From contig NZ_JAFVMH010000006.1 of the NCBI RefSeq assembly GCF_017377735.1, forward strand, positions 62,001 through 126,000: DNA of 64,000 nt. Reading direction: 5' to 3'. The position numbers and the translations under genes are program-made. Source of the stretch: Acetobacter garciniae. Its GTDB lineage: Bacteria; Pseudomonadota; Alphaproteobacteria; Acetobacterales; Acetobacteraceae. Below are positions 1 to 64,000 of this stretch, one piece after another. The notes beneath the pieces were generated by a model, which was not told the origin of the DNA, searched no databases, and worked only from the letters and a program-made list of their open reading frames with translations. Every line of letters begins with the position of its first letter. Positions within the stretch are counted from its first letter, which is position 1.

Positions 1-233
1 TCCATGGCCAGCAGGTCCTGGCCCTTGAACAGAACACTGCCCGCCGTGACCTCGTAATCCTCACGCCCGGCGAGAACGTAGGACAGCGTGGACTTGCCGC
101 AGCCATTGGGGCCCATGATGGCATGCACCTCACCGGGGGGGATGCTCAGATCCACGCCGCGCAGGATCTGCTTTTCCTGCCCGTCAGCATCGATTCTGGC
201 TTTCAGTCCGGAAATTTCCAAAAACTGGCTCAT
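1..233 (-). CDS. sufC: SufC, Fe-S cluster assembly ATPase (5' part only)
   Basis: This is the N-terminal 77 residues of SufC, the cytoplasmic ABC-type ATPase that works with SufB and SufD on the iron-sulfur scaffold. The gene runs off the left edge of the window. The Walker A motif GPNGCGKST lies at residues 41-49, after the usual SufC-type N-terminus (MSQFLEISGL). The start ATG at 233 lies 13 bases beyond the stop of sufB on the same strand, so it is the third gene of a suf operon. The walker B and signature motifs lie outside the window. Identification is confident from the motif and the neighbour. Confidence 0.95.
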   Translation of the reverse strand, partial: MSQFLEISGLKARIDADGQEKQILRGVDLSIPPGEVHAIMGPNGCGKSTLSYVLAGREDYEVTAGSVLFKGQDLLAM

Positions 234-246
234 GGTCTGTACTTCC

Positions 247-1737
247 TTACCCAACGCTGCCTTCAAGGCTGATCTGCAACAGTTTCTGCGCCTCGACCGC
301 GAATTCCATCGGCAGTTCCTTCAGAACGTCGCGACAAAACCCGTTCACGATCAGGCCCACGGCGTCTTCCTCGGACAGGCCGCGCTGACGGCAGTAAAAC
401 AACTGGTCTTCCGAAATTTTCGATGTCGTCGCCTCGTGCTCGATCCGGGCCGCCATGTTGCGGCTTTCGATATACGGCACGGTATGCGCGCCACACTGAT
501 CGCCGATCAGCAGGCTGTCGCATTGCGTGAAATTGCGCGCACCCGACGCCTTGGGCTGCACGCGCACAAGACCGCGATAGGTGCTGTCCGACCGGCCGGC
601 ACTGATGGTCTTGGCAATAATGGTCGAGCGTGTATTGCGCCCGATATGGATCATCTTGGTGCCGGTATCGGCCTGCTGGCAGTTATTCGTGACCGCGACC
701 GAATAGAATTCCCCCACCGAGCCTTCACCCTGAAGAATGCAGGACGGATATTTCCAGGTAATGGCCGATCCGGTTTCCACCTGGGTCCAGGAAATCTTGG
801 AGCGCGCACCGCGGCACGCACCGCGCTTGGTGACGAAATTGTAGATCCCGCCACGCCCTTCCTCATCCCCCGGATACCAGTTCTGCACCGTGGAATACTT
901 GATCGAGGCGTCATCCATCGCCACCAGTTCCACAACGGCTGCGTGCAACTGGTTTTCGTCACGCATGGGGGCCGTGCAGCCTTCAAGGTAGGAGACGGAA
1001 GCCCCTTCCTCCACCACGATCAGCGTGCGTTCGAACTGCCCGGTATTGCGCGCATTGATGCGGAAATAGGTGGACAGTTCCATCGGGCAGCGCACGCCCT
1101 TGGGCACGTAGACGAACGAGCCATCCGTAAACACGGCGGAGTTCAGGGCGGCAAAGAAGTTATCGCCCGCCGGCACCACGCTGCCCAGGTATTTGCGCAC
1201 CAGTTCGGGGTGATCCTTCACCGCTTCGGAAATGGGGCAGAAGATCACGCCGGCTTCTTCCAGCGTCTTGCGGAAGGTGGTGGCGACCGAAACACTGTCG
1301 AACACCGCATCCACCGCCACGGGCGGGCGGGCGGTTTCGCCCTCGGGCAGTTCCACCCCGGCCAGCAGGGCCTGTTCATGCAGCGGAATACCCAGCTTTT
1401 CATACGTCCGGAGCAGTTCCGGGTCGACTTCTTCCAGCGACTTGGGGCCCGGCTTGCGGCGGGGGGCTGCGTAGTAATGCAGGTCCTGGTAGTCGATGGG
1501 GGGATAGGACACCTTGGCCCATGTGGGTTCGCGCATGGCCTGCCACGTCGCAAACGCCGCCAGACGCCATTCCAGCATCCATTCGGGCTCTTCCTTGCGG
1601 GTTGAAATCAGACGGATGATGTCTTCATTCAGCCCCTTGGGAGCCATATCCATCTCGATCTCGGTCTCGAAGCCCCATTTATATGTGGACTGACCGAGTT
1701 TTTCGACGGCTTCGCGGGTTTCTGTTACGGCCGGCAT
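247..1737 (-). CDS. sufB: SufB, Fe-S cluster scaffold protein
   Basis: 496 residues, full length for SufB. It is the scaffold subunit of the SufBCD complex, on which iron-sulfur clusters are built in the cytoplasm. The reading frame shows the typical N-terminus with a KWGF element, the central [18 protein letters not shown] region, and the conserved C-terminal core including the [11 protein letters not shown] segment with its cysteine. The ATG at 1737 follows the stop of the Rrf2-type regulator gene almost directly (stop codon 1741-1743), and sufC follows downstream, so the genes are co-transcribed. A 505-codon open frame on the opposite strand is a high-GC shadow and not a gene. Confidence 0.97.
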
Positions 1738-1740
1738 GAG

Positions 1741-2211
1741 CTAGGCCCCTCCACGCAGTTCTTGAACAGTACTTGCCGCGCCATTGCCAGCATAAGGGCG
1801 TGGCGGGCGGATTGTCTGGCTCTGGCGCATGCTCTCGAGCGAGATGCCCTCCAGCGTCGTGCGGATGGCCTGGTTGATCGTATCCCAGCTGCCGCACAGG
1901 CTGCACGATACGCCGTTATCGCACCCCCCGCCATCGACACAGGCGGTCAGGGCGATCTTGCCATCCACCGCCGTGATCACGCTGGCGACGGAAATATCGG
2001 CAAGCGGCCTTGCCAGCCTGTAGCCACCCTTGGCCCCGCGTTGCGACAGCACGAAACCATCCCCCGCAAGAACCTTAAGCACCTTGGCAACGGTCGGTTC
2101 CGGCACGCCGGTTTCGTGCGCCAGACAGGGAGAGGTCACAACCCCCGCCTGCTCGCCAAGCCTTACGAGAATGACAATCGCGTAGTCCGCCAGGCGGGAA
2201 AGTTTCAGCAT
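1741..2211 (-). CDS. Rrf2-family SUF operon regulator
   Basis: 156 residues from the ATG at 2211, chosen because MLKLSRLADYA is the usual Rrf2/IscR-type N-terminus; an in-frame start lies six codons upstream at 2229. The N-terminal winged helix contains an alternating pattern ending in KGGYRLARP (about residues 61-69). Four cysteines at 91, 97, 103 and 106 fit an iron-sulfur cluster site, although the spacing differs from that of E. coli IscR. It is the first gene of the suf run, which implies that it senses Fe-S status and controls this operon, probably including itself. That role is inferred from family and position. Confidence 0.9.
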   Translation of the reverse strand: MLKLSRLADYAIVILVRLGEQAGVVTSPCLAHETGVPEPTVAKVLKVLAGDGFVLSQRGAKGGYRLARPLADISVASVITAVDGKIALTACVDGGGCDNGVSCSLCGSWDTINQAIRTTLEGISLESMRQSQTIRPPRPYAGNGAASTVQELRGGA

Positions 2212-2352
2212 TATCCGGCCTTCACCCAATTAAAGACCTGTGCGGTCCTGTTTCGGATACATGGCCCCAAGAAGGACCTGCGTCAACCCAAATCGGCGGG
2301 AATATTGCCCCCGCATAGCTGTCCCTCGCCCCTGCCGTGCCGGGGTTCGGGC

Positions 2353-3651
2353 CTATTGCGCATTCAGCCCGAACATCAGCCGCAGGACGGCGAACAGCAA
2401 CGCCCCCACCCCAAAGCCCACCAGCGTGCCGTTGAAACGGATGAACTGCAGGTCCTTGCCCACCCGCAGTTCCAGCCGGTCGGCCATTTCCACCGTGTTC
2501 CAGCCCGACACCACGCGGGCGATGAAGTCGCCCACACGCTCACGCGCAAAGGGCAGCATGCGCAGGACGGCGCGGTTGGTCCCATCCACGATCCGCCTGC
2601 GCAGCACCTCGTCGTCGCGCGCCTGCGTGGCAAGGCGGGTCAGGCCATCACGAACGAGAGAGGCCACGCGGCCTTCGGGGTCTTCGATGTCGGACTCCAC
2701 CATGCGGCGGAATCGGTGCCAGATATCGCCCCACCAGCCCGCGACACTTTCATGCGACAGGACGGACATGACAGCCTGGGTGAATTCCCGCCCGCGTTCG
2801 GGGTCGGTCTCGATCCGGTCCACCTGCGCACGCACCCAGGTGGTAAAGCCTTCGCGCAGGCTGGAATTTTCCGGGTCGATCCGCTCCAGTTCCTTCCCCG
2901 CCGCCAGAATGACCTTGGTGGCGATGGACCCGCCAATGGCCCAGCCCAGAAAGCGCCCGCCCTGTTCGCGCACCCGGTCCTCGATCATGGCGCGCAGCGA
3001 TGCTTCCTTGGATTGCAGGCCGTCCTTGATCTGGCCCAGCAGATAGGACAGCACCTCCTGGTGCCGGTCGTCATCGACCATGCTGCGCAACGCCTTGGCG
3101 ATCACGGGGGCAAGATCGTTCCCCCCCAGCAGGCGCGGCAGCACGCGTGCCAGCCCACGGCTGGCGCGCCCGTCTTCCAGACGGTCGAGAATCTGCGGGG
3201 TGGAGCGGGTCAGCGCGCCAACGATCGTGTCCTGTGTCGCGGGGTCGTCGAGAATGCGGGCCACAAGGGCGGGCACGTCCATCTGGGCGAGAACCCGCGT
3301 GACTTCCTTTTCGGTGAAAACCTGCCCCGCGACAAAACGACCCAGCGCATTACCCAGGCGGTCCTTCTGCGCGGGCAGGATCGCGGTGTGGGGAATCGGC
3401 AGCCCCATAGGGTGGCGAAACAGCGCGACCACGGCGAACCAGTCGGCCAGGCCGCCAACAACCCCCGCCCGCGCCCCCGCCCGCAGCATTTCCAGCCAGA
3501 ATCCGTCCGTGACCCAACCGGCCGCGGGCGCTGCATAGCCAAGAACGGTCAACCCGCCCATCAGCACCAGCAGGCCTGTGGCCGCCCTCTTGTATCGCCG
3601 CAGCATCTGGCGGGCGGCGAAATCCCCTGCGTTTTCGACTTGTGACGTCAT
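2353..3651 (-). CDS. DUF445 family membrane protein
   Basis: 432 residues. It matches the DUF445 (YjiN-like) family. A hydrophobic segment near residues 22-45 is followed by the family hallmark GGLADWFAVVALFRHPMGLP at about 65-84, then a long helical region rich in charged residues, and a second hydrophobic segment at the C-terminus (about 410-430). This suggests an inner membrane protein anchored at both ends, with a large soluble helical domain. The molecular function of DUF445 is not known. It is transcribed towards the suf operon but is separated from it by about 140 bases, and is divergent from the PEP carboxylase homologue. Confidence 0.85.
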   Translation of the reverse strand: MTSQVENAGDFAARQMLRRYKRAATGLLVLMGGLTVLGYAAPAAGWVTDGFWLEMLRAGARAGVVGGLADWFAVVALFRHPMGLPIPHTAILPAQKDRLGNALGRFVAGQVFTEKEVTRVLAQMDVPALVARILDDPATQDTIVGALTRSTPQILDRLEDGRASRGLARVLPRLLGGNDLAPVIAKALRSMVDDDRHQEVLSYLLGQIKDGLQSKEASLRAMIEDRVREQGGRFLGWAIGGSIATKVILAAGKELERIDPENSSLREGFTTWVRAQVDRIETDPERGREFTQAVMSVLSHESVAGWWGDIWHRFRRMVESDIEDPEGRVASLVRDGLTRLATQARDDEVLRRRIVDGTNRAVLRMLPFARERVGDFIARVVSGWNTVEMADRLELRVGKDLQFIRFNGTLVGFGVGALLFAVLRLMFGLNAQ

Positions 3652-3866
3652 GCCTGTTCGATAGCACCACGCAGCGCCAGCCCCAAGTGTCCGCTACGGG
3701 CATGCACCCGCAAGCGCGGTCTGCTGTCCGCATTGGCCATTGCACTGCCCCGGGCTTTCACGCCGCCTGTTGCGCGCGCCTGGCAGACGTGAAAAGACTC
3801 ACCCTCGCGTTTGCGCATAAATTCACGTGTCTCAACGACCAATCCTGCAAGGACCCCGCGCGCCCC

Positions 3867-6665
3867 ATGTCCCCTGATCTTTCATCTCTTCCGCCGCGCA
3901 TCGGCAGCCTGCTCGCATCCGTGGGCGAGGCATCGGCCCCCGGCACAGTGGCGGAAGGCACCAATCCGGTCATGGCGACGGCCCTGCGCCTTGGCGAGGC
4001 CTTCGAGCGGGAGGAGATCAGCTACGGCGATATTCTCGGCCTGATCCGTACCCTGCGGGACGAGGCGTTCCTGAACCGCGCACGGCGCCTGCACCGCTAT
4101 GTTGGGGGGGCCACCCTTGCCGCATCGCACGACAAGCTGCGCGAGGTGGCCGAACATATCCGCGCCACCCTGCCCGAACCCAGCTTTGCGGCTTTCCAGG
4201 AAGCGATCAGCACCATCCGCTTCGCCGCCGTGTTCACCGCCCACCCGACATTCGCCCTGAGCAACCCGGTCTATGCGGCCGTGGCGGCCAGTGCCTCCAC
4301 CGCCATCCCGCCCGAGACCGCACCTTTCTTCGAGACGCATCGCCGTGCAGCCCCCCCCACGCTGGAGGAGGAATTCACGCTGGCCGCACAGGCCATAACC
4401 CGCGCGCGTGACGCCATAGACCTGCTGTCCACCGCCCTGCTGGAAACCGCGAAAACCACCTGGCCCGAAGACTGGAACCATCTGGCCCCCTGCCCCGTCA
4501 TTGCCACAAGCTGGGTCGGTTACGACACGGACGGCCGCACGGATATCGGCTGGTGGGATACGCTGCGCCTGCGGCTGCGCATGAAACTGTTTCAGCTCAT
4601 GCGGCTGGAAGCCCAGATTACCCATGAAGGGGTGCTGGCCCCCGAACTGGCGGAAAGGCTGCAAAACGCCATAAGCTGCGTCAAGGCCCAGATCAGTGCG
4701 GCCCCGGCGGGCCCGGCCGATGTGCAGGCAGTGGCGAATTTCGCGCGGCTGATGGTGGACGGGCGCGAAACCGCCCTGACCCACGCGCAGGAGCTTGAAG
4801 GGCTGTTGCAGGCCGCGATCGACACCGCCCCGCCATCGGCCCAGGTGCCGCTGGCCGTGGCCCGCGCGGGCTTTCTGGCCCACGGGCTGGGGCTGGCCCA
4901 TACGCATGTGCGCCTGAATTCCGTGCAGGTGCATAATTTCGTCCGCCAGAAGCTCAAGCTGCTGGACGACCCCACCAACCCGGTGCATCGCCGCGCCCTG
5001 CTGATCCAGGTGAACGAGGCGCTGGAGAATGTCGAGGCGGTGCCGGTCGATTTCGGCGCGCTCCTGAACGACCCGTCCACGGCGGGGCGGCTGCTGATGA
5101 CCATCGCCCAGATCACCAAGTTCGTGGATACGCAGACCCCGGTCCGCTTCCTGATCGCGGAGACCGAAACCGGCTACACGCTGCTGGCCGCCCTGTGGGC
5201 CGCGACCCATTTCGGCGTTGCCGAGCATATCGAAATCTCCCCCCTGTTCGAGACGGAGGAAGCGCTGGTCAACGGCGCGCATATCGTGGAGGAAGCCCTG
5301 CGCTCCCCCGCATGGCGCGCCTATGTGCGGCGCATGGGGCGTATCTGCTTCCAGTTCGGCTATTCCGATTCCGGCCGCTATATCGGCCAGCTTGCCGCAT
5401 CCTACCAGATCGAACGGCTGCGCCTGCGGATCGGGGACCTGCTGGCCCGCTGGGGGCTGTCCGATGTCACGGTCGTGTTTTTCGACACGCATGGCGAAAG
5501 CATCGGCCGGGGTGCCCACCCCTTTCGTCTTGCGGACCGGCTCGACTATCTTTCCCCCGCGCATGTGCGCAACCGGTTCGAGGAAAGCGGCATTGTCTGG
5601 CGGGAGGAAACATCCTTCCAGGGCGGGGATGGCTACCTGCTGTTCGGCACCCCGGAACTGGCCAGTGCGACACTGGCGACCATTGCCGAGAACATCTACC
5701 TGCCCCACCGCCAGGACAGCGACCCGATCTACGACCACCCCGATTTCGCGGCGGATTTCTTCTCCAGCGTGATCGAGAACATGAAAAGCCTGGTGGCCGA
5801 TCCGGGCTATGCCGCCCTGCTGGGCGCGTTCGGCCCGTCTTTGATCGATCGTACTGGCTCGCGCCCGCCCGCGCGCCAGAGTGCGGAGGCCGCGACCCGC
5901 AGCCGCATCACCCATCCGGGCCAGCTACGCGCCATTCCCAACAACGCCATCCTGCAACAGCTTGGCTGGTGCGCGAACACGCTGCAAGGGCTGGGGGCCG
6001 CCGCGCGCCGCCATCCCGAAACCTTCGAGACGCTGAACACTTCCAGCCCGCGCTTTCACCGCGCCCTGGATTTCGCGCGCCATGCGCTGGCCTGCTCGGA
6101 TGACAAGGTGCTTAAAAGTGTGGTCTGCCTGTTGGACCCCGGCTTCTGGCTGGACCGCGCGAGCGAGGAAAAAGCCGCCAAGCGCCGCCAGGCTTTTCTG
6201 GGGATCATGCGGGATCTGGAAAAACTGAACCTTTCGGCGGAATTGCAGACCCTGTTCCGCCGCATCCAGGCGGACCACCTGGCCCTGCGCGAAGCCTGGC
6301 AGCACGCCCCCCGGGTGGAGCCGCGCATTCGCCTGCTGCACGCAATCCGTATCATGCTGATCGAACGCATCTGGCTGCTGGCATGCCGTATTCCCTTCTT
6401 CATGCCCCGCGGCGGCTTCAACCACGAAACCATGATGCAGCAGATCCTCTGCCTCGATATCCCTGCCGTGTTGCAGGAACTGGGCAATATCTTCCCCACC
6501 GGCACGGGCCCTTCGGAACTGGACTTCCACGAACCCGCAGGCCCGCGGGACGAAGGCATTTACGTGCGCGAACACAGGGAAATCTTCACCCCCATGGGGC
6601 AGTTGTTCGAACTCCTGCGCGAGATCAGCGTCGCCCTCATGCACGATATCGGCGCGTTCGGCTGA
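3867..6665 (+). CDS. ppc: Divergent phosphoenolpyruvate carboxylase homologue
   Basis: 932 residues from the ATG at 3867 (MSPDLSSLPP); the frame is open upstream to 3642, but that part looks non-coding. It belongs to the PEP carboxylase family, which makes oxaloacetate from PEP and bicarbonate. TAHPT is at residues 124-128, PLFET at 459-463 (metal-ligand Glu 462) and GYSDSGR at 498-504 (metal-ligand Asp 501). However, the lysine after GYSDS is arginine (R504). The catalytic glycine loop, FHGRGGSIGRG in E. coli, reads FDTHGESIGRG (539-549). The C-terminus lacks the usual RNTG end and the RPxKR segment is altered. The fold assignment is firm; carboxylase activity should not be assumed. Confidence 0.8.
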   Translation: MSPDLSSLPPRIGSLLASVGEASAPGTVAEGTNPVMATALRLGEAFEREEISYGDILGLIRTLRDEAFLNRARRLHRYVGGATLAASHDKLREVAEHIRATLPEPSFAAFQEAISTIRFAAVFTAHPTFALSNPVYAAVAASASTAIPPETAPFFETHRRAAPPTLEEEFTLAAQAITRARDAIDLLSTALLETAKTTWPEDWNHLAPCPVIATSWVGYDTDGRTDIGWWDTLRLRLRMKLFQLMRLEAQITHEGVLAPELAERLQNAISCVKAQISAAPAGPADVQAVANFARLMVDGRETALTHAQELEGLLQAAIDTAPPSAQVPLAVARAGFLAHGLGLAHTHVRLNSVQVHNFVRQKLKLLDDPTNPVHRRALLIQVNEALENVEAVPVDFGALLNDPSTAGRLLMTIAQITKFVDTQTPVRFLIAETETGYTLLAALWAATHFGVAEHIEISPLFETEEALVNGAHIVEEALRSPAWRAYVRRMGRICFQFGYSDSGRYIGQLAASYQIERLRLRIGDLLARWGLSDVTVVFFDTHGESIGRGAHPFRLADRLDYLSPAHVRNRFEESGIVWREETSFQGGDGYLLFGTPELASATLATIAENIYLPHRQDSDPIYDHPDFAADFFSSVIENMKSLVADPGYAALLGAFGPSLIDRTGSRPPARQSAEAATRSRITHPGQLRAIPNNAILQQLGWCANTLQGLGAAARRHPETFETLNTSSPRFHRALDFARHALACSDDKVLKSVVCLLDPGFWLDRASEEKAAKRRQAFLGIMRDLEKLNLSAELQTLFRRIQADHLALREAWQHAPRVEPRIRLLHAIRIMLIERIWLLACRIPFFMPRGGFNHETMMQQILCLDIPAVLQELGNIFPTGTGPSELDFHEPAGPRDEGIYVREHREIFTPMGQLFELLREISVALMHDIGAFG

Positions 6666-6744
6666 CAGGCGCGTCGTTCCTCCGTTAAGGTCGAAGAGGC
6701 AGCTTCAAAAGCCTGTCCGCGACATATCGGGGGCATTGCATAGA

Positions 6745-6850
6745 AGTTCGGCCGCCACTTTTTTAAAAACGTGGCGTTCCCTCAAGCTTTTTGAAAAAAA
6801 CTTCACCAAAAACTTTTATCATCATCGGGAGACTGTTTTGGAACGGTCTC
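6745..6850. repeat. Intergenic palindromic repeat element
   Basis: Three imperfect palindromes lie in a row between the PEP carboxylase homologue and fusA. CGCCAC plus a T run (6753-6764) pairs with an A run plus GTGGCG (6765-6776). AAGCTTTTT pairs with AAAAAACTT (6784-6803). GAGACTGTT (6829-6837) pairs with AACGGTCTC (6842-6850) around a four-base loop. From memory, similar AAGTTTTTGGTGAAG-type units recur in intergenic regions of Komagataeibacter and Gluconacetobacter, but only one copy is visible here. It may also end transcription of the upstream gene. Confidence 0.55.
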
Positions 6851-6881
6851 TGCGCCGCCGCCCGGAACAGGGCCCCATAGC

Positions 6882-6917
6882 AAAAAGGGCTGCCCCGAAA
6901 CCGGAGCAGCCCTTTTT
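6882..6917. terminator. Bidirectional rho-independent terminator, fusA end
   Basis: A perfect 12-bp stem (6882-6893 with 6906-6917; core GGGCTGC/GCAGCCC) is flanked by five A on the left and five T on the right, so it can terminate in either direction. It lies 26 bases beyond the stop of fusA (minus strand) and also downstream of the plus-strand PEP carboxylase homologue. Confidence 0.9.
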
Positions 6918-6942
6918 ATTTAACCGCCTGAAAGCGACGTTA

Positions 6943-9030
<2,088 letters not shown>

Positions 9031-9272
9031 GAAAACCTCCAGAAAACAGGTCAGGCGCGACAGGAATCCCTTCGCGCCTGTGGCCACCGAACACCACGGC
9101 CCCTGCCTGAAACAACGCCGTTCAGGAAGGCCGGCTGCCGGATCCCGGCCGATAGACAAAGATGCCTGGCATGCAGCCAGCCACCCGAACCACACAGAAA
9201 CCGGGCCCCTGCCTTATGGCCGCATGGGCCACGGGCACGAACCCGGCTCCGCCGAAGACAGGCCCCGAAAAA

Positions 9273-9578
9273 TCAGGCGCTGACGGCGACCTGCTTCTTG
9301 GCCTGAGCGCGCTGCACGCGACGCTTGACGACCAGCGCTTCCGTGGGGAGCTTGCGGTTGGGCGTGCCCAGCAGGAACGCATCCAGGCCGCCATTGTGTT
9401 CGATGGTGCGCAGCCCGCGGGTGCTTACGCGCATGCGCACGGCAGAACCCAGGATTTCGGACACCAGGGACGCTTCCTGCAGGTTGGGCAGAAAACGGCG
9501 ACGGCTCTTGTTGTTGGCATGACTGACGTTGTTTCCGGTCAGCACGCCCTTGCCGGTGATGTGGCAACGACGGGACAT
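9273..9578 (-). CDS. rpmB: Ribosomal protein bL28
   Basis: 101 residues from the ATG at 9578. The start [24 protein letters not shown] and the following basic RRRFLPNLQ segment are diagnostic of L28, a protein of the large ribosomal subunit. An open frame continues upstream of the ATG but carries no L28 similarity. The C-terminus ([12 protein letters not shown]) is basic. It is transcribed in the same direction as fusA, 242 bases upstream of it; the spacer shows no clear terminator and probably holds the fusA promoter. Confidence 0.97.
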
Positions 9579-9724
9579 TGTCTCATCCTTAGTCTTGACT
9601 AAAAAATAGGAACAGAGGGCCGAGACAGACGCCCGGCAATCACATTCACGATTGGCGCGGCTTATGACTGACCCGCCGCCTCCCGTCAAGGGTTGTGCCC
9701 AGGCTTTCTCGCCTGGGCGCCAGT

Positions 9725-10018
9725 TTAATTTCCCGGCCCGGTCTCGGTGTCGGCATGGACGGAGGCATGGACATCCCCCGAACGCACGCTGGCAGCCGCT
9801 GATTCGAGAATGCGCAGAACCGTATCACGGTCCATGCTACGCGCCAGCACGCCCAGCGCACCGCCCAGAAGGGCGGAAGCCACGGCCAAAGGCGGGAATT
9901 TCTCCTGCTTGAGGTGATCGATCGCATGTTCGACCACCATGGCGCACCGGGCCAGGTCTTCGGGCACTTCGGGCCCGGTTCCGCCGTCGTGTCCGGTATT
10001 GTCCGCTGTATCAGCCAT
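9725..10018 (-). CDS. Small conserved-looking protein of unknown function
   Basis: 97 residues. I do not recognise a family. The start ATG at 10018 has a good ribosome binding site (AAGGGAG, spacing about six bases), which supports a real gene. The first 20 residues are acidic and rich in Gly and Asp. A middle helical part includes a moderately hydrophobic stretch ([17 protein letters not shown], about 46-62), and the tail is polar. It has no cysteine pair or signal peptide. It lies between the Atm1-type exporter gene and rpmB, all on the minus strand with short gaps. Confidence 0.7.
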
Positions 10019-10101
10019 GTCTTTCTCCCTTGCTGCGTTACGACCCGGATTCGACGGGTCGTCGCTGTTGGCCGTTCATGGGCCGCCAATCCAATACGCG
10101 C

Positions 10102-11910
10102 TTACGCCCCTTCGCTGCCCTGTGCCGCCCACATGGCGGCGTAAGGCCCGCCTTCGGCCAGCAGGGCCGCATGCGTTCCACGCTGCACCACAAGCCCGTG
10201 GCCCATCACCAGGATTTCATCCGCATCCACGATGGTGGACAGGCGATGGGCTATGACAAGGGTCGTGCGCCGGGCGGCGACAGTCTTCAGCGCTGCCTGA
10301 ATTTCCTTTTCGGTATGTGTGTCCAACGCGCTTGTGGCCTCGTCAAGCACAAGAACGCGTGGGTCTTTCAGAATCGTCCTGGCAATGGCCACGCGCTGCT
10401 TTTCGCCCCCCGAAAGCTTCAGCCCGCGCTCACCCACCCGGGTTTTGTACCCTTCGGGCAGGGAGGCGATGAAATCATGGATCTGGGCCAGCCGGGCCGC
10501 CTGTTCCACCTCGTCCTGCGTGGCGCCCAGACGGCCATAGGCGATGTTGTAGCCGATCGTGTCGTTGAACAGCACGGTATCCTGCGGCACCACGCCAATG
10601 GCGGCCCGCAGGTCGGCCTGGCGGTAATCGCGCACGTCATGCCCGTCCACCAGCACCGCACCCGAGGATACATCGTAAAAGCGGAACAGCAGACGGCTGA
10701 TGGTGGACTTGCCGGCCCCGGTGCTGCCGACAATGGCGACCTTGTGCCCCGGCTCCACCATGAAGCTGACCCCGTGCAATATCTCGCGGTCGGGGCGGTA
10801 GCCGAAGCGGACATCGCGGAACTCCACCCGGGCGGGGGCCGAGACCGAAAGCTTCGTGGCCAGTGGCAGCGGGTTGGGCGGGTCGGCTACCTCCACCACC
10901 TCATCGGCCAGGCCCAGCATGTGTTCGAGATCCACCAGGGCCGTGCGAATGCCCGAATAGACCGAGCCCAGGAAATTGAGCGGGCCGTACAACTGAAGCA
11001 GGTAGGTGTTCACCATCACGAACTCGCCCACCGTAATGCGCCCGGCCTGCACGTCGAACCCGCCCAGCAGCATGATGGCGGCCAGGGAGATCGCGATAAT
11101 GGCGGCCTGCCCGAAATTGAGCGTGCCCAGCGAATACTGCGTGCTCAATGCCGCCTGTTCGTAGCGCGCCTGTGCGCTGTCGTAGCGCGCAGCCTCGTGC
11201 TCCTCGTTGCCGAAATACTTGACGGTCTCGTAATTGAGCAGGCTGTCCAGCGCCTTGCCCGTGGCCTCGCTGTTCGTCTCGTTCATGCGCCGCCGAATGC
11301 CCAGCCGCCATGTCGTGAACCGCACGGTGAACAGGATATAGGCCGCGATCATCGCCACCATCAGGGCGACGTATTTCCAGTTGAACACGTGCCCGATCAC
11401 GCCCATGACCAGCACCGCCTGCAAGATGGTGGGCGAGATGGACATGATCATCCGCAGCAGGGTCTCGACCGCCTCGGTCCCGCGTTCTATGGCGCGGGTG
11501 ACGCCCCCCGTGCGCCGGTCGAGGTGAAAGCGCATGGATAAAGCGTGCATGTGCTGGAAGCTGCGATACGCCGCCTGCCGCGCGACCCTGAAGCGCACCG
11601 GGGCGAACAGCGCGTCACGCAGGTTGGTCAGCGCGGCGGAAATCAGCCGGACCAGCCCGTAGCCGATAATCAGCAGGGCCGGAGCCATGGCCAGGCTGTC
11701 GGGATGCACGAAGCGGTCCACCACGCGGCTGTAGACAAGCGGGACCGCCAGTGTCGCAAGCTCGCCCGCGACCATGACCAGCAGCACCAGCACCACGCGC
11801 CAGCGCAGGGCACGGTTTCCCGCTGGCCAGAGATAGGGCAGCAGGCGGGCAAATGTCATGCTGGCCGGTTTGTGCAACGGCCCGGACGCCGCGTTATGGG
11901 AAGGACGCAT
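10102..11910 (-). CDS. Atm1-type ABC exporter (fused membrane and ATPase domains)
   Basis: About 602 residues if the ATG at 11910 is used; ATGs at 11976 and 11859 are also in frame and none has a clear ribosome binding site. The N-terminal half has six likely membrane spans. ETVKYFGNEEHE in the membrane domain is the hallmark of the Atm1/HMT group, which exports glutathione-linked sulfur or metal species across the inner membrane. The ATPase half has Walker A GSTGAGKST at 395-403, the signature LSGGEKQR, and Walker B with LVLDEATSALD. A thiol-metabolism role is inferred from family. A glutathione synthetase gene also occurs in this window, but it is not linked. Confidence 0.9.
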   Translation of the reverse strand: MRPSHNAASGPLHKPASMTFARLLPYLWPAGNRALRWRVVLVLLVMVAGELATLAVPLVYSRVVDRFVHPDSLAMAPALLIIGYGLVRLISAALTNLRDALFAPVRFRVARQAAYRSFQHMHALSMRFHLDRRTGGVTRAIERGTEAVETLLRMIMSISPTILQAVLVMGVIGHVFNWKYVALMVAMIAAYILFTVRFTTWRLGIRRRMNETNSEATGKALDSLLNYETVKYFGNEEHEAARYDSAQARYEQAALSTQYSLGTLNFGQAAIIAISLAAIMLLGGFDVQAGRITVGEFVMVNTYLLQLYGPLNFLGSVYSGIRTALVDLEHMLGLADEVVEVADPPNPLPLATKLSVSAPARVEFRDVRFGYRPDREILHGVSFMVEPGHKVAIVGSTGAGKSTISRLLFRFYDVSSGAVLVDGHDVRDYRQADLRAAIGVVPQDTVLFNDTIGYNIAYGRLGATQDEVEQAARLAQIHDFIASLPEGYKTRVGERGLKLSGGEKQRVAIARTILKDPRVLVLDEATSALDTHTEKEIQAALKTVAARRTTLVIAHRLSTIVDADEILVMGHGLVVQRGTHAALLAEGGPYAAMWAAQGSEGA

Positions 11911-12024
11911 GGCATGGATTTGGCATGCCGGGCTGTTTTTGCAAACCCCGAAGCCTTGCCACGGCGGCCCCCGCACCCGATAACAGGTGCCTTATTTGCC
12001 CGATCCGGGCTGACAGGACCGTTC

Positions 12025-12900
12025 ATGTCTGCTGACCCATCGCCTTTCCTGAGGCACCTTGAGCACTGCAATTCCGCGACCCTGCCTGGCGGGCGGGCCC
12101 CCTTTTCCCTGGCGGGCAGACCGGCGGGCTGGATCACGCCCGACCTGTTCGACCGGCTTGAGGCGGAAAGACTGGGCACGCGCGCCAGGGGGTTCGACCT
12201 GCCGCGCCCCGACCAGCTCGAAGCATTGGGCGAGGCGCTGGCGGTGGAGGGCTATTACACATCCCACCATGAACTCTTCGATGTCATGCCCGACCTGGGC
12301 GCGCCCGTCATGGGCCGGATCGATCGCGGGGCCCTGCCGCTGTTCGGGCTGGTGGCGGTCGGCGTGCACATGAACGGGCTGGTGCGTACGCCGCAGGGGC
12401 TGCATCTGTGGGTCGGGCGGCGGGCGGCCGACAAGCGGTTGGACCCATCCAAGCTCGATCACCTTGTGGCCGGGGGCGTGCCGGCGGGGCATACCCATCG
12501 CGAAGCCCTGACAAAGGAAGCGGCGGAAGAAGCCAGCATAGGTCCCCAGCTTGCGGCCCAGGCCACGCAGACCGGCCGCATTGTCTATGCGCTCAACCGC
12601 GCGGAAGGGCTGCGGCGCGATATTCTATATTGCTACGACCTGTACCTGCCCGAAAGCTTTACCCCCAAAGCCGCGGATGGCGAGGTTGAATCCTTCACCC
12701 TCATGCCCTTGGATGAGGCCTTCTGGATCGTGCGCGACACGGATGACTTCAAGTTCAATGTCAATCTGGTGCTGATCGACCTGTTCCTGCGCCAGGGGCT
12801 GATCGACCCCGCAAGCGCCGAGGGGCGGATGCTCCGCACCGGGCTGGACAACGGTCTTTCCCCCGCAAGCCCGGGTCGGACGCGCGCCCTGCCCACCTGA
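12025..12900 (+). CDS. DUF4743/Nudix hydrolase family protein
   Basis: 291 residues from the ATG at 12025. The N-terminal half resembles the DUF4743 domain found in thiamine-pyrophosphokinase-related Nudix proteins such as yeast YJR142W. The Nudix box starts at Gly150 (GGVPAGHTHREALTKEAAEEASI) but deviates from the consensus: His replaces the first Glu, and KE replaces RE, while the metal-binding EE pair is kept. The KE..EEAS form is, from memory, normal for this subfamily. It probably hydrolyses a thiamine-diphosphate-like or other nucleoside-diphosphate-type substrate; the true substrate is unknown. It is divergent from the ABC exporter and convergent with glnD. Confidence 0.85.
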   Translation: MSADPSPFLRHLEHCNSATLPGGRAPFSLAGRPAGWITPDLFDRLEAERLGTRARGFDLPRPDQLEALGEALAVEGYYTSHHELFDVMPDLGAPVMGRIDRGALPLFGLVAVGVHMNGLVRTPQGLHLWVGRRAADKRLDPSKLDHLVAGGVPAGHTHREALTKEAAEEASIGPQLAAQATQTGRIVYALNRAEGLRRDILYCYDLYLPESFTPKAADGEVESFTLMPLDEAFWIVRDTDDFKFNVNLVLIDLFLRQGLIDPASAEGRMLRTGLDNGLSPASPGRTRALPT

Positions 12901-13076
12901 CACCCGCGCCCCGGCTTGTCGGGGGCGGTCTGGCGGTTTGACCCCCTCTCCCGCCGCAGGCCCGGGCTGCCTACGTGGCCGTGCCTGTCCGGGCGCGTCC
13001 ATACCCTGCCGCGCGGCATCGGCGTGCCGCTCCCCGCGTAAGCCCTTCGCCCCGGCTCCGGGTCAAGCCTTTCGGC

Positions 13077-16040
13077 TCAGCCTGAATAGCGCGACTGGGC
13101 CATTGCGGTGGCTTCGGCCTCGGCCTCCTTCAGGCCAGCCAGCAGGCTGACGCGAATTTCCTCCAGCCGCTTCTTGTCGGTAATTTTCAGGCCGAACAGA
13201 TCCTTGACGTAGAACACGTCCACCGCCCGCACGCCGTAGGTGGTGATATGGGCGGAGGCAATCTGCAGGCTTTCGCGGCTCATGGCCTGGGTAACGTCAT
13301 GCAGCAGGCCGGGCCGGTCGCGGCCGTTGATCTCGATCACCGTATGGGTGTTGGACACGCCATTATCCACCACCACGCGCGGCGGCACGTGAATGGCGCG
13401 CATGCGCATGGGCATGTGGCCGAACCCGGCCTGCGCGATTTCGGCCTCGATATCGATCTGCCCGCTCAAACCCTGTTCTATCAGCGAGGAAAGCCGCGCC
13501 AGGCGGTGCGTTTCCTCATAGGCCTGCCCCGATGTATCCTGGATCCAGAACGTGTCCAGCGCCATGCCGTGGGTCATGGTATGGATGCGCGCATCCACGA
13601 TGGACGCCCCCGCCAACGCCAGCGCCCCCGCAATCTTGGAAAACAGGCCCGGCACGTCCACCGTATAGACCGTAACCTCCGTCACCCCGCGCGCGGGCAG
13701 GGGCAGGACCTCCACCGTCAGGGGGGATTCGCGGCGGTCCGCCTCGCGGATCAGGCGGGCGTGGCGGCTATGGGTCTCGTAATCGAAAGACAGCCAGTAC
13801 CCCGCGTAGCCCAGGCCCAGGAACCGGTCGATATCGCGCCGGGAAACCCCTTCCTCCGTCAGGATTTCGGCTGCCGTGTCCTTGGCGTGGCGCACGCGCA
13901 CGTCGCGCTCGGTCGTGGCCAGGCCACCGGCCAGCACTTCCGCCACGCGCACGTAAAGTTCACGCAGCAGGGTGGCTTTCCAGGCGTTCCATACCCGCGG
14001 GCTGACCGCGCGCATGTCCACAATGGTCAGCAGCAGCAGAAGGCGCAGGCGTTCGGGCGACTGCACGATATCGGCCACGTCCAGAATGGTCTTGGGGTCG
14101 TCTATATCGCGCTGGAAGGCTGTGTGGCTGAGCAGCAGATGGTGCAGCACCAGCCACGACACGGTCTCCGTCTCCTCGCCCGACATGCCAAGACGGGGGC
14201 AGAGTTCGGCGGCGATCTCGGCCCCGATTTCGGAATGATCGCCACCGCGCCCCTTGGCCACGTCATGCAGCAGGACGGCCATATACAGCGCGCAGCGCGA
14301 TTGCAGGTCCTTGATCAGGTCGTAGGCGATGGGAATTTCATCGGCCATGCGCCCGGCCACGACCTCATCGAGAATGCGTACCGCCTCGATCGTGTGCTCA
14401 TCGACCGTGAAGACATGATAGGTGTCGAACTGCATCTGCCCGACAATGCGCGCCCAGTCAGGGATCAGCCGCCCGAAAATGCCGGTCTCGTTCAGGATAT
14501 GCAGCCAGTGCGAATGGCCCGAAGGCGGGTGGCTGCCATACGCCGCGGAATAGGCGGGCGTGGTCTCGTCCGCCGCCACGGCAGCCGCGACCGCACTGGC
14601 CCGCCGGCGGCGGGGGCGCTGTTCCTCCTCCGGTGTTTCACCACAGAGCAGGTCAAGGAAAATGCGCGCGGCCTCGGGGTTGTCGCGCAGGGCAGTGGCG
14701 CGGCGTTCCCAGCGGATAAGCTGGTGGCGGGCCAGCGGATGCAGCGGCCGGCGGCGCAAGCGCGCCCAGTCCAGGATCTGCATCATCTTGATGGGGTCTT
14801 CATCGAAGGACACGCCGCGATCGGGCAGGATCTGCCCGTCCAGCAGGGTAAACCCGGCCTCGCGCATGGCCTCGTCGGGTTTTGCGGCATGGGCGACGGG
14901 GCCCTGCGCCTGGCGCAGCACGGCGGGTTCAAGCACATGTGTGAGGCGCATGACCTCACGCGCGGTCAGGAAGTAATGGCGCATGAAGCGCTCGACACCG
15001 TTCTGGCGGCCGTGGCGGGTATACCCCATGCGCGCCCCGATTACCGGCTGCATGTCGAAGGTCAGCCGTTCCTCCGCCCGACCGGCGACGTAATGCAGGT
15101 GCAGGCGCAGGGTCCACAGGAAGTCCCACGACCGGCGGGCACGGGCGGCTTCCTGTTCCGTCAGCAGCCCCATCCAGATGAATTCGGGGGCCAGCAGATC
15201 CTTGACGTGGCGGGTGCCGAACGTGTTGCGGCACATCCAGTACAGGGTCTGCATGTCCCGCAGGCCACCGCGCCCTTCCTTGATGTTGGGTTCCACCAGA
15301 TAGGGGCTGTCGCCAAAGCGGCGGTGGCGCTCAAGCCGTTCGCTGCGCTTGTCGTGAATGAACCCGGTCGGCCCCGCCTCCACACTGGCCAGGATGTAGC
15401 GCGCCTCGAACATGGCGAAAAACGCCGTGTCCCCCATCAGCAGCCGCGCATCCAGCAGGGCCGTGCGCACGGTCGTATCCTTTGTGGATTCCTCGATACA
15501 TTCGGAAATGGTGCGCGTGGCGTGCCCGACCTTGAGCCCCAGGTCCCACAGGAAATACAGCACGTATTCGATCAGCGGGTGGACCCGTTCCCCCGCATCG
15601 TCCCCGATCAGAAACAAAAGGTCGATATCGCTGAACGGGGCCAGCATGCCCCGGCCGTACCCCCCCGTGGCCGCCACGGCAAAGCCCGACAGCCCACCCA
15701 GCGGAGCCCCCGCATCCGCATGGACACCGGGATTGGCGCGAATGGCCAGGTCGATGATGGCGCGCAGCATCACATCGGTGAAGGCCGCGATCAGCTTGGC
15801 GGACGCCGCCCCCTTAAGCTCGTAGCGTTCGAAGCGGTTGCGCACATCGGCCTGGTAGCGCCCCAGGTAGCGCCGAAAGATCGCCACGGCCTCCTCCCGC
15901 TCGGGGGTGGCGGCGTCCTGGGTCGTGGCGTCTCTAAGCTCCCGCGTCAGGCATGCGGCAAGGGCTTCTGGCGTCAGGGCGGCCAGAACGGTCATGTCGG
16001 GCTGCTGCCCGGGGGCAGCGTGTACGGGAGAAATGGACAT
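13077..16040 (-). CDS. glnD: GlnD, PII uridylyltransferase/uridylyl-removing enzyme
   Basis: 987 residues. GlnD adds UMP to PII proteins under nitrogen limitation and removes it when glutamine is high. All four expected parts are visible in order. The nucleotidyltransferase motif GGYGR...SDID is at 126-140. A central helical region follows. The HD domain has LLHDVAKGRGGDHSE near 586-600. Two ACT domains follow at about 800-870 and 910-985, with DVPGLFSKIAGAL and DRPGLLHDVTQAM. Length is slightly above the usual 900-950. It ends convergently with the Nudix gene and begins 54 bases beyond the mutS stop, so it may be read from the mutS transcript. Confidence 0.97.
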   Translation of the reverse strand: MSISPVHAAPGQQPDMTVLAALTPEALAACLTRELRDATTQDAATPEREEAVAIFRRYLGRYQADVRNRFERYELKGAASAKLIAAFTDVMLRAIIDLAIRANPGVHADAGAPLGGLSGFAVAATGGYGRGMLAPFSDIDLLFLIGDDAGERVHPLIEYVLYFLWDLGLKVGHATRTISECIEESTKDTTVRTALLDARLLMGDTAFFAMFEARYILASVEAGPTGFIHDKRSERLERHRRFGDSPYLVEPNIKEGRGGLRDMQTLYWMCRNTFGTRHVKDLLAPEFIWMGLLTEQEAARARRSWDFLWTLRLHLHYVAGRAEERLTFDMQPVIGARMGYTRHGRQNGVERFMRHYFLTAREVMRLTHVLEPAVLRQAQGPVAHAAKPDEAMREAGFTLLDGQILPDRGVSFDEDPIKMMQILDWARLRRRPLHPLARHQLIRWERRATALRDNPEAARIFLDLLCGETPEEEQRPRRRRASAVAAAVAADETTPAYSAAYGSHPPSGHSHWLHILNETGIFGRLIPDWARIVGQMQFDTYHVFTVDEHTIEAVRILDEVVAGRMADEIPIAYDLIKDLQSRCALYMAVLLHDVAKGRGGDHSEIGAEIAAELCPRLGMSGEETETVSWLVLHHLLLSHTAFQRDIDDPKTILDVADIVQSPERLRLLLLLTIVDMRAVSPRVWNAWKATLLRELYVRVAEVLAGGLATTERDVRVRHAKDTAAEILTEEGVSRRDIDRFLGLGYAGYWLSFDYETHSRHARLIREADRRESPLTVEVLPLPARGVTEVTVYTVDVPGLFSKIAGALALAGASIVDARIHTMTHGMALDTFWIQDTSGQAYEETHRLARLSSLIEQGLSGQIDIEAEIAQAGFGHMPMRMRAIHVPPRVVVDNGVSNTHTVIEINGRDRPGLLHDVTQAMSRESLQIASAHITTYGVRAVDVFYVKDLFGLKITDKKRLEEIRVSLLAGLKEAEAEATAMAQSRYSG

Positions 16041-16093
16041 CGGGGTTCGGGTTCGATTCCTGGAGAATTAGAATGCCTGGAGACACGATACGA

Positions 16094-18757
16094 TCAGGAC
16101 TTGAAGGACTGGCCCACAACGCCTGCCTGCTGTCGCGCTTCCTTGCAAAGCTCGTAAAGCAGATCCAGCGCACCCCTTGGGGTCAATGTATCGGGATCAA
16201 TGTCCATCAAGCGTTGTTTTAGCGTATTTTCAGCTTCCGTGGGTATGACCTTGTGCGTGTCGAACAGCGGGAGCGGCTCGGGTATTGTATTTTCAGCACG
16301 CTCCAACTCCCGCAGCAAGCGCCCTGCCCTGTCCACCACACCCGCGGGCACCCCGGCCAGCCGCGCCACATGCACGCCCCAGCTCTTTTTGGCCGTGCCC
16401 GCCAGCACCTCGTGCAGGAAGACAATCTGCCCCTGCCATTCGCGCACGGCCATTGTATGCAGGCACAGCCGGGGCAGCGTATCCACCAGCCGACCCAGTT
16501 CATGAAAATGGGTTGCAAAAATCGCGCGGCAGCGCACGGTGGAATGCAGGGCTTCAAGCACCGACCAGGCAATGGCCAGACCGTCCAGCGTTGCAGTACC
16601 CCGCCCGATCTCGTCCACCACCACCAAAGAGCGCGGACCCGCCTGGTTGAGAATGGCCGCGGTCTCGGTCATTTCGACCATGAAAGTCGAACGCCCGCGC
16701 GCCAGGTCGTCCGATGCCCCCACGCGGGAGAACAGCTGGTCCACAATACCGATATGCGCCCGATCGGCGGCCACCGGAAAACCCGCCTGTGCGAGAATGA
16801 CCGCAAGGGCCGTCTGGCGCAGAAAGGTGGACTTGCCCGCCATGTTCGGCCCGGTCAGCAGCATGATCCGGTATTCGGGGGCCAGGTCGCAGCCATTGGG
16901 CGTAAAGCGCGCACCCGCGGGCAGGGCGGCTTCCACAACCGGGTGGCGGCATCCTTCAAGGCGGAAGGCCGTATCGTCGGTCACGCGGGGGCAGCACCAC
17001 GTACCCCCTGCCGCAAGGGCCGCGCAGGATTGCAGCACGTCCACCACCGCCAGGGCCTGGGCCACGGCGGGCAGGTCCGCTTCGGCCAGGATACTGGCGA
17101 CCAGCCCCGCGAAAAGGGCTTTCTCGCGCTGGGCGGCCCTGTCCGCCGCTTGGGTAATGCACGCATCCAGGCTGGCCAGTTCCTCGGTCACGAAACGCGC
17201 CGTGCTGGCCGTGCCCTGCCGCAGGATAAGCTCGGCCCTGTCCTTCAGCCGGGTGGCCGCACCCACCGGCACCTCCATGACATAGCCAAGCTGGGCATGA
17301 TGGCGGATCTTAAGGCTGGCCATGCCATAGCGGGCGCCGTATTCGGCCTGAAGCTCGGCAATCAGGCGGCGCGAATCATCGCGCAGGGCACGGTGTTCAT
17401 CCAGTTCGGGGTCATAGCCCGGGGCCACCACCCCGCCATCGTCCAGCCTGGCGGGCATGTGCTCGGCCAGGGCGCTGCCCAGCAGAACCTTCAGCCCTTC
17501 GGCACCCCCCAGGCAACGGACCGCCTTTTGCAGGATTTCGGGCAGGGCGGCCTGCCCCCCGGCCAGTGCCGCGGCCGCTTCGCGCGCGGCCAGCAGCCCG
17601 TCGCGTATGGCGGCAAGGTCACGCGGCTGCCCGCGCCCCACTGACAGGCGGCCCAGGGCCCGGGCCATGTCGGGGGCTTTTTTCAGCGCGTCGCGCAGGG
17701 ACTGCGTGCGCACGGGCTCGTCCTTGAGCCACAGCCACCCCGCCTGCCTGTCCGCGATCCGGGCCACCTGTGTCAGGGGCGATGCCAGCCATTCCGCCAA
17801 CTGGCGGGCCCCTGCCGCGCTGACCGTGCGGTCGAGGGCGGCGAACAGCGTATGTTCCGCCCCGCCGTCGCGCGCGCGCAGAATATCCAGGCTGGCGCGG
17901 GTGGCGGGGTCTATGCTCAGCACGCCGCCATCGTTCTGGGGCACGGGGTGGGCCAGGCGCGGCATCTGCCCGGCCTGCGTGCGCCGCACGTAATCCACCG
18001 CCTGTGCGGCGGCCAGTGTTTCCTCATCGGAAAAAGTGCCGAAGGCTTCCATGCTGGCTACACCGAAGGCCGCGGCCAGGCGCTGGCGCGCGGTATCGGC
18101 CGGGGGCAAGGCCCGTTCGGGAGCCAGCCGCATGGCGTAATCGCCCAGTTCGAGGCCGGGTGAGGCCAGGATTTCCGCCGGGTCCAGCCGTGCAAGCAGC
18201 GCAGGCAGGGCGCGTGGGGCCAGCCTTGCGGTTTCGAACAGGCCGGTCGAGACATCGATCCACGCAGCACCCAGCCATGCCTGCTCCGGGCGGGCACCGT
18301 CCTTCCCGCGGCGCCCCCGGCCCGCAGCAGCACCCTGGACCAGGGCCAGCAGCAGGTTGGAACGACCGGGTTCGAGCAGTTCGTCCTCCGTCAGCGTGCC
18401 CGGGGTGACCAGCCGCACCACGGCCCGGGCCAGCGGGCCTTTGCTGGCGGGTCGGCCACGGCTTGGCGTTTCGGTCTGTTCGGCCACGGCCACGCGAAAA
18501 CCCCGGCGGATCAGCCGCGCAAGATAGGCAGGGGCTGCGGCAACCGGCACGCCGCACATGGCGATGGGTTCGGAGGCATGGCTGCCACGCGCGGTCAGGG
18601 CGATGTCCAGCGCCGCGGCTGCCGTCACGGCATCGTCAAAGAACAGTTCGTAAAAATCGCCCATGCGAAAAAACAGCAGGGCTTCCGGATTCTCGGCCTT
18701 GAGCGCGAACCACTGCGCCATCGCCGGGGAGGCCCCTTCGGGGGAAATGCGTGTCAT
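16094..18757 (-). CDS. mutS: MutS, DNA mismatch recognition ATPase
   Basis: 887 residues from the ATG at 18757; a GTG two codons upstream is the alternative. MutS binds base mismatches and recruits MutL. The mismatch-wedge motif appears as GDFYELF near residue 34. The connector, lever and clamp regions follow. The ATPase carries Walker A GPNMAGKST at 636-644, VDEIGRGT, and the ATHFHEL segment. The C-terminus ends in a helical dimerisation region. No mutL lies in the window. Upstream is the TPR-glycosyltransferase gene on the same strand, 40 bases away. Confidence 0.97.
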   Translation of the reverse strand: MTRISPEGASPAMAQWFALKAENPEALLFFRMGDFYELFFDDAVTAAAALDIALTARGSHASEPIAMCGVPVAAAPAYLARLIRRGFRVAVAEQTETPSRGRPASKGPLARAVVRLVTPGTLTEDELLEPGRSNLLLALVQGAAAGRGRRGKDGARPEQAWLGAAWIDVSTGLFETARLAPRALPALLARLDPAEILASPGLELGDYAMRLAPERALPPADTARQRLAAAFGVASMEAFGTFSDEETLAAAQAVDYVRRTQAGQMPRLAHPVPQNDGGVLSIDPATRASLDILRARDGGAEHTLFAALDRTVSAAGARQLAEWLASPLTQVARIADRQAGWLWLKDEPVRTQSLRDALKKAPDMARALGRLSVGRGQPRDLAAIRDGLLAAREAAAALAGGQAALPEILQKAVRCLGGAEGLKVLLGSALAEHMPARLDDGGVVAPGYDPELDEHRALRDDSRRLIAELQAEYGARYGMASLKIRHHAQLGYVMEVPVGAATRLKDRAELILRQGTASTARFVTEELASLDACITQAADRAAQREKALFAGLVASILAEADLPAVAQALAVVDVLQSCAALAAGGTWCCPRVTDDTAFRLEGCRHPVVEAALPAGARFTPNGCDLAPEYRIMLLTGPNMAGKSTFLRQTALAVILAQAGFPVAADRAHIGIVDQLFSRVGASDDLARGRSTFMVEMTETAAILNQAGPRSLVVVDEIGRGTATLDGLAIAWSVLEALHSTVRCRAIFATHFHELGRLVDTLPRLCLHTMAVREWQGQIVFLHEVLAGTAKKSWGVHVARLAGVPAGVVDRAGRLLRELERAENTIPEPLPLFDTHKVIPTEAENTLKQRLMDIDPDTLTPRGALDLLYELCKEARQQAGVVGQSFKS

Positions 18758-18797
18758 GCGCACATCATAAAGAGATGCTTAATCGGAACAACCGCCT

Positions 18798-20870
18798 TTA
18801 CCCATTTTCCCGCACCATGTGGCGCACAAGGCTTTCGGCACGGGCCACGACCGGCCGCCATGGCCCGTCCCCCACACCCGGTGCCGGTTGGCGCAGAATA
18901 CGCACGCAGGGGTACCACAGGCTGCGCGGGGGTACGCCCCCGTCTTTTGTCGCGGAAGGGTCAGCCCAGCGCCAGTCGCCGCCAAAACGATCGAGCAGGA
19001 GGGCAGGCACGCCCAGCAGCCCGGCCAGATGAATGATCATGGTATCCACGCTGACCACCAGATCGAGACCGGCCATAAGCCGCGCCGTGGCCAGCACGTC
19101 GCCCTCGGGCAGGGCGTCCACCGCGAAGGGCGCGCGCGCATGGCCCGCTTCGGGCTGAAGGGCCTGGACCCGCACGCCTTCGATAGCCGCCAACGGGGCC
19201 AGCAGCGCAGGGTTGAGCGAGCGCCGCCGATCGAACTGGAATCGCGCGCTCCCGGCCCAGCACAGCCCCAGCCGGAACGACCTCCCGCGTTCGGCACCGT
19301 CCGGGCGTGGCGTGGCAAGCCCCGCCAGATCGGCCTGCCAGGCAAAGGGGTCGGACACCCCCAGGCAATGCGGCAGGCTGAGCAGGGAACAGCGGGCCGC
19401 GGCCTGCCGTGTTCCGTCCTCACCCACGGCCAGCAACCGCACCCGCGGGTTCCGCCCCAGCCGCGTCTGCCCCACCAGCCCGTGCAGGGCCGCAGGCACG
19501 GCCAGCAACACAGGAACATGGCGCGCGGCGACTTCGACATAGCGCAGGAACTGTATGCAGTCGCCCAGGCCCTGTTCGCCGTGAAGCAGAACCGCCCCGT
19601 GCGAGGGCAGAGGGCGCGGCGAGGCATCGGCCCCCGTTATGCCAGACCGGTGCGCGCCAGAGGCGGACATATCCGCCCCGAACACCCCCGCCTGCGGCCC
19701 ATTTGAAGGCGGCGTGCCGGGCGCCCCCATATCAGACCTGTCCGCGCCTGCGCCGGGCTTGCCGTCCCATTGCGGCAGGGCCGCGATGGCGGGTGGGGGT
19801 GGCAGCAGGGCCTGCCGGGCCTCGAACAAAGCCCAGCCTTCTGCAAAATGCCCTTGGGCCAGGGCGATAACGCCACGGTTCATGCGTGCCCGCGCGCGGT
19901 CCTGCGGGTTCGTGGCACGGGCCTCGGCCTGTTGCAGCAGGTCGGTCGCGGCCTCGCTTTCGCCCAGATCAGCCAGAACGCCGGCGTAATTGAGCATCAG
20001 CCGGGCATCCCCCGGCCCCAGGCGACAAGCCTGCGCCAGATGCGTGCGCGCGGCGTGCAGCGCGCCTTGCGCCATAAGCACCAGCCCCAGATTGGTACTT
20101 GTCTGCGCGACAGCGGGTGCGAAGCGGAGCGAGGCTTCCAGCGCAACCTGGGCCTGTTCCTGCGCGCCGGTTGCGAACAAGGCTGCACCATGGTTGGCGA
20201 GGGCTGCGGCATTGTCGGGCATGGCCTGCGCCACACGCCTGAAATGCGGTTCCGCTTCCGCCCCGCGCCCGCAGCCATCCAGCAGCATGCCATGCAGGTT
20301 ATGGGCGGCGATATTGTCCCCCTCCAGCCGAAGGGCCTTGTCCGAAAATTCCAGCGCCTGCCCTCCCCGGCCCTGACGCGCCAGAAACGCTGCCAGGGCC
20401 ATGTGGCGTTCGGCCTCCAGCGGGCGCAGGGCCAGGGCCTGGCGCAAGGCGCGTTCGGCATCCGCCCCACGGCCCAGGGTTTCGAGCACCACGGCCATGG
20501 CGTCATGCGCGCGGGGGTCCGTGGGCGTTGCCAGCACGGCCACGTTCAGCGCTGCGCGCGCGGCCTGTCCCTGCCCGGCTTCATGAAGTGCCAGCCCCAG
20601 CGTGATGTGAAAATGCGCCTCCGCCCGCAGGGCGATCGCCCGTCCGGCAAGGGCTATGGCGGCTGGCGCGTTCCCGCCCGCCCGCGCAATGCAGGCCATG
20701 GCGTGCAGGGCGTGGGCATCGTCCGGGTGGTGGCGCAAATGCACGCGCAGCAGGGCTGCTGCCTGCTCGGCCTGCCCCGTGCCCAGCAGGGCCAGCGCCT
20801 GCCCGGCCAGTTCCTCACCCGCGTGGGGTCCGCCCCTTGGGGTGGCAGGCCGTTCGTCAGTATGGTGCAT
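18798..20870 (-). CDS. TPR-repeat protein with C-terminal glycosyltransferase-9-like domain
   Basis: 690 residues from the ATG at 20870, which has AGGGG upstream; an in-frame start at 20921 is less well placed. Residues 15-360 hold about ten tetratricopeptide units with the A..LG....A pattern. The C-terminal part (about 420-690), with GLCWAGS, a DLVVSVDTMIIHLAGLLG segment and LLD, matches the heptosyltransferase/O-GlcNAc-transferase-like fold often fused to TPRs. Between them, at about 368-411, sits a low-complexity insert with three GADxS motifs. It probably acts in glycan or protein glycosylation, but the substrate cannot be told. It is divergent from the M32 peptidase. Confidence 0.8.
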   Translation of the reverse strand: MHHTDERPATPRGGPHAGEELAGQALALLGTGQAEQAAALLRVHLRHHPDDAHALHAMACIARAGGNAPAAIALAGRAIALRAEAHFHITLGLALHEAGQGQAARAALNVAVLATPTDPRAHDAMAVVLETLGRGADAERALRQALALRPLEAERHMALAAFLARQGRGGQALEFSDKALRLEGDNIAAHNLHGMLLDGCGRGAEAEPHFRRVAQAMPDNAAALANHGAALFATGAQEQAQVALEASLRFAPAVAQTSTNLGLVLMAQGALHAARTHLAQACRLGPGDARLMLNYAGVLADLGESEAATDLLQQAEARATNPQDRARARMNRGVIALAQGHFAEGWALFEARQALLPPPPAIAALPQWDGKPGAGADRSDMGAPGTPPSNGPQAGVFGADMSASGAHRSGITGADASPRPLPSHGAVLLHGEQGLGDCIQFLRYVEVAARHVPVLLAVPAALHGLVGQTRLGRNPRVRLLAVGEDGTRQAAARCSLLSLPHCLGVSDPFAWQADLAGLATPRPDGAERGRSFRLGLCWAGSARFQFDRRRSLNPALLAPLAAIEGVRVQALQPEAGHARAPFAVDALPEGDVLATARLMAGLDLVVSVDTMIIHLAGLLGVPALLLDRFGGDWRWADPSATKDGGVPPRSLWYPCVRILRQPAPGVGDGPWRPVVARAESLVRHMVRENG

Positions 20871-20935
20871 GATTTCCCCTTGCCCGCCGGTTTTTACCAC
20901 AGGGTGCATTCCGCCCGCCACGCGGATGCTGTACC

Positions 20936-22477
20936 ATGCCGGGCATGAATACAGCTTATCTTTCTCTCGAACGCCACTTTGCGCGCCTGTCCTCCCTGAA
21001 CGATGCGATCGGCATTCTCAGTTGGGACAAGGAAGTCATGATGCCCTCGGGGGCGGCTGAACGACGGGCCGAAAACATGGCCATGCTCGAAGGGCTGCGC
21101 CACGAAATCCTGACCGCCCCTGTCATGGCGGAACTGCTGGCCGAAGCGGGCGTGGACGCCAGCGGGGACGCTGCCCCTGAGGAAACTGCCCTGTGGCGCA
21201 GTGCGAATCTGGCCGAAATGCGCCGCCTGCACAAGCGCGCCACCGCCCTGCCCCAGGACCTGGTTGAGGCGTTTTCCCACGCCGCATCACGCTGCGAGAT
21301 CGCTTGGCGCAGCGCGCGTGAGAACAGCGATTTTCCCACACTTCTCCCCTATCTGTCCGAAGTGCTGCGCCTGACCCGCGCTGTCGCCGCAGCCACGGGG
21401 GATGCGCTGGGCCTGAGCCCTTACGACGCCCTGCTGGACGGGTTCGACCCCGGCACCCGCCAGAGCGATATAGACCCCGTCTTTACCCGCCTGCGCGCCG
21501 AACTGCCCGAACTGATCGGCTCCGTGCTGGAACGCCAGGCCGCCCTGCCCGCCGCCACGCCGCTGCAAGGTCCGTTCTCCGTCGCACGGCAGGAAGCGCT
21601 TGGCCGCGTGCTGATGCGCCAGCTCGGTTTCGACATGACGCGCGGCCGACTGGATGTCAGCACCCATCCGTTCTGCGGCGGGGCCACCTATGACGTGCGC
21701 CTGACCACCCGTTATGACGAAGCCGATTTCATTCCCGCCATGATGGGCGTGCTGCATGAAACCGGCCATGCGCTGTACGACATGGGCCTGCCAAGTGCCT
21801 GGGTATCGCAGCCCGTGGGGCAGGCTGGCGGCATGACCCTGCATGAAAGCCAGTCCCTGCTGATGGAAATGCAGTTCTGCCGCTCGGGCGCGTTCGCGCG
21901 CTGGCTTGCCCCGCATGCCCGTACCGCCTTCGACCTGCCCGACACCGCCACAGGGTGGGGGGCCGAAAACCTGCACAGGCTGCTGACCCATGTGCAGCCG
22001 GGCTTTATCCGCGTGGATGCGGACGAGGTGACCTACCCCGCCCATATCCTGGTCCGTTACGAGCTGGAAAAAGCCCTGATCGCGGGTGATCTGGCCCTGG
22101 CCGACCTGCCCGGCGCGTTCAATGACGGCATTCACGCCCTGCTGGGCCTGCGCGTGCCCGATGACAGGCGCGGCTGTTTGCAGGACATTCATTGGCCGGA
22201 AGGCCTGTTCGGGTATTTCCCCTGCTACGCGCTGGGGGCCATGGCGGCGGCACAGTTCCGCGTGGCGGCCTGCGAACAGAACCCCGATATCCTGCCTGCC
22301 GTCGGCAGGGGGGATTTTGCGCCGCTGCTGGGCTGGCTGCGCCAGAACGTGCATGGCCGCGCCAGCAGTGCGACCATGCCGCAGATCCTGCGCGATGCAA
22401 CGGGCAAACCCCTTGGGGCGGACGCCTATCTGGCCCATATCCGCCACCGTTACCTCGACCGCGCGCCTGACGCGTAA
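20936..22477 (+). CDS. M32 family metallocarboxypeptidase
   Basis: 513 residues (an ATG three codons in, at 20945, is equally possible). It is related to the thermostable carboxypeptidase Taq family, which are cytoplasmic zinc enzymes that trim C-terminal residues from peptides. The zinc motif HETGH is at 274-278, followed by the family segment with LHESQS about 30 residues later, which supplies the third ligand. The N-terminus (LNDAIGILSWDKEVMMP) is also typical, and length matches the family. It is divergent from the TPR protein gene with only 65 bases between starts, so the two share a promoter region. Confidence 0.93.
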   Translation: MPGMNTAYLSLERHFARLSSLNDAIGILSWDKEVMMPSGAAERRAENMAMLEGLRHEILTAPVMAELLAEAGVDASGDAAPEETALWRSANLAEMRRLHKRATALPQDLVEAFSHAASRCEIAWRSARENSDFPTLLPYLSEVLRLTRAVAAATGDALGLSPYDALLDGFDPGTRQSDIDPVFTRLRAELPELIGSVLERQAALPAATPLQGPFSVARQEALGRVLMRQLGFDMTRGRLDVSTHPFCGGATYDVRLTTRYDEADFIPAMMGVLHETGHALYDMGLPSAWVSQPVGQAGGMTLHESQSLLMEMQFCRSGAFARWLAPHARTAFDLPDTATGWGAENLHRLLTHVQPGFIRVDADEVTYPAHILVRYELEKALIAGDLALADLPGAFNDGIHALLGLRVPDDRRGCLQDIHWPEGLFGYFPCYALGAMAAAQFRVAACEQNPDILPAVGRGDFAPLLGWLRQNVHGRASSATMPQILRDATGKPLGADAYLAHIRHRYLDRAPDA

Positions 22478-22619
22478 GCCGCAAGCGTGGGCGGGCTACG
22501 TGCCTCCGCACCCGTGCAGACAAGCCATCTGCACAACACATTTGCGCGCGGGCAGCCGGGCGCGGAGAATGGCCCCACCCACACGCCCGCCCCTTCCGGC
22601 TTTTCCAGACCGCCGCATC

Positions 22620-23807
22620 ATGGACCGACGCATGACTGTTTTGCACTACCTGCCCCGCCTCCTGCGCCCCACGCCAATCAGGCGCGCGGCCTTCTGTGCC
22701 GCCATGGTCGGCCTGCTGGCCAACCCGCTGGCCGGGCCGCTGGCCAGCACCACCGCCTGGGCGCTGCATATGCCCAAGGTGGCCGAACTGGGCCCGTCAG
22801 CGTTAACCCCGTTCATGCAGTCCGACAAACAGGTCTGGGACGCCATCCTGCCCCTGCCCGACGGGCGCATGCTTTTCGAGGCCCCGGCCTGGGTGGGCAA
22901 TACCGGCCCGCAGCTTTACGCCCGCGCGCCCGATGGCACCCTGGCCCCCTGGCCCGATGCTGCGTGGAACGCCACGCAAGGTGACGCCGCGACACGGATC
23001 GTGTCGGCCGGTGGCCTGGTGCGTGCGGCCAGCGGGTCTGTCTGGGTGCTCGACAATGGCGTGCCTGACCACGCCAAGCCGCCTGTGGCCCCACCCAAGC
23101 TGCTGGAAATCGACCCCGCGCAGAACAAGGTGCTGCGCAGCATCCCTATCGAGGCCAGCGCCCTGCGTCCGGGCAGCATCCTGTCCGGCGTGGCGGTGCA
23201 TGACAAAACGGCCTATGTGGCGGATTCCGGCGTAGGGGCTGTGATCGTGGTCGATCTGGCCGCGGGGATGAGCCGCCGTTTCCTCGACCATCATCCGGCC
23301 CTTGTGGCCACGCGCCCGATCGTGACCCCGGCCGGCCCGCTGCACGACGCTTCGGGCCGGCTGGCCGCCCTTGACGCCAGCATGATCGCGGTCAGCCCCG
23401 ACGGGTCATGGATCGTGGTGCAACCGCCATCGGGCTATCTCTCACGTATTGCCACATCCCTGTTCTTCGACCCCGATGTGACCCCCGCCGCCTTCGAGGA
23501 AGGGGTGACCCAATGGTTCAAGACCCCCACATTGGGCGGCATGGCCATTGATTCCGATGGCACGCTGTACTGGGCCGATGTCACGACCGGCAGTATCCTA
23601 AGCTACACGACCGGGCGCATTCCGCGTCGGCTGATAACCGACCCCAGGCTGACATGGCCCACCACGCCGGGGCTTGACGAGCATGGCCACCTGTTCGTCT
23701 CCGCCAGCCAGATCGACCATACGACCGCTTTTGGGGGGGCCCAGTCCGTGACATGGCCCGTCACGGTATATGAAATGACCCTGCCCACCACGCCACCGCC
23801 GCAATAA
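22620..23807 (+). CDS. Exported major-royal-jelly-protein (Yellow) family protein
   Basis: 395 residues from the ATG at 22620; a second ATG at 22632 is also plausible. The N-terminus has a basic stretch, a hydrophobic core and an Ala-x-Ala-like end (STTAWA, about residue 46), as in a signal peptide, so it is probably periplasmic. The rest fits the MRJP/Yellow beta-propeller family: repeated segments such as KLLEIDPAQNKVLRSI, TAYVADSGVGAVIVVDL, GGMAIDSDGTLYWAD and the closing GHLFVSAS. Bacterial members are mostly uncharacterised and no catalytic residues can be assigned. Neighbours (M32 peptidase, thrC) give no functional hint. Confidence 0.82.
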   Translation: MDRRMTVLHYLPRLLRPTPIRRAAFCAAMVGLLANPLAGPLASTTAWALHMPKVAELGPSALTPFMQSDKQVWDAILPLPDGRMLFEAPAWVGNTGPQLYARAPDGTLAPWPDAAWNATQGDAATRIVSAGGLVRAASGSVWVLDNGVPDHAKPPVAPPKLLEIDPAQNKVLRSIPIEASALRPGSILSGVAVHDKTAYVADSGVGAVIVVDLAAGMSRRFLDHHPALVATRPIVTPAGPLHDASGRLAALDASMIAVSPDGSWIVVQPPSGYLSRIATSLFFDPDVTPAAFEEGVTQWFKTPTLGGMAIDSDGTLYWADVTTGSILSYTTGRIPRRLITDPRLTWPTTPGLDEHGHLFVSASQIDHTTAFGGAQSVTWPVTVYEMTLPTTPPPQ

Positions 23808-23917
23808 GCGGCACGTTACACCACCATCGGGCAACCCGCCTGCCCTGCCGAAGGGTGGCTGGCTGCCTGATACAAGCCTACTTCGCGCCGCTGGCCATTC
23901 AGGGTATAGTGTCTTTC

Positions 23918-25321
23918 ATGCGCTACATTTCCACCCGCGGGAACGCTCCCGCCCTTTCCTTTTCCGATGTGCTGCTGAGCGGTCTTGCCGAGGATGGCGG
24001 CCTGTACCTGCCGCAGGCCTGGCCGGAATTCTCGCTCGATGACTGGCGGTCCCTGCGTGGCCTGCCCTACCCGGAACTCGCGGCCCGTGTCATGGCGCCG
24101 TTCACGGCACCCGATATCGATTTCGAGACGCTGAAGAGCCTGTGCGAGCAGGCCTATGCCGGGTTCGACCACCCCGCCATCGTGCCCGTGACCCAGGTGG
24201 AAGACGGGCTGTTCGTCCAGGAACTGTTCCACGGCCCCACCCTGGCGTTCAAGGACATGGCCATGCAGGTGCTGGGCCAGTTGTTCGAGCATGTGCTGAC
24301 CCAGCGCAACGACCATGTAACCATCGTCGGGGCGACCTCGGGCGATACGGGGTCGGCCGCGATCGAAGCATGCCGGGGCCGCAAGCGGCTGTCGGTCATC
24401 ATCCTGCACCCCAAGGGCCGCACGTCCGAAGTGCAGCGCCGTCAGATGACCACGGTGCTGGACCCCAACATCACCAATCTTGCGGTGGAAGGCACGTTCG
24501 ACGACTGCCAGGACCTGGTCAAGACCCTGTTCGCGGACCTGCCTTTCCGGCGGGAGATGAACCTTTCGGCCGTCAATTCCATCAACTGGGCGCGGATTGC
24601 AGCACAGATTCCCTATTACGTGCATGCAGCCCTGACCTTTGGCGCGCCCGAGCGCGAGGTGTCCTTTGCCGTACCCACCGGCAATTTCGGCAATATTCTT
24701 GCCGCCTGGGCCGCGCGCCGCATGGGCCTGCCCATCCGGCAGCTTTGCGTGGGCTCCAACCGCAACGATATTCTCACCCGCTTCCTCAACGCCAATGACA
24801 TGACCATCAAGGGGGTCGTGCCCAGTCTTTCCCCCTCCATGGATATTCAGGTTTCTTCCAATTTCGAACGCCTGCTGTTCGAACTGCTGGGCCGGGATGC
24901 CGCTGCCTGCACGTGGATCATGACCGGCTTTCGCGCCACGGGGCATATGGATGTGCCGGAAGAAACATGGGAGCGCGCGCGAAGCCTGTTCTCGGGCCTC
25001 GCGCTGGACGACACGCAGACCGAGGCCGAAATTCGCGCCCTGCACCAGAAATCGGGCTACCTGGCCGACCCGCACAGCGTGATCGGCATTGCGGCAGGCC
25101 GCAAGTTCCGCAAGCCCGGCACCCCCATGATCGCGGAGGCCACGGCCCACCCCGCCAAGTTCCCCGACGCCATGGTGGCGGCCACGGGTATTCACCCCGC
25201 CCTGCCCGTTCACATGGCCGATCTGTATGAACGGCGCGAACGCTACCGCACCGTGCCCGCGACCCCCCAGGCCATCAAGGATGCGGTACGCGCGGCCGTT
25301 GCCGATTGTAACGCGGGCTGA
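23918..25321 (+). CDS. thrC: Threonine synthase
   Basis: 467 residues from the ATG at 23918 (MRYISTRG, the normal ThrC start). It converts O-phospho-homoserine to threonine using pyridoxal phosphate. The PLP lysine is K112 in LAFKDMAMQ. GATSGDTGSAA, the phosphate-binding element, and SINWARIAAQIPYY are present, and length is right for the proteobacterial type. A hairpin with a T-rich tail 20 bases beyond the stop separates it from the M16 peptidase gene. No thrA or thrB lies nearby. The distance to the upstream MRJP gene is 110 bases. Confidence 0.96.
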   Translation: MRYISTRGNAPALSFSDVLLSGLAEDGGLYLPQAWPEFSLDDWRSLRGLPYPELAARVMAPFTAPDIDFETLKSLCEQAYAGFDHPAIVPVTQVEDGLFVQELFHGPTLAFKDMAMQVLGQLFEHVLTQRNDHVTIVGATSGDTGSAAIEACRGRKRLSVIILHPKGRTSEVQRRQMTTVLDPNITNLAVEGTFDDCQDLVKTLFADLPFRREMNLSAVNSINWARIAAQIPYYVHAALTFGAPEREVSFAVPTGNFGNILAAWAARRMGLPIRQLCVGSNRNDILTRFLNANDMTIKGVVPSLSPSMDIQVSSNFERLLFELLGRDAAACTWIMTGFRATGHMDVPEETWERARSLFSGLALDDTQTEAEIRALHQKSGYLADPHSVIGIAAGRKFRKPGTPMIAEATAHPAKFPDAMVAATGIHPALPVHMADLYERRERYRTVPATPQAIKDAVRAAVADCNAG

Positions 25322-25341
25322 GCCTCCCCATCTTCCCTATC

Positions 25342-25372
25342 AGGCTGCCTTGCCGGGCAGCCTTTCCTTTTT
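25342..25372 (+). terminator. Terminator between thrC and the M16 peptidase gene
   Basis: AGGCTGCC (25342-25349) pairs with GGCAGCCT (25356-25363) around a six-base loop, followed by TTCCTTTTT. It fits a rho-independent terminator of thrC and lies only about 10 bases before the start of the next gene, so termination may be partial. Confidence 0.7.
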
Positions 25373-25382
25373 CAGGACAAGA

Positions 25383-26648
25383 ATGACCGATCCCATCAAG
25401 CTGACCCGCCTGCCTTCGGGCCTGACCGTCGTGACCGAACGCATGGACCGTATGGAGACCGTCTCCTTCGGGGCCTATGTTTCTGCCGGCACGCGCAATG
25501 AAACGGCGGAAGAAAACGGCGTTTCCCATTTTCTCGAACATATGGCGTTCAAGGGCACGGACAAGCGGTCCGCCCTGCGCATTGCCGAGGAAATCGAGAA
25601 TGTGGGCGGGCATATCAATGCCTATACCGCACGGGAACAGACGGTTTTCTATGTCAAGCTTCTGAAGGAAAACCTGGGGCTGGGCATCGATATCATCGGC
25701 GATATCCTGACCCATTCCGCCTTCGATACAGCAGAACTGGAACGCGAACGCGGCGTGATCCTGCAGGAAATCGGTCAGGCGAATGACACGCCGGACGATA
25801 TCGTGTTCGACCATTTCCAGGAAACGGCCTTCCCCAGCCAGCCGATGGGCCGCCCCACCCTGGGCACGGAAGACCTGATCCGGGGCATGAGCCGCGAAAC
25901 GCTCATGCGCTACATGGGCACCCATTACACGCCCGACAACATGATCGTGGCCGCGGCCGGCAACCTCGAACATGACGCGGTGGTCGAACAGGTGGCCAGG
26001 CATTTCGCCGACCTGCCGACATCCCCGCGTCCTGTCATGCAGGCCGCACGTTATGGCGGGGGCGAATTCCGCCAGGTCAAGGATCTGGACCAGGCCCATG
26101 TGGTGCTGGGCTTTCCCGCCGCCGGCTATGGCGATGCGGATTACTACGCCACCATGCTGCTTTCCACCCTGCTGGGCGGGGGCATGTCTTCGCGCCTGTT
26201 CCAGGAAATCCGTGAAAAGCGCGGGCTGGTCTATTCCGTCTATTCCTTTGCCGTGCCGTTCCTCGATAGCGGCATGTTCGGCATTTACGCCGGAACGGGC
26301 GAGAAGGAATGCGCGGAACTGGTGCCGGTCACGCTGGAGGAACTGCGCAAGGTGCAGCTTGCCGTGGGTGAGGACGAACTGGCCCGCGCCCGCGCGCAGC
26401 TCAAGGCGTCGCTGCTGATGTCGCTGGAAAGCACGGGCAGCCGCTGCGAACAGATTGCCCGCCAGCTTCAGATCTTCGGGCGGATCATCCCCACCAGCGA
26501 GACCGTCAGCCGGATCGAAGCCGTGACCACGGACGAGATCAGGGGTGCGGCGGGCCGCATTTTCGCGGGAACGCCGACGCTGGCGGCCCTTGGCCCCATC
26601 GGCAACATTCCCTCCCTCCAGAACATCGCGGAGAATCTGGCAGCATGA
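25383..26648 (+). CDS. M16 family zinc peptidase (mitochondrial-processing-peptidase type)
   Basis: 421 residues from the ATG at 25383; the open frame begins earlier but inside thrC. The inverted zinc motif HFLEH is at 49-53, and the distal glutamate region (ELERERGVILQEI) follows near 120-132, so the active site is complete. The glycine-rich loop LGGGMSSRLFQEIREKRGLVYSV marks the second half of the fold. This type is common as a single gene in alphaproteobacteria and is the probable ancestor of the mitochondrial processing peptidase beta subunit; its bacterial substrates are unclear. Its stop overlaps the start of the PmbA gene (ATGA), so they are translationally coupled. Confidence 0.93.
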   Translation: MTDPIKLTRLPSGLTVVTERMDRMETVSFGAYVSAGTRNETAEENGVSHFLEHMAFKGTDKRSALRIAEEIENVGGHINAYTAREQTVFYVKLLKENLGLGIDIIGDILTHSAFDTAELERERGVILQEIGQANDTPDDIVFDHFQETAFPSQPMGRPTLGTEDLIRGMSRETLMRYMGTHYTPDNMIVAAAGNLEHDAVVEQVARHFADLPTSPRPVMQAARYGGGEFRQVKDLDQAHVVLGFPAAGYGDADYYATMLLSTLLGGGMSSRLFQEIREKRGLVYSVYSFAVPFLDSGMFGIYAGTGEKECAELVPVTLEELRKVQLAVGEDELARARAQLKASLLMSLESTGSRCEQIARQLQIFGRIIPTSETVSRIEAVTTDEIRGAAGRIFAGTPTLAALGPIGNIPSLQNIAENLAA

Positions 26649-27985
26649 CAGCGCCGACGCTCGACCTTCTCGCGGACCTGATCGGCCGTGCCAAAAAAGC
26701 CGGCGCCGACAATGCGGAGGCGGTGTTCATCGCCAGCACCTCCGTCGGGGCGGGGGTGCGCAACGGCGTGACGGAGGAGCTTGAACGCTCCGAAACCACG
26801 GATCTGGGCCTGCGGGTTTTTTCGGGCAAGAAGAACGCCATCGTTTCCACCACCACGATCGATGCAGCCCGCCTCGATCAGTTGGTGGACCAGGCCATGG
26901 CCATGGCCCGCGTGCTGCCCGATGACCAGTATGCCGGGCTGGCCCCGCAGGCCATGACCGGCACCCATACCACGAACGACCTGCAGCTCTCCGACCCGGC
27001 CGAGCCCGATACCGCGACCCTGCTGGACCGGGCCCGGCAGGGGGAAGAAGCAGCACTGGCCGTAAAAGGCGTGACCAACAGCGCGGGCAGCAGTGCCTCC
27101 TTCGGGCGTACGCGCGTGGCCTTTGCCACCTCTGGCGGGTTCGCGGGCAGTTACGAACGCACGAGCCATTCCAATTCGGTCTGCATGCTGGCGGGTGCGG
27201 GTGACACCATGCAGCGCGACTATGACTATCACGGCACCGTCTGGCTGGCCGACCTGCAGGACGCCAGCACGCTCGGCCGCAGCGCGGGTGAAAAGGCTGT
27301 TGCGCGCCTGAACCCCAGGCGCCCGCGCACGGGCCGCTATCCCGTGGTGTTTCACCCGCGTGTGGCCGGCAGCTTTCTGGGACATTTCGTGGGTGCGATA
27401 ACGGGGACCGCCATCGCGCGCGGCACGTCTTTCCTCAAGGACAAGATGGGCCAGGCTATTTTTGCTCCCGCCATCGGCATTACCGACGACCCGACCCGCC
27501 GCAAGGGCCTGCGCTCGCGCCCGTTCGATGGGGAAGGCCTGGCCATGGCCCCCCTGCCCCTGGTGCGCGAGGGCGTTCTGCAACACTGGATTCTGGACAG
27601 CCGCAGTGCCCGCCAGCTCAAGCTGGAAAGCAACGCAAGGGCGGCCCGTGGCACATCCGGCCCACCGGGCCCTGCGGCCACCAACCTGTTCTTCGAACCG
27701 GGCAGGCTGAGCCCCCAGGAACTGATGGCCGATATTGGCGAAGGGCTGTACATTACCGAAATGATGGGCTCTTCCATCAACGGCCTGACTGGCGATTACA
27801 GCCGTGGGGCATCCGGCTTCATGATCCGCGACGGCCAGATTGCCGAACCGGTGGCGGAGTTCACGCTGGCGGGCAACCTGCTGGAAATTTTCGCCTCCAT
27901 GACATTAGCCGATGATCTGATATTCCGTTTTGGCACGGACGCCCCCACATTAAGGGTGGAGGCCCTGAGCACCGCCGGGGCCTGA
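26645..27985 (+). CDS. pmbA: PmbA/TldE family metalloprotease subunit
   Basis: 446 residues, overlapping the M16 peptidase gene by four bases. The protein matches the TldD/PmbA family: an N-terminal domain with the ADNAEAVF and LGLRVFSGKKNAIVSTT segments, and a C-terminal barrel containing the GRYPVVFHPRVAGSFLGHF element. The HExxxH zinc motif of TldD is absent, as expected for the PmbA/TldE partner, which forms a heterodimer with TldD. The C-terminal stretch MGSSINGLTGDYSRGASGF is typical. TldD/E clears certain unfolded or modified peptides in the cytoplasm. No tldD lies in the window. Confidence 0.92.
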   Translation: MTAPTLDLLADLIGRAKKAGADNAEAVFIASTSVGAGVRNGVTEELERSETTDLGLRVFSGKKNAIVSTTTIDAARLDQLVDQAMAMARVLPDDQYAGLAPQAMTGTHTTNDLQLSDPAEPDTATLLDRARQGEEAALAVKGVTNSAGSSASFGRTRVAFATSGGFAGSYERTSHSNSVCMLAGAGDTMQRDYDYHGTVWLADLQDASTLGRSAGEKAVARLNPRRPRTGRYPVVFHPRVAGSFLGHFVGAITGTAIARGTSFLKDKMGQAIFAPAIGITDDPTRRKGLRSRPFDGEGLAMAPLPLVREGVLQHWILDSRSARQLKLESNARAARGTSGPPGPAATNLFFEPGRLSPQELMADIGEGLYITEMMGSSINGLTGDYSRGASGFMIRDGQIAEPVAEFTLAGNLLEIFASMTLADDLIFRFGTDAPTLRVEALSTAGA

Positions 27986-28012
27986 CCTTTTGACCTGGGG
28001 ACCAATTCACCT

Positions 28013-28969
28013 GTGAAAGCACGTTTTCTCGCATCCGTTCTTACGCTCCTGCTGGGCGCCAGCCTTGCCACCGGCCCCTTGGCCGTGCAGGCCGATGCCC
28101 GCGCGGGACAGGGCAGTTCGATGGGCAGCCGTGGCAGCCGGACATGGAGCGCACCGCCCGCTACGCGGACCTCGCCCTACAGCACGGCACCGATGGACCG
28201 TTCCATAACCCCGCGTACCGCACCTACCGGCCCGGGCTTTGGTGGCTCCCCGCAGATGGCCGCCCCCTTTGCCCGCCCCATGATGCCTTACCAGAACCGC
28301 CATCCGTTCCTGACCGGCTTTGCTGGTGGGTTCCTTGGGGCGGGGCTGTTCGGCCTGTTGAGCGGGCATGGCTTCATGGGCGGCGTGCATGGGCTGTTCA
28401 GCCTGGTAGGACTGCTGATCCAGGTCGGGCTTGTGGTCATGCTTGTCATGTGGCTGGTCCGACGGTTTTCGGGTGCCGGGCCCGCAAGGGCCGGCTTTAA
28501 CCCCGGCACGGCGGGTGGGCCCATGGGCGCCGCCCCGACCACGCCCCGGCCCACAGGTAACCCGATCCAGATCACCACGGCGGATTACCAGTTGTTCCAG
28601 CAGACCCTGCTGGATATCCAGAACGCGTGGAACCAGCAGAACATTTCGGCCATGCAGCGTCTGGCAACGCCCGAAATGGTCTCGTATTTCAACGAACAGC
28701 TTGCAGCCCTTGCCAGCCAGGGGGCACGCAATGTCGTCTCGGACGTGCGCTTCCTGCAAGGCGACCTGGCCGAAGCCTGGGCAGAAAACGGCATGGATTA
28801 CGCGACAGTCGCCATGCGCTACAGCCTGATCGACCTGACCACCAACGCCATGGGGCAGGTGATCGACGGCAGTTCGACCGAGCCGGTGACCATTACCGAG
28901 CTTTGGACCTTCACCCGTCCCTCACGCGGCGGACGCTGGCTGCTCTCGGCCATTCAGCAGGCACGCTGA
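28013..28969 (+). CDS. Tim44-like domain membrane protein
   Basis: 318 residues with a GTG start (28013). The N-terminus is a likely signal or anchor (VLTLLLGASLATGPLAVQA). A Pro/Ser/Gly-rich low-complexity stretch follows (30-95), then a glycine-rich hydrophobic region that may span the membrane twice (about 100-155). The C-terminal soluble domain (about 185-318) resembles the Tim44/mL45 fold: DYQLFQQTLLDIQNAWNQQN, MVSYFNEQLA, VAMRYSLID, and a final GGRWLLSAIQQAR. The family is common in alphaproteobacteria, and its exact role, perhaps in membrane protein handling, is not established. It starts 28 bases after pmbA. Confidence 0.85.
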   Translation: MKARFLASVLTLLLGASLATGPLAVQADARAGQGSSMGSRGSRTWSAPPATRTSPYSTAPMDRSITPRTAPTGPGFGGSPQMAAPFARPMMPYQNRHPFLTGFAGGFLGAGLFGLLSGHGFMGGVHGLFSLVGLLIQVGLVVMLVMWLVRRFSGAGPARAGFNPGTAGGPMGAAPTTPRPTGNPIQITTADYQLFQQTLLDIQNAWNQQNISAMQRLATPEMVSYFNEQLAALASQGARNVVSDVRFLQGDLAEAWAENGMDYATVAMRYSLIDLTTNAMGQVIDGSSTEPVTITELWTFTRPSRGGRWLLSAIQQAR

Positions 28970-29344
28970 ACGCCCGGCGCAGCCGCGCCGCCAAGGGGAT
29001 AGTTCGGGGCAGGAGCCGATTACGCCCCCTGCCCCAGAGCAGGGTAAGGGGCTGCTGGCGGTGCACCAAAAGCCGCCAGAGCGCGGCTCCCCTCCTGAAG
29101 CGCAACGACGGCAGAGCGAACTTTTATCCCGCGAAGTAGAATGTAAAAAAGACCCCGGCCGCATGTGCCGGGGTCTTTTTTTTGCGTTTATCAGAGCGGG
29201 ATATTAGCTGCCTGGCTTGTAGGATGCTCAAGCCCCAAAACGTCGCTCAAACATGTAAACGCCTGAGCTTGCACGCCTGACAGGAATACCGCCCGTAATC
29301 GGCCTCATTTTTGAGGCGGGGAGCGGGACGCGCTCTGGCGTCTG
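28970..29344. other. Intergenic spacer with several hairpins
   Basis: 375 bases with no convincing gene. Four inverted repeats are visible: GGGGCAGG (29006-29013) with CCTGCCCC (29028-29035), CTGGCGG (29055-29061) with CCGCCAG (29073-29079), the terminator at 29145-29183, and GCCTCA (29302-29307) with TGAGGC (29312-29317). Genes on both sides end here (Tim44-like gene on plus, 45-residue gene on minus). The first two hairpins lack a T run and could be RNA stabilisers or remains of an older sequence. Confidence 0.5.
29145..29183. terminator. Bidirectional rho-independent terminator
   Basis: GACCCCGGC (29151-29159) pairs with GCCGGGGTC (29167-29175) around a seven-base loop. Six A precede the stem and eight T follow it, so it works in both directions between the converging Tim44-like and ctaB transcripts. 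Confidence 0.9.
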
Positions 29345-29482
29345 TCAGCCCTGAAGCAGGGTCAGGCCGAACATGATGGTCGCCAGCAGGCCCATGAACA
29401 CCAGCATGCCGCGCACGCGCTGGCGTTGGCGCCGTTGCCGTTCAAGCTGTTCGGACAAAGCCATATCAAGCACCTGGGTCAT
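29345..29482 (-). CDS. 45-residue single-span membrane protein (CoxF-like position)
   Basis: A 45-residue frame that begins MTQVLDMALSEQLERQRRQR and ends in a hydrophobic stretch (about 25-43, MLVFMGLLATIMFGLTLLQG). It starts 3 bases past the ctaB stop, so it is co-transcribed. A charged, Arg/Gln-rich N-terminus before one C-terminal membrane span resembles the short CoxF-like proteins encoded beside ctaB in alphaproteobacterial cytochrome oxidase operons; the similarity is in position, size and topology, and sequence homology is not proven. It has no cysteine or histidine, so it is not a copper chaperone. Confidence 0.65.
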   Translation of the reverse strand: MTQVLDMALSEQLERQRRQRQRVRGMLVFMGLLATIMFGLTLLQG

Positions 29483-29484
29483 AC

Positions 29485-30444
29485 TCAGTTCATCCATAAC
29501 CGCAACATGTGATCGGCCAGAAGACCGCAGAACAGAAAGAACAGATAGGCCAGCGAAAAGCGGAAGGAAATCCGCGCCGCCTTGTCGCCCTTCTGGCTTG
29601 TGCCCCGATCGTCCTGGGGTTCGAGCAGCACACGCACCGCACAGGCCACGAAACCCAGCCCCAGAACAAGGGCCGTGGCCGTATAAAGCCAGCCGCTGAG
29701 ATGCATGAAGGAGGGGATCAGCGAAACTGCCAGCAACACCAGCGTGTAGATGAAAATCTGCCAGCGTGTGTGGCGCTCACCCCGCACCACGGGCAGCATG
29801 GGAATACCCGCGCGACCGTAATCCTTGCAGGCATAAAGCGAGAGCGACCAGAAATGCGGTGGTGTCCAGAAAAAGACGATCCCGAACATGACCACGGGCA
29901 TGACCGCCATATGGCCGGTTGCCGCGGCCCAGCCGATCATGGGCGGGAAAGCACCCGCCGCGCCACCGATCACGATGTTCTGCGGGGTCGAGCGCTTGAG
30001 CCACATCGTATAGATGACGGAATAAAAGAAAATCGAGAACGCCAGGATACCGGCCGCCAGCGCGTTGGTCGCAATCCACATCAGGCAGACGGACAGGGTG
30101 GAAAGGCCGATGCCGTAAGCCAGGGCCTCATCCGCCGGGATACGCCCTGCGGGGATCGGCCTGGTGATGGTACGCTGCATGATGGCGTCGATATCGCGGT
30201 CGTACCACATGTTGATGGCACCGGCAGCACCTGACGCCAGACAAATGCAGAAGATACTGACCACTGCCACAAACGGGTTGATATGCCCCGGCGCCATGGC
30301 CATGCCCGCAGCGCCGGTAAACACCACCAGCGAAATCACGCGGGGTTTGAGAAGTGCCAGCCAGTCGCGCGCCGTAGTGCCCACCTGCGCGCTGTTGAAA
30401 CGCGGCCGCCGGGTGGTGGCGGGGGCTGCCATGCTCTCGCTCAT
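29485..30444 (-). CDS. ctaB: Protohaem IX farnesyltransferase (haem O synthase)
   Basis: 319 residues with about nine hydrophobic spans. CtaB/CyoE transfers a farnesyl group to haem B, giving haem O for haem-copper oxidases such as cytochrome bo3. The prenyl-diphosphate-binding motif NMWYDRDID (N78, D82, D86) is intact, followed by RTITRPIPAG, and the second conserved loop SLYACKDYGRAGIPMLP is also present. Its ATG overlaps the stop of the oxidase-subunit-I-like gene by four bases, so the two are translationally coupled. The acetic acid bacterial cytochrome bo3 quinol oxidase would need its product. Confidence 0.96.
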   Translation of the reverse strand: MSESMAAPATTRRPRFNSAQVGTTARDWLALLKPRVISLVVFTGAAGMAMAPGHINPFVAVVSIFCICLASGAAGAINMWYDRDIDAIMQRTITRPIPAGRIPADEALAYGIGLSTLSVCLMWIATNALAAGILAFSIFFYSVIYTMWLKRSTPQNIVIGGAAGAFPPMIGWAAATGHMAVMPVVMFGIVFFWTPPHFWSLSLYACKDYGRAGIPMLPVVRGERHTRWQIFIYTLVLLAVSLIPSFMHLSGWLYTATALVLGLGFVACAVRVLLEPQDDRGTSQKGDKAARISFRFSLAYLFFLFCGLLADHMLRLWMN

Positions 30445-31745
30445 CGGGCAGGCTCCTCAGCATTCGCGCCACGGGGCGCAGGCGCGGGCACCACACTGGC
30501 GGCGGGCACATTGCGCCCGAAACTGGCCCCGGCGGTCAGCACGAAGCACAGGGCAGACAGGCCGAACAGCGCGCCGCTGAGCACCTGCTGGCCGGGCATG
30601 AACACCAGCGCCGTCGCGGCGGCTGTCAGGCCGAAATGCAGTAGCGCCAGCGCCTGAGGGTACCAGAAGCCGCATTCCTCCCCCCGCCACAGGTAGAACC
30701 CGCCGCAGACCGCATAAAGTGCGCCAAGTTGCAGGGCCGAATGCAGCCCCGTGCCATCAACGACCTGTGCGACCCAACCCACCGACACGACAGCCAGAAA
30801 GCCCAGCCCCCACAGCAGGGGAGTACGCAGTGCCACGCGGGATTTCCACGTGCCTGCAAGCCACAGACCCGCCAGGCAGACGGCGGACAGGGAACACAGG
30901 GCCAGGACGACACCGCCGACCCATACGGCACTTGTGCGCTCGGCCCCCTGGACGAATTCGGTCTTGACCCAGGCCACAACGCCCGTCGCGGCCGTGGCGG
31001 CCATGATGATGGCCACCGGACGTTCGGAAAAACGGGCGAAACGGGCACTCATTTCAAATACGATGCCAAAGCCCGCCAGCAGAATGACAAGGCTGACCGG
31101 TCCTGCGAAACTTTCCGCCATCACGGGCTGGGTCAGGGAAGGCCAGATCCATCCGCGCACCACCTGGCCTGCCAGGACCGGCACGCTCAGCAGCAGCACC
31201 GCGGCGGCCAGCATTTCCCCCCACACGAAAGGCGAGAAAGCCCTGCGGGCAATACTGTCGGCACGGCTGTCGAAAACCGTGGCCAGAAGCGCCATGCAGG
31301 TGGACAGCGTGCCAGCACACCACAGCAGAATCGCAACACCGGCACCGGTAGCATGCGCACTGGCACCCTGCCCCGCATTCACCACGGTCAACAGCGCCGC
31401 GCAGACGACAAGCCCCAGCCCCGCACCGTTGAACCCGCGTGCGAGCATGCGGCTGCGCGCCAGCGCACGAGGCAGCCAGAGCGTGCCAAAACCGCCGACA
31501 AGGGCCGGGATCGCCACATAAAGCAGCATAAGGGCCGGATGGGCCTGTTCGATCCGGGCACCCAGGGAACCCGCAGGCAGCAGCCCCAGCCCGTTCGCTA
31601 CGGAAAGACCGCCACCGCACAGACCCGCCAGGGCCGCCAGCAGTACATAGGCCGCACCCATTGTGGTATCGACCCTGTCAGTCGTCACCACATGGCGGTG
31701 GGTATGTGAACGATCCTGTGGGCTCTGCGTCTGAGCGGAGATCAT
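30441..31745 (-). CDS. Degenerate cytochrome oxidase subunit I homologue lacking metal ligands
   Basis: 434 residues from the ATG at 31745, which has GGAG eight bases upstream; the open frame extends to 31811. About 12 hydrophobic spans follow the subunit I pattern. TTDRVDTTMGAAYVL (21-35) matches the TTDHK start; AHPALMLLYVAIPALVGGFG (68-87) matches THG...PALIGGFGN and keeps H69; PFVWGEMLAAAVLLLSVPVLAG (172-193 region) matches span VI; LRTPLLWGLGFLAVVSVGWV matches span IX. But HPEVY reads GPVSL (215-219), the HH pair reads KT (261-262), and the segment with the haem a3 and second haem a histidines is deleted near 335-342. It cannot be an active oxidase. It is coupled to ctaB. Confidence 0.8.
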   Translation of the reverse strand: MISAQTQSPQDRSHTHRHVVTTDRVDTTMGAAYVLLAALAGLCGGGLSVANGLGLLPAGSLGARIEQAHPALMLLYVAIPALVGGFGTLWLPRALARSRMLARGFNGAGLGLVVCAALLTVVNAGQGASAHATGAGVAILLWCAGTLSTCMALLATVFDSRADSIARRAFSPFVWGEMLAAAVLLLSVPVLAGQVVRGWIWPSLTQPVMAESFAGPVSLVILLAGFGIVFEMSARFARFSERPVAIIMAATAATGVVAWVKTEFVQGAERTSAVWVGGVVLALCSLSAVCLAGLWLAGTWKSRVALRTPLLWGLGFLAVVSVGWVAQVVDGTGLHSALQLGALYAVCGGFYLWRGEECGFWYPQALALLHFGLTAAATALVFMPGQQVLSGALFGLSALCFVLTAGASFGRNVPAASVVPAPAPRGANAEEPAR

Positions 31746-31906
31746 GCTCCAACTTCCATTTTCTGTGCGGGCAACTGCCCCGGCGGGGCTATCGGCATGC
31801 CGACCCACCAAGGTTTGATCGGGGCAGTCTACCCGTTTTCAACGACAAGAACGAGCCGTTCAGCCACGCGTGACAAACGCCCCTGCCTTGGCGGGAGCGC
31901 ACGCAT

Positions 31907-32671
31907 TCAGCCCACAAGAACGCCGGACGGGCTCGGGGCCTTGGCGGAAACGCCCACCCCCTGCGGCTGGGCGGGTTCTTCGGGCAGGTTTTCAAGCGTG
32001 ACCAGCGTGAAAAGCCCCAAAGGCGGCACAGGCTGGATATAGGCGCGCGCCAGGTCAGCAGGCGGCAGCAGGGATTCCATGGCAAAATCGGGGTGCCAGC
32101 CCAGCGAGCGGGACGCCCGGGCCATGCCGTGCTCGACCATGCTGCGCACGCCGCCCGATGCCAGAAAATGGTTTACAAACAGGATATACCCGCCCGGGCG
32201 CACCACGCGCTTGAGTTCGCGCAGCAGCTTCCTGGGGTGGGGCACCACGGATGCGACGAACATGGCAACCGCGATATCGAAGGAATTATCCGCGAACTGC
32301 GTGTCTTCCGCGTCCATTTCCAGCAGGTCCTTGACCGTGCGCAGGCCCTGGCGCTGCACGCGTTCGCGGGCCTTGGCCAGCATGTCGCTCGACAGGTCGA
32401 TCCCGGTAATGACCTTGGAGGCATTGTAATGCGGCAGGGCAAGTCCCGTGCCCACGCCGACTTCAAGCACGTCCGACCCCGGCAGGCCGTTGACGGCCTC
32501 GACCGCGCGCAGGCGGCCAAAACGCGAGACACCGCCAAAAGCCACGTCATACACGTTGGCCCAGCGGCGATACGCCAGCTTGACGGCTTCCGTATCCAGC
32601 GCCGAACGTGACGGAGGCGGAACGGGCGCTTCCCCCCGGCCCGAGGGGTAATCGTGGAGAATATCGCTCAT
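31907..32671 (-). CDS. pmtA: Phosphatidylethanolamine N-methyltransferase (PmtA type)
   Basis: 254 residues from the ATG at 32671. It is a class I SAM-dependent methyltransferase of the Rhodobacter PmtA kind, which methylates phosphatidylethanolamine stepwise to phosphatidylcholine at the membrane. YRRWANVYDVAFG (35-47) is the typical N-terminal element. The SAM motif LEVGVGTG is at 69-76. MDAEDTQFADNSFDIAVAMFVASVVPHP follows in two conserved pieces. The C-terminal 25 residues are Pro/Ala rich and look unordered. No membrane span is seen. It is alone between gshB and the oxidase relic, and other methyltransferase substrates cannot be excluded. Confidence 0.85.
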   Translation of the reverse strand: MSDILHDYPSGRGEAPVPPPSRSALDTEAVKLAYRRWANVYDVAFGGVSRFGRLRAVEAVNGLPGSDVLEVGVGTGLALPHYNASKVITGIDLSSDMLAKARERVQRQGLRTVKDLLEMDAEDTQFADNSFDIAVAMFVASVVPHPRKLLRELKRVVRPGGYILFVNHFLASGGVRSMVEHGMARASRSLGWHPDFAMESLLPPADLARAYIQPVPPLGLFTLVTLENLPEEPAQPQGVGVSAKAPSPSGVLVG

Positions 32672-32913
32672 TGTTTCTCTCTGCCCGCTTGGCGGCATTT
32701 CTTCAAGAGGCACCACACGTCTTCCTTCCCTCTATGCGGTCCCGCTTGCGGCTTGTGCCGCCACGAAAGCGCCTTTGTGCCAAAGCATGCAGGCCTGCCA
32801 AAGGTTGCGACCCGCGCATTCGCATGACCCCGCAGCGCCATGCCGCGGCTTTGCCCAGCCTGCCCCGGCGTGGACAGGACACGCCCTGCCCCCGCGCTGC
32901 ACAGGCATCGGAA

Positions 32914-33906
32914 TCAGTTACCGAGCTTGCGTTCGATACAGTCCCATATCAGCCCGGCACCGTTCACGCCATCGAAGCGTTGCAGTTCCTGCAACCCGGT
33001 GGGCGATGTCACGTTGATTTCGGTCAGGTACTGACCGATCACGTCGATCCCCACGAAAATCAGCCCGTGTTCACGCAGGAACGGGCCGATGGCGGCACAT
33101 ATCTCGCGGTCGCGATCGCTCAGCCCGATCTGGCGCGCCACGCCGCCGACATGCATGTTGGAGCGATGATCGTCGCCCGAGGGCACGCGGTTGATCGCGC
33201 CCACCGGTTCACCATCCACCAGGATGACGCGCTTGTCCCCCGCCGTTACGGCCGGTTCGTAACGCTGGATCATCAGCGGCTCGCGCGAGCGGGCAAAGTG
33301 CATTTCCAGCAGCGCGTTCAGGTTCTGGTCGTCCTGGCGGATACGGAAAACGCCGCTGCCGCCATTGCCGAATAGCGGCTTGACGATGATATCGCCCCAT
33401 TTCGCCCGGAAGGCGCGAATTTCCGCCACATCCCATGTGACCAGAGTCGGGGGCATGAGATCGGGAAAATGCGTGACCAGCAGTTTTTCGGGGCAGTCGC
33501 GCACCCAGCGCGGGTCATTCACCACCAGCGCCTTGCCCGGCCCCGTGCCATGTACGTGATCAAGCATGTGGGTGGCGGTGATATAGGCCATGTCGAAGGG
33601 CGGGTCCTGGCGCATCAGCACCACATCCATATCCCCCAGCGAGCGGCGCTCGGCCTCGCCATAGCTGGCGTGCCGCCCGTGTTCGCGGCGCACGGTGACC
33701 GGGCGCATTGTCGCACTGACCCGCGTGCGCGAGGGCTCGCCCGGTTCATGCGCCCCTTCCCCCAGGGCCAGGCTGCCGACCTCGTATACGAACAGGGCAT
33801 GTCCGCGGGCCTGGGCTTCGAGCATGAGGGCGAAAGTCGAATCCCCATCGATATTGATATGCTCAAGCGGGTCCATCTGAACCGCTACAAGCCGCTGCGA
33901 GACCAT
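32914..33906 (-). CDS. gshB: Glutathione synthetase
   Basis: 330 residues from the ATG at 33906 ([25 protein letters not shown], the usual GshB start). It joins glycine to gamma-glutamylcysteine with ATP in the cytoplasm. The ATP-grasp fold is seen in [14 protein letters not shown], the lysine/arginine-rich middle, [25 protein letters not shown], and the C-terminal [21 protein letters not shown], which holds the metal-binding Asp and Asn. Length is normal. It is on the same strand as the glycosyltransferase genes upstream, 115 bases away, and ends 243 bases before pmtA. No gshA lies in the window. Confidence 0.97.
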
Positions 33907-34020
33907 GAAATTGCGCTTCCCGTTCTGCCAAGACTTAGAATGGGCCGTATCCTGCCCGCTTTGGCGGCAACACGCAAACGTCACCTGCCACACCCGATGA
34001 ACGCCCGGCCCCGATTGCCG

Positions 34021-35493
34021 CTATTTTGCGGGCAGGCGGGCAGCATCGGGCACAAGCGGGCCGCCGTCGCAGCGCAGGCGGACATGAACCATGCCGTAGG
34101 TTTCGGCCACCACCCCATGGCGCGCGCGCGCAAGGGAGACGGACAGGTCGGACATGACCTCGAAAACACCCGGATCTGGCGCGCCCTGCCGCTTATGGCT
34201 GCGGATCAGATAGCCTTCCTGTCCGCAGGGGGGACGCGGCAGGGCGAACAGGCTCCAGCGGGGTTCCACCGCCACTACGCTGCGGGCGGGCGCGTAAAAG
34301 GCCAGTTCACCGGCCAGACCGTATTCATCGGCCATCAGCGGCAGGCCGGGTGGGGCTGCGCGGGCCACCACCTGCCCGAAGTCGCGCCAGCCGCCAAGCT
34401 GGCGCAAGGTAACATCCCAATGCGGGGCGAGACGCAGGGGAGTCGCCACGGCCTGGATCACGATCAGGGCCGTCATGCCCACACCCACGGCGATCGCCGA
34501 CTTCCACCAGCGGGACACAAGGGGCGATGCCGCCAGTGCCAGGACGGGATAAACCACGACCGGCCAGTTCGCCTGCACGCGCGCACCCAGGGCATGCTGG
34601 ATAAAAACAACGGCCGGGCAAAGAATCATCCAGAACAGCAGGGCGGAAAACCCGTCGCGCCGGCGCCACAACACGATTGCACCCCCCGCAAAGAAACCGA
34701 ACAGCAGGGGTGAGGCCAGACCCACCTGCCCGCCAAGCAATTCGCCCAGGAAAGTCAGCATCCTGCCGGGCTGCCAGTCCGCTGTCCGCCCCCCCTGCTT
34801 GAGAAAACTGGCCCAGTGATGCGTGGCGTTCCACCACATGACGGGAGAGACACAGACCGTACCCACCAGGGCCGCACACCAGGGCCAGGGCGTGCGCAGC
34901 CAGCGTCGCCCCTGTCGGTTCACGCACAGCCACACGGCCACGCCCGCAGCGGGCAGCAGGGCCGTATACTTGCTGTCGAACCCCAGCCCCAGGGCAGCGC
35001 CCGCCACAAGCCACCACCAGCCGGCCTCATCCGCGCATAGCCTGCTCAGGCTCCACACCAGAACGGTCATGAAAAAGACAAGGGGGGTATCGGGCGTCAT
35101 GATCAGCGTGCCCAGCCCCAGGGCGAGTGTCGCGTTCAGCATGATCGCCGCGCGCAGGCCCGCGTTCCGCGCAGCACCCGCCCCTTCCGCGCGTTGCCAG
35201 TACGCCCCCGCCTTGACCAGAAGGCAGGAACCGATGGCAGCACTGACCGGCCCCATCAGCCGCAGGCCAACCGGTGTATCGCCCCCCAGCCACAGGCCCA
35301 GGCGCATCCATAATGCCACCATGGGCGGATGATCGAGATACCCGGCCGCAGGGGCCAGAGCCCATATGCGGTAATAGGCCTCATCCGGGGCAAGGGGCAC
35401 GAAACCCGCCAGAATCAGCCGCCCGAGTGTGACACCGACCAGCACAACCAGCCAGAGGCCATAGCCCCCGCTACTGGCGCGCAGTCTTTTCAC
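34021..35493 (-). CDS. GT39-family membrane glycosyltransferase (ArnT-like)
   Basis: 490 residues from a GTG at 35493 that overlaps the stop of the upstream gene as GTGA; a GTG at 35532 would overlap by 43 bases and is less likely. The protein has about ten hydrophobic spans and the family motif APDEAYYRIWALAP with the acidic pair D37-E38, followed by DHPPMVALWMRLG. It belongs to the PMT/ArnT superfamily, which moves sugars from polyprenyl-phosphate donors to lipid or protein acceptors in the periplasm. The upstream gene looks able to make the donor, so they probably form one pathway. The sugar and acceptor are unknown. Confidence 0.85.
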   Translation of the reverse strand: MKRLRASSGGYGLWLVVLVGVTLGRLILAGFVPLAPDEAYYRIWALAPAAGYLDHPPMVALWMRLGLWLGGDTPVGLRLMGPVSAAIGSCLLVKAGAYWQRAEGAGAARNAGLRAAIMLNATLALGLGTLIMTPDTPLVFFMTVLVWSLSRLCADEAGWWWLVAGAALGLGFDSKYTALLPAAGVAVWLCVNRQGRRWLRTPWPWCAALVGTVCVSPVMWWNATHHWASFLKQGGRTADWQPGRMLTFLGELLGGQVGLASPLLFGFFAGGAIVLWRRRDGFSALLFWMILCPAVVFIQHALGARVQANWPVVVYPVLALAASPLVSRWWKSAIAVGVGMTALIVIQAVATPLRLAPHWDVTLRQLGGWRDFGQVVARAAPPGLPLMADEYGLAGELAFYAPARSVVAVEPRWSLFALPRPPCGQEGYLIRSHKRQGAPDPGVFEVMSDLSVSLARARHGVVAETYGMVHVRLRCDGGPLVPDAARLPAK

Positions 35494-36656
35494 GGTCGCC
35501 AGACAATGGTGGAGGACATGGCGTAATTCCACACCGCCGCCAGCACCGCACCGGCAATGCTCGCTTCATTCACGGCGTGGTTCTGGTCGTACAGCATGCG
35601 GGCGATCCCCACATTGGCGATAGCCCCCACCGAGCAGACCAGCATGAACAATGCCAGCCCCTGCACGCACCGCACACCCTTGAGCCGCCTGTCACGATAG
35701 GTGAAATTGTTGTCGAGAATAAAGTTCAGCACCATGGCCACGACCGTGCCCAGGCCCTGGGCCACCCCAAAGGACGCGCCGAACAGGCTTGCCAGTTGCA
35801 TGACCACCAGATTGGCCAGCACGCCCACCAGCCCCACCAACCCGAACGCCACGAACCGCAACGGCAGGAACCCGCGGGAAAACTTGTCCGCCAACAATGC
35901 GCCGAACTGCAGCATGACCAGCACGTCGAGCTTGCTTTCACCAGCCAGGCGGGGGCGGAAGCCGCAGGCCACTTCGCGCACGCGCAGGGGGGCGTCCGAC
36001 GACAGCACCAGGTCGAGCAGGATTTTGAAGCCCGTGCCCGACAGGTTGGGGGCGATCCGTTCGAAGACCTCCTGCCTGACGGCGAAAAAACCGCTCATCG
36101 GGTCGGTCAGTTTCACGGGCAGGACACGCTGGGCCAGCCATATGCCCCCATCGGAAAGCGCATGCCGCCAGGCATTGGCCAGCCCTTCATTGCTGCCGCC
36201 CTCGACATGCCGGCTCCCCACGGCCAGGTCGCATTCCCCGCTCAGCACCGCATCGAGCAATGCGGGCAGACGGCTTTCATCATGCTGGAGATCGCCATCC
36301 ATGACGGCCACGACCGGGGCGGAGGAGGACAGCACGCCCTCGATCACGGCCGATGACAGGCCCCGCCGCCCGATACGACACATGCCGCGCACGCGCGCAT
36401 CCTCCCGCGCCAGGGCGCGCACGACATCGATCGTGCCATCGGGTGAATGATCGTCGACAAAGACCACTTCCCACCTGCGGCCAGCCAGTGCGGCCTGAAG
36501 TGCCGCGACCAGCGGGCGGACATTCGCGGCTTCGTTGTAACATGGGACGACAATACTGATATCCACACCGGCCTGGCTTGCCCCATCCGGGGCGATCTCG
36601 CGGCCTGTCGCGGCATCGCCCTGCTCATCATTCACTCTGCCGGTCGTCACGTTCAC
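35490..36656 (-). CDS. GT2 polyprenyl-phosphate glycosyltransferase fused to GtrA-like domain
   Basis: 388 residues, GTG start at 36656 directly after the TGA of the Lrp gene. The GT2 domain (about 32-250) starts SIVVPCYNEAANV, with VDDHSPDGT at 68-76, the DxD metal site as MDGDLQHDES at 119-128, and DPMSGFFAVR later, as in dolichol/polyprenol-phosphate mannose or glucose synthases. Residues 255-388 form a GtrA-like four-span domain (RFVAFGLVGLVGVLANLVV) that may flip the product. The downstream GT39 gene is coupled by GTGA. Together they look like donor-lipid synthesis, flipping and transfer for envelope glycan modification. Confidence 0.88.
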   Translation of the reverse strand: MNVTTGRVNDEQGDAATGREIAPDGASQAGVDISIVVPCYNEAANVRPLVAALQAALAGRRWEVVFVDDHSPDGTIDVVRALAREDARVRGMCRIGRRGLSSAVIEGVLSSSAPVVAVMDGDLQHDESRLPALLDAVLSGECDLAVGSRHVEGGSNEGLANAWRHALSDGGIWLAQRVLPVKLTDPMSGFFAVRQEVFERIAPNLSGTGFKILLDLVLSSDAPLRVREVACGFRPRLAGESKLDVLVMLQFGALLADKFSRGFLPLRFVAFGLVGLVGVLANLVVMQLASLFGASFGVAQGLGTVVAMVLNFILDNNFTYRDRRLKGVRCVQGLALFMLVCSVGAIANVGIARMLYDQNHAVNEASIAGAVLAAVWNYAMSSTIVWRP

Positions 36657-37139
36657 TCAGTCTTTCCCCTCGCGGTCGTTTTCCAGCGGCACGCCCCAGC
36701 GTTCCAGGCTGGTGCGGATGGTCTGCAAGGTCTGCACCTTGATGACATGGGCGGCCTCGGTCAATTGCCGGGTCAGCCGGTTTTCATGGGCCGCATCGCG
36801 CGCGATCAGCCGTACAAGAAAATCGCCCCCGCCGCGAATCATGTGGCATTCCCTGACTTCGGGCCATTCGGCCAGAGTCTGCTCGAACGCACACAGAATT
36901 GTCTCTTTCTGGCTTTCAAGCCCGATCAGCGCGAAAAACGTGATGGGCCAGCCAAGGGATACGCAATCCGGTTCGGCATGGTAGCCCCGGATCACGCCTT
37001 CTTCCTCCAGCCTGCGCACGCGACGCAGGCAGGGCGGGGCGGAAATACCCACGCGCCGGGCCAGTTCCACGTTGGTTATGCGCCCGTCATTTTGCAGCTC
37101 GGCCACAATACGAAGATCAACTGCGTCCAGGTCCGTCAC
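36657..37139 (-). CDS. Lrp/AsnC family transcriptional regulator
   Basis: 160 residues. The N-terminal winged helix reads LDAVDLRIVAELQNDGRITNVELARRVGIS in two halves, followed by PPCLRRVRRLEEEGVIRGYHA, the classic Lrp/AsnC DNA-binding region. Residues 70-150 form the RAM ligand-sensing domain, with ECHMIRGGGDFLVRLIARD. The gene is divergent from trxB with 200 bases between starts, and its TGA is directly followed by the GTG of the GT2-GtrA gene, so the regulator is co-translated with the glycosyltransferases. The effector is probably an amino acid, by family analogy. Targets are unknown. Confidence 0.93.
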   Translation of the reverse strand: MTDLDAVDLRIVAELQNDGRITNVELARRVGISAPPCLRRVRRLEEEGVIRGYHAEPDCVSLGWPITFFALIGLESQKETILCAFEQTLAEWPEVRECHMIRGGGDFLVRLIARDAAHENRLTRQLTEAAHVIKVQTLQTIRTSLERWGVPLENDREGKD

Positions 37140-37339
37140 CTTATCCGATCCATCCTGCCCACGATGAGACTAACTGAGACCCGCGCATCGCGCCACGCCA
37201 TGCCTGCCCCGATGCCGCATACAACACTCTGGGGCTCTTGCCCAACACCAAACCTCCGGCCATATCTGGGCCCGTGCCACTTCAAGCCACACACGGGTGG
37301 TGCTACGAGGCACGGCATTACGCGCAGGGATTTTACGCC

Positions 37340-38287
37340 ATGACACAAACAATTACGACCGATCTGCTTGTTATTGGCGCAGGCCCCGCAGGCTATACCG
37401 CTGCCATTTACGCCGCCCGGGCCAACCTGTCCCCCGTTCTGGTGGCGGGGCTGCAACCGGGCGGGCAGTTGACCATTACAACCGATGTCGAAAACTACCC
37501 CGGCTTTGCCAAGGCCGTTCAGGGCCCTTGGCTTATGGAACAGATGGCCGAACAGGCGCTGAACGTCGGCACACGCATCGAATACGATATTATCACCTCG
37601 GTCGATTTTTCAACCGGCTCCCCCTTCACCCTGCGCGGGGATTCGGGCACGACCTACCGCGCCCGCTCCATCGTGATCGCCACCGGTGCGCAGGCGCGCT
37701 GGCTGGGCCTGCCCAGCGAACAGCAGTTGCAGGGCGCCGGGGTTTCGGCCTGCGCGACCTGCGACGGCTTTTTTTATCGCGGCAAGAACGTTGTCGTGGT
37801 CGGCGGCGGCAACACGGCGGTGGAAGAAGCGCTTTACCTGACCCACCATGCGGCCCATGTGACCCTTGTCCACCGCCGCGACACCCTGCGGGCGGAAAAG
37901 ATCCTGCAGGACCGGCTGCTGGCCAACCCCAAGATCACCATGCGCTGGAACAGCGAGATCGCGGATATCCTGGCCTCTGGCACACCACCGGTGGTGAGTG
38001 CGGTCAAACTGCGCGACACCCGCGGGGGGGGAGAGAGCACCCTGCCCACCGATGGTGTTTTCATCGCCATCGGCCATGCGCCCACGACGGAAATCTTCAA
38101 GGGCCAGCTCGCACTCGATGCGGAGGGGTATGTTGAAACCACACCCGGCGGCACCCAGACATCCGTGCCCGGAGTCTTTGCCGCGGGCGACGTGCAGGAC
38201 AAGACCTATCGCCAGGCGGTTACGGCGGCCGGCACCGGCTGCATGGCTGCCCTGGACGCAGAACGTTTCTTGTCCGCACTGAATTGA
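37340..38287 (+). CDS. trxB: Thioredoxin reductase
   Basis: 315 residues from the ATG at 37340; the open frame continues upstream without similarity. It reduces thioredoxin with NADPH in the cytoplasm. The FAD motif GAGPAG is at 13-18, the redox-active CATC at 138-141, the NADPH motif GGGNTAVEEA after it, HRRDTLRAEKIL next, and the C-terminal FAD motif FAAGDVQDKTYRQAVTAAGTG. All are standard for the low-molecular-weight enzyme. The LysR gene 120 bases downstream on the same strand has its own strong ribosome binding site. Confidence 0.97.
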   Translation: MTQTITTDLLVIGAGPAGYTAAIYAARANLSPVLVAGLQPGGQLTITTDVENYPGFAKAVQGPWLMEQMAEQALNVGTRIEYDIITSVDFSTGSPFTLRGDSGTTYRARSIVIATGAQARWLGLPSEQQLQGAGVSACATCDGFFYRGKNVVVVGGGNTAVEEALYLTHHAAHVTLVHRRDTLRAEKILQDRLLANPKITMRWNSEIADILASGTPPVVSAVKLRDTRGGGESTLPTDGVFIAIGHAPTTEIFKGQLALDAEGYVETTPGGTQTSVPGVFAAGDVQDKTYRQAVTAAGTGCMAALDAERFLSALN

Positions 38288-38407
38288 TCCTGCATGCACG
38301 CATGTAGTCCCTTGACCGGGAAGTGTAATTACTGCACCTAATACCCCATGGGGCGCATAATTCGATGTGTTGCATATCTTTTATTCAATAATTAGCAGGA
38401 GGCGTGC

Positions 38408-39289
38408 GTGGACTGGGACAAACTCCGGGTTTTCCATGCAGTGGCGGAAGCCGGTTCCTTTACCCACGCGGGGGATGTTCTGAACCTGAGCCAGTCTGCC
38501 GTGTCACGGCAGATTTCCGCGCTGGAAGATGTCCTTCAGGTTCCTCTGTTCCACCGTCATGCACGTGGCCTGATCCTGACAGAACAGGGAGAAACCCTGC
38601 ACAAGACCGTGCGGGAGGTTTTTTCCAAGCTGGAAATGACCCAGACCCTGCTGACCGAAAGCAAGGAAAAGGCCGCCGGTCGGCTGCGGGTCACGACCAC
38701 AACGGGGTTCGGTAGCTGCTGGCTGATGCCCCGGCTGCACAAGTTCATTGCAGCCAACCCCGAGATCGATATCTGCCTGATCCTGGAAGACAACGATCTT
38801 GATCTGGGCATGCGCGAAGCCGACGTGGCCGTGCGCATGCACGCACCCCGCCAGCCGGACCTGATCCAGCGCCATCTGGCGGATTTCCACCTGCCGATTT
38901 TCGCCGCCCCGATGTATCTGGAAAAATACGGCACGCCGCACAGCCTGGATGACATCAAGTCCCACCACCTCGTGCTGTTCGGCGAGCATCATCCACCCGT
39001 GGCCCATGTGAACTGGCTGGCCCAGGCGGCCCATGCCGGACACACGCCCCAGGTCGCACGGCTTGAGGTCAACAGCATGGCCGCCATGGCCTATGCGATT
39101 GCCGCGGGGCTGGGCATTGGCTCCATTCCCACATATGCCGCAACGGAATTTCCCGATCTGGTGCAGATCCTGCCCGAAGTGCCCACCCCCACAGTGGATG
39201 CCTATTTCGTCTACCCCGAAGAACTGCGCAGTTCCAAGCGCGTTGCCGTATTCCGGGACTTCCTGATGAGCGAGCTGGGTATTCGCTGA
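38408..39289 (+). CDS. LysR family transcriptional regulator
   Basis: 293 residues, GTG start at 38408 with a perfect AGGAGG six bases upstream. The N-terminal helix-turn-helix is clear (LRVFHAVAEAGSFTHAG, then LNLSQSAVSRQISALED and LFHRHARGLILTEQGE). The C-terminal ligand domain starts near residue 93 (GRLRVTTTTGFG). The effector is not known. The gene follows trxB on the same strand and has a rho-independent terminator after it. The 120-base spacer upstream is AT-rich, with small palindromes at 38344-38353 (CCCCATGGGG) and 38381-38391 (TTATTCAATAA), which could be operator sites for autoregulation. Confidence 0.93.
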   Translation: MDWDKLRVFHAVAEAGSFTHAGDVLNLSQSAVSRQISALEDVLQVPLFHRHARGLILTEQGETLHKTVREVFSKLEMTQTLLTESKEKAAGRLRVTTTTGFGSCWLMPRLHKFIAANPEIDICLILEDNDLDLGMREADVAVRMHAPRQPDLIQRHLADFHLPIFAAPMYLEKYGTPHSLDDIKSHHLVLFGEHHPPVAHVNWLAQAAHAGHTPQVARLEVNSMAAMAYAIAAGLGIGSIPTYAATEFPDLVQILPEVPTPTVDAYFVYPEELRSSKRVAVFRDFLMSELGIR

Positions 39290-39352
39290 ACCGACAGGCC
39301 AGATATTTCAGGGCGGCCGCGCAGGACGTTATGGCGCGGCACGCACCCGACA

Positions 39353-39389
39353 CGGGGCAATACTCACCAGAGTTATTGCCCCGTTTTTT
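39353..39389 (+). terminator. Rho-independent terminator of the LysR gene
   Basis: CGGGGCAATA (39353-39362) pairs with TATTGCCCCG (39374-39383), followed by six T (39384-39389). It lies 64 bases beyond the LysR stop codon and marks the boundary before the AT-rich mucR control region. Confidence 0.92.
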
Positions 39390-39762
39390 ATTGAACCGCC
39401 GCATTCGGCTCGTATAAAAATTTTTATCAACACTTGTTTTATAAAATTTATATTTTTTGAATCACAATAAACCCCAACTTGACTGCCCTGACGCTGGTTA
39501 AACGCTGTCATGCATCTTTAACATTCTCTTATTTTCATAAAAGACGTTATCCTGCACACAGTTTTTACAGATCCATATTGTAGTGCCTGCATTCCGGAAA
39601 CATTAAAATTAGTTTATCAGGTTTTCGTAATATCAGATCCCCAACACATCTTTTGCACGACATTTGAATTTAATGTGCCAAATCCCTATATTCTCTATTC
39701 CCAAGGAAAAATGAATTGACTATACTTCCGTTCATTCACTTTAAATTTTTATTGGGTCAGCC
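39390..39762 (+). promoter_or_regulatory. AT-rich control region upstream of mucR
   Basis: About 370 bases without a gene. By hand count, positions 39421-39762 are about 33% G+C and 39421-39480 only 20%, in a region otherwise above 60%. A near-match to the IHF consensus WATCAANNNNTTR lies at 39425-39437 (TATCAACACTTGT, one mismatch) beside A/T tracts. A possible sigma-70 promoter is TTGACT (39716-39721) with TTTAAA (39740-39745), spacing 18, which leaves a very short leader before the ATG at 39763. MucR proteins prefer AT-rich DNA, so autoregulation is likely. The individual sites are guesses. Confidence 0.5.
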
Positions 39763-40233
39763 ATGAGTGAGAACCAGAACTATTCGCCTATCTTAGATCT
39801 TGTGTCCGAGATCGTGTCCGCACATGTTTCCAACAACCAGACGGACCCTGCCTCCATCCCGGCCATGATCAGAGATATCTATCAGGCCCTCAAGATGGCG
39901 GACCAGCCCCAGAGCGAGCCCGAGAAGCTTCAGCCCGCCGTGCCGGTCAAGCGTTCGGTCTTCCCCGACTACATCATCTGTCTGGAAGACGGGAAAAAGC
40001 TCAAGATGCTCAAGCGCCACCTGCAGAGCGCTTACGGCATGACGCCTGAGCAGTATCGTGAACGCTGGGGCCTGCCGGTCGACTATCCCATGGTCGCCCC
40101 CAACTATGCCGAACGGCGTTCGACCCTTGCGCGTGAAATCGGCCTGGGCCGTAAAATCCACGCCGCAGGCAACGAGGACGAAACGGGTGGTCGCGGCAAA
40201 CGCGGCAAGAAGACAGCGGCAACCGCCAGCTAG
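39763..40233 (+). CDS. mucR: MucR/Ros family transcriptional regulator
   Basis: 156 residues. The N-terminal half resembles the MucR oligomerisation region, and residues 62-130 form the Ros/MucR DNA-binding domain: VFPDYIICLEDGKKLKMLKRHL, then GMTPEQYRERWGLPVDYPMVAP and YAERRSTLAREIGLG. MucR proteins act as H-NS-like global regulators on AT-rich promoters, controlling exopolysaccharide, motility and the cell cycle in other alphaproteobacteria. Of the Ros zinc ligands (C-x2-C...H-x4-H), only C73 and H86 remain; the others are D76 and Y91, and A90 stands where some relatives have His. The tail is basic (RGKRGKK). The AT-rich region upstream suggests autoregulation. Confidence 0.92.
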   Translation: MSENQNYSPILDLVSEIVSAHVSNNQTDPASIPAMIRDIYQALKMADQPQSEPEKLQPAVPVKRSVFPDYIICLEDGKKLKMLKRHLQSAYGMTPEQYRERWGLPVDYPMVAPNYAERRSTLAREIGLGRKIHAAGNEDETGGRGKRGKKTAATAS

Positions 40234-40260
40234 GCGGCAACGCTATTACCCGGGAGATCT

Positions 40261-40294
40261 GGCGGTGCATTCTGGTTCGCACCGCCGGGTTTTC
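40261..40294 (+). terminator. Probable terminator between mucR and ihfB
   Basis: GGCGGTGC (40261-40268) pairs with GCACCGCC (40279-40286) around a ten-base loop, followed by GGGTTTTCT. The T run is short, so termination may be incomplete. It lies 28 bases after mucR. Confidence 0.6.
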
Positions 40295-40380
40295 TGTCCT
40301 GAAGTCACCCCCCGAGAGGCGAGACTTACATATCGCCTGTTACAGTCTATCTGGCTACCTGATGGGATGAGAGCTCCGGC

Positions 40381-40671
40381 ATGACCAGATCTGAGCTGAT
40401 TGCAGCCTTGATGCAGAAAAATCCACATCTGCAACTTCGCGAAGCGACCCTTCTTGTCAACACGGTGTTCGGCGGCATATCGCAAAGCCTTGCCAATGGG
40501 CAACGTGTCGAACTGCGGGGCTTTGGTGCTTTTTCCGTCAAGGAACGTGATCCGCGTCTGGGCCGCAACCCCAAGACCGGCGAACAGGTACAGGTGGACA
40601 AGAAGCTTGTCCCCTTTTTCAAGACTGGCAAGGAACTTCACCAGCGCCTGAACAAGGGCCACAAGAGCTAA
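40381..40671 (+). CDS. ihfB: Integration host factor beta subunit
   Basis: 96 residues. It has the HU/IHF fold, with [10 protein letters not shown] at the start, [18 protein letters not shown] in the middle, and the DNA-bending arm RNPKTGE at 62-68 with the intercalating proline P64. The [13 protein letters not shown] form and [15 protein letters not shown] end fit the beta subunit, which pairs with IhfA (encoded at 46150-46467 here). IHF bends DNA at specific sites in regulation, replication and recombination. It follows mucR on the same strand, which places two nucleoid-associated regulators side by side. Confidence 0.94.
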
Positions 40672-40886
40672 GAGCCTGTTTCAAAAGCTGGCTCAACCCT
40701 GATCGGAACTGCGGCTTTTTCCACACCGGATGCCTCCGGCTTATCTCCCTTTGCTACGACTGCCGCCGGTCGATCCCATTCCCACAGTGTACCCTGGCCT
40801 GCCGCTGACTGGCGGGAAGGCTTGTCCCTGCCTTGCAGGTGCTCCTTCCACCGCATGCAAGTGCTCGGGCCCGCGGCTTTTCGTGC

Positions 40887-42356
40887 CTATTCCGCGCGCG
40901 CCTTCTGGGCCAGAAATTCGCGTGCCAGCTTCAGGTCGCTGATGAAACGGGCCTTTTCGCGCTGCCGGCTTTCTTCATCAGGCAGCCTGAGCAGATAGGA
41001 CGGGTGCACCGTCACCAGTCCGTTCGTGCCATCCTCCAGCGCCAGAATACGCGACCGCTCGCGCGAGATGGTGACGGACCGACGCAACAGGCTGCTGGCT
41101 GCGGTGGCGCCCAACATGACAATCAGTGTGGGCTTAAGCACACGGCGCTCGGCCTCCAGCCAGATGCGGCAGGCCTGTATCGAATCCTCGCCCGGTTTCT
41201 GGTGCAACCGGCGCCCGCTCCTGAACATGAACCGGAAATGCTTGACCGCGTTGGTAATATATACCTGTTCGCGCGTGAAACCCGCCGCCGCCAGGGCAGT
41301 ATCCAGCACCTGCCCCGCCGGCCCCACAAAAGGCTGCCCTGCCAGATCCTCCTGATCCCCGGGCTGTTCCCCCACCAGCATCAGGCCTGAAACCGGCCCT
41401 TCCTGCCGTATGGGGCGGCCGGGGGGCACAGGCTGCTCTACCTCGCCCTCGAGCCCCGGGCCACGATCTCCCCGACACTGGTCCTGACGGGTCAGATGAC
41501 CCTGACCATCGCCAATATCACCCTCAGCATCGGAAACAGCAGCGCCATCGGGCTGGTCGGGGCCAAAATCGGTCCGGGTCACACCAAAAACCGTGCGTGA
41601 CGCGGGCTGCCACAGGCTACAGGCCCGGCAATCCATGGCCAGGTCACCCAATTCCGCCAGCGTGCCGGCCGCGTGCACGTCCTCCAGGCTCGGCGGCATG
41701 ACCGTATGCGGGTAGCCATGCCACAAGCCGTGGCCCGACACCTGCCACTGCGCGGTCACGATCCGCTCGACCTCGGAGTCTCCGGGGCCGAAGAACAGCT
41801 TTTTTCCGTTCCACAGCGCCCGACGATAGGGCGTGCGTATTTCCCATATCCGGGCGTTGCGGGCCACACAGAACGCCGCATTGGCCTCCACGATGTAATT
41901 GCGGGGCCGATAGAGCCAGCATCTTTGCGCCTGTGTGGCGGTAAAGGCCGAAAACTCCGTTCTGAACGCCCGGGTTTCGGCATCTACGCCAGCGACGAGG
42001 CTGTGCAGGGCCAGAAGATCCGCATCCTGATCGTCCCGCAGGTCGAGCTGGCCTTGCGCCACGCGATAGACCAGCCTGTAGGCGAGGGCGAAACGCTGGG
42101 GATCATGGGCCTGGATGGCCCGTTCGAAGCACTGCATCAGAACGCGCGGCACCGCGAAATGCGTCGCCTCGCGCCCTGCCCCGTCCGTATCGACCGCTGC
42201 TGCCTGACCCCGCTGCGCAGCAGGGTCAGATGCCTCATCAAAGCGGACGACGCGCCAGGTCAGGTCGTCGGGTGGCGTGCCGGCACCCGCATGCGCCCGT
42301 GCGGCCTGCCGCCATGTTCCGAAATCAACCTGATGCGCCAGGACTATTTCGGGCAT
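40887..42356 (-). CDS. DUF4130-UdgX fusion: uracil-DNA-binding glycosylase
   Basis: 489 residues with two parts. The N-terminal part (about 1-245) matches the DUF4130/TIGR03915 family of putative DNA-metabolism proteins. The C-terminal part is a UdgX-type uracil-DNA glycosylase: GEQPGD at 329-334, FVGPAGQVLD, NAVKHFRF, the loop GRRLH ending at H385, and the final HPSYLLRLPD. UdgX uses the histidine of the corresponding KRRIH loop to bond covalently to DNA after uracil removal. Iron-sulfur ligands look intact: CRAC near 250, the His of VKHF, and QACRIWL. A polar linker of about 50 residues lies between CRAC and GEQPGD. Downstream of murJ on the same strand. Confidence 0.88.
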   Translation of the reverse strand: MPEIVLAHQVDFGTWRQAARAHAGAGTPPDDLTWRVVRFDEASDPAAQRGQAAAVDTDGAGREATHFAVPRVLMQCFERAIQAHDPQRFALAYRLVYRVAQGQLDLRDDQDADLLALHSLVAGVDAETRAFRTEFSAFTATQAQRCWLYRPRNYIVEANAAFCVARNARIWEIRTPYRRALWNGKKLFFGPGDSEVERIVTAQWQVSGHGLWHGYPHTVMPPSLEDVHAAGTLAELGDLAMDCRACSLWQPASRTVFGVTRTDFGPDQPDGAAVSDAEGDIGDGQGHLTRQDQCRGDRGPGLEGEVEQPVPPGRPIRQEGPVSGLMLVGEQPGDQEDLAGQPFVGPAGQVLDTALAAAGFTREQVYITNAVKHFRFMFRSGRRLHQKPGEDSIQACRIWLEAERRVLKPTLIVMLGATAASSLLRRSVTISRERSRILALEDGTNGLVTVHPSYLLRLPDEESRQREKARFISDLKLAREFLAQKARAE

Positions 42357-42371
42357 GGATTGATCTCCTGC

Positions 42372-43916
42372 TTAGCGCCGACCGAGCCGTTTGCCGATGG
42401 CAGCCCCGGTACTGCGCAGATTGATGACACCCAGCCCGTGCAGCAAGACGGGATAGGCCATGACACCCACCCCAACCATGCCCGCAAGCCAGACCGCGCG
42501 CGAGAAAAAAGCCCCCGGCAGCGGAAAGCCCAGCCCCGCAAGCCAGAGCCCCGCCCCCATCCCCACCGCCGCAAGCAGAACCCGCGCAAGGCGGAACGTC
42601 ATGGTGGCGGGCAGGACCAGTGCGGCGCGATGCCACAGCAGGAAAGCCAGACAGGCAACGTTGATACAGGCCGCAAGGCTGCTGGCCAGCGGGGGGCCCA
42701 TATGGGCCAGCGGCTTCATGAACGCGAGGTTGAGCAGGACATTCAGCACCAGGATCGCAATACCCACATAAACCGGCGTGCGCGTGTCACCCCGTGCAAA
42801 AAATGCGGGGGACAGGACCTTGACCAGCACGAAGGCAGGCAGCCCCATGGCGTAGGCCCGCAGTGACTGCGCCGAAAGCATGGCGTCATGCTGGGTAAAG
42901 GAGCCATGGCCGAACAAAACGATCATGATCGGATCGGCCAGAACCATCAGCCCCGCCACCGCAGGCAGGGTCAGCAGCAGCACATATTCAATGGAACGGT
43001 TCTGCGCATTATGAGCAGCGTCGTGTTCGGCGGCGGCCAGATGGCGTGTCAGCACCGGCAGCAGCGTCGTGCCCGCGGCGGCCCCCAGCACACCAAGCGG
43101 CAACTGGTTGATCCGGTCGGCAAAATACATGAGCGACACGCTCCCCGCCGGAAGCAGCGTGCCGATAATGGTATCGATCGTCAGGTTGATCTGGCCCACC
43201 CCGCTGCCGATCAGCCCGGGCACCATCCTGCGCAAAAGCAGGCGGATACGCGGTGTCAGGGTCGGCCACAGGGGGGACAGGCCAAACCGTGCTCGTTCGC
43301 ACGCCCATGCCAGCAGCCCAAGCTGCACCACACCCGATGCGGTCACCCCCCAGGCGGCGGCATAGGCGACATTGGGGAAGAAAGGGGCCGCGCCCAGAAT
43401 GGCTGCGATTCCCACCACGTTGAAGGCAAGATAAGCCGCCGACGCCATGCCGAAACGATGCAGCCCGTTCAACACCCCCGCCAGCAGGGCCGCGGCACAG
43501 ATCAGCACCAGATAGGGGAAGGTGATGCGGCTCAGGCTCACGGCCAGTTCGTAGCGATCCCCGTTCTGCAGGAAACCCGGGGCGATCACACGCAGGATCT
43601 GGGGCATGAACACTTCGCCCAGGACGCACAGGAACACCAGCCAGCCCAGCATGACACCCAGCGCCTGGCGGGCGAACAGCCGGGCCTCATCCTTGCCTTC
43701 ACGCGTCATGACGGAGGAGAACAAGGGCACGAAGGCCGCATTGAACGCGCCTTCGCCAAACAGGCGGCGAAACATGTTCGGCAGGCGAAACGCCACCTGA
43801 TAGGCATCCTGCAACGCACCGGCGCCCATCAGGGCCGCCAGAAGCTGGTCACGCACCAACCCGAGAATGCGGCTGAGCATTGTCCAGCCACCAACCGTAA
43901 GAAAATTTCTAAGCAT
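42372..43916 (-). CDS. murJ: MurJ, lipid II flippase
   Basis: 514 residues from the ATG at 43916 (MLRNFLTVGGWTMLSRILGLVRD). MurJ flips the peptidoglycan precursor lipid II across the inner membrane. It has about 14 hydrophobic spans. The MurJ N-terminal motif SRILGLVRD is followed by DAYQVAFRLPNMFRRLFGEGAFNAAFVP, which carries conserved arginines of the central cavity. RMVPGLIGSGVGQINLTIDT marks the second half. The UdgX fusion gene starts 15 bases downstream on the same strand, so they are probably co-transcribed. It is divergent from the AI-2E-family permease. Confidence 0.96.
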   Translation of the reverse strand: MLRNFLTVGGWTMLSRILGLVRDQLLAALMGAGALQDAYQVAFRLPNMFRRLFGEGAFNAAFVPLFSSVMTREGKDEARLFARQALGVMLGWLVFLCVLGEVFMPQILRVIAPGFLQNGDRYELAVSLSRITFPYLVLICAAALLAGVLNGLHRFGMASAAYLAFNVVGIAAILGAAPFFPNVAYAAAWGVTASGVVQLGLLAWACERARFGLSPLWPTLTPRIRLLLRRMVPGLIGSGVGQINLTIDTIIGTLLPAGSVSLMYFADRINQLPLGVLGAAAGTTLLPVLTRHLAAAEHDAAHNAQNRSIEYVLLLTLPAVAGLMVLADPIMIVLFGHGSFTQHDAMLSAQSLRAYAMGLPAFVLVKVLSPAFFARGDTRTPVYVGIAILVLNVLLNLAFMKPLAHMGPPLASSLAACINVACLAFLLWHRAALVLPATMTFRLARVLLAAVGMGAGLWLAGLGFPLPGAFFSRAVWLAGMVGVGVMAYPVLLHGLGVINLRSTGAAIGKRLGRR

Positions 43917-44135
43917 GAAACATCGCTTGATCCTTGCGGTCAGCCCGCCGGGGCAGGAGAATGACCGGCGTCGCAAAACTGTGGAAGCCTTCCTGCGCGT
44001 TTCCACTTTGACAAAGCCCCGCTTGGGCATGCCGCTTAGCGCGCTATATTATCCAGTGTCAAAACGCTATGATCGGCAAACGGTGCGAAGACAAGCACCT
44101 TGCACGAACCGGAATGTTGGAAAGAACACAGCCGA

Positions 44136-45254
44136 ATGCCCGATACCCCCGCCCAGCAACCGGTTTCTGCCCCTTCACGCTGTTCGCTGACCAGACCCAG
44201 CCACCGCTCCCGCCGGGGGCAGGAGGCGGCCCGCACCTTTCTCGCCCTCTTTATCGTCGCCGTAGCCCTTTACACCATCCAGGGCTTTCTGCCCGCGCTG
44301 GTATGGGGCAGCGTGTTCGCCATTGCCACATGGCCGCTTTATACGCGCGCATGCCGCACCTGGCCGAATGCCGCGGGTGGCGCACTGCTGCCCCTGCTTT
44401 TTACCGCGGCCATGGCGCTGCTGTTCGTCATTCCCCTGACCCTGCTCACGCTTGAAGCCATTGGCGAGGCGCAAAGTGCCCTGGGCTGGCTGACGCATGC
44501 GCGCGAATTCGGGGTGCCCCTTCCCCAGATCGTCAAACGCCTGCCGATCGGCTCGGCCACCATAGCCCATTGGTGGGAAGACCATCTTGCCAATCCGGGC
44601 GATGTCTCGGACATGATCGGTTCGCTCGACGTGCATGGGGTCGCGTTCACCAAGACCCTGGGCACCCAGATCGCGCATCGCAGCACCCTGTTCTGCTTTT
44701 CCATCCTGACCCTGTTCTTTCTGTACAAGGATGGTCCTTCGGTCATCAGGCAATGCCGCGTGGCGTCGTGCCGGGCCTTTGGCAAGCGCGGTGAAAGCAT
44801 AAGCCGCCAGATCGTGGCCTCCATCCACGGTACCGTGCAGGGGCTGGTGCTGGTCGGCATTGCCGAAGGGGTAATCATGGGCGTGGTCTACCTGGTCGCC
44901 CATGCACCCCGCCCGGCCCTGTTCGGGGTGATAACCGCCGTGGCCGCCATGGTTCCGTTCTGCGCGCTGATTGCAGTGGGCCTGGTTTCGGTGCTGATCA
45001 TGGCCCAGGGCGCATCCATTACCGGACTTGTCACCTTCTGTATCGGCATGAGCGTTATTTTCGTGGCCGATCATTTCGTGCGCCCCACCCTGATCGGCGG
45101 CAGCACGCAACTGCCGTTCCTGTGGGTGCTGGTGGGCATTCTGGGAGGGGCAGAAACATGGGGGCTGATCGGGCTGTTCGTCGGCCCCGCGATCATGGCG
45201 ACACTGCACCTGCTCTGGCGGCGCTGGACGACCGGCAACGGGGCAAGAGCCTGA
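44136..45254 (+). CDS. AI-2E/PerM family membrane transporter
   Basis: 372 residues from the ATG at 44136 (an in-frame GTG/ATG upstream at 44100 gives 12 more residues). It has about eight hydrophobic spans with the family pattern: two N-terminal pairs, a soluble segment at about 110-185, and a C-terminal block with FFLYKDGPSV, GTVQGLVLVGIAEGVIMGVVY, FVADHFVRPTLIGG and ILGGAETWGLIGLFVGP. Members of the UPF0118 family export or take up varied small solutes including AI-2 or sodium; the substrate here is unknown. It is divergent from murJ and convergent with tRNA-Pro, sharing a terminator. Confidence 0.9.
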   Translation: MPDTPAQQPVSAPSRCSLTRPSHRSRRGQEAARTFLALFIVAVALYTIQGFLPALVWGSVFAIATWPLYTRACRTWPNAAGGALLPLLFTAAMALLFVIPLTLLTLEAIGEAQSALGWLTHAREFGVPLPQIVKRLPIGSATIAHWWEDHLANPGDVSDMIGSLDVHGVAFTKTLGTQIAHRSTLFCFSILTLFFLYKDGPSVIRQCRVASCRAFGKRGESISRQIVASIHGTVQGLVLVGIAEGVIMGVVYLVAHAPRPALFGVITAVAAMVPFCALIAVGLVSVLIMAQGASITGLVTFCIGMSVIFVADHFVRPTLIGGSTQLPFLWVLVGILGGAETWGLIGLFVGPAIMATLHLLWRRWTTGNGARA

Positions 45255-45299
45255 TAGCGGGCATTGGGGAAAGGCTTGGAAAATAGCCCCCTGAAACAG

Positions 45300-45351
45300 A
45301 AAAACACGCAAGACTGATCGGGCCGTAGCCCCATCATTCCTGCGTGTTTTT
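45300..45351. terminator. Bidirectional terminator, permease gene / tRNA-Pro
   Basis: An 11-bp stem AAAAACACGCA (45300-45310) with TGCGTGTTTTT (45341-45351) encloses a 30-base loop. A and T tracts at its two ends allow termination of the permease gene on plus and of the tRNA-Pro transcript on minus. Confidence 0.85.
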
Positions 45352-45377
45352 CAGCAACCGGATCGGTTGAAAACATA

Positions 45378-45451
45378 TCGGGCAGGCGGGATTCGAACCC
45401 ACGACCCCCAGTCCCCCAGACTGATGCGCTACCAGACTGCGCTACTGCCCG
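45378..45451 (-). tRNA. tRNA-Pro (anticodon GGG)
   Basis: A full cloverleaf is visible on the minus strand. The acceptor stem is CGGGCAG with CTGCCCG, the D stem is GCGC with GCGC, and the anticodon stem TCAGT/ACTGG holds the loop CTGGGGG, giving anticodon GGG, which reads CCC and CCU. The T arm is GTGGG-TTCGAAT-CCCGC. The discriminator base is A (45378); CCA is not encoded. It lies 64 bases downstream of the MerR-family gene on the same strand and is followed by a terminator, an arrangement common in alphaproteobacteria. Confidence 0.98.
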
Positions 45452-45515
45452 TTAAGTGTGGAGTGGTGTTTAGCAGGCTCAATTCCCCCGCACAACCCAC
45501 CCCGTACAGTTTTTT

Positions 45516-46157
45516 TCAACCGACCAGACGGGCCCGGATCGCCTGAAGTTCGACAAGGATATCAGCCAGTTCCTGGCGCAGTTCATCACAGGCTGCGGAT
45601 TGCAGCGCACTGGCGGGGGAAAGGGCGGGCTCGCGGTCCACCACCACGGTTTCCTGGCTTTCAAGGTCGAACACGGCCTGTACGATGTCGGTATTCGGCA
45701 AGGGCGCGGGCGGCAATACGGCAGGCGGAACCGCCAGGGTTGGCGCGCTGTCCCGGGTATCGAGAAGCGTGCCGTAGTCACCATCCGACTCCGCACCCGC
45801 TTCAGCCGTATCGACGGCGATCACGCCTTCGCGCAGCAGCCGCTGCACGCCCTTGACCGTGTAACCCTGGGTATAGAGCAGATCGGCGATCCGGCGCAGC
45901 AGGGCGACATCGCCCGGGCGGTAATAGCGCCTGCCGCCACCCCGCTTGAGCGGGCGTACGGCTTCGAACTGCGTTTCCCATAATCTGAGTGTATGCTGGG
46001 GCACGTGCAGCTCGTCCGCGACCTCGCTGATCGTGCGGAAGGCGAGCGGGCCTTTTTCCAGCCGGGCGGAGTCGAAGCTGTCATCCTCGGACTCGGCGGG
46101 CTGGGGCGGCAGCAGGCCCTGCACCGGATCGGGCCGGTCCATCATGCGTTCACTCAT
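45516..46157 (-). CDS. MerR family transcriptional regulator
   Basis: 213 residues. The winged-helix domain lies at about 38-108: FRTISEVADELHVPQHTLRLWETQF, then RGGGRRYYRPGDVALLRRIADLLY and GYTVKGVQRLLRE. The tail is long, acidic, Pro/Ala-rich and without cysteines, ending in a short predicted coiled coil (ELRQELADILVELQAIRARL), so it is not a metal sensor of the classical type. The start overlaps the end of ihfA by eight bases. The ihfA-merR-tRNA-Pro order is conserved in alphaproteobacteria, and its target is unknown. The 30-residue N-terminal acidic extension is unusual compared with short MerR proteins. Confidence 0.9.
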   Translation of the reverse strand: MSERMMDRPDPVQGLLPPQPAESEDDSFDSARLEKGPLAFRTISEVADELHVPQHTLRLWETQFEAVRPLKRGGGRRYYRPGDVALLRRIADLLYTQGYTVKGVQRLLREGVIAVDTAEAGAESDGDYGTLLDTRDSAPTLAVPPAVLPPAPLPNTDIVQAVFDLESQETVVVDREPALSPASALQSAACDELRQELADILVELQAIRARLVG

Positions 46158-46467
46158 CGTCCTGGGCTCCGGCCTCGAGCGTTTCGTGATTGACTTCGGC
46201 TTTCAGCAACTGGCTGGAGCGGAAAACCAGTACGGAGCGCGGCATAATCGGCACTTCCTGGCCGGTTTTTGGATTACGCCCGGAACGCTGGCCCTTCTTG
46301 CGCACGGCAAAAGTGCCAAATCCGCTGATTTTCACGCTTTCGCCGCGCTCAAGGGCGGCCATCACCGTCTCCAGGATATCTTCCAGGAGCACAGCGGATT
46401 CTCTACGAGACAGCCCTACCTGCTGATAGATCTGCTCTATCAAGGATGCACGCGTAACAGTTTCCAT
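46150..46467 (-). CDS. ihfA: Integration host factor alpha subunit
   Basis: 105 residues. It has the HU/IHF fold: VTRASLIEQIYQQVGLSRRES at the start, ESVKISGFGTFAVRKKGQR in the middle, and the DNA-bending arm GRNPKTGQEVPI at 63-74 with proline P66. RSVLVFRSSQLLKAEVN is the alpha-type end. It partners IhfB (40381-40671). It lies 74 bases downstream of fabH and is translationally overlapped by the MerR-family gene. The C-terminal acidic tail (GAQDDE) is usual in alphaproteobacteria. Confidence 0.95.
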   Translation of the reverse strand: METVTRASLIEQIYQQVGLSRRESAVLLEDILETVMAALERGESVKISGFGTFAVRKKGQRSGRNPKTGQEVPIMPRSVLVFRSSQLLKAEVNHETLEAGAQDDE

Positions 46468-46541
46468 GTGAATGAAAGTAACACGCCTGCACCGCGCGTC
46501 AATTCATTCACACCGCCAATCCGCAGGTTGTTATAATATAA

Positions 46542-47507
46542 TTAGAGTCGGGCCAGGGCCGAGCCCCAGGTCAGGCCCCCACCCAGCGCTTCCATCAGCA
46601 CCAGGTCGCCTTTGCGAATGCGCCCATCCCTGACCGCTTCATCCAGTGCGAGTGGGACCGACGCGGCCGAGGTATTGGCGTGGCGGTCCACCGTCACCAC
46701 CACACGTTCGGGCGGGAGACGCAGTTTTTTGCCCACACCCTCGATAATGCGGATATTGGCCTGATGGGGCACCAGCCAGTCCACATCCTCGTAGGAGAGG
46801 CCATGGGCCTGCAACGCTTCATCGACCGAGGAGGACAGCTTGGACACCGCGTGGCGGAACACGTCGCGCCCGCTCATGCGCAGATGCCCGCTTTTTTCGG
46901 GCTGGCCCACTGCCCCGTCGACATAGAGCAGGTCACCCAGCGTGCCGTCGGAATGCAAATGGGTGGACAGGATACCCCGCCCGTCATCAGCGTCGGAGGC
47001 CGAAAGCACGACAGCGCCCGCACCATCCCCGAACAGCACGCAGGTTCCCCTGTCCGACCAGTCGAGAATGCGCGAATAGACCTCGCTGCCGATCACCAGC
47101 ACATTGCGCGCCTGCCCGGCCCGGACAAACGCATCGGCCGTGGCCAGCGCGTAGATAAAACCTGAACAGGCGGCGGCGATATCGAACGCGAAAGCGTGCT
47201 TTATGCCCAGTTCGGCCTGAACCCGCACGGCTGTCGCGGGAAAAGCCTGGTCGGGTGTGGCCGTGGCCAGCAGCACGGCATCGATATCGTCAGGGGTGAG
47301 CCCGGCATACTCCATTGCACGGCGGCCCGCCTGGGCCCCCATGCTTGCGGCGGTATCGTTCGGTCCGGCCAGATGGCGTCGGGTAATGCCGGTGCGGGTT
47401 CTGATCCACTCATCGGAGGTATCGAGCTGGGCAGCCAGTTCCGCATTTGTAACGACCCTGTCCGGAAGATATCCGCCAAACCCGCTTAGAAGCGAATGCT
47501 TCGCCAT
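46542..47507 (-). CDS. fabH: 3-oxoacyl-ACP synthase III
   Basis: 321 residues from the ATG at 47507 (MAKHSLLSGFGGYLPDRVV); the open frame extends upstream without similarity. FabH starts fatty acid synthesis by condensing acetyl-CoA with malonyl-ACP. The catalytic triad is present: C114 in AAACSGFIYA, His in WLVPHQANIRI near 250, and Asn in HANTSAASVPLAL near 280. The last residues, GGGLTWGSALARL, are typical. It lies 78 bases after plsX, in the usual rpmF-plsX-fabH-ihfA order. Confidence 0.97.
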   Translation of the reverse strand: MAKHSLLSGFGGYLPDRVVTNAELAAQLDTSDEWIRTRTGITRRHLAGPNDTAASMGAQAGRRAMEYAGLTPDDIDAVLLATATPDQAFPATAVRVQAELGIKHAFAFDIAAACSGFIYALATADAFVRAGQARNVLVIGSEVYSRILDWSDRGTCVLFGDGAGAVVLSASDADDGRGILSTHLHSDGTLGDLLYVDGAVGQPEKSGHLRMSGRDVFRHAVSKLSSSVDEALQAHGLSYEDVDWLVPHQANIRIIEGVGKKLRLPPERVVVTVDRHANTSAASVPLALDEAVRDGRIRKGDLVLMEALGGGLTWGSALARL

Positions 47508-47585
47508 CGCCGTTCTTTCATAATCCACCAGCACGGCTGTCCAGGCGTTACACCTGGCGGGCAATACCGTGCATGCGTTCCGTTG

Positions 47586-48692
47586 TCAGGAAGCCGAGGC
47601 CGCCGGTTCGCGCCCTTCTACCACCTGCTGGCGCGAAACCAGTGCGCCCATGTGGGACAGGCGGTCACGAATGCTGTCGTTGAAACCGTGCGTGACCATG
47701 TCCATGGCAACATCCACCGCAGCCGCGAAGCCTTCGGCATCGGTGCCACCATGCGACTTTACAACCACACCGTTCAACCCGACAAACACAGCACCGTTAT
47801 AGCGCCTAGGGTCGAGCCATTCCTTCATCCGCTCCAGGCCGGGGCGGACGAGCAGATAACCGATCTTGGCGACAATACCGTTCTGGAACACGCGACGCAG
47901 CAGCGTGGTGGCCATTTTCAGCACACCCTCGCCGGTCTTGAGCGCCACATTGCCCGTGAAGCCGTCCGTTACCACCACGTCGGTCGTGCCGGCGGTGATA
48001 TCGTGCCCTTCGACAAAGCCGTGGAACTGCGCGCCCAGCGGGCTTTCACGCAGGGTTTCAGCCGCCACGCGCAGCTTTTCATCGCCCTTGAGTTCTTCCG
48101 AACCGATATTGAGCAGGCCGATGGTGGGCGCGGGCAGGCCAAGCACGGACTTGGCGAAGGCCTCGCCCATCACGGCGAACTCGACCAGGTTGCGCGAATC
48201 ACATGCGACATTCGCACCCAGGTCGAGCATGACCACATCGCCCTTGATCGTCGGGCTGATAGCCGCCATGGCCGGGCGGGAAATGCCCGGCATGGTCTTG
48301 ATGACGATCTTGGCCAGAGCCAGCATGGCACCGCTGTTACCGGCGGACACCACGCCCTGCGCCCGGCCGCCAGCCACAGCATCCATCGCCAGGCGCATGG
48401 AAGACTGGCGCAGCCGCAGGGCCGAGGTCGGCTTCATGTCCATGGAGATGGACACATCCGTATGCCAGACCGTGCAGATAGCCGCAGCCTTGGGGTATTT
48501 GGTCAGCAGGGGGCGAAGGCTTGCCTCGTCCCCGATCAGCAGCACCTTGATGCCGCGATGCCTTTCTGCAGCGACAGCCAGGCCGGCAACAACAACCTCT
48601 GGAGCCCCATCCCCTCCCATTCCATCTATCGCGAGGCTGAACACCTCGTTCGGGTTGGAAGGAAAACTGTCTGGAATCTCGGTCTTGTTCAT
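47586..48692 (-). CDS. plsX: PlsX, phosphate acyltransferase
   Basis: 368 residues from the ATG at 48692. PlsX converts acyl-ACP to acyl-phosphate, the donor that PlsY uses to start phospholipid synthesis. Family motifs are all present: SLAIDGMGGDGAPEVVVAG at the start, the GVVSAGNSGAMLA loop, MLDLGANVACDS, GLLNIGSEELKG, and VVTDGFTGNVALKTGEG. Length is close to the usual 330-350. It lies 85 bases downstream of rpmF and upstream of fabH, an order that links ribosome, phospholipid and fatty acid synthesis. Confidence 0.97.
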   Translation of the reverse strand: MNKTEIPDSFPSNPNEVFSLAIDGMGGDGAPEVVVAGLAVAAERHRGIKVLLIGDEASLRPLLTKYPKAAAICTVWHTDVSISMDMKPTSALRLRQSSMRLAMDAVAGGRAQGVVSAGNSGAMLALAKIVIKTMPGISRPAMAAISPTIKGDVVMLDLGANVACDSRNLVEFAVMGEAFAKSVLGLPAPTIGLLNIGSEELKGDEKLRVAAETLRESPLGAQFHGFVEGHDITAGTTDVVVTDGFTGNVALKTGEGVLKMATTLLRRVFQNGIVAKIGYLLVRPGLERMKEWLDPRRYNGAVFVGLNGVVVKSHGGTDAEGFAAAVDVAMDMVTHGFNDSIRDRLSHMGALVSRQQVVEGREPAASAS

Positions 48693-48777
48693 GCCTGCTT
48701 CTCTGCCATGCCGCAGATGCCTTGCCCCCACAGTCGCGCGTTACTGTTGCAACCCGCCGTCAATCCACGCCTGATAA

Positions 48778-48981
48778 TCAGGCGCGAACCGCTACCTTCA
48801 GCGCCTTGCCGGAGGCAACCACTTCACGACCGTCATAATGGCCACAATGGCTGCACACATGGTGCGGGCGCTTGAGTTCACCGCAGTTCGAGCATTCGGC
48901 ATATGCTTCCACGCTCAGCGCTTCATGGCTGCGACGCATGCCACGGCGTGAGGGGGAGGTTTTCTTCTTGGGTACAGCCAT
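48778..48981 (-). CDS. rpmF: Ribosomal protein bL32
   Basis: 67 residues. [20 protein letters not shown] is the standard L32 start. Cysteines C30, C33, C43 and C46 (CSNC and CSHC) form the zinc-binding type, so this is the zinc-dependent version and not the C-minus paralogue made under zinc shortage. It is the first gene of the rpmF-plsX-fabH run on this strand, with about 240 bases to the end of the DUF177 gene upstream, in which no other gene or clear terminator is seen. Confidence 0.98.
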
Positions 48982-49220
48982 GAGCCTGAGCCCCTTCCTG
49001 AAACACTAAGTTACAAAACGTCCGGCCGCGCGCTTGTTCACGCCGCCGGACAACACCATTCGGTTCATCACCAGACTGAGCCGCGGGCTCTAGCAGACAG
49101 CAAGCTTTTTCGCAAGCAATCCGAAAAGAAAACCCGTACCCGTCATTCCTATCACGCGCCGTTCACGCCCCAGCGCCTGCCCCGGAGCCACCCCCAAGGG
49201 GCGCCCCCAGGGCCGCCCCT

Positions 49221-49775
49221 TCACGCATTGCCGCCTTTCCAGCGCGCAAGCCCCGCGAAGGGATTGGCCGTCTTTGCCTTTCGCTCCTGCGCGGCGATGG
49301 CCTCCGCCTCGTCCTCATCCATGATCAGGCCGGGGGGGAGAACCAGGTCGGGCGCATGGGGGTACGGGTCAAGATCCAGCGCAAACTGCTCCACCGCGGC
49401 TTCACCCAGATCGATCTCCTGGCCCTCGTACGGTATTTCGTCCACCGCCTCCAGGTCCGGCACATCAGAGTCCGTGAAATCACGCGCAGGGATGAAGCGG
49501 ACCACAAAAGACCCCGCCATCATATCCTCAAATACTTCAAGGCTGACCACACAGGTCTGCATGAAGCGCGCGGCAAGTGCACCCTGTGCCTCCACCACGC
49601 CGCGGCCCCTGTCATGCAGGGTGTAACGGCAGCGCAGCATGGCGATTTCGGGCAGGCCCAGGCGCAGGGCCACCCGGCGGCGTTCCTCTTCCGTGGCCTC
49701 GACGGTATGATCCGTCCCGTCACTCCCGATTCGGCGCACCGCCATGGGGCGGGAAAATTCTGGCTTGTCGGTCAT
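49221..49775 (-). CDS. YceD/DUF177 family protein
   Basis: 184 residues from the ATG at 49775, which has a perfect AGGAGG nearby. The family is DUF177 (YceD), almost always encoded just upstream of rpmF, as here. The N-terminal part reads EFSRPMAVRRIG, the middle has ARFMQTCVVSLEVFED, with the single cysteine of the family, and the acidic GQEIDLGEAAVEQFALDLDPYP segment and C-terminal KTANPFAGLARWK are both diagnostic. In plants the homologue is needed for 23S rRNA processing; the bacterial role is probably in large-subunit rRNA maturation. It is divergent from bamE. Confidence 0.93.
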   Translation of the reverse strand: MTDKPEFSRPMAVRRIGSDGTDHTVEATEEERRRVALRLGLPEIAMLRCRYTLHDRGRGVVEAQGALAARFMQTCVVSLEVFEDMMAGSFVVRFIPARDFTDSDVPDLEAVDEIPYEGQEIDLGEAAVEQFALDLDPYPHAPDLVLPPGLIMDEDEAEAIAAQERKAKTANPFAGLARWKGGNA

Positions 49776-50028
49776 GGCGGCCTCCTGAGCTGTCGCGATA
49801 TGGCATCCGGGCGGGGATCGGCCTGCAACGGCGCATTCCGTCAGGACGCTTCTATCATATCGGGCATTCCGCGCGGCGCAATGGCACAATAAAACCGCAC
49901 TGGCACTTTGCTTTGCCGCCCTCGGGAATTGACGCCTCGCGGTGGTTGAGGCATCCCCGACCTGATAGGAATGTGCCACGGCGCATGCCAGACGATACGA
50001 CCTCAAGTAGCTGGGAAACCCTGAGCAG

Positions 50029-50592
50029 ATGACACAGCCACACCGCAACGGACTAGCCCGCCTGCGCAGCACCTGCGGGGCGTTCTGTGCGGTTGTCCTG
50101 CTATCGGGCTGCGCGGTTTTCGCCCCCAGCCTTATTCCGCGTGGCTCCCTGGCTGAACCCGACGACTATAACCAGTTGATACCGGGCACCAGCACCCGCG
50201 CGGATGCGCTGGACCTGATGGGCTCGCCCACCACGCGCGGCGCGTTCGATGACAATGTGTGGATCTACATCACCATGGCCACACATATGGTCCCCATGGA
50301 TTTCCCCGCCGTCAGCAAGCAGCAGGTGGTTGTGCTGCGTTTTGACAATACCGGCAAGATAACAAGCCTGCGCACCCTCAGCCGCAAGGACGGCATGAAC
50401 GTGGCCATGGTCGACAAGATCACGCCCACACCGGGCACCAAGATCAATGTCATGCAGCAGATCCTGGGCAATGTGGGCCGCTACAACCCCATGCAGAACA
50501 TGATGGGCTCTGGCTCGGGCGACGGCATGATGGGCGGCTACAACAACAACATGCAGGGCCCCGGCCATTTCGGTTCGGGCAACTCGCTCTAA
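50029..50592 (+). CDS. bamE: BamE, outer membrane protein assembly lipoprotein
   Basis: 187 residues. The N-terminus has a signal peptide with a lipobox LLSGC, so C28 is the lipidated cysteine. The SmpA/OmlA fold follows: LIPGTSTRADALDLMGSPTTRGAFDDNVWIYI, with the G-x-S/T helix and the W-Y strand, and VVVLRFDNTGKITSLRTLS. BamE is part of the BAM complex that inserts beta-barrel proteins in the outer membrane. The last 35 residues are a Met/Gly/Asn-rich low-complexity tail not seen in the E. coli protein. It is divergent from the DUF177 gene, in the arrangement usual for alphaproteobacteria. Confidence 0.92.
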   Translation: MTQPHRNGLARLRSTCGAFCAVVLLSGCAVFAPSLIPRGSLAEPDDYNQLIPGTSTRADALDLMGSPTTRGAFDDNVWIYITMATHMVPMDFPAVSKQQVVVLRFDNTGKITSLRTLSRKDGMNVAMVDKITPTPGTKINVMQQILGNVGRYNPMQNMMGSGSGDGMMGGYNNNMQGPGHFGSGNSL

Positions 50593-50676
50593 CCACCGCA
50601 GGCGGCAGCCTTACTCCACGGCGCGCTCTTTTCCCGCAAATGGCAACGCCCGCCTGCGCCGCGCAAGGGTAAAACC

Positions 50677-52059
50677 TTACAGCGGCAGGATGACCCTGAC
50701 CCGCAGCCCGCCGAATGGAGAATCCTCCAGCGTAAGTTCGCCGCCATGCGCGCGGGCGATATCGCGTGCAATCGTCAGGCCAAGGCCCGTGCCGCTGCTG
50801 CGCCCGCTTTCAAACGCCCGGAGCACCAGGGCGCGACGCTCGGGCTGGATGCCCGGCCCGTCATCATCGACCAGCACGCACACATTGCGCCCCGCCAGAT
50901 AGGCCTTGAGCCTGACACAGGCGTCATGCCTGCGGGCATTGTCCAGAAGATTGGCAAAGGTGCGGCGCATGGCGTCCGGCCGCATGGGCACTTTCAGGTC
51001 GGGCGGGACATCGATCGCCTCCACCCGCACTCCGGCCCGGCGGGCGGCAGCCACCACGTCCTCCAGAAAGGTGGGAAGCTCGACCTGGGTGACGGTTTCG
51101 GCCCCTTCCCCCCGGGCGAAGGCGAGATAGCTCTCGATCATGTGTTCCATTTCGACCACGTCGCCCACCATGTCCTCTACGTCCTGGCGGATATCCTCGG
51201 CCTGGAGCGCGCCAGATTGCGGCAGCATGGCCAGCGAAAGGCGCAACCGGGTCAGGGGCGTGCGCAAATCGTGCGATACCCCGGCCAGCACCCCCATGCG
51301 CTGGGACACGAAGCGGAAGATGCGTTCCTGCATGCGGTTGAACGCTACGGCGGCCTTGCGCACTTCCTGCGCGCCCACGGGGCGGATGGGCCCGGTATCG
51401 CGCCCCAGCCCGAACTGTTCGGCCGCGCGGGCCAGAAGCCGGATGGCCTTGACCTGCTGGCGCATGAACAGGCTTGCGATGACCGACAGCAGCACCGTGC
51501 TGCCCAGCGTCCAGGCCACGAACAGCCAGAGCTGCCCCATATCCAGCCGCTTCCTGGGTGCATCCACGTCCAGCACGCCATCGGGCAGTTGAATGGAAAT
51601 TTTGACCGTACGCGGGTTCTGCCGCCAGTTGACGAAAAACGGATAGCTGATCGAAGTCTGCAAGGCCCGGGCCAGGTCCTCGTCCATCGGGCCCAGCACA
51701 TGGGTGGACCCGAAACGCCGCAGCCGTGCGCCGCCATGCCATGTTTCGACAAGCTGGAGGTTCTGCCTGGCCTGTTCGACGAACCACTGCTTGTCTTCGG
51801 GCTGCTTGAGCCGTTCGAGCGCGTTCAGCGACAGGACGATTTCAGACGTGACACTGTCTGAAAGCCGGCGCGATACGACCTGGAGAAAATTGCCGTAGAA
51901 CAGTTCCAGCGCGATACCCTGGGTTATCAGCAGCGGGAACAGCACGATCAGAAGCGAGCGGCCCAGGAACGAACGCGGCAGCACCCGGCGGATGGATTTT
52001 TCCATGTTCCGGGTCTGGTTGGGCACGAAGAAAAGGCGTCCGAAGACCCGCTTTCTCAT
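50677..52059 (-). CDS. EnvZ-like sensor histidine kinase
   Basis: 460 residues. Two membrane spans (about 33-55 and 183-205) enclose a periplasmic domain of some 125 residues. A HAMP region follows. The H-box is VSHDLRTPLTRLRLSL with phosphoryl-accepting H263, then the N-box NLLDNARRH, DDDGPGI and GTGLGLTIARDIARAHGG of the ATPase domain. It starts eight bases after the stop of the OmpR-type response regulator gene and forms a two-component system with it. The similarity is to EnvZ-type osmosensors; the true signal is unknown. No ligand-binding motif is seen in the periplasmic part. Confidence 0.92.
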   Translation of the reverse strand: MRKRVFGRLFFVPNQTRNMEKSIRRVLPRSFLGRSLLIVLFPLLITQGIALELFYGNFLQVVSRRLSDSVTSEIVLSLNALERLKQPEDKQWFVEQARQNLQLVETWHGGARLRRFGSTHVLGPMDEDLARALQTSISYPFFVNWRQNPRTVKISIQLPDGVLDVDAPRKRLDMGQLWLFVAWTLGSTVLLSVIASLFMRQQVKAIRLLARAAEQFGLGRDTGPIRPVGAQEVRKAAVAFNRMQERIFRFVSQRMGVLAGVSHDLRTPLTRLRLSLAMLPQSGALQAEDIRQDVEDMVGDVVEMEHMIESYLAFARGEGAETVTQVELPTFLEDVVAAARRAGVRVEAIDVPPDLKVPMRPDAMRRTFANLLDNARRHDACVRLKAYLAGRNVCVLVDDDGPGIQPERRALVLRAFESGRSSGTGLGLTIARDIARAHGGELTLEDSPFGGLRVRVILPL

Positions 52060-52067
52060 TTCAGCCT

Positions 52068-52790
52068 CTAGAGGCCGGGCTTGAGCACGTAGCCACGGCC
52101 ACGAATGGTATGCAGGAACCGTGGCTCACGCGGGTCGGGCTCTATGCAGCGGCGCAGGCGCGTGACCTGCACATCCACCGCGCGTTCGCCTATTTCGCCC
52201 ATATCCATGGCCTTGGCGATATCCTCGCGCGTGAAAACCTCGTTGGGCCGGCGGGCCAGAACCGCCAGCAGCGCAGCTTCGCCCCCGGTCAGGTGAATAT
52301 TGCCCCTGGGCCCCGCCAACAGCATGCGGGCAGGATCGAATTCCTTGTCGCCCAGGCGGACCACGCGCAGGTTGTCCGATGCAGGGGCAGGCTGGTTGCG
52401 CCGCAGATGCGCCTTGAGCCGCAGCAGCAGCTCGCGCGGTTCGAACGGTTTGCCCAGGTAATCGTCCGCCCCGGATTCCAGCCCGCTGATACGATCGGCG
52501 GGCTCACCGCGCGCCGTCAGCAGCAGGATGGGCAGGTCCTGGCCGGCATCGCGCAAGGCGCGGGTCAGTTCCAGCCCGTTTTCACCGGGCATGCTGACAT
52601 CAAGCACGATCGCATCGGGCTGGATTCCTTCAAGGCTTGAACGCGCATCCGCAGCACTGGCCGCGACACTCACGCGAAAACCGTGTTCGAACAGGTAACG
52701 CTGCAACAGGCGGCGCAGGCGCGGGTCGTCATCCACCACCAGCACATGGGGGGCTACCTGCCCCTCCATCAGATCCTGCCTAGCTCCCAT
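52068..52790 (-). CDS. OmpR family response regulator
   Basis: 240 residues with a GGAGG well placed before the ATG at 52790. The receiver domain has the acid pair D20-D21, the phosphorylation site D64, T92 and K114. The C-terminal winged helix (about 140-238) ends RAVDVQVTRLRRCIEPDPREPRFLHTIRGRGYVLKPG, the OmpR/PhoB signature. Its partner is the histidine kinase gene directly downstream. The start overlaps the end of the MarR-family gene by 11 bases, so marR-regulator-kinase is one transcription unit, which is an unusual but known combination. Confidence 0.95.
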   Translation of the reverse strand: MGARQDLMEGQVAPHVLVVDDDPRLRRLLQRYLFEHGFRVSVAASAADARSSLEGIQPDAIVLDVSMPGENGLELTRALRDAGQDLPILLLTARGEPADRISGLESGADDYLGKPFEPRELLLRLKAHLRRNQPAPASDNLRVVRLGDKEFDPARMLLAGPRGNIHLTGGEAALLAVLARRPNEVFTREDIAKAMDMGEIGERAVDVQVTRLRRCIEPDPREPRFLHTIRGRGYVLKPGL

Positions 52791-53307
52791 GCGAAACCTC
52801 CCTGCGCCCCGAAGGCTCCTCGGCCAGCAAACTCCGGCTGTGTTCTGACAACATTCCGCGCATGACCCGGCGGAACCCTTCCACGGCGGTTCCCCCCGCC
52901 TCGCGATAGGCGGTGACCAGCCTCTGGCGCACTACCGCGAACAGCCGCGCTTCCGCCGCCTTGCCCGCCGTGCTCAGGTAAAGCAGCTTCTGGCGCTTGT
53001 CGTTCCTGCCGCGCCGGGTTTCCAGATACTGCCGTGCCTCAAGCTCATGCAGGGTGCGGCCCAGGCTCTGTTTTGTCACCCCCAGAATATCCTGCAGATG
53101 CGTGACGGGAATACCGGGGCTGAATGCCAGCGCCTGCAACACGCGGTGATGCGCGCGGCCCAGCCCCACCTCTTCCAGCACGGGGGCCACGGCTTCGGCC
53201 ATGTCGCGGCCGACCAGGAACATCAGCGTCTGCGCCAGGCGCAGGCGTTCTTCACGCAGGAAAAGAAGGTCAGCCCCTGCTGCGTCCCTGGAAGGCGAGA
53301 GTGTCAT
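52780..53307 (-). CDS. MarR family transcriptional regulator
   Basis: 175 residues. The winged-helix core is clear: GRAHHRVLQALAFSPGIPVTHLQDILGVTKQSLGRTLHELEARQYLETRRGRNDKRQKLLYLS, read in overlapping pieces at about 50-112, with the DKR wing. N- and C-terminal helices form the dimer part. MarR proteins usually repress transporters or stress genes in response to small aromatic or oxidised ligands. The stop overlaps the start of the OmpR-type regulator, so it is co-expressed with the two-component system. The ligand is not evident. Confidence 0.92.
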   Translation of the reverse strand: MTLSPSRDAAGADLLFLREERLRLAQTLMFLVGRDMAEAVAPVLEEVGLGRAHHRVLQALAFSPGIPVTHLQDILGVTKQSLGRTLHELEARQYLETRRGRNDKRQKLLYLSTAGKAAEARLFAVVRQRLVTAYREAGGTAVEGFRRVMRGMLSEHSRSLLAEEPSGRREVSHGS

Positions 53308-53334
53308 GGCATTATGCGCTGCATGCTGGTCCCG

Positions 53335-54003
53335 CTATTCCGCCGCCCTGGCTGGCGACGCCCCCTGCCCGCCGGTCATGCGGGCCTTCAACCGCCCCAA
53401 CCGCGCTACCCCGGCCAGACGGCGGTCGACGAAGGCGGCCATGGCGGCGCCGTCGCTGCCACGGCTGAGCCAGTAAAGGAACACCATGGCATAGATATGG
53501 CCCAGGCTGAGCCTTTTGGTCAGGTAGGTGACCCCCGTGGAGTCGTCGCGGGCTGCCTGCCACAGCGCGTTGACCGTGCGCAGCCACGCCCTGCGGAACG
53601 CCGCCTGCCCGCGCGGTGTCAGCGCAATGGCCATGGCCTTGGCCGCCGCCGCACGCCTGGTGTCATCCGCAGGCAGGCGGTACAGGATGGCCTGGCGCAC
53701 CCGCCTGCTCAGCCGGGGTTCCTCTGTCTCCTGCATGGCCTCCAGCATCCTGCGGTCGCACAAATCGGACCAGGCTTCCAGGATCTCGGTTTCACCACCG
53801 GGGAACAGCAGGTCCGCCTGCGGCCCGGCGACATCGCGCAGCACATCCATGCCCCAGCCACGTTGGCCGGCCACCGCCGCCAGCCTGTCCAGCGCGCCAT
53901 CACGATCGCTGTCGCGCGACAGGGGGACGGGCATCACGCCCATGGCCAGCGCCGCCACGGCGACAGACACCATCTGTTCGGCTTTGCCCGGTAGACTGCT
54001 CAT
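53335..54003 (-). CDS. COQ9 family protein
   Basis: 222 residues. It matches the COQ9/'rpsU-divergently transcribed' family: an N-terminal TetR-like helical part (MVSVAVAALAMGVMPVPLSR), then a lipid-binding-like domain with RRVRQAILYRLP, LTPRGQAAFRRAWLRTVNALWQAARD and a C-terminal helix SLGHIYAMVFLYWLSR. COQ9 helps ubiquinone ring hydroxylation by presenting the quinone intermediate to Coq7. The start overlaps the def stop (ATGA), and rpsU lies divergent just beyond def. The role in ubiquinone synthesis is an inference from eukaryotic and Rhodobacterales relatives. Confidence 0.9.
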   Translation of the reverse strand: MSSLPGKAEQMVSVAVAALAMGVMPVPLSRDSDRDGALDRLAAVAGQRGWGMDVLRDVAGPQADLLFPGGETEILEAWSDLCDRRMLEAMQETEEPRLSRRVRQAILYRLPADDTRRAAAAKAMAIALTPRGQAAFRRAWLRTVNALWQAARDDSTGVTYLTKRLSLGHIYAMVFLYWLSRGSDGAAMAAFVDRRLAGVARLGRLKARMTGGQGASPARAAE

Positions 54004-54530
54004 ACCCTTACCCCGTACCGCATGATTTCCGCATCGAACCCCAGGCAGGCCAGATCGGTCATGCGCATGGGGTAGAGAATACCGTCCAGATGGTCCATTT
54101 CATGCTGCATGACATGCGCCCTGAAGCCGGTAGCCACACCGTCCACCGCGTGGCCGTTTTCATCCTGCCCTCTATAACGTATTTTACGATAGCGTGGCAC
54201 CTGTCCACGCAGGCCGGGAATGGACAGGCAGCCTTCCATGCGCAGGACCTTGTCATCGCCCATCGGTTCGATCACCGGATTGACGATGACCTGCACGGGG
54301 AGCGGCGGATCTTCCGCCCCTTCGCTGCGCGATTCCGGCACGGAATAGAGGAAAAGCCGGGCCGGGACATAAACCTGCGGGGCCGCAAGCCCCACACCCC
54401 CGCTCTGTTCAAGCGTTTCGCGCATATCCGCGACCAGACGCCGGATTTCGGGCGCCGAAGGATCGGCGACCTCCTGGGCGACTTGCAAAAGAACGGGGTG
54501 CCCCATGCGGGCTATTGCCAGAACGGCCAT
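54000..54530 (-). CDS. def: Peptide deformylase
   Basis: 176 residues from the ATG at 54530. Deformylase removes the formyl group from new proteins at the ribosome. The three metal motifs are complete: GVGLAAPQ at 45-52, EGCLS with C101, and HEMDH with H143, E144 and H147. The insert at about 65-78 (ESRSEGAEDPP) lengthens the loop between the first two motifs. It is not beside fmt, as it often is; instead it sits between the COQ9-family gene and the divergent rpsU gene. Confidence 0.95.
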   Translation of the reverse strand: MAVLAIARMGHPVLLQVAQEVADPSAPEIRRLVADMRETLEQSGGVGLAAPQVYVPARLFLYSVPESRSEGAEDPPLPVQVIVNPVIEPMGDDKVLRMEGCLSIPGLRGQVPRYRKIRYRGQDENGHAVDGVATGFRAHVMQHEMDHLDGILYPMRMTDLACLGFDAEIMRYGVRV

Positions 54531-54603
54531 TGCTCTGTTGTCCTCTGTGCTACACCACCCCCATAAAACACAGGCTCGTGCAGAGCAGAAGTGCAAGAAC
54601 AAA

Positions 54604-54744
54604 TTGTATCTTGCGCGAAGCCCATGTTATAGAGGGCCCCAACAGAGGAATCGGGGTGTCCGCAAGGATACGCCGGGGTTCTTTTTCTTTTTGGCCTTAC
54701 AAAAGCCGGGTGACCGGATTTTCTGAACAGGGGTTAGTAACCAA
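54604..54744 (+). promoter_or_regulatory. rpsU promoter and leader with GNRA hairpin
   Basis: A possible sigma-70 promoter is TTGTAT (54604-54609) with TATAGA (54628-54633), spacing 18. The leader of about 105 bases contains a hairpin GTGTCC (54656-54661) with GGATAC (54666-54671) closed by a GCAA tetraloop, followed by a T-rich stretch (54680-54692). A small palindrome GGTTAGTAACC (54732-54742) lies right before the GTG start. The hairpin plus T run could attenuate, but this is not shown. Confidence 0.45.
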
Positions 54745-54948
54745 GTGCACGTTCTCGTCCGTGACAACAATGTCGATCAGGCTCTCAAGGCGCTCAAGAA
54801 AAAAATGCAGCGCGAAGGCATTTTCCGCGAAATGAAACTGCGTCGGCATTTTGAAAAGCCGTCCGAGCGCAAGGCCCGTGAAGCGGCTGAAGCCGTGCGT
54901 CGTGCCCGCAAGATGGAACGTAAGCGCCTGGAACGCGAAGGCTTCTAA
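54745..54948 (+). CDS. rpsU: Ribosomal protein bS21
   Basis: 67 residues with a GTG start. It begins with [20 protein letters not shown] and continues [26 protein letters not shown], the standard S21 sequence of a very basic helical protein in the small ribosomal subunit, needed for initiation on leadered mRNA. It is divergent from def and the COQ9-family gene, as the family name of the latter implies. A strong terminator follows 26 bases after the stop. Confidence 0.97.
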
Positions 54949-54974
54949 GCCTTAACGCCAGTTCAGGACAGAGC

Positions 54975-55007
54975 AAGGCCGACCAGCCATCAGGCGTCGG
55001 CCTTTTT
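54975..55007 (+). terminator. Rho-independent terminator of rpsU
   Basis: AAGGCCGAC (54975-54983) pairs with GTCGGCCTT (54996-55004) around a 12-base loop, within a run of five T (55003-55007). It lies 26 bases downstream of the rpsU stop. Confidence 0.92.
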
Positions 55008-55054
55008 CTTTGCCTGCTTCCCTACCCCGCAAATGCAACGCGAACCGTGGCCCG

Positions 55055-55090
55055 AAAAAAGGCCGTATCACCAAGGTGATACGGCCTTTT
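55055..55090. terminator. Bidirectional terminator at the end of leuCDB
   Basis: A 16-bp perfect stem (55057-55072 with 55075-55090, core GGCCGTATCACC) around a two-base loop, with A tract on the left and T tract on the right. It lies 30 bases past the leuB stop on minus and is also a backup for rpsU on plus. Confidence 0.92.
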
Positions 55091-55120
55091 GCATGGAACA
55101 GGCTGAAAAGCGTGGGCCTT

Positions 55121-56242
55121 TTATTTGTGGAGCTTGTCCAGTTCCAGCACAATGGCCTCACCCATGACGGAGGTGCTGACCCGGGCCATGCCGGGGGCCA
55201 TGATATCGGCCGTGCGCAGGCCCGACGCCAGAACGTTGGAGACTGCCTGTTCGATCAGCGCCGCTTCGTCCTGCCTGTCGAGCGAATAGCGCAGCAGCAT
55301 GGCAAAGGACAGAATCTGGGCAATGGGGTTGGCAATGCCTTGGCCCGCGATATCGGGCGCGCTGCCATGAATGGGCTCATACAAAGCGGGGCGCTTGCCG
55401 TTTTCCTGCACCGCACCCAGTGTGGCGGAAGGCAGCATGCCCAGGCTGCCGGTCAGCATGGAAGCCAGATCGGACAGCAGGTCGCCGAACAGGTTGCCGG
55501 TCACCAGCACATCGAACTGGCGCGGGTTGCGCACCAGTTGCATGGCGCAGTTATCGGCCAGCATGTGGCTGAGTTCCACATCGGGGAATTCGCGCGCATG
55601 CACCGCGGTCACGACTTCCTTCCACAGAAGCCCGCTTTCCATCACGTTGCATTTTTCAACCGAACAGACGCGGTTGTCGCGCTTGCGGGCCAGGTCGAAG
55701 GCCACGCGCGCCACGCGTTCGATTTCGGAGGTGGTGTAGACTTCGGTGTTGATGCCGCGCTTGCTGCCATCGGGCAGGGTTTCGATACCGCGCGGTTCGC
55801 CAAAATAGATGCCGCCCACCGTCTCGCGCACGATCATGATATCGAGCCCGCGCACGACCTCGGGCTTGAGGGTGCTGGCATCCACCAATGCGTCGAACAC
55901 CTTGGCCGGGCGCAGGTTGGCGAACAGGCCCAGTTCCTGGCGCAGCTTGAGAATGGCGACCTCCGGCCGCTTTTCAAAGCCGACATGCCCCCATTTGGGG
56001 TCACCCACCGAACCGAACAGCACCGCATCGGCCGCCCAGGCTTTTTCGATGACCTCGTCGCGGATCGGCACGCCGTATTCTGCCAGCGATGCCCCACCCA
56101 CCACGTCATGCGTGATGTCGAACGCCATGCCCCGCTTTTTTTCCAGCCAGGCGATAACCCGCCCGACTTCGTGCATGACTTCCGGGCCGATCCCATCGCC
56201 AGGCAGGACAAGAAGTTTAACAGGGGGGGTCTGTTCGCTCAT
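55121..56242 (-). CDS. leuB: 3-isopropylmalate dehydrogenase
   Basis: 373 residues from the ATG at 56242 ([22 protein letters not shown]); the open frame extends upstream into non-coding sequence. LeuB oxidises and decarboxylates 3-isopropylmalate with NAD in leucine synthesis. The substrate and metal region shows [30 protein letters not shown] and [13 protein letters not shown], and the NAD site is [21 protein letters not shown], read in two halves. It is last in the leuCDB run, 22 bases after leuD, and a strong terminator follows. Confidence 0.97.
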
Positions 56243-56264
56243 GGCAGCGCTCCGAAATGAAAGA

Positions 56265-56888
56265 TCAATCGATATGAATGGTGGGCATCCAGGACTTTTC
56301 CTGGTTTTCACGGCTTTCATAACCGTCGATGTCGCGTTCGTGCTGAAGGGTCTGCCCGATATCGTCGAGCCCTTCGAGCAGCAGGTGCTTGCGGAACGGA
56401 TCGATCTCGAACGGCACTTCCTGCCCGTCGGGGCGGATCACCACCTGGCGTTCCAGATCCACGCTCAGCCGCGCATTCGCACCCATGGCGGCATCGCCCA
56501 TCAGCTCGTCGCAGATCTCACGCGGGAGGCGGATGGGCAGAATGCCGTTCTTGAAACAATTGTTGAAGAAAATATCGGCAAAGGACGGTGCGATCACGCA
56601 GCGAATGCCAAAATCCAGCAGCGCCCAGGGCGCATGCTCGCGCGAAGACCCGCAACCCAGGTTTTCATAGGTGATCAGGATCTCGGCCTTGCGCCATGGC
56701 TCACGGTTGAGAACGAAGTCCGGGTTCTCGGTACCGTCGGGGTTGTAGCGCATGGCGTCGAATGCATGCTTGCCCAAGCCGGTGCGCTGCGTGGTTTTCA
56801 AAAACCGCGCGGGAATGATCTTGTCGGTATCGATATTGGCTTCGGGCAGGGCCGCGGCCACCGCCGAAAGTGTGGTGAATTTTTCCAT
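56265..56888 (-). CDS. leuD: 3-isopropylmalate dehydratase small subunit
   Basis: 207 residues from the ATG at 56888 ([29 protein letters not shown]). It is the swivelling small subunit that completes the isopropylmalate isomerase with Leu[57 protein letters not shown] (in pieces) and the C-terminal [14 protein letters not shown] are typical. The start ATG shares one base with the leuC stop (TGATG), so translation is coupled. Confidence 0.97.
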
Positions 56889-58291
56889 CAGGCCAGTTCC
56901 CTCACATCCGTCAGGCATCCAGTAACCGCCGCCGCCGCCGCCATGGCGGGCGAGAGCAGGTGCGTACGCCCGCCCGGGCCCTGACGCCCTTCGAAATTAC
57001 GGTTCGAGGTGGAGGCGCAGCGTTGCCCCGGGGTAAGCTTGTCAGGGTTCATGCCCAGGCACATGGAACACCCGGCCTCGCGCCATTCGAACCCGGCATC
57101 CAGGAAAATCCGGTCCAGCCCTTCTTCTTCCGCCTGCCGCTTCACGTTGCCTGAACCGGGCACGATCATGGCGCGCACGCCCTCGGCCACGTGCCGCCCG
57201 GCGGCCACCGCCGCTGCGGCGCGCAGATCCTCGATCCGGCTGTTGGTGCATGAGCCGATAAACACGACATCCACCGGCGTGCCCGCGATCGGCTGGCCCG
57301 CCTGCAGGCCCATATAATCGAGCATGCGCTGCATCTGCGCGCGGGCTGCCTCATCCGTCTGGGCGGCGGGGTCCGGCACGGTGCCGGTAATGGGCAGCAC
57401 GGTCTCGGGGCTGGTGCCCCAGGTCAGGGTGGGGCTGATATCCTCGGCCCGCAGGGTGACTTCCTTGTCGAAATGCGCCCCTTCATCGGTGGCCAGGGTT
57501 TTCCACCAGGCCACGGCTTTCTCGAAATCCTCGCCCTTGGGGGCGAAGGGGCGGCCACGCACGTATTCGAACGTCGTCTCGTCCGGGGCGACCAGGCCCG
57601 CGCGGGCCCCGGCCTCGATCGACATGTTGCAGATCGTCATGCGACCGGCCATGTCCAGCCCGCGAATGGCCGAACCCGCGAACTCGATCACGTGGCCGGT
57701 GCCACCGGCCGTGCCGATATGCCCGATAATGGCCAGCATGATGTCCTTGGCCGTAACCCCCGGCCCCGGCGTGCCCTCGACGGTCACGCGCATGTTCTTG
57801 GCCGGGCGTTGCAGGATGGTCTGCGTCGCCATGACATGCTCGACTTCGGAGGTGCCGATACCGAAGGCCAGCGAGCCCAGCGCGCCATGGGTGGAGGTAT
57901 GGGAATCACCGCACACGATGGTCATGCCCGGCAGGGAAATGCCCTGTTCGGGCCCCACCACATGCACGATCCCCTGATTGGCCGAAAGCAGGGGGAAATA
58001 CGGAACGCCGAATTCCTTGACGTTGCGTTCCAGCGTTTCGATCTGGTTGCGGCTTTCGGGCTCCTCGATCGGCTGGGTGCGATCGGATGTGGGCACGTTA
58101 TGGTCCACCACCGCGATGGTCTTGTCCGGGTGGCGCAGGCGGCGGCCGGCCAGGCGCAGGCCTTCGAACGCCTGCGGGCTGGTGACCTCGTGCAGGAGAT
58201 GGCGGTCGATATAAAGGATGGAGGTCCCGTCCGGCAGGGTTTCCACGACATGATCGTCCCAGATCTTGTCGAACAACGTACGCGGCGCCAT
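56888..58291 (-). CDS. leuC: 3-isopropylmalate dehydratase large subunit
   Basis: 467 residues from the ATG at 58291, which has AAGGAGGAGG just upstream; the ATG five codons earlier would place that ribosome binding site inside the gene. LeuC is an aconitase-like enzyme with a [4Fe-4S] cluster that isomerises isopropylmalate in leucine synthesis. Cluster cysteines are in [11 protein letters not shown] and [24 protein letters not shown] and the [15 protein letters not shown] segment are also visible. A hairpin (58318-58324 with 58337-58343) lies in its leader. It follows rplS on the same strand. Confidence 0.97.
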
Positions 58292-58444
58292 GGCCTCCTC
58301 CTTCACTATCTTGACGAGCGCTCCTGCCCAGATATGGGAGCGCGTTCCAGCGTTGCCACGATTGCAAACACCCGGCTGGCATGTCTCCAGCCGGGTTCAG
58401 CAGATCGGCTCAGACCGCGCGTACTGCGCGGCCATGACACACTT
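58292..58444 (-). promoter_or_regulatory. rplS-leuC spacer with two hairpins
   Basis: CCCGGCTGG (58371-58379) pairs with CCAGCCGGG (58387-58395) just beyond the rplS stop, and on the minus strand is followed by GTGTTTG, a weak terminator for rplS. A second hairpin, GCGCTCC (58318-58324) with GGAGCGC (58337-58343), lies in the leuC leader close to the start. No leucine-codon-rich leader peptide was found, so attenuation by that route is not supported. Confidence 0.5.
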
Positions 58445-58828
58445 TTAGCTGGCAGCGGGAGCCGCAACGTCACGCGGACGTTCGGCGATACGGGCGGACT
58501 TGCCGCTACGGCCACGCAGGTAATACAGCTTCGCGCGGCGCACCTTGCCACGACGCACGACCTTGATTTCGGCAACCGTGGGGGCATAGAGCGGGAACAC
58601 GCGTTCCACGCCTTCACCGTTGGAAATCTTGCGCACGGTGAAATTGCTGTTCAGGCCCTTGTTGGAACGGGCGATCACAACGCCTTCGAACGCCTGCAGA
58701 CGCACGCGCTCGCCTTCCTTCACCTGCACGGAAACACGCACGGTGTCACCGGCTTCGAATTCGGGCACTGCGCGCTGCGCTGTCAGGCGCTCGATTTCGG
58801 CGGCCTCATACTGCTGAATAATGTTCAT
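58445..58828 (-). CDS. rplS: Ribosomal protein bL19
   Basis: 127 residues from the ATG at 58828 ([16 protein letters not shown]). It shows the L19 pattern: [87 protein letters not shown], read in pieces. L19 lies at the 30S-50S interface. It is 22 bases downstream of trmD in the conserved rpsP-rimM-trmD-rplS order. Confidence 0.97.
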
Positions 58829-58850
58829 CTCGGTATCCTTCCTCAAACCC

Positions 58851-59594
58851 CTAATGGTCTGCCTGTGCGGTCCCGCCCACAGCGACAGCCTTGTTTGCTT
58901 CCTTGCGAGCCAGCCAGGCCGACCACAGATCCGGCCGTCTTTCCCGCGTTGTTTCTTCCGCCTGCCTGTGCCGCCACGCAGCAATCGCCGCATGGTTGCC
59001 CGAAAGCAGGATATCCGGCACCGCATGCCCGTCCCACACAGCGGGGCGGGTATAATGCGGGTATTCCAGCAGCCCGTCGGAAAAACTTTCCTCCACGCCG
59101 CTTTCCTCGCACCCCATCACGCCGGGCAGGAGGCGCACACACGCATCGAGCAGGACCAGTGCCGCCACTTCCCCACCGGAGAGAATATAATCCCCGATCG
59201 AGACCTGTTCGACACCGCGCGCCTGCAAAACGCGCTCATCCACCCCTTCGAACCGCCCGCATAGCAGCATGATGCCCGGACCCGCGGCATAACGCCGCAC
59301 GTCCTGCTGGGTCAGCGGCCGCCCGCGTGGCGACAGATACACCCGTGGCACGTCCACCCCCGCCTGCGTGGCGGAAAAGGCCGCATCGACCACGTCAGGG
59401 CGGATCACCATGCCCGCCCCGCCCCCGAAAGGGGTGTCGTCCACCGCACGGTGACGGCCCAGGCCAAACCGCCGCAGGTCTTCCGCCTGGCACGTCCATG
59501 TCCCCGCCTGCAAGGCCCGCCCGGCAAGGGACAGGCCCAAAGGCCCCGGAAACATTTCCGGGAACAGGGTCAGGATCGTGGCCTGCCAGCTCAT
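58851..59594 (-). CDS. trmD: tRNA (guanine37-N1)-methyltransferase
   Basis: 247 residues. TrmD methylates G37 of tRNAs that read CNN codons, including tRNA-Pro such as the GGG species in this window, and prevents frameshifting. The SPOUT knot is seen: [54 protein letters not shown] and [19 protein letters not shown]. The C-terminal [16 protein letters not shown] binds tRNA. Its start overlaps rimM by ATGA. Confidence 0.97.
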
Positions 59595-60127
59595 GCCCCT
59601 GCAGCCACCTGCCGGCCCGCGCCGTGCCCTTCCTCGCCCGAGATTTCCCCCGGCCGATGAATGCCCAGCACGCGCTGGACCAGATCGACCTCGGGCACGC
59701 AGGCCCGGGTGAACGGCACCAGCACGCCGCCGGGCAGTTCCAGGCTGGCCCCGCCGCCATAGTCATGCACCGCCAGCACACGCCCCAGCGAAAGACCGTT
59801 TTCGAACGCTTCCATACCGATCAGGTCGGCATGGTAGAATTCATCTTCCTCCGGTTCGGGCAATGCCTCACGCGGCACGTACAGACGGGTATTCACCAGT
59901 TCCTGCGCCTGCGTGCGATCGGCAATGACCCTGCCCTGCGCATCGGACAGTTGCGCAATACCATCCGCCCCGCGCCAGCGCAGGGACCATTGGCGGCCCT
60001 GCTGATCCAGCAAGGTCTCATACTGCGCGAGCGATTGCGGGTCCTGCGCATAGGAGCGTACGTGCACAAGGCCGCGCACTCCATGCGGTTTACCCACAAC
60101 ACCGATCAGGATGAGATCAGGACGCAT
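59591..60127 (-). CDS. rimM: RimM, 16S rRNA processing factor
   Basis: 178 residues. RimM assists maturation of the 30S head. It starts [21 protein letters not shown], the usual N-terminal barrel, and has the PRC-barrel segment [16 protein letters not shown], followed by [17 protein letters not shown] and [14 protein letters not shown]. The last 20 residues, Gly/Ala/His rich, are a non-conserved tail. It lies 16 bases after rpsP and overlaps trmD by four bases. Confidence 0.95.
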
Positions 60128-60143
60128 GGCGGATCATACCAGC

Positions 60144-60494
60144 TTAGGCTGCTGCTTCCGCAGCCTTGGCTGCTGCCGCCGCACGTTCCTGAGCGCGCTT
60201 CTTGGGCGCGGACTTCTTGGGCTGTTCGCGGAACGCAGGCTTTTCGGCCAGGCCCGCATTGCCCAGGAAACGGGCCACACGATCGGTCGGCTGCGCACCC
60301 TGGGACAGCCAGTGCGTGATGCGCTCGGCGGTCAGGCGCACGCGATCGGCGTGCTCGGACGGCAGCATCGGGTTGTACGCGCCAACCTTCTCGATGAAGC
60401 GGCCATCACGCGGGCTGCGGCTGTCGGCCACCACGATGTGGTAGTAAGGGCGCTTCTTTGCACCCGCGCGGGCGAGACGAATTTTAAGACTCAT
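60144..60494 (-). CDS. rpsP: Ribosomal protein bS16
   Basis: 116 residues. It starts [35 protein letters not shown], read in pieces, and has [18 protein letters not shown] and [17 protein letters not shown]. This is the S16 core; the Ala/Lys-rich tail (about 95-116) is the usual alphaproteobacterial extension. It begins the rpsP-rimM-trmD-rplS run, 61 bases downstream of ffh. Confidence 0.97.
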
Positions 60495-60554
60495 TCAGAC
60501 TACTCCAGACCCAAAAACAAAAATCCGAAAAACTATTCGCAGAAACAGGCCGCA

Positions 60555-61970
60555 TCAGCGGAAGGGACGACCCCCGGGACCACCCGGCGGACCTCCACCC
60601 ATTCCCTTTGGCATGAGCGCGGACATTCCCTGGCGCATGAGACCTTTCAAGCCCAGTTTGTTGAAGCGCTTCATCATGGAGGACATCATGTCGAACTGCT
60701 TGAGCAGCTTGTTGACGTCCTGAACCGTGGTTCCAGACCCCGCGGCGATACGCTTCTTGCGCGACGCCTTGATAATGGCGGGCTTGCTGCGCTCCGCCCG
60801 GGTCATGGAGGAAATAATGGCAAGGTGGCGCTTGAGAACGGACTGGTCGAGATCCTTGTCGCCAATGGCGTCCTTGATCTTGCCCATGCCCGGCAGCATG
60901 CCCAGAATGCCCGAAATGGAGCCGAGCTTGTTGATCTGGCGAATTTGCGAAGCATAGTCGTCCAGGTCGAACTTGCCGGCCATCATGCGCTGGGCCAGGC
61001 GCTCGCCTTCTTCATGGTCGAGCGTGTCGGCGGCCTTTTCGACCAGCCCGGCAATGTCGCCCAGACCCAGGATACGGCCCGCCACGCGTTCGGGATGGAA
61101 TTCATCCAGCGCGTCAAGCTTTTCGCCCGAACCCGTCAGCTTGATGGGCGCACCCGTGATCGCCTTCATGGACAGGGCCGCGCCACCGCGCGCGTCACCA
61201 TCCATACGGGTCATGACAACGCCGGTCACGCCCACCGCCTCGTTGAAGGACTTGGCGGTGTTCACCGCGTCCTGCCCGGTCATGGCGTCGACCACCAGCA
61301 GCGTTTCCGCCGGCTGGGTCGCATCCCTGATCTGGCGCACTTCCTCCATCAACGCATCGTCGATGGACAGGCGGCCCGCCGTATCGAGAATGACGACGTC
61401 ATACCCTTCGCGCCGCCCGGTATCGAGTGCGCGGTGGGCAATCTCGACCGGGGTCTGCCCCGCCACGATCGGCAGGGAGGTGACCCCCGCCTGCTGCGCA
61501 AGCTGGGCCAGCTGCAACTGGGCGGCCGGGCGCTGCGTATCGAGCGAGGCCAGCAGCACTTTCTTGCGGTCGCGGTTCTTCAGCCGCAGGGCCAGCTTGC
61601 CCGATGTCGTGGTCTTGCCGGACCCCTGCAAACCCACCATCAGCACCGGAACGGGGGGCACGGCGCTCAGGTTCAGGGGAACCGCACCCGCCCCGCCCAA
61701 TGCGTCGATCAGCGCGTCATTGACGATCTTGGCAACCGCCTGACCGGGGGAGATGCTGTCCAGCACCTCATGCCCGACGGCGCGTTCCTTGACCTTGTTG
61801 ACGAAGTCCTTGACCACAGGCAGGGCGACGTCGGCATCCAGCATGGCCAGACGGACTTCGCGCATTGCCTCCATGACATCGGCTTCGGACAGCGCGCCAC
61901 GCTTGGCGAGCCCGTCGAAAACCCCTGAAAGCCTGCCTGAAAGAGCCTCGAACAAAAGCAGCAACCCCAT
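60555..61970 (-). CDS. ffh: Ffh, signal recognition particle GTPase
   Basis: 471 residues from the ATG at 61970. The true start could be a TTG at 61955, which would give the standard FEALSGRL N-terminus, or a GTG at 61985; none has a clear ribosome binding site. Ffh binds signal peptides of membrane proteins with 4.5S RNA. The GTPase has the P loop GLQGSGKTTT at 113-122, DTQRPAA, DTAGRL and TRMDGDARGGAAL. The Met-rich M domain follows (LGMLPGMGKIKD, then SMTRAERSKPAIIKASRKKRIAAGSGT) with a Gly/Pro-rich tail. Confidence 0.96.
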   Translation of the reverse strand: MGLLLLFEALSGRLSGVFDGLAKRGALSEADVMEAMREVRLAMLDADVALPVVKDFVNKVKERAVGHEVLDSISPGQAVAKIVNDALIDALGGAGAVPLNLSAVPPVPVLMVGLQGSGKTTTSGKLALRLKNRDRKKVLLASLDTQRPAAQLQLAQLAQQAGVTSLPIVAGQTPVEIAHRALDTGRREGYDVVILDTAGRLSIDDALMEEVRQIRDATQPAETLLVVDAMTGQDAVNTAKSFNEAVGVTGVVMTRMDGDARGGAALSMKAITGAPIKLTGSGEKLDALDEFHPERVAGRILGLGDIAGLVEKAADTLDHEEGERLAQRMMAGKFDLDDYASQIRQINKLGSISGILGMLPGMGKIKDAIGDKDLDQSVLKRHLAIISSMTRAERSKPAIIKASRKKRIAAGSGTTVQDVNKLLKQFDMMSSMMKRFNKLGLKGLMRQGMSALMPKGMGGGPPGGPGGRPFR

Positions 61971-62122
61971 AACAAAACGCGTCACTGCGCGAACCTTCGC
62001 GAAGTGACGGGCCTGATTTACGGCGGGGTTACGGCATCACCCCACCCGTGTCAAGAAACTTCGTGCCGACAGGTTCCCCAACGGACGCCCCGATCGATAC
62101 CCCAAGGGATAGCTCGGCGGGT

Positions 62123-62917
62123 TCAGCCCGCCCGGATCAGTGCCAGAAAGCGCGCGGCGTGCTCCACTTCGGCCTGGATGCTGGCGATACGGTCGGTCAC
62201 TTCCGTGTCCTCACCCCATATGGCCATCTGGGCGCGTTCGTCCAGGGTGGCGCAGGCTACCAGTTCGCCCGGCGTGCCCGCATCCCTGAGCAATGCGAGC
62301 CCCAGCACCAGACTGCCCAGTGCCGGAACTGCCACGCCAAGGGCCGCCAGTTCACCCAGATCCAGCGCCTCCAGCGCCGCACCGAGTGCTTGCACCGTCT
62401 CGGCGGGCTGGCAAATGGGCATGACGCCGGATGTCACGCGCAGTTCCACACCAAATGCCCGTTCCAGCCACTGCGTCCATGGATCCCACGCGGCAGCCTG
62501 CTGGGCCGCAAGGCGGGGATTCGCTCCGTCGCGGTAGCAGAGCAGGTCGCTTTCCACGTAGGCCAGAAGGCTGGAAACCACGCCTTCGCGCGAGGCGGGA
62601 ATGCGCTCGATCATGGAGCCCGCGATCCCTGTCAGCGGCAGGTCGGCGGGGGTGAAATACCCTTCCCCCGCCTGCCCGGCCTCCTGCCATTCGGCCGCCA
62701 GTGCCTGCGCCAGCGCGTGGGAGGGCACGCATAATGCCGCCTTGCCGGGCAGGCGCACGCTGCGCCCGTCCAGTTGCACGGCAAAGCCGGTGGGGGTGCC
62801 AGCGGGGGACAGGCTTTCGGGCAGGGCCTCGGGCACTACACTCACCTGTTTCCAGAACCGCTTGCGCCCTGCCTGCTGGCGCGGGGGCATCTGCCCCGAA
62901 GGGGGGGGAGCACTCAT
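62123..62917 (-). CDS. ATP12 family F1-ATPase assembly chaperone
   Basis: 264 residues. It matches ATP12/AtpAF2: an N-terminal FWKQVSVVPE followed by GFAVQLDGRSVRLPGKAAL, AEWQEAGQAGEGYFTPADLPLTGIAGSMIERI read in pieces, and AYVESDLLCYRDG. The C-terminal half has the WDPWTQWLERAFG, LALLRDAGTP and ATLDERAQMAIWGED segments. In mitochondria ATP12 protects the F1 alpha subunit before assembly; a similar role is likely here. The start overlaps the end of the AsmA-family gene by four bases. Confidence 0.92.
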   Translation of the reverse strand: MSAPPPSGQMPPRQQAGRKRFWKQVSVVPEALPESLSPAGTPTGFAVQLDGRSVRLPGKAALCVPSHALAQALAAEWQEAGQAGEGYFTPADLPLTGIAGSMIERIPASREGVVSSLLAYVESDLLCYRDGANPRLAAQQAAAWDPWTQWLERAFGVELRVTSGVMPICQPAETVQALGAALEALDLGELAALGVAVPALGSLVLGLALLRDAGTPGELVACATLDERAQMAIWGEDTEVTDRIASIQAEVEHAARFLALIRAG

Positions 62918-64000
62918 CGGAACAGCCCCAGCCCGTGCAGCAGGTTCATGACCTTGTCCGCCTTGCTGGCTTTTTTCTCGGGCGCTGCGGGGCCTGCCCC
63001 GCCTTCACGCGCGGCGGACAGCAGGGCCGGGCAGGTGTTCTCGTCCCCCCCTGCCCCATTGCCGCCGATTGTAATGCCGTAGCGCCCGCCGCCATATCCG
63101 GCCTCAAGCGCCGGGCGGGGGTTGGCCAGAGTGCCGGTGACAGCGATGTCGGACGCGGCAGAGGCCCCGCCCAGCAGGACTTGCGGCGCCAGATGCATGT
63201 CCAGCGCCTGCGTGCCCATGGCGATGGTACCGTGCCCGCTCAGCCTGACGATATCGCTCTCGAACCCCAGCAGGTCGATATGGGCCGCGTCATCCGCGAA
63301 CTGCATATGCGTGCCGAAACAGCGGATCGGCATGGAGCCCTTGACCGGCACCTGCGGCCCCAGCAGGGATTTGAGAAAAGCCCCGCTGATGCTGCCATTG
63401 ACGACAGACGCCCCCAGATGCCCCGTAAGGTTGGCCCGCCTGTCCGGCGTGGTGGCCCCCTGCGTGGAGATCGCCCCCACGAACTGCACCGTTCCGCGCA
63501 TGTCCGGCGGCAGGCCGAACCAGCCCTGGATGGCCGCAAGCGGCAGGAAGACGGAATGCGCCTCCAGGGCGATCTGCGGCGTGGGGCCCGACAGGTCGTA
63601 AACCATGCGCCCGGCCTGGGGCGTGCCGTTGCCCTGTGCCGTTACCGGGTCGAACGTCACGCGCGCATTCTGCACCACCACGTGCGAGACAAGCTGCGTC
63701 CAGTCCACGCCCTGCCACTGCACGCTTTGCGCCTGCACATCGGCCGTTGCGTTCACCACCGCAAGGGCTGTGGGAATATCGGGATGGGCGACAAGCCGGC
63801 GTGTATCGGCAATATCGACATGGCCGTTCACCCCCATGGCGGTGAATACCGGCAGGTCGGCCCCCATGGCCACATGGTCCAGCGTGCCATGCCCGTCGAG
63901 CGAGGTGCGCGTGGGGCTGACACCGCCGTGCACCTGCACGCTGGAGCCCCCCTGGCTGAGGGTCAGGTCAACCGGCAGCGTGGCCTGCGGGGCACCGCCG
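62914..64000 (-). CDS. AsmA family protein (3' part only)
   Basis: The last 362 residues or so of a protein that continues past the right edge; the frame stays open to 64000. It has the repeated beta-strand pattern of the AsmA/DUF748-like family, whose members lie in the inner membrane with a large periplasmic part and help move lipids between membranes. Typical segments are SLDGHGTLDHVAMGADLPVF, a repeated LTGHLGASVVNGSISGAFL, and DLLGFESDIVRLSGHGTI, followed by LALDMHLAPQV-like DMHLAPQVLLGG and the VTGTLANPRP end. The C-terminal 60 residues are Gly/Lys rich. It is coupled to the ATP12 gene by ATGA. Confidence 0.85.
   Translation of the reverse strand, partial: GGAPQATLPVDLTLSQGGSSVQVHGGVSPTRTSLDGHGTLDHVAMGADLPVFTAMGVNGHVDIADTRRLVAHPDIPTALAVVNATADVQAQSVQWQGVDWTQLVSHVVVQNARVTFDPVTAQGNGTPQAGRMVYDLSGPTPQIALEAHSVFLPLAAIQGWFGLPPDMRGTVQFVGAISTQGATTPDRRANLTGHLGASVVNGSISGAFLKSLLGPQVPVKGSMPIRCFGTHMQFADDAAHIDLLGFESDIVRLSGHGTIAMGTQALDMHLAPQVLLGGASAASDIAVTGTLANPRPALEAGYGGGRYGITIGGNGAGGDENTCPALLSAAREGGAGPAAPEKKASKADKVMNLLHGLGLFR

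Follow-up and report, generated by a model that had tools for sequence, protein, structure and literature searches.

The gene directly preceding ctaB in the analyzed window (the whole stretch of 64,000 nucleotides from Acetobacter garciniae) encodes a homologue of haem-copper oxidase subunit I that has lost its oxygen-reducing site and kept the histidine pair of the low-spin haem. Its protein, here called COX1-like, may be a COX1-derived, one-haem membrane cytochrome with bis-histidine ligation that acts together with CtaB and probably holds haem O or B, a reading to which we give about even chances. That the protein binds a haem at all we consider quite probable.

RESULTS AND DISCUSSION

An intact COX1-like gene overlaps ctaB

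The genes and the overlap discussed below are as follows.

29345..29497, minus strand: 50-aa open reading frame (ORF) that overlaps the end of ctaB and has a single hydrophobic stretch; relatives stand after ctaB in Acetobacter loci
29485..30444, minus strand: ctaB, haem O synthase, 319 aa (NCBIfam NF003349, E 8e-101; TIGR01473, E 1e-98)
30441..30444, minus strand: ATGA overlap of the COX1-like stop and the ctaB start, read in the sequence
30441..31745, minus strand: COX1-like gene, 434 aa (open frame; Pfam COX1, E 1.4e-14; 1ar1, E 1e-18)
31907..32716, minus strand: upstream neighbor, methyltransferase (PmtA/UbiE-like; NF045882, E 2.4e-43, 148 bits, below the cut-off of 390)

From 30441 to 31745, the minus strand is open for 434 codons plus a stop, and the plus-strand reading has stops; the intact frame without frameshift described in an earlier note on this DNA was thus found, on the minus strand. 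The start is the ATG at 31745, with a TTG at 31811 as a possible alternative. The same note took the frame for a relative of haem-copper oxidase subunit I, and the profile search, in which the absence of any COX1 relation would have counted against this, bears it out: the match to Pfam COX1 (PF00115) reached 54.2 bits against a curated cut-off of 34.8, and the best solved relative found by phmmer was Paracoccus denitrificans COX1 (1ar1). These two matches rule out chance similarity, and on such sequence comparison the protein is a homologue of subunit I, far beyond chance. In the protein set A1, 39 of 39 members matched PF00115 at an E value of ≤0.01. The NCBIfam models of CtaD, CyoB, and QoxB gave weak matches, far under their cut-offs. 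Two motifs had been misread, since the protein has TTDRV and PALVGGFG where TTDHK and PALIGGFG were reported.

The host genome (locus L002, G000:C34:207949-209277), an Acetobacter whose nearest named relatives are Acetobacter species, also encodes a full-ligand CyoB. Besides CyoB, it has a full-ligand 577-aa CtaD/COX1-type protein, although acetous taxa are described in excerpts of PMC10715153 as having lost the main cytochrome oxidase, with an A2-type COX mentioned in some.

The low-spin haem ligands are kept and the oxygen-reducing site is lost

The codons of four residues that prove invariant in the comparison below are placed as follows.

30741..30743, minus strand: H335, counterpart of Paracoccus H413 (low-spin haem ligand, helix X; phmmer alignment; 115/115 orthologues; 0 tree changes)
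30969..30971, minus strand: W259, the Trp that precedes the lost CuB His pair by two residues (115/115)
31221..31223, minus strand: W175 (115/115)
31539..31541, minus strand: H69, counterpart of Paracoccus H94 (low-spin haem ligand, helix II; phmmer alignment; 115/115 orthologues; 0 tree changes)

The phmmer alignment to 1ar1 pairs H69 with H94, G333 with H411, and H335 with H413, and H335 is the counterpart of H413 also in a MAFFT alignment made via the COX1 proteins of the family. Paracoccus H94 and H413 we take to be the axial ligands of low-spin haem a; the assignments attached to H276, H325, H326, H411, Y280, and K354, as well as to the bovine residue numbers used below, are likewise assumed. 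In excerpts of PMC8361435, subunit I is defined by six conserved histidines for two haems and CuB, given without numbers. Two of these six metal-binding histidines, H69 and H335, are kept in the COX1-like protein, and both are present in 115 of 115 distinct orthologues, so that, as judged by alignment alone, two axial histidines lie on facing helices at the H94 and H413 positions. The remaining ligand positions hold their original residue in few COX1-like proteins or none (H276, 0/115; H325, 37/115; H326, 2/115; H411, 2/115). The cross-link tyrosine Y280 occurs in 0/115, and the K-channel lysine K354, which is leucine in the A. garciniae protein, also in 0/115. By these alignments, the protein keeps the low-spin haem pair and has neither the ligands of haem a3 and CuB nor the cross-linking Tyr280.

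Several particulars of the earlier note can be judged from this pattern. GPVSL does stand where oxidases have HPEVY, and KT does replace the CuB histidine pair. H69, named as the single kept histidine, is indeed kept, but so is H335, aligned with Paracoccus H413. The deletion noted near the haem a3 histidine is real, but it takes the loop between helices IX and X (the H403/D404 region) and not the ligand site, where G333 has taken the place of H411, the haem a3 ligand, and H413, two residues on, survives as H335. The description "ligand-stripped" must be given up, both low-spin haem ligands being present in every distinct orthologue.

The histidine pair is invariant in a fast-evolving protein

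Relatives were gathered as 22 loci from named genome contigs plus loci from other genomes of the same GTDB family. Of 176 loci scanned, six were dropped (L003 and L063, the same gene as L004; L052 and L122, the frame-broken copy of A. papayae; L168 and L173, fragments), leaving 170, of which 139 differ in their last 350 residues: 115 COX1-like proteins and 24 with all four active-site histidines. L140, at first called mixed (it also has H325 and H411), is counted among the 115. The matches were fetched out of a longer set, and the distinct COX1-like orthologues therefore number at least 115; they span 20 GTDB genera of one family (genera counted by hand from genus codes). In a quick tree search with some long branches, the COX1-like proteins form one side of a branch with an SH-aLRT of 100.

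Pairs among the 115 have a median identity of 26% (lowest, 16%), and no column is invariant besides the four of H69, H335, W175, and W259. A tree of 68 thinned COX1-like sequences carries 54.6 changes per column overall; among its 365 columns, the median number required is 23, and the H69 and H335 columns require 0. The six lost active-site positions (H276, E278, Y280, H325, H326, and H411) require 17 to 33, and the frequency of change at lost ligand positions is close to that of the median column.

Two longer COX1-like proteins, L155 (G071, 520 aa) and L157 (G013, 479 aa), lie on long branches and are possibly early stages of erosion. Fifteen genomes of one GTDB genus (L107 to L121; G295, G375, G387, G397 to G399, G401, G408 to G410, G419, and G421 to G424) encode a strongly diverged COX1-like protein scoring about 200 to 245 bits, versus roughly 320 to 570 for other intact ones, with both histidines kept.

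The gene occurs in 47 of the 49 genomes of the genus (rows counted by hand), in one of them in frame-broken form. For the class, 240 alphaproteobacterial genomes were searched with A1 at an E value of ≤1e-60, and 78 matched; among the matches listed, frames of ≤500 aa came from G000, G040, and G122, of the own family, and from G660 (388 aa, at a contig end). The shallow sample and strict cut-off leave room for COX1-like relatives outside the family.

The protein is under purifying selection

The ratio dN/dS was computed by NG86 for Acetobacter pairs, the 70 most similar of 187 that passed a k-mer filter, several of which repeat one species (two genomes of one species). The median was 0.10 and the maximum 0.20 for the COX1-like gene, and 0.025 and 0.07, respectively, for ctaB. 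The COX1-like protein is under purifying selection, and the earlier suggestion of new selection rather than decay, which neutral ratios or disrupted orthologues in close relatives were to speak against, is supported by the median of 0.10 together with orthologues in 20 genera. No pair came near neutrality. One disrupted copy was seen, in the A. papayae draft (L052/L122), where the gene lies in three frame pieces that also hold both histidines. The nearby TldD gene is frame-broken too, and the break is therefore likely a sequencing error.

This copy, together with the fast evolution of the protein, is what would speak for a decaying, functionless relic still intact through recency. The gene is open, however, in 115 distinct sequences from 20 genera, the dN/dS of about 0.1 contradicts decay, and the only broken copy adjoins another broken gene. 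Decay was rejected on dN/dS and conservation, and we hold it to be exceedingly improbable.

Loops on the periplasmic face are stripped and the haem pocket is remodeled

With helix borders following those of the bovine structure and the twelve helices aligned, not predicted, mean periplasmic loop length falls from 85.8 residues in 16 full-ligand proteins of <600 aa to 26.1 in the 115 COX1-like proteins. On the same borders, mean cytoplasmic loop length is kept (41.0 versus 41.3 residues), and helix length is hardly altered (336 versus 320). The shortened loops are presumably those with the subunit II docking face, the haem-propionate Trp and Arg, and the H403 region. Erosion has been selective, sparing the low-spin haem ligands together with the cytoplasmic loops, on the side where CtaB would act.

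Around the haem site, the Arg pair that meets the propionates (bovine R438/R439) is missing from 115/115 COX1-like proteins and W126 from 114/115, and R38, which we take to be the residue binding the haem A formyl, is kept in 8/115. The haem pocket is remodeled in view of these losses; the residues checked have mostly drifted, M65 (kept in 100/115) excepted. Such drift would suit a purely structural stabilizer of CtaB that carries no haem and keeps its histidines for folding or packing. A CtaB-stabilizing role is the guess published in PMC10715153, as far as its excerpts go, and the COX1-like gene adjoins ctaB in 115/115 cases. We nevertheless consider this explanation unlikely, since the histidines that are invariant, with two other columns, correspond to a pair that in the homologues face each other across the low-spin haem, and packing alone does not predict this pair.

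Gene order is ancestral and the overlap with ctaB is enriched

The ATGA coupling with ctaB described in the earlier note can be read directly in the sequence as a stop-start overlap. Overlaps of 4 bases (NTGA) in which a frame of ≥180 aa (ctaB-length) opens were found for 92 of the 115 COX1-like genes and for 4 of the 24 full-ligand genes; ctaB lies downstream of 14 of these 24. In 115/115 COX1-like loci, a ctaB match begins ≤102 bases from the COX1-like stop, and a methyltransferase match ends ≤272 bases from the COX1-like start, both on the same strand. In a COX operon, the subunit II gene presumably stands directly upstream of subunit I; here, that place is held by the methyltransferase throughout. 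An apparent COX1-like/CtaB fusion in G042 was discarded: the 751-aa frame is a COX1-like frame open far upstream, and ctaB starts after its stop. In excerpts of PMC5158111, ctaB and ctaD are listed with neighboring locus tags and as conserved among three complete genomes of A. pasteurianus.

Three haem O synthase matches occur in the host genome, of which only the adjoining ctaB is over the family cut-off and two are below it. The 50-aa ORF at 29345..29497, which gave no Pfam match over cut-off and no NCBIfam match, sits where a small RRRGRN-type ORF follows ctaB in true COX operons, a likeness by position and look only, and could be another remnant of the lost operon.

The overlap bears on two further explanations. 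In one, the frame acts only in cis, as a translated leader driving ctaB translation, and its protein is dispensable. The ATGA overlap would be expected of such a leader, but dN/dS values of ≤0.20 in 70 pairs and the invariant His and Trp residues indicate selection on the protein, and two genomes (G001 and G053) have ctaB without the COX1-like gene; we regard this explanation as very improbable. In the other, the protein is a low-spin membrane cytochrome acting on its own, in electron transfer or in redox or haem sensing, and its place beside ctaB is only inherited. Bis-His low-spin haems are commonly electron carriers, and the gene order is ancestral, given the 14 full-ligand genes followed by ctaB. 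Yet most of the periplasmic face for electron delivery by subunit II has been stripped, no new partner gene was seen adjoining the COX1-like gene, and the 4-base overlap is commoner than in full-ligand genes, so that this explanation is distinctly unlikely in our view.

ctaB occurs with and without the COX1-like gene

Among 26 chosen genomes tested for ctaB, 17 had it over the cut-off, nine with the COX1-like gene and eight without a COX1-like match. In G001 and G053, ctaB directly follows the methyltransferase with nothing between, and CyoB-length oxidases are encoded elsewhere; these loci (L195 and L188, respectively) are natural deletions of the COX1-like gene for comparison. Because of such genomes, it can be said that ctaB and a quinol oxidase can do without the COX1-like gene, and its retention in other genomes therefore needs a reason of its own. 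G179 also has ctaB over the cut-off and no COX1-like match. In G007, G031, G064, and G094, ctaG-/COX3-like frames (recognized by eye) or COX1 pieces stand beside ctaB, an arrangement resembling that of true COX operons, some of them truncated where contigs end, and G077 has a 598-aa PF00115 protein near ctaB and no COX1-like match; these five genomes have or may have a true COX.

Absence was joint in other cases. G210 and G425 (1.5 to 1.7 Mb), the two of the 49 genomes that lack the gene, are also without a PF00115 match and without ctaB over the cut-off; in G070 and G034 (82% complete), the COX1-like gene, PF00115 matches, and ctaB over the cut-off are missing together. G029, G116, and G066 have only a PF00115 protein of 785 to 833 aa, no ctaB over the cut-off, and no COX1-like gene.

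CtaA, the haem A synthase, was tested in 26 genomes, 24 of which bear the COX1-like gene, and was absent from 13 of these 24. Haem A is therefore ruled out as a general ligand, and haem O or B remains.

A possible role beside CtaB and comparison with known systems

Under the preferred reading, of a one-haem cytochrome working with CtaB, the ancestor would be ctaD, for the catalytic subunit in an A1-type cytochrome c oxidase operon that has since been lost; the gene has stayed in its place before ctaB. Evolution would have removed the O2-reducing site (the haem a3 and CuB ligands, the Tyr cross-link, and the K-channel Lys) as well as the greater part of the periplasmic surface on which subunit II docks. 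The bis-histidine low-spin haem site would have been retained, along with the helix segments and the cytoplasmic loops. One low-spin haem, O or B, would be bound between helices II and X. Made together with CtaB by translational coupling, the protein would serve as its partner, holding the haem that CtaB produces for the bo3 quinol oxidase (CyoB). It would also organize CtaB, by analogy with yeast; excerpts of PMC7140478 report that Cox10 seems to need newly synthesized Cox1 in order to form multimers, and they put the active site of Cox10 on the matrix side. A haem-handling or assembly protein, as the earlier note proposed, fits these observations, because the low-spin haem site is what was kept. 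Against a partnership with CtaB stands the fast evolution of the protein (median identity, 26%), unusual for a tight partner of the slow CtaB.

A bolder version, which we put forward as rather doubtful, is that these proteins are a new class of the haem-copper fold, one-haem bis-His proteins that act in acetic acid bacteria as dedicated haem O acceptors or carriers from CtaB to the bo3 oxidase. If true, the carrier would be a missing step of haem O hand-over; the path of haem O from synthase to oxidase is called poorly understood, for mitochondria, in excerpts of PMC7140478. In any case, the locus is a natural experiment, in which a lineage losing the main cytochrome c oxidase operon kept its core subunit, overlapping the haem O synthase gene and with the low-spin ligands preserved.

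As a haem-handling partner near haem O/A synthesis, the COX1-like protein would resemble Surf1 and the CtaA-CtaB complexes, proposed haem handlers in excerpts of PMC9145763 and PMC7140478. As far as family scans show, it is not homologous to these. With A1-type cytochrome c oxidase subunit I (CtaD, COX1, PF00115), it shares homologous helix segments, the H94 and H413 counterparts, and its position before ctaB as in the COX operon. Unlike that subunit, it is without the haem a3/CuB ligand set, Tyr280, K354, and most of the periplasmic loop length, and its gene follows a methyltransferase instead of subunit II. A subunit I annotation in these genomes thus does not mean that a cytochrome c oxidase is present, and a gene listed in excerpts of PMC5158111 as the cytochrome c oxidase subunit ctaD becomes a testable haem protein.

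A known counterpart is the Acetobacter protein called "deranged COX1-like" (Matsutani 2014), encoded next to ctaB. Excerpts of PMC10715153 describe it as without all conserved metal-binding residues and guess that it stabilizes CtaB. It is the same gene in the same place, with the same idea of serving CtaB. No statement on a retained haem pair was found in the limited library searched. In contrast to the published description, which is hereby corrected as far as those excerpts represent it, both low-spin haem ligands are present in 115 of 115 orthologues across 20 GTDB genera.
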